DNA from: Deltaproteobacteria bacterium
Lineage (GTDB): Bacteria > Desulfobacterota > Desulfobulbia > Desulfobulbales > SURF-16
Length of the DNA: 34,070 nucleotides
Assembly: GCA_029933005.1 (NCBI GenBank)
Contig: JAOZOY010000013.1
Span: 18,061 to 52,130 of the forward strand
Reading direction: 5' to 3'
The notes under the pieces are model-generated. The model was given only the letters and a program-made list of their open reading frames with translations. It did no database searches and was not told the origin of the DNA. This document shows positions 1 through 34,070 of the stretch, piece by piece (position 1 is the first letter of the stretch; each line of letters starts with the position of its first letter). The translations under genes were made by a program, and so were the position numbers.

Positions 1-56
1 CTGGCTCCTGGCTCCTGGCTCCTGGCTCCTGGCTCCTGGCTCCTGGCTCCTGGCTT
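1..56. repeat. Heptamer tandem repeat after glnD
   Basis: Seven perfect copies of CTGGCTC are followed by one CTGGCTT, and the array ends at the glnD stop codon. It probably continues beyond the left edge of the window. The same CTCCTGR-type heptamer recurs in degenerate form at 24768-24789, so this looks like one member of a family of intergenic heptad repeats in this genome. No coding role is apparent. Confidence 0.95.
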
Positions 57-2569
57 CATGTTGCTGCATGCAATAAACTCTGGTGAATTTCTTTTTGGAA
101 TTCAGGATCATCGATTTTTTTCCCCTGGTAATCCAGAACATAAAAAACATCAACGACCTGATCTCCTTCCATGCCGATTCTTGCCCGGTAGGTGCTGAGG
201 CCGAAATCTGCTAAGGTTCGGGTGACATCGTAGAGCAGGCCTGGCCGATCTTTGGCGAAAACCTCGATAATCGTGCACTTATCCGATGCGCTGGTGTCGA
301 TTTTTACCCTGGCTGCCTCCCGTGGAACAGCTTTCAATACGTGACTTCCCTTGGGATGAAGCATTGTGTCCAGCCGGCGGGAAAGACCGAGTTGAAAATT
401 AATAGCCTTTTTCAGGTCATTATTCAAGGTTTGCCAGTCCTGGTCGCCAAATTCACGGTTCAGGGCCGGGGCAACGTCAAGGACATCCACCACCGTGCCA
501 TCTGTCCAGGTGAAAATCCGGGCGGCCAGCACTTGAATGTGATGCAGTGTCAGAACACCGCATATCTTTGTTAACAGGCCGGGTTGGTCCTGGCTCAATA
601 TGAGCAGGGACCAGTGGTCGTCTTTGTTCTCTGCAGCCAGCAGGACCTGTTGTTTTTTGAGTTCATGGCGATGGAGAATGTGGCTGATGATTTCTTCCGG
701 ACTGAAGCTGAGAAGGTAATCATCCGGCAATCGGACAAGATCAAAGTTGTTATTTCCCAGGCCGTTTTTTACCTGTTCCCGAATCCAGCCAGCGTCATGA
801 TGCTGGTCGGACGCGCCGGATCCAGGCTGTTCCAGCAGGTGGTTGATTTTAAGAAACAGTTCCTTGAGCAGGGCCGCCTTCCAGTCATTCCATCCTGTTG
901 GGCCGGTGGCCCTGGCATCAGCAATGGCCAGCAGATAAAGCATGGCCAGCTGTTCCGGGTCTTTAATTTTGGCAGCGCAGCGCATGATGAGGCTCTCATC
1001 ATCAAGATCACGGCGCATGGCTGTCTCGGGAAGAAAGAGATGTTCCCGAACCAGAAAGGTCAGGCAGTCATTTTCAGTTTTTGTAAGTCCCAGCCTTTCA
1101 CCAATACCGGAGGCCAGTTCAGCTCCATATCCCGAGTGATTTCTGGAATAACCCTTGCCGATATCATGAAGAAGCGCAGCCAGGTAAAGAAGATGTTTTG
1201 CTGTCAGTTTCGTAAAGATTGATTTTTCTTCTTTCGCCAGTCTGTGAACCTCGGCCACGGTCTGGACAAGATGCCGATCAACCGTATAAACATGATAGAT
1301 ATCATGCTGGGCCAGTGAGCTGATATGCTGAAATTCCGGAAGATAGGTAGCCAGCATGCCGGTTTCAAGCAGGCTTGTGAGAACGGCCGGCGAATTTTCG
1401 GGGATCTCCAAGGCTTGCAAAAATGCCACGGCCACGGGGCGAGAATTTTGCTGCCTCTCGTCAACAAGGTGGAGGTTGTCCTGCACCAGTTTCCTGGTTC
1501 GGTGGTGAATCTTCAATCCTGTTGCGGCCGACCGGGCAAAAATGCGCATCAGCAGCTGGGGGCGTTTTGTTATCAGATTCAGATCGCAATGGATTTTGTC
1601 CTTGCGGATTTCGATGCCTTCTTCAAGGATCCGGTCCGCGAATTTGGCCTGATGCGGGTGCAGGATATCCTCCACATGCTCAAAAAACAGGTCGGCCCTG
1701 ACAGCAATGGTCTGCAGGTTGGAATGGACATCCCGCATGAAATTCTCCACATCCAGCGCCTCCCGGCTTTCTTTGTAGCCAAAGGCTGCGGCCATCTCTT
1801 CCTGGTGCTCAAAATGGAGTTGATCATTTTTTCTGCCGCTGATGTAATGCAGTCGGTTACGGATTTTAACCAGATGGTTCCAGGCCTCTTCGAATTTGTG
1901 CCGCTCATCACTGGAAAGCAGGCAGGATTCTTCCATGGCTGCCAGGTCGTCCAGGCCGAAGATGACCTTTGCAGTCCAGAGCATGGCCTGGATATCGCGG
2001 AAGCCGCCCCGGCTTTCCTTGATATTGGGCTCGAGCAGGTAGCTGTGGTTGTCAAAACGCTGGTGCCGCTGCAACCTGTGGCTCAGCATGTTTTCAAGAA
2101 ATTCCCTGCGCCTCCCTTCAATAAAGGTATGGCGGAACTTACTGCTCAACTCATCAAAAAGAATTTTGGAACCGGCCAGCAGCCTGGCATCGAGCAGGGA
2201 GACCTCAAGAAAAATTTTTTTTTTGGCCTCGGTCAGGCAGGTTTCCGGTGTACGGATGCCGTGGCCTACCTCAAGTCCGGCATCCCAGAGTGGGTAAAAG
2301 ACCGCCTCCGCCACATCATTTAATTGCTTCTCATCGGTATTCTTGTGAAGCAGCATCAGGTCAATATCGGAAAAAGGGAACAGCTCACTTCGGCCATAGC
2401 CGCCCAGTGCCACCAGGGACATGTCCCTGGCGGATGGACAACCATTGAAATCGTGGGCCAGGGAATCGTCCAGCAGCCGGGTATGCTTCTCCAGCAGGCT
2501 GTGGCCGCTCAGTCCCTGACGCCACAAATTTTCCAGCGCCTCTCGTTTAGCTCGTAGCTCCCCTTTCAC
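56..2569 (-). CDS. glnD: Bifunctional [protein-PII] uridylyltransferase / uridylyl-removing enzyme
   Basis: GlnD uridylylates PII when glutamine is low and removes UMP when glutamine is high, so it is the primary glutamine sensor of the Ntr system. The 837-residue length is close to the usual 850-890. Visible domains in order are a nucleotidyltransferase domain with GGYGRSE at residues 56-62 and the metal-binding DID at 68-70, an HD hydrolase domain with LLHDIGKG around 467-473, and two C-terminal ACT domains (about 655-705 and 770-825) expected to bind glutamine. The start is a GTG only 3 bp after the glnK stop, so translation is probably coupled to glnK. It is the last gene of an amtB-glnK-glnD operon. 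Its tyrosine target is present in the neighbouring PII protein. Confidence 0.96.
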   Translation of the reverse strand: MKGELRAKREALENLWRQGLSGHSLLEKHTRLLDDSLAHDFNGCPSARDMSLVALGGYGRSELFPFSDIDLMLLHKNTDEKQLNDVAEAVFYPLWDAGLEVGHGIRTPETCLTEAKKKIFLEVSLLDARLLAGSKILFDELSSKFRHTFIEGRRREFLENMLSHRLQRHQRFDNHSYLLEPNIKESRGGFRDIQAMLWTAKVIFGLDDLAAMEESCLLSSDERHKFEEAWNHLVKIRNRLHYISGRKNDQLHFEHQEEMAAAFGYKESREALDVENFMRDVHSNLQTIAVRADLFFEHVEDILHPHQAKFADRILEEGIEIRKDKIHCDLNLITKRPQLLMRIFARSAATGLKIHHRTRKLVQDNLHLVDERQQNSRPVAVAFLQALEIPENSPAVLTSLLETGMLATYLPEFQHISSLAQHDIYHVYTVDRHLVQTVAEVHRLAKEEKSIFTKLTAKHLLYLAALLHDIGKGYSRNHSGYGAELASGIGERLGLTKTENDCLTFLVREHLFLPETAMRRDLDDESLIMRCAAKIKDPEQLAMLYLLAIADARATGPTGWNDWKAALLKELFLKINHLLEQPGSGASDQHHDAGWIREQVKNGLGNNNFDLVRLPDDYLLSFSPEEIISHILHRHELKKQQVLLAAENKDDHWSLLILSQDQPGLLTKICGVLTLHHIQVLAARIFTWTDGTVVDVLDVAPALNREFGDQDWQTLNNDLKKAINFQLGLSRRLDTMLHPKGSHVLKAVPREAARVKIDTSASDKCTIIEVFAKDRPGLLYDVTRTLADFGLSTYRARIGMEGDQVVDVFYVLDYQGKKIDDPEFQKEIHQSLLHAAT

Positions 2570-2572
2570 CGG

Positions 2573-2932
<360 letters not shown>

Positions 2933-4147
2933 TTAGAATGAATACCCTTCCTCGCTATGCTGGGTAATATCCAGACCCTGAATCTCCTCATCCCTGCTGA
3001 CTCGGAGTCCCACTGTCAGATTGACAACTTTCAGGATAATATACGTTAAAATGATGGAGTAGACAATAGTTGCTCCGGCGCCAATGGCTTGAATTGTAAA
3101 TTGGTGAGCATTGCCGAAGAAAAGACCGTTGGCACCGCCAGGATTTATGGCGGTTGAGGCAAAGAGGCCGGTGGCTAAAGCTCCCCAGAGTCCACCGACG
3201 CCATGAATGCCGACAACGTCCAAGGAATCATCATAGCCGATTTTGCTTTTGGCAATGACAGCCAGGTAGCAGATTACTCCGCCCACCAGACCGATGAGAA
3301 TAGCGAAAACCGGACTGACAAAACCTGCTCCCGGAGTAATGGCCACCAGTCCGGCCACGGCGCCGGAAGCCGCACCCAGGGTAGTTGGTTTGCGTTGGAC
3401 AATCCATTCAGCGACCATCCAGGAAAGAGCCCCTGCACCGGCGGCTACCTGGGTGGTGAAAAAGGCCAGGGTGGCAATTTCATCGGCGGCCAGAGCGCTG
3501 CCCGCGTTAAAACCGAACCAGCCAAACCAGAGAAGACCGGCACCAAGAACTGTCATGGGCAGGTTGTGGGGATGCATGGCCTCTTTGCCCCAGCCTTTTC
3601 TTTTACCGAGAACCAGGGCGCAGACCAGGGCCGCAGCAGCCGAGTTAATATGAATGACCGTGCCACCGGCAAAATCCAGGGCACCCATTTTTCCAAGCCA
3701 GCCACCGCCCCAGACCCAGTGACAAACCGGCAGGTAGACAACCGTACACCAGAGAACGGTGAAGAGCAGAAAGGCGGAAAATTTCATGCGTTCGGCAAAG
3801 GCACCGGTGATCAGCGCGGGGGTGATAATGGCAAACATCAGCTGAAAAGCGCAGAAGAGAAGATGGGGGATATTGTCGGCCGGAGGGCCTGGGGCAAGGT
3901 CGACGCCTTTCAGTCCGACATAGCTTAAATCACCGATAAAGCTGCCGACATCCGGGCCAAAGGCCAGGGAATAGCCATAGAGAACCCAGATAATGGAGAT
4001 CACCCCCAGGCAGATAAAGGACTGCATGATGGTGGCAAGACTATTTTTTGAGCGAACCATGCCGCCGTAGAAAAGGGCCAGGCCCGGCGTCATCAACATC
4101 ACCATGGCAGTGGCAATGAGCATGAAGGCGATGTCGCTGGTGTTCAT
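2933..4147 (-). CDS. amtB: Ammonium transporter AmtB
   Basis: This inner-membrane channel takes up ammonium as a trimer and is plugged by PII when nitrogen is ample. The 404 residues contain about 11 hydrophobic segments. The pore twin histidines are visible at H166 (VIHINSA) and H315 (GIHGVGG), and the family signature around FAERMKFSAF lies near residue 117. Unlike many Gram-negative AmtB proteins it starts directly in the first membrane segment, with no separate cleavable signal peptide. It is first in the operon with glnK and glnD, about 115 nt downstream of the predicted sigma-54 transcription start. Confidence 0.96.
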   Translation of the reverse strand: MNTSDIAFMLIATAMVMLMTPGLALFYGGMVRSKNSLATIMQSFICLGVISIIWVLYGYSLAFGPDVGSFIGDLSYVGLKGVDLAPGPPADNIPHLLFCAFQLMFAIITPALITGAFAERMKFSAFLLFTVLWCTVVYLPVCHWVWGGGWLGKMGALDFAGGTVIHINSAAAALVCALVLGKRKGWGKEAMHPHNLPMTVLGAGLLWFGWFGFNAGSALAADEIATLAFFTTQVAAGAGALSWMVAEWIVQRKPTTLGAASGAVAGLVAITPGAGFVSPVFAILIGLVGGVICYLAVIAKSKIGYDDSLDVVGIHGVGGLWGALATGLFASTAINPGGANGLFFGNAHQFTIQAIGAGATIVYSIILTYIILKVVNLTVGLRVSRDEEIQGLDITQHSEEGYSF

Positions 4148-4208
4148 ATAGTTGTCTATCCTCTATTCTGTATTATTCGTGAATTGATCGTCACTGTCAT
4201 TTTAAAGC

Positions 4209-4227
4209 CCCCTTTTGGAAAAAGGGG
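4209..4227. other. Perfect hairpin in the amtB 5' leader
   Basis: CCCCTTTT, a GGA loop and AAAAGGGG form an 8-bp stem about 60 nt upstream of the amtB start codon, inside the transcript expected from the sigma-54 promoter. Read toward amtB it is followed by GCTTTAAAATG rather than a true T-run, so it is a poor terminator. It may affect leader stability or be a repeat relic. Confidence 0.5.
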
Positions 4228-4274
4228 AGGCGTCAGTCAATGACATTGGCCTATACGTTTAGGCATGCTGTTAC

Positions 4275-4290
4275 AGCAAAACAGATGCCA
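4275..4290 (-). promoter_or_regulatory. Sigma-54 promoter for amtB-glnK-glnD
   Basis: The minus strand reads TGGCATCTGTTTTGCT. This has the -24 GG and -12 GC dinucleotides with exactly 10 bases between them, close to the TGGCAC-N5-TTGCW consensus. Transcription would start near 4264. Position and gene content fit NtrC-activated nitrogen-starvation control. No clear NtrC palindrome was recognised upstream. Confidence 0.8.
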
Positions 4291-4344
4291 AAGGGATTTT
4301 GTTTGTATAATTTGTTGATTTTAAAGGGTATTACAGGAAGGCAT

Positions 4345-4506
4345 GGTAAATATTCGGCTAGCACCCAAATTTCGTCCGATTCGCCTTACTCACATATGAC
4401 TAATATAGCTCGCAAGGCGACTTGAACGAACTTGGGCACTATCCAAACATTTACAGGCCGAGTTTTTTGAAACTTTTTCACACAAGCCGAATATTTACAA
4501 GGCATG
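4345..4506. repeat. Imperfect inverted-repeat (MITE-like) element upstream of amtB
   Basis: A left arm at 4345-4389 and a right arm at 4412-4455 are imperfect reverse complements of about 45 bp around a roughly 22-bp centre. A further copy of the outer part (TAAATATTCGGCT in reverse complement) lies at 4485-4506. The element sits just upstream of the sigma-54 promoter. It contains no convincing gene. Confidence 0.65.
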
Positions 4507-4940
4507 TCTGGGCGAGGTGGAATTTTGTTGCAAAAATGTATTTTTTTGAAGTATGAATTACAAAATTGTAATTTTTGGATGAACCTTTAGTTGAGAGATT
4601 TATCGCCTGTGCTGCAGACATGCTCAATTTAGGAAGTTCTATTGCTGTTGATTGTCGGCTTGGCCGGTGGTGTCTGTTTCGCTGATGAGTTTTCCCGCCT
4701 GCCACTTTCCGGTCGCTTTGTCACCGTCGGCAAAAAAAATAGGTTCCAGAGCCGTCAAAGAGGTTGTTATTGAAATCTCAGATATATTTGCGGCCTGTTT
4801 TGCAGAATCCTGCCCTATTCGAGTTTTGTCGGGGATTATGTTCTGGATCACTTGAAATTATAACAATTTTTTTTATCATAGACTTGAGTGCATAAACTTT
4901 GGAACAGGATTCGAATAGCACGCTTTACTTGTGAGCCCTG
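4507..4940. other. Intergenic stretch with no supported gene
   Basis: The stretch is AT-rich and separates divergent transcription units (amtB to the left, the CarS-like fusion to the right). One short open frame on the minus strand (4639-4851, GTG start, 70 codons) contains FFADGDKATGKWQAG, faintly reminiscent of SnoaL/NTF2-like proteins. It has no ribosome binding site and lacks the rest of such a fold, so at best it is a decayed fragment. Confidence 0.3.
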
Positions 4941-4952
4941 AGGAGAAAAAAG

Positions 4953-6371
4953 GTGTTAACTGTCATCAAGGTGATTCTATTTCTGTTATGGGTCAATTTT
5001 TTGCCGCCCCTTGGCAACATGATCTGGGGGGAGCGTTTCAACCGACCCCTTGACCGTGGCCTGACCTGGGTTGACGGCCGCCCTGTCTTCGGCCGCCACA
5101 AAACTTACCGTGGCATTATCTGCAGCCTGCTTGGCGGTCTGGTGGTCTTTCCCATCCTCGGAACGGCTTGGTGGATTGCAGGTGTTGCCGCCCTGCTGGC
5201 CATGGCTGGTGATCTGTTATCAAGTTTTATCAAACGCCGTTTAAATGTCGCAAGCGGCAAGATCATTCCTGTCCTGGATCAGATCTTCGAATCCCTTTTT
5301 CCCCTGCTTTTTTTAAGCCGATTCCTGCTGTTGAGCTGGATGCAGATCGGTGTCATTCTTTTTTGTTTTGTCCCCCTTGCGTACGGTGGGTCCTGTTTTT
5401 GGAATTATATCTGTTACCGTCCTCCTTTAAAAAATTACCCGCGCTTGATCCGCTCCACGGTCCGGTTCCGCGAGTGGCGGGCCTGTCATACGCCCCTGGT
5501 CCGCTGGCAGACGTTCTTGAATCTTACAAGTTTTCTCTCAAACGATGTGTTTCTCAGCCGCTGTTTTAAACTGGCAGGTCTGTACGAGCAGGGTGTGAGG
5601 AATACCCTGGATGTCCGCCTGGAGGAAAAAATATTCCATTTTCCGAACCTGCCCGCAAAGTTTGACGGGTTTCGCATCCTGCTGTTGACCGATCTGCATC
5701 TGGACAGCGTGGATGACTTGACAGATCAACTCATCAGGCGGATTCGGGATGTCGAGGCTGATCTTGGCCTTGTGGGCGGAGATATCCGCATGATGACCTA
5801 TGGCCCCATAGCGCCATGCCTGCGGCAGCTCCGCCGTTTTTTGCCCCATGTCAAGACTCGCCACGGAATTCTGGGTGTCCTTGGCAACCATGATTGTATT
5901 GAAATGGTGCCGGATTTCGAGGAGGCCGGTTTGATTATGCTGATTAACGATTCCTGGGAGATTTCGAGAAACGGGGAGAAAATCTGGCTGGTGGGCGTGG
6001 ATGATCCGCATTACTATAAAACGGATGACGCCCGACAGGCCTTCCGGAACGTGCCGCAAAAGGCTTTTACCATCTTTCTGGCCCATTCTCCGGAGGCCTA
6101 CAGAAGTGCCGCCGCCTGCAGGGCGTCTCTCTATCTTTGCGGCCATACCCACGGAGGACAGATCTGTCTGCCCGACGGCAGACCTGTTATCACCAACAGC
6201 AGAGCACCCAGATTTACCGCGACCGACAGCTGGCAATATCAGGGGATGAGAGGATATACCAGCCGGGGTGCAGGGGCATCTGGTGTCCCCCTTCGTTTTA
6301 ACTGTCCGGGCGAAATCAGCCTCATTACTTTACGCAGAGGCGATAGTCCACCAGAACACTTAAAAAAATAA
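4953..6371 (+). CDS. Fusion of CDP-archaeol synthase-like membrane domain and calcineurin-type metallophosphoesterase
   Basis: This 472-residue protein joins two normally separate domains. Residues 1-155 are a hydrophobic CarS-like (DUF46) domain with NFLPPLGNMIW, PLDRG, then FGRHKTYRG near 47-54, and GDLLSSFIKRRL at 86-97. CarS activates an archaeal-type lipid phosphate with CTP. Residues 235-472 are a YkuE/LpxG-like metallophosphoesterase with metal ligands in TDLHLD (246-251), GGDI (275-278), GNHD (311-314), AHSPE (377-381) and GHTHGGQ (397-403). The start is GTG with AGGAG 7 bp upstream. A CDP-alcohol phosphatidyltransferase lies downstream on the same strand. Inference: a membrane enzyme of lipid headgroup or prenyl-lipid metabolism making or hydrolysing a phosphate or pyrophosphate intermediate. 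The substrate is unknown. Confidence 0.85.
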   Translation: MLTVIKVILFLLWVNFLPPLGNMIWGERFNRPLDRGLTWVDGRPVFGRHKTYRGIICSLLGGLVVFPILGTAWWIAGVAALLAMAGDLLSSFIKRRLNVASGKIIPVLDQIFESLFPLLFLSRFLLLSWMQIGVILFCFVPLAYGGSCFWNYICYRPPLKNYPRLIRSTVRFREWRACHTPLVRWQTFLNLTSFLSNDVFLSRCFKLAGLYEQGVRNTLDVRLEEKIFHFPNLPAKFDGFRILLLTDLHLDSVDDLTDQLIRRIRDVEADLGLVGGDIRMMTYGPIAPCLRQLRRFLPHVKTRHGILGVLGNHDCIEMVPDFEEAGLIMLINDSWEISRNGEKIWLVGVDDPHYYKTDDARQAFRNVPQKAFTIFLAHSPEAYRSAAACRASLYLCGHTHGGQICLPDGRPVITNSRAPRFTATDSWQYQGMRGYTSRGAGASGVPLRFNCPGEISLITLRRGDSPPEHLKK

Positions 6372-6399
6372 CCGAACTGAAGATCTTATCTCCAGTCCG
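6361..6399 (-). terminator. Intrinsic terminator of the former catalase gene
   Basis: Read on the minus strand, a 12-bp stem (6388-6399 with 6373-6384, two G-U pairs, AAG loop) is followed by GTTATTTTTTTA. It lies 40 bp after the stop codon of the catalase remnant. It overlaps the last codons of the convergent CarS-like fusion. Confidence 0.65.
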
Positions 6400-6438
6400 A
6401 TTATTTGATCTATTTCACCAAAACTTGCTGAGAAATAT

Positions 6439-6660
6439 TTAATACTGGGGAAATTCATCCAGTGATATTCCAACAGCTTCAGCAACGCCTTTCCCATAGG
6501 CAGGATCGGCCTTGAGACAGTTTCCGATATGGCGCATCTTGATCTCTTTCGGGGTATCGCCCATGGCTCTGGCCGTATTACTAAATAAAGCCTGCTGCTG
6601 CTCCTCACTCATAAGCTGAAAGAGTTTCGCCGGTTGACTGAAATAGTCATTTACACTAGA
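6439..6660 (-). pseudogene. Catalase C-terminal remnant
   Basis: The minus-strand frame encodes about 72 residues, beginning [20 protein letters not shown] and continuing through PKEI and [15 protein letters not shown]. These match the extreme C-terminus of monofunctional haem catalases, which are normally 480-550 residues. All catalytic and haem-binding parts are missing. The frame stays open upstream only because it reads through the two operator palindromes (6669-6700) to a GTG at 6720. The downstream terminator and upstream promoter are still present, so the gene seems to have lost its start and roughly its first 400 codons by an internal deletion. A functional peptide is unlikely. Confidence 0.8.
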
Positions 6661-6668
6661 TTTAGAAA

Positions 6669-6700
6669 TAAGATTTAATCTTAAATAAGATTTAATCTTA
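6669..6700. promoter_or_regulatory. Twin 7-1-7 palindromes, Fur/PerR-like operators
   Basis: TAAGATTTAATCTTA occurs twice (6669-6683 and 6686-6700), spaced 17 bp centre to centre. Each copy is a perfect 7-1-7 inverted repeat, the layout used by Fur-family regulators such as PerR. They lie immediately downstream of the -10 element of a promoter pointing at the catalase remnant, which is a typical repressor position. Assignment to PerR is inferred from layout and the catalase link, not from a known site in this organism. Confidence 0.6.
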
Positions 6701-6706
6701 AGTAGA

Positions 6707-6733
6707 ACTATATCATCCACGTGGGAATGTCAA
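6707..6733 (-). promoter_or_regulatory. Sigma-70-type promoter of the former catalase gene
   Basis: The minus strand has a consensus -35 TTGACA (6728-6733), a 15-bp spacer and TATAGT (6707-6712). The spacer is somewhat short. Transcription would start near 6700, inside the twin palindromes. Confidence 0.45.
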
Positions 6734-6869
6734 TAAAAAATATCATTTTGATATACTTGTCATCACAGGCTCGGACATTTTCAGGTGTTCAGTGCCTCTC
6801 AATAAACAATTTTGTGTCGATATTGTTATTTATAATGATATCGAATGGTTATGTGAAAACTGTTCGCTG

Positions 6870-6918
6870 CATTGCGGATTGCAGATTTTGAGTCATGTAA
6901 AATCCCCAATCCACAATC
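6870..6918. repeat. Heptad-structured inverted repeat
   Basis: The left arm (6871-6889, ATTGCGGATTGCAGATTTT) and right arm (6899-6918) are near reverse complements. Each is built of seven-base units of the ATTGCGG type. The same unit forms the inverted repeat at 25911-25976. The surrounding stretch 6734-7224 holds no gene that can be supported. Confidence 0.65.
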
Positions 6919-7224
6919 AAACAAAAATCTACAATAATGTCTGCCAAAGCCCTCTTTTCCAAGCGAAGTTTTGGAAAAAATTCTATTTAGTAGGTTAGTG
7001 AATTGTAGAATATTTTATGCAACATGGTTGTAACTCATCTCTGCGTGGCTTTTGTCAATCTTGTTTTTAACTATTAGGCTGAAGTCTGGCAGGCTTAATG
7101 GCGATGAGGATTATTCTGTAGTATATTGCTTAAAAAGCCAGTTGAAATATTCGTTATGAATCCTTTTCTGTAAAGGCCGGATCCCTTAAAACAGGCCTTT
7201 GAGGACTGTTGTCACGCTAGGACA

Positions 7225-7773
7225 ATGAGACGATATATCAGATTTGTTCCAAACATTTTATCAACCTGTCGACTGGGCATTGCCTGTTATTTTCCCTTCT
7301 CGCCCGAGGAGAACTGGATCTGGCTCATCATTGCCGGCGGATGCAGTGATTTTCTTGACGGCTGGGTTGCGAGACGCTGGCAGGTGGCAACATGGCAGGG
7401 AGGACTGCTTGACGGAATCGCCGATAAGGCATTTATCCTCTCGGTCTTGATTACCCTGGTCTGTGGTGGCAGGTTTCCGGCCTGGTGGATTCCAGCCCTA
7501 ATCGCCCGTGATCTGACCGTGGCCTGTGCCGCAGGCTACGCCCTTTATAACCGGTTGTGGAAATCATTTCGCCGCATGGAGGCAAGATGGTCGGGCAAGC
7601 TTGCCACGGGTGGACAATTTCTTTTCCTCATTCTTGTTGTTCTCCTTCCTTTTCTTCCACCCATTGTTCTCTTTCTTGCAGTCCTTCTCAGTCTTTACGC
7701 CGCCTATGATTATGGTTCACTTTTTGTCCGGGCCCTGCGTGAGCGGGCGGAACATGAGGTTCATTTTCCGTAG
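7225..7773 (+). CDS. CDP-alcohol phosphatidyltransferase family protein
   Basis: This integral membrane enzyme transfers a phospho-alcohol group from a CDP-linked lipid or alcohol to an acceptor. The 182 residues contain the complete family signature D-x2-DG-x2-AR-x8-G-x3-D-x3-D, with D42, D45, G46, A49, R50, G59, D63 and D67. About five hydrophobic segments follow. The length suits the PgsA/Pgp-synthase group, but the acceptor cannot be deduced. It is about 850 bp downstream of the CarS-like/phosphoesterase fusion on the same strand, and the catalase remnant lies between. A shared lipid-headgroup role is possible, although co-transcription is unlikely across that gap. Confidence 0.88.
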   Translation: MRRYIRFVPNILSTCRLGIACYFPFSPEENWIWLIIAGGCSDFLDGWVARRWQVATWQGGLLDGIADKAFILSVLITLVCGGRFPAWWIPALIARDLTVACAAGYALYNRLWKSFRRMEARWSGKLATGGQFLFLILVVLLPFLPPIVLFLAVLLSLYAAYDYGSLFVRALRERAEHEVHFP

Positions 7774-7789
7774 CGGATGGTTGAATCGG

Positions 7790-7901
7790 AACTGTTCAGG
7801 TTGGTCAGGCTGTAGGCATTTAGTCTGTTAGTCTGTTAGACCAGTTAGACTGGAGGAGAAATTAGATTTCGAAAACCAATAGCCTTTAGCCTACAGCCTA
7901 C
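7790..7901. repeat. Interspersed repeat, copy A
   Basis: 7790-7817 matches 17692-17719 at 27 of 28 bases, and 7868-7898 matches the reverse complement of 17710-17740 at 30 of 31. The right end consists of heptads AGCCTTT-AGCCTAC-AGCCTAC. Short direct repeats of TTAGTCTG lie in the middle. The element sits between the convergent 7225-7773 gene and the GAF remnant. Confidence 0.75.
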
Positions 7902-8286
7902 AGATGTATCGGGTATTTTGAAGCCAGAGAAAAGCCTGAATGATCACCCAGCGGTCAATCTTGTCGGAGAGATTATATCGCTCAGCTGCCGGCGGTAACG
8001 CCGACACGTCGGCTATCTGGAAGGCAATACCTTTCCTGAGTTTTTCCATGAACCAATGCAGGTTTCCAGAGGGTAACCCCTGCAGATTCTCAATCTCAGG
8101 GGAAACTCCCGGTGCGCACCATTCATGTGTATTGTCCATCAGAGCACCATGCTCCCGGAGAAGGAAAACGTAAGCGCGATCCGTGTCGACCAGGCCGCCC
8201 ATTTCGGCAAGGGAGGCATTGATGGCTTTATTCCCGTCAGTGTAATTTGTCAGACGAGCGGCAATGCTGGAAAGCAATTTTTCCAT
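7891..8286 (-). pseudogene. Truncated GAF-domain protein
   Basis: Residues 1 to about 103 match the first two-thirds of a GAF sensor domain of the type found in PAS/GAF histidine kinases and diguanylate cyclases. Landmarks are LLSSIAARLTNYTD, DRAYVFLL, MDNTHEWCAPGV and IADVSALPPAAE. The domain then breaks off and about 28 unrelated residues follow. The last residues and the stop codon (C-R-L-stop) are supplied by the heptad repeat of copy A. No output domain exists on either side. This is most likely the stub of a larger sensor gene. Confidence 0.7.
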
Positions 8287-8468
8287 ACGGATATGCCTTC
8301 CCAGTTCTGATAATTTCGGGTCTGATGGCGTTGAGTTGTTATTTGGCTGTTGCGTGTTGATTTGCTTTTCCTCTGTTCAGGTAAGAAGATTTCAAGGCAA
8401 CGGTACATTTCCCGGTACGGGGTTCCGGTTCTCGGTGATATTCTATCATAGGTGGTGGCCCGGGGCTA

Positions 8469-9185
8469 TCAGTGTATCCGGGCCAGAACCAGGCCGATGT
8501 TGTCGTCCCCACCGGCGGCCAGAGCCTCTCTTTTAAGGACTTCAATCATGATTTCCAGGTCCAGATTGCCGCGAAGAATATATTCAATGGTTTTTCGAGA
8601 GATTAAATCATGAAGACCATCACTGCAGAGCATGAAAAGATCTCTGTGGTAGAGCTGAAATGAGCCGTTGTCCGGTTCAATATCATCTTCACCAAGGGAC
8701 TGGGTGAGAAACCCGAGTCCCGGGTGGACGTCCCGTTCTTCCTCGGTGATTTGTCCCTCTTCAAACAGTTCTCCGGCCAGGTTCTGATCACTGGTGACCT
8801 GCATGAGCCTGTTTTTGCGCAAATGGTACAGACGGCTGTCACCGATATGAGCCCAGAAAACCTTATAGTTCCTCAGTAAAACCACATCAGCAGTGCTGCC
8901 CATACAGCAGAAATTCGGCTGCACCTCTCCTTCCTTGATAATTTCTTCATTGGCCTTCAGTAAAAGATCGGTGACCTGCTGCTTTAAATCACCGCTTTGA
9001 GGTTGGAATTTTTCCATGACCGCCATGACAATGTCGGCGGCCACCTCTCCACCCGGCTGTCCTCCCAGGCCGTCGGCGATGGCAAAGAGCCAGGTGTCTT
9101 CATTGACCTGTCTAGCGAAGACCCGATCCTCGTTCGTCTTTTTTTTCAAACCGATATCGGTCAGTGAAATAAAATCAACCCGCAT
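8469..9185 (-). CDS. PP2C-family protein serine/threonine phosphatase
   Basis: This cytoplasmic Mn/Mg-dependent phosphatase should reverse Ser/Thr phosphorylation. The 238-residue length is typical of bacterial Stp/PrpC proteins. Metal-site motifs are visible: TNEDR (residues 17-21), ADGLGG (37-42), GDSRLY, CSDGLHDL, and GDDNIGLVL near the C-terminus. It starts 12 bp after the stop of the Ser/Thr kinase gene, so the two almost certainly form an operon in which the phosphatase opposes the kinase. No membrane segment is present. Confidence 0.93.
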   Translation of the reverse strand: MRVDFISLTDIGLKKKTNEDRVFARQVNEDTWLFAIADGLGGQPGGEVAADIVMAVMEKFQPQSGDLKQQVTDLLLKANEEIIKEGEVQPNFCCMGSTADVVLLRNYKVFWAHIGDSRLYHLRKNRLMQVTSDQNLAGELFEEGQITEEERDVHPGLGFLTQSLGEDDIEPDNGSFQLYHRDLFMLCSDGLHDLISRKTIEYILRGNLDLEIMIEVLKREALAAGGDDNIGLVLARIH

Positions 9186-9197
9186 GCAAGAACCTTA

Positions 9198-10916
9198 TTA
9201 TTGGTAGAGAAACTGATTAAATTCCGCCAGCTGCAGGCGCAGACCGTGAGCCCGTACCTTGGTGGCAAATTCTTCCAGCAGTTCGGTGACTTCGGCCCGT
9301 TGTTCGTCATCATAAAAGAGATGCAGCGAACTCATATTCTGCGGTGGTGCAGGTTGCACACAGTCAATGCTCTGTTCCTTCAGGCGCATAAGCACCTTCA
9401 GGGCTGTTGTCGCATCCTGATAACGCTCATCTGCATTACGGCGGCAGCAGGTCATGATGAATTCGGCAAGCAGGGGTGGAGTGGTTTTTACAAATTCCTT
9501 GGGATCCGGGATATCCCTGTTAAGGTGCATCTCCCTTAAAGCTGCAAGATCATCGTCCGGATGCGGCTTTCTGCCGGTGAGCAGCTCAAAGGCCGTTATG
9601 CCCAGGCCGTAAAGATCCGTTCGGGCGTCTACCGGATATGAATCAATCTGTTCCGGCGACATGTAGGGCAGGGTTCCTTCCATCTCAATATTTTCAGTAC
9701 CGAATGGGCAGGCCAGACCGAAATCGAGAATCTTTATCTGACCGCTTTTAAGCATGAAAAGGTTATCCGGTTTAATATCCTGGTGGACGATCCCCCTCTC
9801 ATGGGCATAGGAAAGGCCTCTACAGACCTGGATGAGAATATCAACCACCTGGGCCGCCGGCAGCCGCCCTTTCCTTTTTAAAATAAGATCAACAGGAGTG
9901 CCTTCAAGATATTCCATGATAATGAAGAGCATGCCGAAGCGCTCCTCCACATCATAGATATTTACAATGTTCCGGTGCTGCATTTCAGCAATAATTTTTG
10001 CCTCCAGGACAAACCGGTCACGGAAATCCGGCTCTATGGCAATCTGATGTTTAAGCAATTTAATAGCCACATGCCTGCCCAGGGTCCTGTGGTGGCCGAG
10101 ATAGACAATGGCCCAGGCTCCCTTGCCCAGCTGATGATCGATGGTATATTTGCCGATGGCAAGATCAGATGTCCTTCCTTCGGCTTCCAGCCGTTCGCAA
10201 ACCAGACCGGTGAGAAATTTTTGCAATTCAAAATGCTCTTCCACCAACAGGGTAAAACAGTCTCTGGCCAGCCTCCAGAGTTTTACTTCAGTAGCGGCCA
10301 CGACAGTGGCGGGTCGGGACTCATCAGTAAGAAGAGCCATGACGCCTACCATATCACCTCTTCTCCTGGTGGACTGCTCATACTCGTGGCCCTCCTTGTC
10401 CACGATGATATAACAGCCGCCCTGTTCTATAAAATAGATAGCTTCTCCCCGGACACCATGGTCAACAATTGTTTCTCCTTCATGAAAGGTAACCGGCGCC
10501 AACCGGTTCAACACTGCCCAGAAGGTGTTGTGGGACAAGCGGGTAAAAAAATCCAACTGGACAAAAAAATTCATCTTTTCCATAATTTCCTGGATACGGA
10601 GGTTATCCAGGATCATTTCCGCTTCATGACTGTCTGATTGCAGGGTGACATTCAGGAGGAAGTTACCGGGGTTTTCCGCCTGTCTGGATGAGAGAATGAT
10701 GCCCTGATGCAGCTGCCAGAATTTTTCGGCAAAATTATAGCGGTAGATGGTGATCGGAGTCGGAAACTGAGAAAGGGCATGGTCTGTTTTCAGGATCATG
10801 CTTGTTGAGGTCAGGCTGACAACACCGACAAAGCGGCTCACCGTTTTATCGGATGCATCGCTTTGAAGGATGATGACCGCCAGGCCTGAAGCCTTGTCTT
10901 CGACTAGTTTTCGCAT
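9198..10916 (-). CDS. Ser/Thr protein kinase with cyclic-nucleotide-binding domain
   Basis: The 572 residues hold three parts. The N-terminal ~110 residues are beta-rich and not recognised. A cyclic-nucleotide-binding fold spans about 118-240 (FHEGETIVDHG, then GDMVGVMALLTDESRPATVVA). A Hanks-type kinase domain spans about 255-515, with P-loop GKGAWAIVYLG (264-274), K286, E305, DFG (398-400) and MSPEQ (419-423). The catalytic loop reads HQDIKPDN, so the usual HRD arginine is glutamine (residues 378-380), making it a non-RD kinase. Catalytic D380 and N385 are kept. It has no membrane segment. The paired PP2C gene follows 12 bp downstream. Inference: a cNMP-gated or ligand-gated phosphorylation switch. 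The substrate is not evident. Confidence 0.92.
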   Translation of the reverse strand: MRKLVEDKASGLAVIILQSDASDKTVSRFVGVVSLTSTSMILKTDHALSQFPTPITIYRYNFAEKFWQLHQGIILSSRQAENPGNFLLNVTLQSDSHEAEMILDNLRIQEIMEKMNFFVQLDFFTRLSHNTFWAVLNRLAPVTFHEGETIVDHGVRGEAIYFIEQGGCYIIVDKEGHEYEQSTRRRGDMVGVMALLTDESRPATVVAATEVKLWRLARDCFTLLVEEHFELQKFLTGLVCERLEAEGRTSDLAIGKYTIDHQLGKGAWAIVYLGHHRTLGRHVAIKLLKHQIAIEPDFRDRFVLEAKIIAEMQHRNIVNIYDVEERFGMLFIIMEYLEGTPVDLILKRKGRLPAAQVVDILIQVCRGLSYAHERGIVHQDIKPDNLFMLKSGQIKILDFGLACPFGTENIEMEGTLPYMSPEQIDSYPVDARTDLYGLGITAFELLTGRKPHPDDDLAALREMHLNRDIPDPKEFVKTTPPLLAEFIMTCCRRNADERYQDATTALKVLMRLKEQSIDCVQPAPPQNMSSLHLFYDDEQRAEVTELLEEFATKVRAHGLRLQLAEFNQFLYQ

Positions 10917-11027
10917 TATTTTTTTCCTTTTTACGTCTCGTTGTGCGGAAAAAGCGAGGTGTAACGATAAGTTAACAAATGGAAATTATAGAGGAAATAA
11001 AGAAAATTTCATTACGAAAATGTCAGT

Positions 11028-12572
11028 CTAACTTTTTTTCTTGATTTTCGGAATGAAAATATGAAAGGCGATATTGAGGCCGAAGGCGATCAGTTCCGGG
11101 TCTTTCGGCGGGGAGTTCACCGTCATGCGGCCGCCATGCGCTTTGATCATCCCCAGTAAAGCATACATCCCGAGTCTGCTTCCGTCCTTTTCAGAGTCCG
11201 GCAGGGGATCAAACATCATCTCCATGAGTTCCGGTGGAACTTGCGGCCCGTTATCGCCGATAATGATTTCAATTTCCTCCGTATCACTTTTGTAACGGGT
11301 CCAGATCCCAAGATATCCTCCTCGGCCCATGGATTGTCTTGATTTGTTGATCAGGTTAAAAAATATTTTACTTACTCTTTTCTTGTTTGCCGAAATCAGG
11401 GGCAGATCCGACGACAGATGGCGTTTCGCAAGAATTCTATCCAGGCTCAGAATCGGTTCCATTACAGCCATGACCTCTTCAAGGCAGCTGTTCACGTCCA
11501 CCGGTTTCATTTCAAGGGAGTGAAGGGCGGTATCACGAAGTTCTTCCTCAACTTGAAGGCAATGATTGACCTGTTTTTTTATGGCTTTCAGCATTTCTAC
11601 ATCTTCCCGGTTTTGCAGATCCTTTTCAAGAAGCTGCGTGTAACCGGCTATCATCTCCAGGGGACTGTCAAGTTCATCCGCAATTTGAGCCGCGAATTCA
11701 CTCAATGAAATCCTGGCTTCACTGGGAGGCGGTTCATTGGCAACCGCTGACGAGGTTGCTGTGAGATCTATGCCGATCCCGTTAAATCCCCTGACTGTTC
11801 CCTGATCGTTTTTGACCGACGCGGCAGTGATCAGCAGTCTATGACGTGTTTCGTCACCAGTCCTGAACTCCGCCCTGAAATTTTTGAGAAAACCACGGGT
11901 AAAAAGATCATTTTGAAAGGTGTGCCACTGATTTTTTTCCGAAAAAAAGGTCGCCAGGGATTTGTCAATAATATCTTCTTTCCTCTCGTTCAGAAAATCG
12001 ATAAAACTCGGATTTGCATCATTTATCTTTCCCTCTTTGTCGCAGAAAAAAATAAAATCTTTTGACTGCATAAAGAGGTTCCTGTATTTTTGTTCTTCTT
12101 CCCTGATGCTGCTGATTTGCGCGTCGACCTTCTGTTCCAGGTTCAGGTTGAGCTGGCGTATGGCCATGTGAGCCTCTTTCATACGGATATTCGTATTGGC
12201 CAGATCCTTGGCCTCTTTGCGAAATAGATCTATTATTTCATGCATGTAGGCATAATAAAAGGTGAGGATGCCGACGATGATGAATGTGATGGTATTGAGA
12301 CCGCCGGAGTAGGGCGCGATTTTTTTCCAGATATCTTGATGATCGAGAAAGACAAAAATGTATTTGAGGATATGGCCAATGGACCGGGATAATGCGAAAA
12401 TTGTTAAAGCCATGCAGAGCCAGAAGAGATAGCTCCAACGCATTTTCTTTGGTTGCAGTTTTTTGAGGCCATAGGTGTAACAGGTAGACGCCAGGGAAAA
12501 AATGATCATCAGGCTTGAACCCAAAAAATCCACAAGATAAACTGAAAATAAAGGAATTCCGTTTTCCATCAT
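11028..12572 (-). CDS. PAS-containing histidine-kinase-like protein lacking the phospho-acceptor His
   Basis: The 514 residues comprise three or four N-terminal membrane helices (about 12-110), a coiled coil (about 118-165), a PAS domain (about 160-270), a DHp-like helix pair and an ATPase-like domain (about 395-510). The expected A-H-E-[IL] of the H-box reads IADELDSP, with D299 where histidine should be (GAT for CAT). The ATPase boxes are also weak: the N-box is FFNLINKSRQSM, G1 reads DNGPQ and G2 reads GSRLGM. It is probably a pseudokinase or scaffold unless it phosphorylates by another route. The gene overlaps the upstream membrane-protein gene by 4 bp, so they are translationally coupled. 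Confidence 0.85.
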   Translation of the reverse strand: MMENGIPLFSVYLVDFLGSSLMIIFSLASTCYTYGLKKLQPKKMRWSYLFWLCMALTIFALSRSIGHILKYIFVFLDHQDIWKKIAPYSGGLNTITFIIVGILTFYYAYMHEIIDLFRKEAKDLANTNIRMKEAHMAIRQLNLNLEQKVDAQISSIREEEQKYRNLFMQSKDFIFFCDKEGKINDANPSFIDFLNERKEDIIDKSLATFFSEKNQWHTFQNDLFTRGFLKNFRAEFRTGDETRHRLLITAASVKNDQGTVRGFNGIGIDLTATSSAVANEPPPSEARISLSEFAAQIADELDSPLEMIAGYTQLLEKDLQNREDVEMLKAIKKQVNHCLQVEEELRDTALHSLEMKPVDVNSCLEEVMAVMEPILSLDRILAKRHLSSDLPLISANKKRVSKIFFNLINKSRQSMGRGGYLGIWTRYKSDTEEIEIIIGDNGPQVPPELMEMMFDPLPDSEKDGSRLGMYALLGMIKAHGGRMTVNSPPKDPELIAFGLNIAFHIFIPKIKKKS

Positions 12573-13132
12573 TCTTCTCTCCCCTGGTTTCTCAGCCCTT
12601 TTTTAGTTTCCCGATACAAAGCCCGCGTACCAAAGAAAAGAAATAAGATGGCCGGCACGCACCAGATATGATCGTGTTTCGTGATGAAATAGATCCATCT
12701 CTCCAGGTCAAACGGCGTGGCCAAACGGCGGCTCCAGAAGTCGGTTCCGGCAATAATGGCATCCTTAGGCAAGTGAACGTCAAGGGTATGGACAATCAGG
12801 GCATTGATATTCCACAGGAGAAAGAAGAAAAGCGAGAGGCTGATATGGCGCCAGGCAGTGCTGTGGCCCAGGGGGAATTTCTTTAAATAGATAAAAAGAA
12901 ACAGCATGGCTCCTGCAAAAAACACATGGGCCATCTGATGGACATAAAGGCCTTCCGGAGCGCTGTGAACCTGTACCCCGTATGCCGGTGCAGGAGGGAA
13001 TGTAGAAAAAAGCAACAGGGCGAAAACAGGGTAAAACAGGTGGACTGTCCAGCTTTTCTTTTTGCCCCGACCTGGAGAGGGGAAAAGAGGAGAATGACTG
13101 TTCCCGACTAAAATCGATTCGATTGGTTTCAT
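12569..13132 (-). CDS. Small membrane protein of unknown function, coupled to the kinase-like gene
   Basis: I do not recognise a named family. The 187 residues show a basic N-terminus, a signal-like hydrophobic stretch ending near APAYG (about residues 31-52), and three further membrane helices. Histidines lie near the membrane faces (VHSAPEGLYVHQMAH, VHTLDVHLP, KHDHIW), which could bind metal or haem. Its stop overlaps the start of the kinase-like gene by 4 bp, suggesting it is the sensory or structural partner of that protein. The first ~25 residues are low-complexity, so the true start may be further in. Confidence 0.6.
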   Translation of the reverse strand: MKPIESILVGNSHSPLFPSPGRGKKKSWTVHLFYPVFALLLFSTFPPAPAYGVQVHSAPEGLYVHQMAHVFFAGAMLFLFIYLKKFPLGHSTAWRHISLSLFFFLLWNINALIVHTLDVHLPKDAIIAGTDFWSRRLATPFDLERWIYFITKHDHIWCVPAILFLFFGTRALYRETKKGLRNQGREE

Positions 13133-13159
13133 AATAATCTCTTAAGGGCTCACATCTTA

Positions 13160-14182
13160 TCAGGAGAGGTTCTTAAATGCCGCAAGGTCTCTTAAGCATT
13201 TCAGTGCGTCGGATTCTCCCAGAACCAGGAGCGTGTCGCCTTTGTCGATTTCCTCCATGTATCTGGGATTGAAAATTTCTTCTCCGTTTTTTTTTCTGAT
13301 TGAAAGCAGGATAATGTTGCATCGTTCACTCAGATTCGCCTCAATCAAAGTCTGGCCGGCCAGGGGAGAGATCGGCTCAACCTTGATTTCTTCCAGCTCG
13401 AGCAGACGGTCTATATTCCCCGTTCTTACGGATTCCGACAGAAAATCAATGACCGTGGGCTTTGCCAGGATTAGTGCCATTCGTCGCGCGCCGATTTCAT
13501 AGGGGCTCACCACATGATCGGCTCCAGCCCTTTTTAATCTTCTTTTCGCGTCGGCATGATCGGCGCGGGCGACAATCATGATATCGGGATTCAATTCTTT
13601 GGCCGTCAAGGTGATATAGACATTGTCGGCATCCGTGGGCAGGGCGGTGATAAGCGCCCTGGCCCTTTCAACTCCCGCTCTTTTCAGGGCTTGACTGTGA
13701 CTGGCGTCTTTCAGAATGAAAGGATGTCCTGTTTCTTCAAGTTCCAACTCCCGGCTTTGGTCTTTTTCCAGAATAACCAGGGAAAAAGCATTGCCAAGGA
13801 TCTTGGTGATGATCGTTCCAATTCGTCCGAAACCGGCAAGAATGTAATGTCCTCGAAAATCAGCAATTTGTTTTTCCATTTTCCTTTTATCCAGAAAAGA
13901 TTCGATTCGGCCGCTGACAATGACTTCGCTTAAAACAGTAAACATATAGAGGATGAAGCCAACCCCTATAACGAGGAGAAAAATAGTAAATATTCTTCCC
14001 TGGGGACTGAGTGAATGGGTTTCGCTGAATCCCACTGTTGTCAGGGTAATGATTGACATATAAAGCGAGTCGAGAATGTTCCAGCCCTCTATCAGCCAAT
14101 AACCGATCGTACCGACGAGAAGAATCAGGCTGGTCAGAACAATGCCGCGGACTACTTGATTTGAGTAGCTGAAAAATTTCAT
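13160..14182 (-). CDS. Two-helix potassium channel with TrkA-N and TrkA-C (RCK) domains
   Basis: The 340-residue subunit has a pore loop between two membrane helices (about 12-30 and 64-85) with the filter-like TTVGFSE at 48-54. A Rossmann RCK domain follows, with GFGRIG at 117-122 and an acidic end to the second strand (VILEKD), then a TrkA-C domain (about 265-335). This is the architecture of MthK/Kch-type ligand-gated K+ channels. The filter has F-S where TVGYG is usual, so selectivity may be relaxed. I chose the ATG at 14182. The frame runs open to 14458, but that extension overlaps the ClC gene, has no family similarity and lacks a ribosome binding site. Confidence 0.88.
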   Translation of the reverse strand: MKFFSYSNQVVRGIVLTSLILLVGTIGYWLIEGWNILDSLYMSIITLTTVGFSETHSLSPQGRIFTIFLLVIGVGFILYMFTVLSEVIVSGRIESFLDKRKMEKQIADFRGHYILAGFGRIGTIITKILGNAFSLVILEKDQSRELELEETGHPFILKDASHSQALKRAGVERARALITALPTDADNVYITLTAKELNPDIMIVARADHADAKRRLKRAGADHVVSPYEIGARRMALILAKPTVIDFLSESVRTGNIDRLLELEEIKVEPISPLAGQTLIEANLSERCNIILLSIRKKNGEEIFNPRYMEEIDKGDTLLVLGESDALKCLRDLAAFKNLS

Positions 14183-14261
14183 TTTATTGTATAACTTTGG
14201 TTGAAGGCTGGGGGGTGTAAGGTGGAAGAAGAAAGGGGAAAAGAGCCGACCAGTTACCCGA

Positions 14262-16364
14262 TCATCTGTCCCCTGTCCCTTCAAACAGCTGCCGTATCTC
14301 CTCCATGTGACTGGTTCGACAAAAAATAGAGACTGAATCCCCGGTCTGAAAAATCGTTTCGCTGTCCGGGATAACTTCACTGTCGCTACGTTTGATGAGG
14401 ACAATGGAAGTGCTCTGGTGCAACGGCAGATCAGCCAGTCGTCGACCTGTACAGCCACCGGCCTCTCTGACGGTCAGTTCAAGAAAGCCGACATCCTTGC
14501 CGCGGCGCAGAGTTGTCTGATCCAGTATGAGCTGCTTCTGCTGCTTGCGCATGATTCCGACCTGATAGGCTTTCAGGATGTCGCTGCGGCTGATCAGTCC
14601 GACCAGTATATCAGGATCCTCTCGGGAAATAACAGGCAGTCGGGCCAGGTCACGGGGAGCCATCTTGCGGATGGCGGACCAGGTTGCTTCATCGGGAAAA
14701 ACCGTAATCGGCTGGGGTGTGGCCATATCCAGCACCTTGATATCTTTAAGGGGAATATCCTTTCCTTCCCCGTTTTGGTCTCTGTTTTGTAAGTTTTTCT
14801 CCAGATCCTGTAGCGACACCACTCCATACAGTTTGTTGTCCCGGTCAAGAACCGGAAATCCCTGCAGGCGTGTTTCCTGGAACAAGGCAAATAATTCAGC
14901 CAGAGTCTGATCATTGTTGACGGTGATGGGATCCTGGTTCATGACCTCTTCCACCCGCACTCCCTGCATGATATCGAGATCTTTGCCCTGTTCAAAGTGG
15001 ATTCCCCGTTTTGTCAGTTTAATTGTATAGATGGAGTCCGGATACAGCCAGTGGGCCACACAAGAGGCGGTCATGCCCGCTGCCATCAACGGCAGAATAA
15101 GCATATAGTCATTGCTCATCTCGAAAACAATAAGCATGGCGGTCAGCGGCGCCCTGGCGGCGGCGGCAAAGACCGAGGCCATGCCGACCAGGGCATAGGC
15201 CCCGATCTCAATGGGAAAGTCAGGCGCCAGCCATTTGACGACATAGCCGAAGCAGCCGCCCAACATGGCGCCGGTAAAGAGGGCGGGAGCAAAAATACCG
15301 CCTGAATTACCGGAGCCAAGAGTAAAGGAGGTTGCCAGAGGTTTGAGAAAAATCAACATGAACAGCAGGCCGAAAGAGGCGTGGCCCTGAAGCACCTCGG
15401 CAATAAAGTCAAAGCCCGAGCCATAGATATGGGGGACGTTGTCGAGAAGCGGCAGGCCCAGCCTGGAGTCACCGGGAAAAATTGACATCACGCTGGAAAC
15501 ATGGGGATAAAAGAAAGCAAGAATACCAAGAAGCAGAGCGCCGATGGCCGGTTTCACCATCTGAGGGGTGTTGAGGTTGTCAAAAAAATTTTCAAAAGAA
15601 TTCAGCAGGTGAATAAAGAAAAGAGCCACCAGGGCCGAAAACAAGCCGAGAACAGCATAGAGCAGAATGTCCAGCGGTGAATTCATTCCATAGGCGGGAA
15701 CGGAAAAGGCGGGACTAGTTCCCAGAAAAAACTGGCTGACAATTGAGGAGGAAACTGCGGCAATAACAACATTGCCGAAAACCGCGACCTGCAGATCACA
15801 GAGCAGGACTTCAACGGCAAATATAATGCCGGCAATCGGGGCGTTAAAGGTCGCGGCAATTCCGGCGGCGGCGCCACAGACAACGAGGTTTTTGATTCGT
15901 TCGTCGGAAAAGCCGAGCCACTGTCCCAGGGCTGAGCCTAATGTTGAACCAACCTGAACAATCGGACCTTCGCGGCCCGCCGATCCGCCGGTGCCGATGC
16001 AAAGGGCCGAGGCGAAAATTTTAGCCACGGCCACCCGCGGCCTTATCCTGCCGCCTTGCTGTATAAGGGCCTGCATGACTTCCGGCACTCCATGGCCTTT
16101 AGCCTCACTGGCAAAAAAAGCAATAATCGGTCCTCCCAGCAGGGCGCCGCAAACCGGAATAACAATAAGCCAGAGCCTGCCCAGGCCGGGGAGCATATTG
16201 GCGAAATCGCTAAAGGCAAAATGATGAATAAGGGAAATAAGACGGATGAAAAGGACTGCAGCCAGGCCGGTGGTCGCACCTACACCAACCGAAAGGAACA
16301 TCAGCATCATTCCTTCACGTGGAGCCGCTTGATCAAGTAGTTTGGGGAAAAAATGTCTTTTCAT
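14262..16364 (-). CDS. clcA: ClC-family chloride channel/transporter with CBS pair and TrkA-C domain
   Basis: The 700-residue protein carries the ClC membrane core (about 20-440) with selectivity-filter motifs KGHGVPE (89-95), GREGP (130-134, gating glutamate E132) and GGIFAP. Two CBS domains follow (about 470-525 and 540-600), and a C-terminal TrkA-C domain (about 625-695). The position equal to the internal proton glutamate of E. coli ClC reads valine (FAVEV, residues 182-186), as in vertebrate channel-type ClCs, so passive Cl- conduction is possible. The serine of GSGIP is histidine here. The K+ channel with its own RCK domain lies 79 bp downstream, suggesting joint control of K+ and Cl- flux. 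Confidence 0.92.
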   Translation of the reverse strand: MKRHFFPKLLDQAAPREGMMLMFLSVGVGATTGLAAVLFIRLISLIHHFAFSDFANMLPGLGRLWLIVIPVCGALLGGPIIAFFASEAKGHGVPEVMQALIQQGGRIRPRVAVAKIFASALCIGTGGSAGREGPIVQVGSTLGSALGQWLGFSDERIKNLVVCGAAAGIAATFNAPIAGIIFAVEVLLCDLQVAVFGNVVIAAVSSSIVSQFFLGTSPAFSVPAYGMNSPLDILLYAVLGLFSALVALFFIHLLNSFENFFDNLNTPQMVKPAIGALLLGILAFFYPHVSSVMSIFPGDSRLGLPLLDNVPHIYGSGFDFIAEVLQGHASFGLLFMLIFLKPLATSFTLGSGNSGGIFAPALFTGAMLGGCFGYVVKWLAPDFPIEIGAYALVGMASVFAAAARAPLTAMLIVFEMSNDYMLILPLMAAGMTASCVAHWLYPDSIYTIKLTKRGIHFEQGKDLDIMQGVRVEEVMNQDPITVNNDQTLAELFALFQETRLQGFPVLDRDNKLYGVVSLQDLEKNLQNRDQNGEGKDIPLKDIKVLDMATPQPITVFPDEATWSAIRKMAPRDLARLPVISREDPDILVGLISRSDILKAYQVGIMRKQQKQLILDQTTLRRGKDVGFLELTVREAGGCTGRRLADLPLHQSTSIVLIKRSDSEVIPDSETIFQTGDSVSIFCRTSHMEEIRQLFEGTGDR

Positions 16365-16587
16365 GTCTGATAAATGATTAGCCAGCTGCGCTGAAGGCTG
16401 ATAAGGCTAGGGAAAAGGAGGGAATCAGTAGTAATTATTCAGAAAACAATTCTACTTTCCACCTATTCCACGTAAAAAGAAAATGCAGTTTTTATGAATC
16501 TAACAATCGGAAAGGATCTTGGCGACAAAAAAATGTCATAACGAGGCGGGCTGTTGGAAAGAGGGGGAATACGTGATTGGTTTATAT

Positions 16588-16665
16588 GAAAGTCTCTCGC
16601 AGAGGCACAGAGTTGACAGAGTTTTTTTCTCTGCGTCTCTGTGCTTCTGTGAGAGACTAACTTTC
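16588..16665. repeat. Inverted repeat between clcA and the FliL-like gene
   Basis: Arms at 16588-16612 and 16637-16665 are imperfect reverse complements rich in CTCTG/CAGAG, with a 3-base bulge. It lies 57 bp after the stop codon of the FliL-like gene and could end that transcript, although no T-run follows. The rest of 16365-16721 shows no gene. Confidence 0.65.
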
Positions 16666-16721
16666 ATTCTCGATGTCTTTTTAATTTGCTAATCGGTTGA
16701 GTCGTTTCGCCGGGATGGCCG

Positions 16722-17672
16722 TTACTTTGATTTAGCTCCCACATTCGGGTTATAGATTTGGTAGCGGTGAAAGATAATGGTGTCAACCGGGGTATCGGGC
16801 CATTCTTTTTTGATCCAGAATCTGAGTTTACGGATCATTTCTCCACGGGCGAGAGAAAAATGCTGTAGTTCATAGGCCGGCCGGTTGATGTAAAACTGGT
16901 AAATCATGTTCCTGACAAAGGTTTTTTTATCTTCCGGAAGCTCTTCGTTTTCCTTGAGCAGAGCGATTAAGGTGAGATCAAAAGAGATAAAGATAGTCTC
17001 CTGGTCCTCCTGCCGGGTTGCCTGAAAGAAAAAGGAGGGAAAGGACCATTTTTTACGAATGAGCCTGGATGAAACCGGAGGTTCGGGCGGGGCGACCGAC
17101 GTTGATTCCCCGGCATCTTGGACATCCTCAATGATTGTGGCTGGTTCCTGAGGTAACGTCGGTGTTCTTTTGCTGTTGCCAACCGTGTCGGAAGATTGAA
17201 TTTGCACTTGGTTTTCATTCGTCTCGTCGCCGGAATTAAGGAAAAGAGCGCCTGAGACAATCAGGACGATGAGAACGGGAAGGGAGACGGCAAGAATTTT
17301 CCGGGACGGTTTTAAAAGAGAAAAACGATGCCGGGCTGTCTGCAGCTTTTCCTGAATGACCACGGAAAACGGGATAGTTCTGGATGACACCGTCGCCGGT
17401 ATGACAAGGGTTTCCGCATCTTTGTCAGTCTCATCCGGTTTTTCAATGCCGTCTTCTTTTTTTTGGGCTGCTTTCTCTTCTAGTAATGAAGCTGCATCAA
17501 ATAAATCTTTCGATTCATTGTCGGTCAGGAAAAAATCATCGGAATCATCTTCCCCGGAAAACATGAAGTCTTCCGCTTCAAACGCTGATTCCCAATCGTC
17601 GTCCAGATCATCATCAAGCTCCGGCGGCAGTTCAAAGTCTAATAATTTTTCGGAATCAGATTCTGCAGCCAT
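16722..17672 (-). CDS. FliL-like single-pass membrane protein with acidic N-terminus
   Basis: No exact family is recognised. The 316 residues have a strongly acidic cytoplasmic part (1-90, many D/E), a basic linker, one membrane helix (about 125-146), a proline-rich linker and a C-terminal domain (about 205-316). That domain has a strand with ISFDLTL, a helix region near EDKKTFVRNMIYQFYINRPA, then ARGEMIRKLR, and ends with PVDTIIFHRYQI. This order resembles the periplasmic domain of FliL, whose end in this genome reads NIYFTEFVVQ. It lies at the end of the flagellar/chemotaxis block, 217 bp after cheY. Inference: a stator-associated or motor-associated FliL paralogue. Confidence 0.6.
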   Translation of the reverse strand: MAAESDSEKLLDFELPPELDDDLDDDWESAFEAEDFMFSGEDDSDDFFLTDNESKDLFDAASLLEEKAAQKKEDGIEKPDETDKDAETLVIPATVSSRTIPFSVVIQEKLQTARHRFSLLKPSRKILAVSLPVLIVLIVSGALFLNSGDETNENQVQIQSSDTVGNSKRTPTLPQEPATIIEDVQDAGESTSVAPPEPPVSSRLIRKKWSFPSFFFQATRQEDQETIFISFDLTLIALLKENEELPEDKKTFVRNMIYQFYINRPAYELQHFSLARGEMIRKLRFWIKKEWPDTPVDTIIFHRYQIYNPNVGAKSK

Positions 17673-17689
17673 GATGATCTCGTAAAAAC

Positions 17690-17793
17690 GTAACTGTTCA
17701 GGTTGGTTAGGCTGTAGGCTAAAGGCTATTAGTTTTCGAAGTTTATCTTTCCCACTGTCTAAAGGTCTACAGCCTGTCGACCTGGACGGTTAC
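17690..17793. repeat. Interspersed repeat with terminal inverted repeats, copy B
   Basis: The ends (GTAACTGTTCAGGTTG at the left, its imperfect reverse complement at the right) form roughly 28-bp inverted repeats around heptads GGCTGTA-GGCTAAA-GGCTATT. It is related to copy A at 7790-7901. It lies between cheY and the FliL-like gene and may separate their transcription. Confidence 0.7.
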
Positions 17794-17889
17794 ATAGAAT
17801 TATTGTCTGTAATTTCCGTGCCCGTGTGGGAAGAAAAAGATAGGGGTACTGCAAAGAGTGCCTTGTCTTTGGTGTTATCTACAGGTTCA

Positions 17890-18270
17890 TCAGCCGCCAA
17901 AAATTTTATCGATTTTTTCTCCAAGAGTCTCAGCGGTAAAAGGTTTGACAATATACTGGCTTACCTTGGCTTTCACGGCCATGATAATATTGTCCTGCTG
18001 GGCTTCAGCAGTGACCATGATAAATGGCGTGTCTTTCATGCCATCATCAGCCCGAACATGTTTCAGCAGGTCCAGTCCTGTCATTTTAGGCATATTCCAG
18101 TCGGAGATGATCAGGTCGACTTTTTCCTGTTTTAAAACGTCAACGGCGGTTGTTCCGTCATCGGCTTCAATGATCTGTTTGTAACCAAGCTGAACCAGAA
18201 TGTTTTTTACAATACGCCGCATGGTTGCGAAATCATCAACAATAAGAATTTTCATGTCGGTATCAGGCAT
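17890..18270 (-). CDS. cheY: Chemotaxis response regulator CheY
   Basis: This is a single receiver domain of 126 residues with no output domain. The residues fall at the classic E. coli CheY positions: acidic pair D12 and D13, phospho-acceptor D57 in IISDWNMP, T87 in VTAEA, and K109 in VKPF. Phosphorylated CheY binds FliM at the flagellar switch to change rotation. The fliM gene at the head of this gene block has the expected N-terminal docking helix. It lies 146 bp downstream of fliA. Confidence 0.93.
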   Translation of the reverse strand: MPDTDMKILIVDDFATMRRIVKNILVQLGYKQIIEADDGTTAVDVLKQEKVDLIISDWNMPKMTGLDLLKHVRADDGMKDTPFIMVTAEAQQDNIIMAVKAKVSQYIVKPFTAETLGEKIDKIFGG

Positions 18271-18416
18271 GGGTTATTTCCCTCCCAGGAAACATACTAT
18301 TTGGGGACAAAGTCCTTTCGTTGTTTTATATGAGTTGAGACGGCTTAAGGCCTGAGTCATTAAATTACTTAATTTTACTTTTTTCGTAAAGACAGAAATA
18401 GTGCCCTGTTTTACGT

Positions 18417-19205
18417 TTACACGTCCGATAATATTTTTTTCAGCTTTGATCGCAGCCGATACATGGCCTTGCTGTGCATTTGGGAAATTCGTGACTCGGT
18501 ATAGCCCATGACTTTACCTATTTCCTTCATGGTCAGTTCATCAAAATAATAGAGGGATACGGTGAGTTTTTCTTTTTCCGGCAGCTGGTCAATAGCCTTT
18601 GCAATCAAGATACGAACTTGACCGAGATTTATTTTCGTAAAGGGATCCTTGCTGTTGGCGGAAAAAGCCTCTATCAGGTTGTAGGAGCTGGAGGCCGCCG
18701 GATTTTTCCGGCGCAGCATTTCAATGTCTAAAAAGGAAACCGATTTAGTCTGGTCCAGAAGTTTGTAGAATTTTTCAAGTGAAAGGTTCATGGCCTCGGC
18801 AGTTTCTTCATCCGTGGCCGGCCTTCCCAGTTTTTTTTCCAGGGCTGAATACGTTTTTTCCAGTTCATGACTTTTTTTCCGGATTGACCGGGGCACCCAG
18901 TCCAGTGAACGAAGTTCATCAAGCATTGAACCCTTTATCCGGAATTCGGCATAGGTTTTGAACTGAACGTTTTTGGAATGATCGAATTTGGAGATCGCAT
19001 CAATGAGACCGATAACACCGCAGCTGACCAGATCATCCAGGGAAATCTGAGGGGGCAGCCTGGCGGCAAGCCGACTGGCAATATACTTGATCAGCGGCGT
19101 ATAAGTCAGGATCAGCTCGTTCCTTTTTTCAGGAGTCAACTGGCTGTCAAGGCTGAAATAGGCCTTGGTATAATCCTTGAATTTTGGTGATTGTTGTCTG
19201 GTCAT
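18417..19205 (-). CDS. fliA: Flagellar sigma-28 factor FliA
   Basis: FliA directs RNA polymerase to late flagellar and chemotaxis promoters. Region 2 is visible around DDLVSCGVIGLIDAI and FKTYAEFRIKGSMLDELRS, with DWVPRSIR at its end. Region 3 holds LGRPATDEETAEAM. Region 4 ends with a helix-turn-helix (TMKEIGKVMGYTESRISQMH). I chose the ATG at 19205, giving 262 residues, the usual length, and starting 13 bp after the flhG stop. An earlier in-frame ATG at 19262 would overlap flhG by 44 bp and add 19 residues that do not look like FliA. Neither start has a strong ribosome binding site. Confidence 0.93.
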   Translation of the reverse strand: MTRQQSPKFKDYTKAYFSLDSQLTPEKRNELILTYTPLIKYIASRLAARLPPQISLDDLVSCGVIGLIDAISKFDHSKNVQFKTYAEFRIKGSMLDELRSLDWVPRSIRKKSHELEKTYSALEKKLGRPATDEETAEAMNLSLEKFYKLLDQTKSVSFLDIEMLRRKNPAASSSYNLIEAFSANSKDPFTKINLGQVRILIAKAIDQLPEKEKLTVSLYYFDELTMKEIGKVMGYTESRISQMHSKAMYRLRSKLKKILSDV

Positions 19206-19218
19206 GCCATCAAGTATA

Positions 19219-20115
19219 TTACAGGTTAAAGAGTCCTTTCCAGAAAAATTTAATATTTCCATCTAGCTGTTGTTCCGGTTCTTCCCGGCACAGCTGTTCC
19301 GCAAGTTCCATGAACATCCGGCTGGCCGCTGCTTCGGGGGAAATCTGGGTCAGCAACCGCTGGGCTCTGACTGCCTTGGGAAGTTTGTCGTCAAACGGGA
19401 TATAGCCGAGGAAGTCCAGGGACAGGGAATCAAGAAAGCGGTCCGCCACCAGGGAGAGCTGGCGGAATACCGCCAGAGCTTCTTGTCTGGAATGAGCGGA
19501 ATTAATCAGGATTCGGAATTTCTTGATATCATGACGGCTGGACAGAACCTTGATCAGGGCATAGGCATCAGTGAGGGACGTAGGTTCCGGAGTCAGGACG
19601 ATGATTCGTTCTTGTGCCGCCAGGGTAAAGTAGATGACGTTATTGTTAATGCCGGCCCCGGTATCGATCAGCATGATGTCGATTTTCCGGCCGAGAGCTT
19701 CCATTTCGCTCAAAAAGTAGAGTTTCTGGCTCTCGCTGAGATCAGCCAGCTCCATTATGCCCGAACTTGCCGGCAGAATCATGATATCGCCGGGGCCGCG
19801 GACAATGATATCCGCCAGGTTTTTTTCACCAGTGAAGACATGGTGCAGGTTGTATTTCGGGGTCAGGCCCAGCAGGATATCAACATTGGCCAGGTTCAGG
19901 TCCGCGTCAAGGATTAGAACCTTTTTGCCGGTCTGGCTCAGGGTATAGGCCAAGTTGACGGAAATATTGGTTTTGCCGACCCCTCCCTTGCCACTGGTGA
20001 TACAGATCACCCGGGGCGGCGCGTCAGCGGATACTAACCCGGAAAGATCCTCTCCCTGGGGAGTTGGCGACGGTTGATTTAACATTATTCTTTTCAAGGT
20101 CTCAGCTTGGTTCAT
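19219..20115 (-). CDS. flhG: Flagellar number regulator FlhG (MinD-like ATPase)
   Basis: FlhG is a membrane-associated ATPase that works with FlhF to set flagellar number and position. The 298 residues begin with the QAETLKRIM helix, matching the DQAxxLR element that activates the FlhF GTPase. A deviant Walker A, SGKGGVGKTN, lies at 41-50, and DADLNLANVD follows. The mid-region IDTGAGINN and the C-terminal part (from about 250) are typical, and an amphipathic tail follows. It lies 149 bp after flhF and is followed closely by fliA, the usual order in polar flagellates. Confidence 0.94.
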   Translation of the reverse strand: MNQAETLKRIMLNQPSPTPQGEDLSGLVSADAPPRVICITSGKGGVGKTNISVNLAYTLSQTGKKVLILDADLNLANVDILLGLTPKYNLHHVFTGEKNLADIIVRGPGDIMILPASSGIMELADLSESQKLYFLSEMEALGRKIDIMLIDTGAGINNNVIYFTLAAQERIIVLTPEPTSLTDAYALIKVLSSRHDIKKFRILINSAHSRQEALAVFRQLSLVADRFLDSLSLDFLGYIPFDDKLPKAVRAQRLLTQISPEAAASRMFMELAEQLCREEPEQQLDGNIKFFWKGLFNL

Positions 20116-20132
20116 GAGCGGCTCCAGGTTAT

Positions 20133-20167
20133 CAGAAAACAGAAGTCAGAAGCCAGAAGACAGAAGA
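20133..20167. repeat. Heptamer tandem repeat between flhF and flhG
   Basis: Five successive seven-base units of CAGAAGN type lie just upstream of flhG: CAGAAAA, CAGAAGT, CAGAAGC, CAGAAGA and CAGAAGA. They are part of the intergenic heptad family seen through the window. Confidence 0.85.
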
Positions 20168-20264
20168 TGGAAGTGACTTTATCAGATCTTTTCCTCAGTA
20201 TTTTTTTTACTGTTTTCATTCTTTGTTGTGCCCCTCTGTGGGCATGGCCATTTGTATGATGTTA

Positions 20265-21386
20265 TTATGCCCTGAGCGGCCAGTCCGCCGGTTTTAACTC
20301 GGTTCGGTTCAGCATGGCGGCAAATCCTTGCCAGCCTTTTTTAAACAGGGTATGCAGATAGGGTCGTGATGCTGCCAGGAAATCTTCCGGTACGCGCTGG
20401 CCGCAGGCCAGATAGGAAACCGGCAGGGATGATGCGGCAATCTCCTGGCATAGAGTGGCATATGTTCTGGTTTCATCCACCTTGCTGATGATCAGGCTGG
20501 CAATGTCCAGTGGGGTATATGAGTTGATAATAGTTTTGATATCCTCTTTCTTGGTGCTGGCGCTCACAACAAGATAGGGCCTGATGAAATTAAACGGAGT
20601 GAACCAGTCTTTAAGTTCCGCGACATGATCAGGGTCATAAGGACTTTTGCCGGCTGTATCGATGATAATCAGGTCGCTGTTCTGATGCCGGGATATAGCG
20701 CAGGCCAAATCTTTTTTTCGCAGAACAATTTCACAGGGGAGGCGCATTATTCTGGCGTAGGTCCTCAGCTGGTCGGTGGCGCCGATCCGGTAGCAGTCCA
20801 TTGACAGCAGCGTGACTTTGCAATTCTCCTGCAGACTGAACCACGCGGCCAGCTTGGCGGCCGATGTGGTCTTGCCGACGCCGGTGGGTCCAACCAGGGC
20901 GAGAATTGCCGGTCGGGTTGATTTTTTTATTTCCAGGGGATTGATGCGGATCTGTTCAATAATAGAGTCTCGCCATTTTTCAACTTTTGTTTTCGTTATT
21001 TTTATTGATTTGTTTTTTTCCGCAGGGCTTTTGATCCCTTCTATCCGGGTTTGTTCTTTCAGCATTCGCGAAAAACGCATTTTCAGATCACGGGATTCAA
21101 AATTGATTTCTCCCCTATCTATTTGTTTTGCCTTCTGCTTCGGGATGTTTCCGCGAAAAGTGTGATGGCCATAAGTTGACGGAGCCTTTTGTCCGGCTGT
21201 TTCCACCGGGGAAGCCGTCATGGTTTCAATCTCATAATCCATGGCCGCAATCACCTCGAACCGGGCATTGCTGCTTCCTTTGTCTATTGTTTTCGTGGAC
21301 AGGATCACCGCGTTCTCACCCAGCTCCTTTTTAACCATGGCAAAGGCTGTGATATTGTCCGGCGCTTCGAATCGTTTTATTTTCAT
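20265..21386 (-). CDS. flhF: Flagellar biosynthesis GTPase FlhF
   Basis: FlhF is an SRP-type GTPase that marks the site of flagellum assembly. The 373 residues begin with the family N-terminus MKIKRFEAPDNITAFAMVKK. A poorly conserved linker follows, and the G domain then shows GPTGVGKTT (166-174), IIIDTAGKSPYD and a TKxD-like SKVDET. It overlaps flhA by 4 bp, so the two are coupled. FlhG, which activates its GTPase, is encoded next. Confidence 0.95.
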   Translation of the reverse strand: MKIKRFEAPDNITAFAMVKKELGENAVILSTKTIDKGSSNARFEVIAAMDYEIETMTASPVETAGQKAPSTYGHHTFRGNIPKQKAKQIDRGEINFESRDLKMRFSRMLKEQTRIEGIKSPAEKNKSIKITKTKVEKWRDSIIEQIRINPLEIKKSTRPAILALVGPTGVGKTTSAAKLAAWFSLQENCKVTLLSMDCYRIGATDQLRTYARIMRLPCEIVLRKKDLACAISRHQNSDLIIIDTAGKSPYDPDHVAELKDWFTPFNFIRPYLVVSASTKKEDIKTIINSYTPLDIASLIISKVDETRTYATLCQEIAASSLPVSYLACGQRVPEDFLAASRPYLHTLFKKGWQGFAAMLNRTELKPADWPLRA

Positions 21387-23497
21387 TTTTCGGTGTTCAG
21401 TTGAATAGTCCCCAGTGATGCAATTTTGGTCTGGGCCGTGATTTCATTATGAGAAATTACCTGGGCCTGGGGCAGGAATCGTTCAATAAGTTGGCGCAGA
21501 TGTCTTCTGATCAGCGGCGAGCAGATGAGAATAGTCTGAAAACCCTCTTCATGGATTTTTTCAGCTTCCTGCTGGATCGACTCAATGATAGTACGTACCA
21601 AGTTCGGTTCCAGGGTCAGAAACGAGCCCTGCTCTGTTTTTTGTATTGATTCCCGAATCAGGTCCTCGATCTGAGTGGACAGAGTCAGAACGGAAATTTT
21701 GCCGTCCTCGTCGGTCATTGCGCTGATAATTGATCTGGCCAGTTTCTGGCGGACATATTCAGTCAGGATGTCCGGATCCGTACTCATGGGAGCATAGTCC
21801 GCCAGTGTTTCAGTGATGGTCAGGATATCACGAATAGAGACTTGTTCCCGCAATAAATTTTGGAGAACCTTCTGCACGCCGCCCAGAGTAAGCAGGTTTG
21901 GCACCAGTTCTTCAACAACCTTGGGATGGGTTTTTGCCAGATTGTCAAGGAGTTTCTGGGTGTCCTGGCGGCCAAGCAGTTCATCAGCATGGCTGCGCAG
22001 CACTTCGGTGAGATGGGTGGCAATAACGGTGGATGGATCAACCACGGTATAGCCGGCAACCTGAGCCTCGTCTTTTTTGTCTTCGGCAATCCACAGGGCG
22101 GGCAGTTGAAAAGCCGGTTCCGTTGTGGGAATGCCTTCAATTTCCCGTTTTGCCGCGCCGGAATCCATGGCCAGCAGATAACCCATCATCAGTTCACCCC
22201 TGGCAATTTCGATCCCTTTAAGGACAAGAACATATTCATCCGGTTTAATCTGCAGGTTATCGCGGACATGGAGCGGAGGTATGATAAGACCCATTTCCGT
22301 AGCAAACTGTCGCCTGATGCCGCGAATTCGTTCCAGTAAATCACCTTCCTGGCTATCATCAACCAGGGGGATGAGACCGTAACCCACCTCAAGTTCAAGG
22401 ATGTCAAGGTTCAACAGCGACTCCACGGTTTCCGGAGAACCAGGCAGAGCCTCGGTTGCTTTTTTCTCTTCTTCCTCCTTAATGGCCTCACTTTCCTGTT
22501 CCTTGGCCTGATACTGAAAGGCAAACCAGGCCAGGCCCCCCATGCAGATGCCCAGTATAAGGAAGGGAACGTGGGGCAGGCCCGGTATCAGGCCGAAGAG
22601 CAGGATAATGCCTGATGAGACTGCCAGTGCCTGGGGTTGTCTGCCGAACTGAATGGAGAGTTCTTTGCCCATGCCCACGTCCGATGCGGCGCGGCTGACA
22701 ATAATACCGGCTGATGTGGAGATGATCAATGATGGAATCTGGGAGACCAGGCCATCGCCAATGGTCAGCAGAGTAAAGGTTTCGGCGGCCTGGAAGAGAT
22801 CCATGTTCTGGATGAAAAAGCCGATACACAGGCCGCCGATGATGTTGATTACCATAATGACAATGCTGGCAATGGCCTCACCTCGGACAAACTTACTGGC
22901 ACCGTCCATGGACCCGTAAAACTCGGATTGTTTGCTGATTTCCTGGCGCCGTTGTTTGGCTGTTTCTTCGTCAATCAGTCCGGCGTTGAGGTCGGCATCA
23001 ATGGCCATCTGCTTGCCGGGCATTGCATCCAGGGTGAAACGGGCCGCCACCTCGGCAATTCGGCCGGAACCCTTGGTAATGACGATAAAATTAATAAGCA
23101 CCATGATTAAAAAGATGATGGTCCCCACCGCGAAACTGCCGCCCACGACAAAATCACCAAAAGACTGGATGACCCGGCCGACGGCCCCTGGACCCTCATG
23201 GCCGTGGAGCAGAATCAGCCTGGTGGAGGCGATGTTCAGGGAAAGCCGGAAAAGCGTGGTTAAAAGTAAAAGGGAAGGAAAGGACGAAAAATCAAGAGGA
23301 TTGGTGTTGTACATGGACATCAGCAGAATGGTCAGGCTCATGGTGATGCCCAGGGAGAGCAGCAGATCCAGCAGCATGGTGGGAAGAGGCAGGATCATGA
23401 TAATGAGGATACCCACCACTCCCACCGCCATCAGTAAACTGGATGGATCCATGTTGATGGCTTTGAAGCCTGAAATTTTTTCCGTTGATTCGGCCAT
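21383..23497 (-). CDS. flhA: Flagellar type III export protein FlhA
   Basis: FlhA is a core part of the export gate. The N-terminal half (about 20-330) carries eight membrane helices and the C-terminal half is the cytoplasmic substrate-docking ring. The FHIPEP signature is clear around residues 146-173 (RIAEVAARFTLDAMPGKQMA, then IDADLNAG). The 704-residue length is normal. It starts 57 bp after flhB and overlaps flhF. The charged linker (EEEEKKATEALPGS) near residue 340 separates the halves. Confidence 0.96.
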   Translation of the reverse strand: MAESTEKISGFKAINMDPSSLLMAVGVVGILIIMILPLPTMLLDLLLSLGITMSLTILLMSMYNTNPLDFSSFPSLLLLTTLFRLSLNIASTRLILLHGHEGPGAVGRVIQSFGDFVVGGSFAVGTIIFLIMVLINFIVITKGSGRIAEVAARFTLDAMPGKQMAIDADLNAGLIDEETAKQRRQEISKQSEFYGSMDGASKFVRGEAIASIVIMVINIIGGLCIGFFIQNMDLFQAAETFTLLTIGDGLVSQIPSLIISTSAGIIVSRAASDVGMGKELSIQFGRQPQALAVSSGIILLFGLIPGLPHVPFLILGICMGGLAWFAFQYQAKEQESEAIKEEEEKKATEALPGSPETVESLLNLDILELEVGYGLIPLVDDSQEGDLLERIRGIRRQFATEMGLIIPPLHVRDNLQIKPDEYVLVLKGIEIARGELMMGYLLAMDSGAAKREIEGIPTTEPAFQLPALWIAEDKKDEAQVAGYTVVDPSTVIATHLTEVLRSHADELLGRQDTQKLLDNLAKTHPKVVEELVPNLLTLGGVQKVLQNLLREQVSIRDILTITETLADYAPMSTDPDILTEYVRQKLARSIISAMTDEDGKISVLTLSTQIEDLIRESIQKTEQGSFLTLEPNLVRTIIESIQQEAEKIHEEGFQTILICSPLIRRHLRQLIERFLPQAQVISHNEITAQTKIASLGTIQLNTEK

Positions 23498-23554
23498 TTT
23501 TCTTTTTTACTTCTCTACCTTCTTTATATTCTTGCTTTTCTACTTCCAGCCGTT

Positions 23555-24625
23555 CTATGCTGCATTCTGCCTGAGCTTATAGACATAGGCCATAACCTCG
23601 GCAACCGCCTGGAAGAGGTTTTCCGGAACGGTTTCATTCAAGTCGACGGTTTTAAACAGGGCGCGGGCCAGGGGTTTGTCTTCAACAATCGGCACCTTAT
23701 GTTCTTTGGCCACTTCCCTGATCCGTTTGGCGATTACGCCGGCGCCTTTGGCCACCACTATGGGCGCTGTCATGGAGTCGTTGTCATAACGGAGGGCAAC
23801 AGCCAGACGGGTGGGGTTGGTAATCACCACGTCTGCGTCGGGTAGCTCCGTCATCATTCTTTTTCTGGCCATTTCCATTTGGATTGAGCGGATCCTGCCT
23901 TTCACATGGGGATCACCTTCGGTCATTTTGGCCTCTTCCTTAACTTCCTGTTTTGTCATCTTCATTTTTTTCATAAATTGCCAACGCTGAAAGGCATAGT
24001 CCAGAGCGGCGAGTAAGGCAATAATCAGCGCTGATTTTAAAAAAATCCAGAAAGCGATTCTGGTGTAAAAAAATAAAATTTCGATCACTTCCTGATCCAT
24101 GAGAGGGATGATCTCGTCCATGGATTTTTTGACCTCCGCATAGGCCACATAACCAACAATGATAAGCTTGGCGATTGATTTGACCGTATTTGCCAGGGTC
24201 TGCATGGAAAAAATTTTGCCAAATCCCTTGATCGGATCGATTTTTTCAAACTTCGGTGTGATCTTTTCAGTGCTGAAAAGAAAACCTACCTGGGCAAAGT
24301 TGGCCACAAGGGCCGTGACCAGGATGACCCCCATCATGGGCCCTACCATAATGCTGAATTGGATCATGGCTTCCCTGGTCATCATGGGCATATTTACCGG
24401 GATAATATTGATGGTATGCAGATGGCCCAGGTAATAGTGAAGAACCAGCATAAAACGCTCGAGAAGAAAACCGCCAAGGAAATAAAGTGTCATGAGGCCA
24501 ATCAGCAGCACGGCCGCAGACGGCACCTCCATGCTTTTGGCAATGTCCCCCTTTTTTCTGGCTTCAGCCAGACGGCGCGCAGTGGGCTCCTCGGTTTTTT
24601 CCTGGCCGCTGGATTCTTCAGCCAT
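23555..24625 (-). CDS. flhB: Flagellar export switch protein FlhB with altered NPTH motif
   Basis: FlhB sets export specificity and normally cleaves itself between N and P of NPTH, switching from rod/hook to filament substrates. The 356 residues have the expected order: hydrophilic N-terminus SSGQEKTEEPTARRL, four membrane helices (about 33-210), and a cytoplasmic domain from about 215. The autocleavage site reads NPTR at 270-273, arginine for histidine (codon CGT). The N-P scissile pair remains, so cleavage may still occur, but the kinetics or switch timing could differ. The gene lies between fliR and flhA and is preceded by a 108-bp palindrome. Confidence 0.95.
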   Translation of the reverse strand: MAEESSGQEKTEEPTARRLAEARKKGDIAKSMEVPSAAVLLIGLMTLYFLGGFLLERFMLVLHYYLGHLHTINIIPVNMPMMTREAMIQFSIMVGPMMGVILVTALVANFAQVGFLFSTEKITPKFEKIDPIKGFGKIFSMQTLANTVKSIAKLIIVGYVAYAEVKKSMDEIIPLMDQEVIEILFFYTRIAFWIFLKSALIIALLAALDYAFQRWQFMKKMKMTKQEVKEEAKMTEGDPHVKGRIRSIQMEMARKRMMTELPDADVVITNPTRLAVALRYDNDSMTAPIVVAKGAGVIAKRIREVAKEHKVPIVEDKPLARALFKTVDLNETVPENLFQAVAEVMAYVYKLRQNAA

Positions 24626-24653
24626 TTTTCAATTTTTCCTGTAACCTTTTTCT

Positions 24654-24761
24654 GTAAGCGTTCACAGGTGCCGGAGATTACCGTAGGCAGGGCGGGTGAT
24701 TATAGCCCCCCTATGTCAGACGCCCTGATAGCGGTAAGATTCGGTGCCTGTGATCGCTTAC
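24654..24761. repeat. 108-bp palindromic element, copy 1 (fliR-flhB gap)
   Basis: The outer arms are 22 bp (GTAAGCG at the left, CGCTTAC at the right), followed by nested 4-bp, 7-bp and 8-bp stems and a 5-base apical loop. It is the same length as copy 2 and about 86% identical by eye (roughly 15 differences). Two of the differences are compensatory pair changes in the inner stems. It ends 28 bp before the flhB start codon. Confidence 0.85.
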
Positions 24762-24767
24762 CTTTTG

Positions 24768-24789
24768 TCTCTTGACTCCTGACTTCTAG
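24768..24789. repeat. Short degenerate heptad repeat next to fliR stop
   Basis: Units TCTCTTG, ACTCCTG and ACTTCTA follow palindrome copy 1 and adjoin the fliR stop codon. They resemble the CTGGCTC/CTCCTGR heptads at 1-56. Confidence 0.55.
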
Positions 24790-24790
24790 T

Positions 24791-25579
24791 TTATCCCATC
24801 CCCGCCGCCATTCTGGGCAGATCCCGGCCAAGCTGTTCAAAGTAGTTCATTATCAAAGGCAGAAAGTAGCCCAGGGAAAGTCCGACAAAAATGAAGCCCA
24901 CGCCAATATTTAACGGCATTCCCACAATCAGGATAGGAATCTGCGGCACGGTCTTGGCAATAATACCCATGCCCACATGGGTGAAAAAAACCGCCGCCGA
25001 GGCCGGGGCCATAATTTTGACTGCGATGACAAACATCTGGGCAGTGGCCTGCATCATGCCGTTATATGTGGCCTGGGTCAGGTGCAGGGAACCCGGTTTC
25101 ACCCAGATAAAGCTCTCGATCAAGGTTTTGATAAAGATATGATGACCATTCATGGCCAGAAAAATCAGGATAGCGATCACGTTCCAGAATTGGCCCACCA
25201 GGGAGACCTGGGTGCCGAATTGTGGGTCCATGACACCAGCCATGCCCATGCCCATCTGAATACCCACCATTTGGCCGGCGATCTGAAATGCGGCAAAAAC
25301 GAGGCGGGCCAGAACCGCCAGTAAGGCTCCGAAGCAGATCTCGGTGACGACAAAAAGAAGCAGGCCAGGAATACTCTCCGGAAGATCCGCAGGGGTGACC
25401 GGGACAACAGGAACCAGAACCAGAGCGATCATCAAGGATAAGAGCACCTTGATGTGGCTTGGCACCGAGGGCGAGCCAATGACCGGCATAAAAAAAATCA
25501 ACGGTACCACCCTGATCATGATGGTAACCAGGCAGAGAAATTGACTGATTGTCCAGTTGAGTAATCCCGTGTCGATCAT
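24791..25579 (-). CDS. fliR: Flagellar export protein FliR
   Basis: FliR joins FliP and FliQ in the export gate in the inner membrane. The protein is 262 residues from the ATG at 25579, beginning MIDTGLLNWTISQFLCLVTI, with about six membrane helices and family features such as FFMPVIGSPSVP and GQMVGIQMGMGMAG. A GTG at 25621 would add 14 polar residues read from a low-complexity stretch; the ATG gives a start typical of the family. It lies 45 bp after fliQ and is separated from flhB by a palindrome. Confidence 0.94.
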   Translation of the reverse strand: MIDTGLLNWTISQFLCLVTIMIRVVPLIFFMPVIGSPSVPSHIKVLLSLMIALVLVPVVPVTPADLPESIPGLLLFVVTEICFGALLAVLARLVFAAFQIAGQMVGIQMGMGMAGVMDPQFGTQVSLVGQFWNVIAILIFLAMNGHHIFIKTLIESFIWVKPGSLHLTQATYNGMMQATAQMFVIAVKIMAPASAAVFFTHVGMGIIAKTVPQIPILIVGMPLNIGVGFIFVGLSLGYFLPLIMNYFEQLGRDLPRMAAGMG

Positions 25580-25624
25580 CTTTTTATCCCAGCCCCTCTG
25601 CTCTTTGCCTCTCTGATCCACTAT

Positions 25625-25894
25625 TCAACGAATAATATCCGGCAGGCTCAGAATCAGTTCCCGGGTATAATCCGTCAGCTTGATCATCATCCAGGATGAA
25701 AAAAAGAGCATGGCCAGCATCACTGCAAAAATTTTCGGAACAAAAGTCAGTGTCATTTCCTGAATTTGCGTTGTGGCCTGGAAAATAGCGATCAGCAGGC
25801 CCACCGCCATACCGATGAGAAGAAGCGGCGCAGAAAGAAGCAGGGTAATGATAATGGCTTTTTCTCCCAGGGTAATGGCTTCAACAGGGGTCAT
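25625..25894 (-). CDS. fliQ: Flagellar export protein FliQ
   Basis: The 89-residue protein has two membrane helices (about 15-40 and 52-75), the standard size for FliQ. Family features are VEAITLGEKAI at the start, the loop FQATTQIQEMTLTFVPKI, and a short cytoplasmic end. Several copies assemble with FliP and FliR into the export gate. It lies 173 bp after fliP, the gap holding an inverted repeat, and 45 bp before fliR. Confidence 0.94.
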   Translation of the reverse strand: MTPVEAITLGEKAIIITLLLSAPLLLIGMAVGLLIAIFQATTQIQEMTLTFVPKIFAVMLAMLFFSSWMMIKLTDYTRELILSLPDIIR

Positions 25895-25910
25895 TTTTGC
25901 TCCAATTTTC

Positions 25911-25976
25911 GATTTTTGAATGCGGATTCCGGATTGCGGAATTTTCTGAATGAACCGAAATCCGCATTCAAAAATC
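25911..25976. repeat. Perfect 18-bp inverted repeat with heptad units (fliP-fliQ gap)
   Basis: GATTTTTGAATGCGGATT (25911-25928) is exactly reverse-complemented at 25959-25976, around a 30-bp spacer. The left part reads as seven-base units AATGCGG-ATTCCGG-ATTGCGG, the same unit as at 6870-6918. It starts 16 bp upstream of the fliQ start codon. Confidence 0.85.
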
Positions 25977-26067
25977 CGAAATTGAGTGAAAATTTAGCTG
26001 TAATTATTTGATATTGCAAAGTATTTATCGATACATTAAAAAATATTAGTATGCCGAAGAAAAGCGC

Positions 26068-26829
26068 TTACACCCCAAAACTTTGCACCAGTGAGCCGAC
26101 AATGAGATGCCAGCCGTCAACAAGGACAAAGAGCAGAAGTTTAAAGGGCAGTGAGACCATAACCGGCGGCAGCATCATCATACCCATGGAAAGCAGAACA
26201 CTGGCCACCACCATGTCAATCACCAGAAAGGGCAGAAAGAGAATAAAGCCGATCTGAAAGGCAGTTTTCAGTTCACTGATCATGAAGGCCGGTATTAGAA
26301 TCGAAGACGGCACCTCGTTCTTGTTGGCCGGTTTTTCAAGCTTGGCCATGGACAGGAACAGGGCCAGATCTTTTTCCCTTGTCTGTTTAAACATGAAGCT
26401 CCGGAGCGGTTGCAGACCTGTCTTAAATGCCTGTTCCAGATTGACCTCCTCGGATATGTAGGGCTTGACGGCCTGGTCATTAATCTGTTTCAGCACCGGC
26501 GACATGATGAACAGAGTGAGAAAAAGCGACAGCCCGATAAGTACCTGGGTCGGCGGCATCTGTTGCGTTCCCATGGCAGTGCGCAGAAAGGAAAATGCAA
26601 TCACCAGGCGGGTAAAACAGGTGGTCATCAGCAGGATGGCCGGTGCCACGGACAGAATTGTGAACATCAGCAGAATCTCGATGATGGTGGCCACATCCTT
26701 TGGGTTATCCGTTTCCTGCAGACCGACTTGGACCGTGGGCAAAGTCACTGCTTCCGCCATTGCTGACCAAAAGGTTATTGTCGACAGAATAACAAGCAGA
26801 GGGATGATAATTTTTTTGAAATCAATCAC
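26068..26829 (-). CDS. fliP: Flagellar export protein FliP
   Basis: FliP forms the centre of the export gate. The 253 residues start with a cleavable signal peptide (about 1-26, ending near AMAEA), as in other FliP proteins. The family signatures FTRLVIAFSFLRTAMGTQQM and PAFMISELKTAFQIGF follow, with four membrane helices. It lies 169 bp after fliO, with palindrome copy 2 in the gap, and 173 bp before fliQ. Confidence 0.95.
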   Translation of the reverse strand: MIDFKKIIIPLLVILSTITFWSAMAEAVTLPTVQVGLQETDNPKDVATIIEILLMFTILSVAPAILLMTTCFTRLVIAFSFLRTAMGTQQMPPTQVLIGLSLFLTLFIMSPVLKQINDQAVKPYISEEVNLEQAFKTGLQPLRSFMFKQTREKDLALFLSMAKLEKPANKNEVPSSILIPAFMISELKTAFQIGFILFLPFLVIDMVVASVLLSMGMMMLPPVMVSLPFKLLLFVLVDGWHLIVGSLVQSFGV

Positions 26830-26868
26830 GGGGTGAAATTCTCATTTTTTTGTGAAATGTCTTATTTT

Positions 26869-26976
26869 GTAAGCGGTCACAGGTGCCGAAAATTGCCGTA
26901 AGCAGGGCGGGCGACTATAGTCCCTCTATGTCGAACGCCCTGATCGCGGCTAGATTCGGTGCCTGTGACCGCTTAC
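26869..26976. repeat. 108-bp palindromic element, copy 2 (fliO-fliP gap)
   Basis: The outer 22-bp arms pair perfectly (GTAAGCGGTCACAGGTGCCG and its complement). Inside are GCCG/CGGC, CAGGGCG/CGCCCTG and CGACTATAG/CTATGTCG stems with one bulged T and a TCCCT loop. It lies in the same operon and orientation as copy 1 at 24654-24761, 39 bp before the fliP start codon. Confidence 0.85.
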
Positions 26977-26998
26977 ATTTTTTTGACCTGTGATCCGT

Positions 26999-27457
26999 TC
27001 ATTGCTTTCTGGAAAAACCTGAAGCCCTGGCAAGCAGGCTGGAAAAAGTTTCTGATGTGTTGTCTTCCTTTCCTTTATCTATTTTCAGAGCAGGGTCGTC
27101 GTTCAGTCCGGTCAGCATGGTTATTTGTTGATCAGTGATACCGACAACGATATTTTGATCAGCTATTTGCAGGACGGAGACATATTTTTTTGGACCTATC
27201 ATTCGTGTATCAAGAATCCGAATCAGAGAACCCTGTTTCAATGTTTTTTGGCTGAATCCGAGCTTTTTCAGCCAGATCACGAGTAGCACCATAAGTCCAA
27301 TCACCAGGGCCAGACCGCCAATCACCTTGAGGGAAAGGAAGAGAAGCGAGCCTGTGGTGGCAAGGTTGTCAATGGCGCCGGCCGCCGGCTCGTTGCCAGC
27401 CCAACTCGTCTGGCAGAGGGCGAGCAGGGTGAAAAGGAGAAGAGAAAATCTGGTCAT
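26999..27457 (-). CDS. fliO: Flagellar biosynthesis protein FliO
   Basis: FliO helps FliP assemble into the export gate. The 152 residues have a signal-like N-terminus (1-20, ending TSWA), one membrane helix (about 37-63), and a cytoplasmic region with LKQGSLIRILDTRMIGPKKY and VGITDQQITML, matching the FliO/MopB family. The family is weakly conserved, but the position between fliN and fliP supports the call. It lies 22 bp after fliN. Confidence 0.9.
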   Translation of the reverse strand: MTRFSLLLFTLLALCQTSWAGNEPAAGAIDNLATTGSLLFLSLKVIGGLALVIGLMVLLVIWLKKLGFSQKTLKQGSLIRILDTRMIGPKKYVSVLQIADQNIVVGITDQQITMLTGLNDDPALKIDKGKEDNTSETFSSLLARASGFSRKQ

Positions 27458-27479
27458 TTTTTTATTCTCAAACAGCCTT

Positions 27480-27902
27480 CTAGCTCATATTTTTGATTCG
27501 ATCAGCCTGGCTGATAATCTCAGTGATACGGACGCCGAAGCGGTCATTGACGACAATGACTTCGCCTTTGCCGAGAAGTTTGTTATTGACAAAAATTTCA
27601 ACGGGTTCTCCGGCCGCCTTTTCAAGTTCAATGACTGATCCCTGAGTCATTTGCAGCATTTTGTCGATCAGCATGGTGTTGCGGCCGAGTTCCACCGTTA
27701 CCTTCAGGGGTAGATCCAGTAGGAAATCGAGATTACGTTCGCCGGAAGAGCTTGTTTTGCCGTTGCCGAGTTCGGCGAATGCGGCATCCTCGGAAGCACC
27801 GGATTCGACTTTTTTGTCTTTATTGTCAACATTGCCTTCATTTGATTCTTCTGATTCTTCCAGGGCATCGGCCCAGGAGTCGTCCAGGGATTTGTCAGCC
27901 AT
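27480..27902 (-). CDS. fliN: Flagellar switch protein FliN
   Basis: FliN forms most of the lower C-ring and binds the export apparatus. The 140 residues have an acidic, poorly conserved N-terminus (1-55) and a SpoA domain (about 60-135) with LDLPLKVTVELGRNTM, GSVIELEKAAGEPVEIFVN and GEVIVVNDRFGVRITEI. It lies 41 bp after fliM, its binding partner. Confidence 0.95.
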   Translation of the reverse strand: MADKSLDDSWADALEESEESNEGNVDNKDKKVESGASEDAAFAELGNGKTSSSGERNLDFLLDLPLKVTVELGRNTMLIDKMLQMTQGSVIELEKAAGEPVEIFVNNKLLGKGEVIVVNDRFGVRITEIISQADRIKNMS

Positions 27903-27943
27903 TTTTTCTCCTTATCGTTATCGCTGGTGACCGGACACTTTGT

Positions 27944-28924
27944 TTATTGGCCCATTGTTTTATGGTTAATGAGCAAGGCCTTGTTTCCCCGGTGAATTCC
28001 CGGGGATCCCATGAATTTTTTTATGCCGGCTATGTATACGGGCAGGAGGTCATCCCTTCGTTTATCCAGCTGAATAATGTCGCCTTTTTCAAGCTCAATG
28101 ATATCACCGGCAGAGATCCGGGCATTACCCAGTTCCACCTTGATTTCCGCCTCGACATTTTTGATGTTCTCCGCGAGAATGCGTTTGAGGGTGATGTCTT
28201 CCTCGCTCTGGTCTCGTGTAAAGGTGGTCAGTAGTTTCGACTTAACGGATTCAAGGTTTGCCAGCGGAATGCACGAAGTAATGCTGCCCACGGACCTGTC
28301 CATGTCGATTTCATAACGGTTGATAACGACAATATCCTCGGGTTCGCATATTTTGGCGAACTGCGGATTGATCTCGCTGCGGATAAAGCGGACCTCGACG
28401 GGGTGCAGAGAGTGCCAGGCCTTTTCCAGGTCATTAAGAAGAAGATTAACAATTCTGCGGATTAAACGATGTTCAATGGGGGTGAAATCCCTTCCTTCGA
28501 TTCTGACATTCCTGGTTCCGCTGCCTCCCAGAAAACTTTCCACAAGGGAAAAAACCAGTTTGGGCTCAAGGACAAAGAGGGCATGTCCCCGGAAAGGATC
28601 CATTCTGAATATCTGCAGACTGCTTGGCACAGGCAGTGTCCGGACAAAAGCGCCGAAGCGGTCAAGCTCCATTGGGACGGCGGTGATATCCAGAATTCGA
28701 CGCAGTGTGTTGGAGATGGAAGTCCGGATCGAGCGGAGAAAGGCGTCGTTGATAACGTCCAGGGCCGGCATCCTGACCTGGACGATACGTTCCTGGCGGG
28801 AAAAATCGTAACGCTGATAATCCTGCACTTCTTCCTCAACAATTTCTTCCGGCTCCTCGATTTCTCCACCGGATATGCCCTTGAGTAGAGCATCGACCTC
28901 GTCCTGGCTTAGTATTTGTTCCAT
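27944..28924 (-). CDS. fliM: Flagellar switch protein FliM
   Basis: FliM is the C-ring protein that receives phosphorylated CheY. From the ATG at 28924 it has 326 residues and begins MEQILSQDEVDALLKGI, the conserved CheY-binding helix. The middle CheC-like domain (about 45-235) and the C-terminal SpoA domain (about 245-320, VELGNARISAGDIIELEKGD) follow. A GTG at 28942 would add six residues before this conserved start and is less likely. It is followed by fliN after 41 bp. Confidence 0.95.
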   Translation of the reverse strand: MEQILSQDEVDALLKGISGGEIEEPEEIVEEEVQDYQRYDFSRQERIVQVRMPALDVINDAFLRSIRTSISNTLRRILDITAVPMELDRFGAFVRTLPVPSSLQIFRMDPFRGHALFVLEPKLVFSLVESFLGGSGTRNVRIEGRDFTPIEHRLIRRIVNLLLNDLEKAWHSLHPVEVRFIRSEINPQFAKICEPEDIVVINRYEIDMDRSVGSITSCIPLANLESVKSKLLTTFTRDQSEEDITLKRILAENIKNVEAEIKVELGNARISAGDIIELEKGDIIQLDKRRDDLLPVYIAGIKKFMGSPGIHRGNKALLINHKTMGQ

Positions 28925-29019
28925 ATTAATCCGAAAATCCACCCAGACGAGCCGGGAAGCAAAAAAAGAATTTTCATGTTTTGCCGTGACTGGAAGTTTT
29001 TTGGTCCAGCCATGCTGGT

Positions 29020-29514
29020 TTATTGAACGACGAATTCTGTAAAGTAGATATTTTTTATTTTATCCGGCCTGATCACCTGGTTGAAGCGTTCCTGGAGTTC
29101 ATCGCGGATTCTTACCTTTCCTTCCGGGGTCATGACCTCTTCAAAGGAGAGGCTGGTGAGCATCATGATGACGATGTTCTGCAGCTTGGGCTCGAGTTTT
29201 GCGGCTTTTTCCAGGAGTTCCGGGGTCTCAAGTTCCAGGCTGAGTTTGATTTTCAGGTAACGCTTGCCCTTGGGATCGGCCAGATTGACAATAAAGGGCT
29301 TCATGGCAAACATTTCGCCAACGGTCTCGGCCTCATTTTTTTTCGTGGTCAGTGCCTCTTCTACAATCGGAGGCGGTGCCAGAAACTTTTTGTAGGCGAA
29401 AAAACCGCCGCCGCCCAGCGCAATAAGACCGATCAGACCAACAATGAGAAAGAGCAGTTTTTTTGATTTTTTGGGCTGTTCGGTTTCCTCGGCCTGTTTT
29501 TCTTCATCAGCCAT
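29020..29514 (-). CDS. fliL: Flagellar basal body-associated protein FliL
   Basis: FliL surrounds the motor stator at the basal body. The 164 residues have a short charged cytoplasmic N-terminus, one membrane helix (about 21-43) and a periplasmic domain with FVVNL-like FIVNLADPKGKRYLKIKLSL, ending NIYFTEFVVQ, typical of the family. AGGAG lies 8 bp before the ATG. It is the first gene of the flagellar block, about 39 nt after the predicted sigma-54 start site. Confidence 0.94.
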   Translation of the reverse strand: MADEEKQAEETEQPKKSKKLLFLIVGLIGLIALGGGGFFAYKKFLAPPPIVEEALTTKKNEAETVGEMFAMKPFIVNLADPKGKRYLKIKLSLELETPELLEKAAKLEPKLQNIVIMMLTSLSFEEVMTPEGKVRIRDELQERFNQVIRPDKIKNIYFTEFVVQ

Positions 29515-29563
29515 GGATTTTCTCCTGTTTCAGTAGGTTGTTAATTTTGTATAGAACTATTTT

Positions 29564-29579
29564 GGCAACTATTATGCCA
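29564..29579 (-). promoter_or_regulatory. Sigma-54 promoter for the fliL flagellar operon
   Basis: The minus strand reads TGGCATAATAGTTGCC: -24 GG and -12 GC with exactly 10 bases between, matching TGGCAC-N5-TTGCW closely. Transcription would begin near 29553, 39 nt before fliL. Sigma-54 control of early or middle flagellar genes is common in polar flagellates. The activator gene is not in the window. Confidence 0.82.
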
Positions 29580-29685
29580 TTGTCAATTTAAATTAGAAAA
29601 CAAGCGCTAATTCCTTGCTTTCCTTAATTCTTTTTATTTTTTTGGCCTGTTTTTTTTAGGTGGTAAAAGAGTGTAAGTCATTTTC

Positions 29686-29713
29686 TTGACTATCCGACAT
29701 ATGTCGTAGTCAA
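29686..29713. promoter_or_regulatory. Operator-like palindrome of unknown use
   Basis: TTGACTATCCGACAT pairs with ATGTCGTAGTCAA, an inverted repeat with a small bulge around the centre GACATATGTC. It lies about 107 bp upstream of the flagellar sigma-54 promoter, where an enhancer-binding activator could sit, and 50 bp before the IS66 remnant. It could serve either or be an element end. Confidence 0.35.
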
Positions 29714-29764
29714 AAAAATGAGCGGTTGCCGAACCGGCTGTCAGACAAAGTAGATGTGTAATAG

Positions 29765-30034
29765 TTGATAGTAGAGGTAGAGAAAGAGTGCCCTGTTGTT
29801 ATGGATGCACTGTTTACGTTCCTGATTGAGGAAGGCGTGGAACCCACCAATAATTTCGCGGAACGGATGATTTGCTTTGCTGTACTCTGGCGTAAACGCA
29901 GTAAGGGGACACGCAGTGAAAAAGGAAAACGCTGGGTGGAACGAATTCTATCCCTCAGGCAGACTTGTCGGCTTCAGGGCAAATCCACCTTTGAGGTACT
30001 CGTGGCTGCGATGGCCAGTTATTTCAAAGATTAA
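29765..30034 (+). pseudogene. IS66-family transposase C-terminal remnant
   Basis: The 89-residue frame contains PTNNFAERMICFAVLWRKRS and GTRSEKGKRWVERIL, matching the C-terminal end of IS66 transposases (NNxAER followed by RK-S-G-S-G). The rest of the roughly 500-residue protein and any accessory genes are missing. It marks an old insertion at the border of the flagellar block. Confidence 0.8.
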
Positions 30035-30076
30035 GAACCTGATTTTGCATGGATCAGGAAGGCTGCTTGAAAGGCA

Positions 30077-30259
30077 CCCTGTGATTGGTTACCAATTCCT
30101 GGCTGGATTGGCCAATGTTGTCATGGAGAAGATGAGGAAAAAGTTTACCATGAGCTTTGTCAAATTGTAGATGAGTGGATTGAAATATACAAAATGAAGG
30201 GTTACCTCTTCCCAAACCAACCAACAAAAAATACTCCGGAAAATTCTAACTTCGTTTAG
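30077..30259 (+). pseudogene. Possible HicB-like antitoxin C-terminal fragment
   Basis: A plus-strand frame without its own start reads CHGEDEEKVYHELCQIVDEW and then IEIYKMKGYLFPNQ, ending in TAG at 30257-30259. The pattern of a short acidic stretch, then a helix ending in xWIE and a G-x-x-x-P tail resembles HicB antitoxins. No hicA-like gene or N-terminal part is visible. The match is by eye and short. Confidence 0.35.
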
Positions 30260-30544
30260 AGTGTGACTTACACAAAGTAATAACCTTAAAAGCAATGCAA
30301 TCAGGGGATAGTTTAAATAATTTTTGTGTAAAAATTTTAAAGCACTCGCTAGCTCCAAGTCAACCCAGAAACAGCTAAAAACATATCGTTACCTCCTGCT
30401 GTTTCTTTGCAGAGTTTGCGAGTTCCCCCAGGGCTCTACTATTTGTTCCTGGTGCCCAGCGAAAGCTCTTGCCTGCGACGCTATTCTGCTTTTATGCCAC
30501 CTCGCGAATCGTCAACGGCAGTGCTACTTTGACCACTTGGAAGC

Positions 30545-30623
30545 TCTTGCCGCAGTTTTCCCGTATATGTTCGGCTTCGGCATGTGGCCTTTGGCTCGTA
30601 GCGGACGCGGAAGACCGCGGTAA
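30545..30623 (+). pseudogene. 3' remnant of a second PEP-CTERM protein gene
   Basis: The stretch from about 30560 through the TAA at 30621-30623 aligns by eye with the last codons of the intact PEP-CTERM gene: GTATATGTTCGG against GTATATGTTTGG, then the shared GGACGCGGAAGAC and GGTAACAGGCG. The frame is broken and the sorting signal is spoiled (YMFGFGMWPLARSGRGRPR). Upstream sequence no longer resembles the intact gene. A duplication followed by decay is inferred. Confidence 0.6.
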
Positions 30624-30670
30624 CAGGCGAATACGCCAATTTGATTTTCCGGATGAAAGGATAAGATTCT

Positions 30671-30705
30671 GAATTACAAAAATAATTCTCGAATTCGAAG
30701 TCAGC
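30671..30705 (+). repeat. 35-bp direct repeat, copy 1
   Basis: The 35 bases starting GAATTACAAAAATAATTC match 33557-33591 at 33 of 35 positions. Both copies lie shortly after a PEP-CTERM 3' end, so they bracket the intact surface-protein gene as direct repeats. The stretch between this copy and the PEP-CTERM start shows no further gene. Confidence 0.85.
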
Positions 30706-30852
30706 GGTATCTTTTGTTTTTTTTCGACAGTTTTTCTGGAAGAAAGCAACAGGCATAAATCGCGAATTAAATGCGATTGACATTGTTGAAAGCGGTGATT
30801 AGGATAAAATTTTTGCGTGCGTGATTGATGTGGAATCATCGGTTATCTGTGT

Positions 30853-30883
30853 TTTTCAGCAGGATGCTGAAAAGCACTTTTTT
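30853..30883 (+). terminator. Terminator-like hairpin just upstream of the PEP-CTERM gene
   Basis: TTTTCAGCA, a GGA loop and TGCTGAAAA form a 9-bp stem, followed by GCAC and six T residues. It ends 29 bp before the start codon and upstream of the AAGGAAAGAG ribosome binding site. It may stop upstream transcription or act as a leader attenuator. No promoter between it and the gene was recognised. Confidence 0.55.
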
Positions 30884-30912
30884 ATCACCTATCATCGTAA
30901 GGAAAGAGTATT

Positions 30913-33537
30913 ATGATTTCGCGCCATGACAAGAGAAACTTCAGGAGACTGAGGACACATGCCAATCCCCAGCAGGCCCTGATCATCATCCTCTGCTGCC
31001 TGGGTCTCTTCATCACACCCGGTGCCGCCCAAGCCATCGCAATCGACTGGAACGCTGCTGTCAGCGGCAACTGGGGCACCGCCGGCAACTGGAATCCGGT
31101 TGCGGTCCCAGGTACGACCGATGACGTCTTGATCAGTGCGACAGGTAATCCTTACACTGTCACGCTGGATTTGAATCCCACTGTCAACAGCTTCATCCTG
31201 AACTCGGCCGATGCCCAGTTCATATCCTGGAACAAAACTATCAATATCTATGGAGACAGCTGGATTCAGGCTGGCAAGGCCAATCTCTACGGTACCACCT
31301 GGAATGGTAATCTATTCAACGCCGGAGAACTGACGCTGCAGAGCAATACCACCATCAACGGCGGCCTGCTCAACAGCGGCAGCCTGATCATGCCCTCCGG
31401 TGCCAACGTCATTTTTTCTGGCAGCGTCGATAACAGCGGAGATATCACCATCGATTCCGGCAGCTCTGTCACCATTTCCGGCGGCACCTTCAACATGGCC
31501 GGCGGCGCCACCTTCGAGGGAGGCGGCAGTATCAACGTGCGCAGCAACGCCAACCTGGTTCTGGCCGGGGCTTACAGCAACGGCGCCTCGCCGCTGCTCA
31601 TCGCCGATAACGATACCCAGGTCAGCGGTCCCGGCACCCTGACCAACTCCTCCACCCTGACTCTGGCCAATGGCGGCGCCATCAACACAGCTCTGGTCAA
31701 CAACGGGGTGATGGAAGTGCAGGGGGACAGTTATTCTGCCTGGGTCCTTGATATCGGTGGCCCGGCCACCAATAACGGCACTATCAACCTCAATTCTTAT
31801 AATAACAATACATCGCTGGACAACCCGGTCCTGAATTTTCATCAGGGCCTGGTCAACAACGGCACCCTGGTCATGCGCACCGGCGGTAACGGCACCGGAA
31901 GCAACAGCACAACACTCTCCGGCGGCACCTCGGGCACCGTCTCCAACAGCGTCGGCGGCACCATCGACATCCAGGCCGGCGGCAACCGCTACATCAAGGC
32001 TCATCTGAACAACCAGGGTACCATCGAAATTGCCGCTACCACCCGTTTTGAGCGCAACAACGGTGACTACATCAATGACGGCAGTATTAATATCAACGCC
32101 GGCGGTGATCTGAATGTATCTGCCATCCATAGTTGGAGCGGCAGCGGTAACCTCACTGGCAACGGCGGTAACGTTATCTTCTCCGGCAACGGCTCCAGCG
32201 CCGGCAGCAGCTGGAACAACGGCGGTGATCTGCGTCTCAACAGCGGTAATCTCACCCTGCAAAGTTTCCAGAACATGGCCAACACCGGCAGCATAGACGT
32301 GGAAGACGGCGTACTCTGGTTCAATTCCAACGGCAGCTTCGATAACAGCGGAGATATCACCATCGATTCCGGCAGCTCTGTCACCATTTCCGGCGGCACC
32401 TTCAACATGGCCGGCGGCGCCACCTTCGAGGGAGGCGGCAGTATCAACGTGCGCAGCAACGCCAACCTGGTTCTGGCCGGGGCTTACAGCAACGGCGCCT
32501 CGCCGCTGCTCATCGCCGATAACGATACCCAGGTCAGCGGTCCCGGCACCCTGACCAACTCCTCCACCCTGACTCTGGCCAATGGCGGCGCCATCAACAC
32601 AGCTCTGGTCAACAACGGGGTGATGGAAGTGCAGGGGGACAGTTATTCTGCCTGGGTCCTTGATATCGGTGGCCCGGCCACCAATAACGGCACTATCAAC
32701 CTCAATTCTTATAATAACAATACATCGCTGGACAACCCGGTCCTGAATTTTCATCAGGGCCTGGTCAACAACGGCACCCTGGTCATGCGCACCGGCGGTA
32801 ACGGCACCGGAAGCAACAGCACTACACTGAACATCGGCACCGGTAGCGTGCTGGTCAATCAGGGCATGGGGCATATCATCATGGAGGGCGGCGGCAACCG
32901 CATCATCAACGGCACGGTGGCCAACAAGGCCAAACTGTCTGTCGCCACCAACATCACTATGGGTACCGCCGATTCCGACCACACCAACAGCGGCACCCTG
33001 ATCCTGCTGGACGACAGCACGGCGACCATCCTGGGCAATTCCTTTACCAACCAGGCGGGCGGCTTGCTGGGCGGCAACGGCACCTTCAATGCCAGCACCT
33101 CAGGCATCGTTAACGAGGGCACCGTGGCTCCTGGAGAATCTCCGGGCCTGCTGACCATTACCGGCGACTTTATTCAGAGAGCCGGCGGCATACTCGACAT
33201 TGAACTCAGCGGACTGATTGCCGGCAGCGAATTCGACCGCCTGACGGTTAGCGGTACCGCCAACCTGGCAGGGATCCTGAACGTCAGCCTGCTGGACGGT
33301 TTCGACCCCATCCTGGGCAACAGCTTCGATTTTCTCCTTGCAGGCAATATTCTGGGAGACTTCGATCAGGTGCTGCTACCAAGCCTCTCCGGCAAAATTT
33401 TCGACCTCAGCTTTACCGACACAACCGCCAGCTTGACGGTTGTGGCATCGCCGGTACCACTGCCGCCCAGCCTGTATATGTTTGGTTTAGCCTTGCTGGC
33501 CCTTGGCGCGTACCGGACGCGGAAGACAGTGGGGTAA
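30913..33537 (+). CDS. Large PEP-CTERM (VPLPA-type) surface protein with beta-helix repeats
   Basis: The 874 residues begin with a long signal peptide (hydrophobic about 23-35, cleavage near AAQA). A first module follows (GNWGTAGNWNPVAVPGTTDD), seen in many bacterial surface beta-helix proteins. Many G/N/T-rich repeats follow (NNGTL, NSGDI types), then a typical C-terminal unit NEGTVAPGESPGLLTITGDF. The end is a sorting signal: VPLPPSLYMFG, a hydrophobic helix and RTRK, matching the VPLPA/PEP-CTERM type processed by an exosortase. No exosortase gene lies in the window. AAGGAAAGAG lies before the ATG. Base composition is visibly GC-richer than the AT-rich flanks. A 484-bp block is duplicated inside the gene. 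Likely role: secreted or surface/biofilm matrix protein. Confidence 0.88.
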   Translation: MISRHDKRNFRRLRTHANPQQALIIILCCLGLFITPGAAQAIAIDWNAAVSGNWGTAGNWNPVAVPGTTDDVLISATGNPYTVTLDLNPTVNSFILNSADAQFISWNKTINIYGDSWIQAGKANLYGTTWNGNLFNAGELTLQSNTTINGGLLNSGSLIMPSGANVIFSGSVDNSGDITIDSGSSVTISGGTFNMAGGATFEGGGSINVRSNANLVLAGAYSNGASPLLIADNDTQVSGPGTLTNSSTLTLANGGAINTALVNNGVMEVQGDSYSAWVLDIGGPATNNGTINLNSYNNNTSLDNPVLNFHQGLVNNGTLVMRTGGNGTGSNSTTLSGGTSGTVSNSVGGTIDIQAGGNRYIKAHLNNQGTIEIAATTRFERNNGDYINDGSININAGGDLNVSAIHSWSGSGNLTGNGGNVIFSGNGSSAGSSWNNGGDLRLNSGNLTLQSFQNMANTGSIDVEDGVLWFNSNGSFDNSGDITIDSGSSVTISGGTFNMAGGATFEGGGSINVRSNANLVLAGAYSNGASPLLIADNDTQVSGPGTLTNSSTLTLANGGAINTALVNNGVMEVQGDSYSAWVLDIGGPATNNGTINLNSYNNNTSLDNPVLNFHQGLVNNGTLVMRTGGNGTGSNSTTLNIGTGSVLVNQGMGHIIMEGGGNRIINGTVANKAKLSVATNITMGTADSDHTNSGTLILLDDSTATILGNSFTNQAGGLLGGNGTFNASTSGIVNEGTVAPGESPGLLTITGDFIQRAGGILDIELSGLIAGSEFDRLTVSGTANLAGILNVSLLDGFDPILGNSFDFLLAGNILGDFDQVLLPSLSGKIFDLSFTDTTASLTVVASPVPLPPSLYMFGLALLALGAYRTRKTVG
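31427..31910 (+). repeat. 484-bp internal direct repeat, copy 1
   Basis: This block appears identical by eye to 32339-32822, offset by 912 bp (304 codons, in frame). Flanking codons on both sides have diverged while keeping a similar repeat pattern (SGSVDNSGDI against NGSFDNSGDI). Confidence 0.9.
32339..32822 (+). repeat. 484-bp internal direct repeat, copy 2
   Basis: Second copy of the block at 31427-31910. Even synonymous positions match by eye, which implies recent duplication or gene conversion. It encodes about 161 residues of the beta-helix region. Confidence 0.9.
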
Positions 33538-33556
33538 CAGGCGCACGCGCCAATCC

Positions 33557-33591
33557 GAATTACAAAAATAATTCTTGAATTTGAAGTCAGC
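33557..33591 (+). repeat. 35-bp direct repeat, copy 2
   Basis: This matches 30671-30705 with two T-for-C differences. It ends exactly where recognisable IS110 transposase sequence begins, so it may mark an insertion or recombination joint. Confidence 0.85.
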
Positions 33592-34070
33592 TTGTAAAAT
33601 GCTCTGGCCAGGTTATCATATCGTCTACAGAACTCTGCCGCTTCTGAAAAGGCCCAGGCCAGATACTTATTGCCGTTTTTGCTGTTGCCCTTACCTTTCT
33701 TTTTTGTTATTGCTTGTCCAGGATGTTGGAACTTTGCGGCAATAAGAAGAAAAATTGCCAACTTTGGTAAATCTCTTGATGGAGCCTGTCTCCAGCATAA
33801 TGGTTAGTGAAAGAATTTTTCCGATTCCAGTTCTACTGATAATTCCCTGCAGGCTGATTATAAGAGAAGTCCTTAATCTCACCAGATGACCTCTTTTTCT
33901 CAATAAATCACGTACCGGCCGATCCTCTTTGGGATAGATATATCCTTCCAGCAAAATATTTAACCACAGCAAATGAGCCAACCAAAATGAATCATATTGA
34001 TCATCTCTATACTTGAGTCCCTTATGCTTCTGAATACCGGCTGGATTGGCCAAATGCACCCTGTAGCCCA
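33591..34070 (-). pseudogene. IS110-family transposase remnant, frameshifted, running off the window
   Basis: The upstream part (34070 to about 33700, open at the window edge) reads GYRVHLANPAGIQKHKGLKY, then DDQYDSFWLAHLL and GYIYPKEDRPVRDLLRKRGH, typical of the IS110 DEDD domain. It continues to ETGSIKRFTKVGNFSSYCRK and stops. The downstream part in another frame (about 33705-33591) reads KKKGKGNSKNGNKYLAWAFS and EAAEFCRRYDNLARAFYK, the conserved IS110 C-terminal region. The joint needs a frameshift near 33700. The segment between SLQGIISRTG and IGKILSLTIM is shorter than in intact members, suggesting an internal deletion. The C-terminal end is cut at the 35-bp repeat. It is not expected to be active. 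Confidence 0.8.

Follow-up and report, generated by a model that had tools for sequence, protein, structure and literature searches.

Background

Much of phospholipid synthesis draws on CTP-activated lipids, and lipid monophosphates are the compounds that CarS-type enzymes activate with CTP. The wider CTP-transferase superfamily also includes CTP-dependent kinases (the dolichol and yeast diacylglycerol kinases). In the phosphatidylglycerol and archaetidylinositol pathways, the CDP-lipid synthase and the phosphatase stand two steps apart; PgpA removes the extra phosphate in phosphatidylglycerol synthesis, and enzymes of unrelated fold often take the place of the phosphatases in such steps.

In the crystal structure of the archaeal CDP-archaeol synthase CarS, the active site is cytoplasmic (PMC9385802), and in the CdsA of Thermotoga (TmCdsA), Asp219 and Asp249 hold the Mg/K centre (PMC7018664). 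Among phosphoesterases, LpxG acts on a lipid diphosphate and frees the lipid monophosphate (PMC4807358), while UpsH, with a cytoplasm-facing enzymatic domain, acts on a pyrophosphate-linked lipid to yield the monophosphate (PMC11898649). Our literature search found no report joining CDP-archaeol synthase with a phosphoesterase, metallophosphoesterase or PHP domain. Here, we describe such a protein, a CarS-like domain fused to a calcineurin-type metallophosphoesterase (MPE), encoded in a 34,070-nucleotide window (the whole stretch of DNA analysed) of a Desulfobacterota genome.

Results

The fusion gene occupies positions 4953-6371 of the forward strand, as indicated by the open frame, Pfam matches and full-length conserved homologues. 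The frame encodes 472 amino acids, is free of internal stops and begins with a GTG codon, and the ribosome-binding-site-like GAGGAGA (4940-4946, forward strand; AGGAG type) read from the sequence lies ~ 7 bases upstream. A terminator-like hairpin of 19 pairs (6366-6406, unstranded; a consensus match from a pattern scan) sits at the stop codon, and the fusion gene is therefore probably monocistronic. No RNA element was found in its flanks.

The first-pass annotation had proposed a CarS-like N-terminal domain, and both sequence and fold comparisons bear this out. PF01864 matches residues 5-161 (4965-5435, forward strand) at 59.2 bits, where the gathering score is 22, and in the phmmer search CDP-archaeol synthase structure 5GUF (E 6.6e-9) was the one PDB relative to reach a significant E-value. 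In the AF2 model of the whole protein (mean pLDDT 69, pTM 0.56), the best fold match of the N-terminal domain was again 5GUF (E 3.8e-6, TM 0.70 by target). The motifs P-x-D, G-x-HKT-x-RG, GDxxxSFxKRR and DQ are all conserved in the alignment of fusions. HKT (residues 49-51; 5097-5105, forward strand), in the first cytoplasmic loop, matches GKT of archaeal CarS in alignments of 32 fusions and stand-alone forms and with 5GUF. GDxxxSFxKRR (residues 86-96; 5208-5240, forward strand), conserved across the fusions, includes the first metal-binding Asp position, D87, which we infer to be equivalent to Asp219 of TmCdsA (PMC7018664).

The second metal-ligand position differs. Where archaeal CarS has DQxD, sequence comparison places DQxxE here (residues 109-113; 5277-5291, forward strand), so that the second Asp is replaced by Glu one residue later. 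In every protein of this clade in which the motif was read, position +3 is usually hydrophobic and +4 is Glu (one protein reads DHxxE), and the pattern is absent from archaeal CarS (5GUF) and from DQxD-type bacterial genes. By this motif, the CarS half is a member of a bacterial subfamily marked by DQxxE. It stands apart from the archaeal CDP-archaeol synthase equivalog both in the motif and in score (NCBIfam PRK04032, 71.2 bits against a cut-off of 148).

The second half was correctly read as a complete calcineurin-type phosphoesterase. The domain spans residues 230-462 (5640-6338, forward strand), PF00149 matches residues 240-401 with 35 bits (cut-off 21.5), and the metal-ligand motifs DxH (247-249), GGD (275-277), GNHD (311-314), HSPE (378-381) and GHTHGGQ (397-403) are present. 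Across 19 aligned homologues, no change is seen at D247, H249, D277, N312, H313, D314 or H378, nor at H398 and H400 of GHTH; the profile together with DxH, GD, GNHD, H and GHxH marks the calcineurin type, with motif residues invariant or nearly so. Fold matches of this domain in the AF2 model were Mre11-type phosphoesterases and a 5'-nucleotidase. The best NCBIfam match was YaeI (72.9 bits, below its cut-off of 188), and the LpxG equivalog scored 68.7 bits against 350; nor does the genome lack both LpxH and LpxI, as in the case expected for LpxG, since LpxI is present. Beyond the window, the same contig (G000:C59) encodes a second, distantly related calcineurin-type phosphoesterase (L075:5559-6278, reverse strand).

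The two domains are joined by a linker (residues 162-229; 5436-5639, forward strand) with a conserved YPRxxxxxVRxREWRxC motif, no transmembrane segment (hydropathy maximum 0.75) and low model confidence (pLDDT below 50 over residues 155-193). Structure prediction, suggested earlier as a view of the domain interface, matched the fold of each domain, but with such linker confidence the interface itself is not readable.

An important question is whether the fusion is genuine or an artifact of assembly. Scanning a single genome for each species, we found 20 relatives at 50-89% identity, almost all with the same fusion and from Desulfobulbaceae-type MAGs; the fusion itself recurs in 18-19 other genome contigs in this identity range, a few of the copies being clipped by contig ends. 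It is also present in 22 of 395 sampled Desulfobacterota genomes, the 22 being spread over seven family codes and each of them having been checked with separate CarS and MPE profiles. This recurrence excludes an assembly artifact and confirms the fusion that the first-pass annotation had reported. The fused proteins form one group in the CarS tree (SH-aLRT 99; a quick method, with several long branches flagged). Judged by sequence comparison, the fusion arose once and is ancient and conserved in Desulfobacterota. The single broken copy (L020) is split between the domains into two overlapping frames, owing to a frameshift or else to faulty assembly.

Hydropathy fits five transmembrane helices in the CarS half. 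Positive charges are concentrated in loops 30-52 (+5), 93-108 (+4) and 155-200 (+8), with none in 66-73 and 125-129, and an N-out/C-in orientation is therefore predicted. The stand-alone MPE of Methylobacterium nodulans and the paired PHP proteins (see below) showed no transmembrane or signal-like segment by hydropathy. Given a C-in CarS half, a linker without a transmembrane segment and soluble-looking partners, both active sites of the fusion protein are predicted to face the cytoplasm. A periplasmic (Tat-type) MPE was rejected because the linker contains no transmembrane segment.

The PgsA-like CDP-alcohol phosphatidyltransferase gene at 7225-7773, proposed earlier as the next enzyme, lies ~ 850 bp downstream, behind the hairpin and a catalase C-terminal remnant (6439-6720, reverse strand; Catalase-rel 75.5 bits, the rest of the gene missing), and blastp found no copy of it in any collected related locus. 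An operon with this gene was rejected on these grounds, and the proposal is not supported. We found no conserved neighbours of the fusion that point to a lipid; the candidate conserved neighbourhood proved to be lineage-specific synteny (radical SAM, RpoD-like, SpeA-like and other genes). Farther along the window, an 874-aa surface-type protein (30913-33537, forward strand) with a PEP-CTERM-like end and no Pfam match contains two apparently identical long internal repeats, which suggests a recent internal duplication.

The association with phosphoesterases extends beyond the fusion. Every DQxxE protein found in the 395-genome Desulfobacterota sample is tied to a phosphoesterase, with a fused MPE in 22 genomes and a 3' PHP-domain gene in 14, although these counts represent related genomes rather than independent events. 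The 14 separate DQxxE proteins have ~ 165-200 residues (some open frames are longer) and come from six other family codes. The PHP gene follows directly 3' on the same strand in 13 of them, at distances from an overlap to 131 bp; in the remaining genome (G228) it lies ~ 1.5 kb downstream of the CarS gene, beyond an inserted PIN-like gene (L076:9121-9510). The PHP partner scores 31.6 bits for PHP_C (cut-off 21.3) and 22.4 for PHP, under its 26.4, and has conserved HxH, NH, E, HP and SDAH motifs. No genome carried both the fused and the PHP-paired form, as expected by chance at these numbers.

Phyla beyond Desulfobacterota were reached through plasmid records only. On two alphaproteobacterial plasmids, of Methylobacterium nodulans and Bosea, MPE and CarS genes adjoin in convergent (tail-to-tail) orientation, separated by 12 bp or sharing an overlap of 7, and these MPEs are 41-44% identical to the fused MPE, with homology extending into the linker. 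In the CarS tree, PHP- and MPE-paired forms fall in the clade of the fusion. One further member of the DQxxE clade, L148 on a betaproteobacterial Variovorax plasmid, lacks both partners within 4 kb, and nothing else on that plasmid matches the fused protein. Both phosphoesterase families occur also without CarS, and the MPE and PHP pairings therefore look like independent recruitment. At L132:1474-3025 (reverse strand; genome G083), a member of the PHP subfamily that elsewhere pairs with CarS has no CarS gene with it; its neighbour is a CDP-alcohol phosphatidyltransferase-like (PssA-like) gene.

A minority of the Desulfobacterota PF01864 genes retains DQxD and forms a separate clade outside that of the fusion (L085-L087, L092, L155 and L156). 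None of these six has an MPE or PHP partner within the fetched flanks, and three sit with PssA-like and Psd genes; a UbiA-type prenyltransferase is also present in two of those three loci, the ones fetched far enough. In one Desulfobacterota family (f79; L155:2632-5648, reverse strand; L156:1225-4241, reverse strand; L092:2-2070, forward strand, with UbiA outside the fetched part), the UbiA-type prenyltransferase, a CDP-alcohol phosphatidyltransferase (PssA- or archaetidylserine synthase-like), phosphatidylserine decarboxylase and DQxD CarS share one strand. The run has the order of an archaeal phospholipid pathway, yet without GGGP synthase.

Discussion

Three arrangements thus link a bacterial CarS subfamily with an altered metal-ligand motif to phosphoesterases that belong to two unrelated folds, which points to a coupled reaction on lipid phosphates. 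The coupled lipid step that the first-pass annotation had put forward as an idea is strengthened by the independent pairings with a 3' PHP gene and a convergent MPE gene, and the pattern suggests a two-step lipid-phosphate reaction. Such a reaction would be kept although the bacterium has its own CdsA, PgpA and LpxI. At somewhat short of even odds, DQxxE CarS-like proteins have a re-built metal centre and an obligate phosphoesterase pair (MPE fused, MPE adjacent or PHP adjacent) and serve an undescribed pathway of lipid-phosphate salvage or remodelling at the inner leaflet. The pairing offers a testable hypothesis for genes annotated only as CDP-archaeol synthase, metallophosphoesterase or PHP protein.

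For the fusion, our leading reading, with a probability of roughly 0.35, is an inner-membrane enzyme with two activities, the MPE acting first and the CarS half second. The MPE would cleave a pyrophosphate-linked lipid (lipid-PP-X) at its phosphoanhydride, giving a lipid monophosphate onto which the CarS-like domain would then move CMP from CTP; the resulting CDP-lipid would serve head-group attachment, and both steps would run at the cytoplasmic face of the inner leaflet. We infer the topology, catalysis by both halves and the order of steps, the order from chemical reasoning only: MPE first is favoured because LpxG and UpsH, the closest characterised MPEs by profile or literature, release lipid monophosphate, which CarS-type enzymes activate. 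Counting against this reading are the altered metal-ligand motif, the LpxG score far under its cut-off, the finding that no conserved neighbour of the fusion points to a lipid, and the Variovorax member L148 with neither partner nearby. Ordinary CdsA, PgpA and LpxI are encoded elsewhere in the genome, so no house-keeping step is left for the fusion to fill. Roles as the missing CDP-DAG synthase or the missing lipid-A hydrolase were rejected given CdsA and LpxI, respectively, and that of a missing PGP phosphatase is weakened by PgpA.

The phosphoesterase could instead act on the product side. CarS would make a CDP-lipid, an unlinked CDP-alcohol phosphatidyltransferase would add a head group carrying a phosphate, and this extra phosphate would be removed by the MPE or PHP protein; the use of MPE or PHP would then fit replacement by unrelated folds, and the PgsA-like gene 850 bp downstream and the PssA-like neighbour of the PHP relative in G083 point the same way. 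However, PgpA is already encoded in the genome, the related loci showed no copy of the PgsA-like neighbour, and joining steps one and three without step two would be unusual, which leaves this arrangement unlikely.

Equally doubtful is a regulatory protein, in which a non-catalytic CarS half would be a membrane anchor or a CTP or lipid sensor controlling the phosphoesterase. If Asp249 of TmCdsA is taken as the last D of the CDS signature KDX5PGHGGX2DRXD, a metal-binding position would be altered in DQxxE, and the CarS half may no longer make CDP-lipid. Against this, HKT, GD, SFxKRR and the new Glu are conserved across the fusions, unlike decay, and stand-alone DQxxE proteins exist too.

We regard turnover of CDP-lipid as quite improbable. 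Here the MPE would hydrolyse CarS-made CDP-lipid to lipid phosphate and CMP and limit its level, for which the action of LpxG on a nucleoside-diphosphate lipid is a direct analogue; the outcome would nevertheless be a CTP-wasting cycle within one protein, and we know of no precedent for this. A CTP-dependent kinase and phosphatase pair, in which the altered CarS half moves phosphate and the phosphoesterase reverses the step, has the CTP-dependent kinases of the superfamily and the active-site change to DQxxE in its favour, but is very unlikely, the sequence being much nearer to CarS than to CTP transferases at large (PF01148, CdsA, 15 bits against a cut-off of 24). Archaeal-type isoprenoid ether or prenyl lipid synthesis, raised earlier, has the CarS family name in its favour but is not supported and is extremely unlikely: GGGP synthase (PF01884) is absent from the genome (96.5% complete), the score falls short of the CarS equivalog and the metal motif is not DQxD.

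Compared with known systems, the fusion lies outside CDP-archaeol synthase, LpxG and YaeI proper, although it may do work like theirs. LpxG of Chlamydia, a UDP-2,3-diacylglucosamine pyrophosphatase, resembles the fused MPE in sequence (68.7 bits), being likewise membrane-associated and of calcineurin type, with DxH, GD, GNHD and GHxH motifs; it has no CarS domain, the fused MPE scores far under its equivalog cut-off of 350 with GGDxRM in place of GDxxDR, and the genome of the fusion has LpxI. YaeI/YkuE-type MPEs and UpsH of B. subtilis, a cytosol-facing MPE that releases undecaprenyl phosphate, also have no CarS domain; YkuE and UpsH are likened here by description. The polytopic dual Sec/Tat YkuE-like MPEs share the order of membrane helices followed by a calcineurin-type MPE, but their helices number four, a twin-arginine motif precedes the fourth, and their MPE is exported (PMC5449189), whereas the fusion has five CarS helices and a linker without a transmembrane segment. 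With archaeal CarS (Aeropyrum pernix, 5GUF), it shares the five-helix fold, P-x-D, G-x-x-KT, GDxxxSFxKRR, D-Q and a cytoplasmic active site (predicted in the fusion); it differs in a score below the equivalog cut-off, in its host, a bacterium without GGGP synthase, in DQxxE for DQxD and in the MPE joined on.
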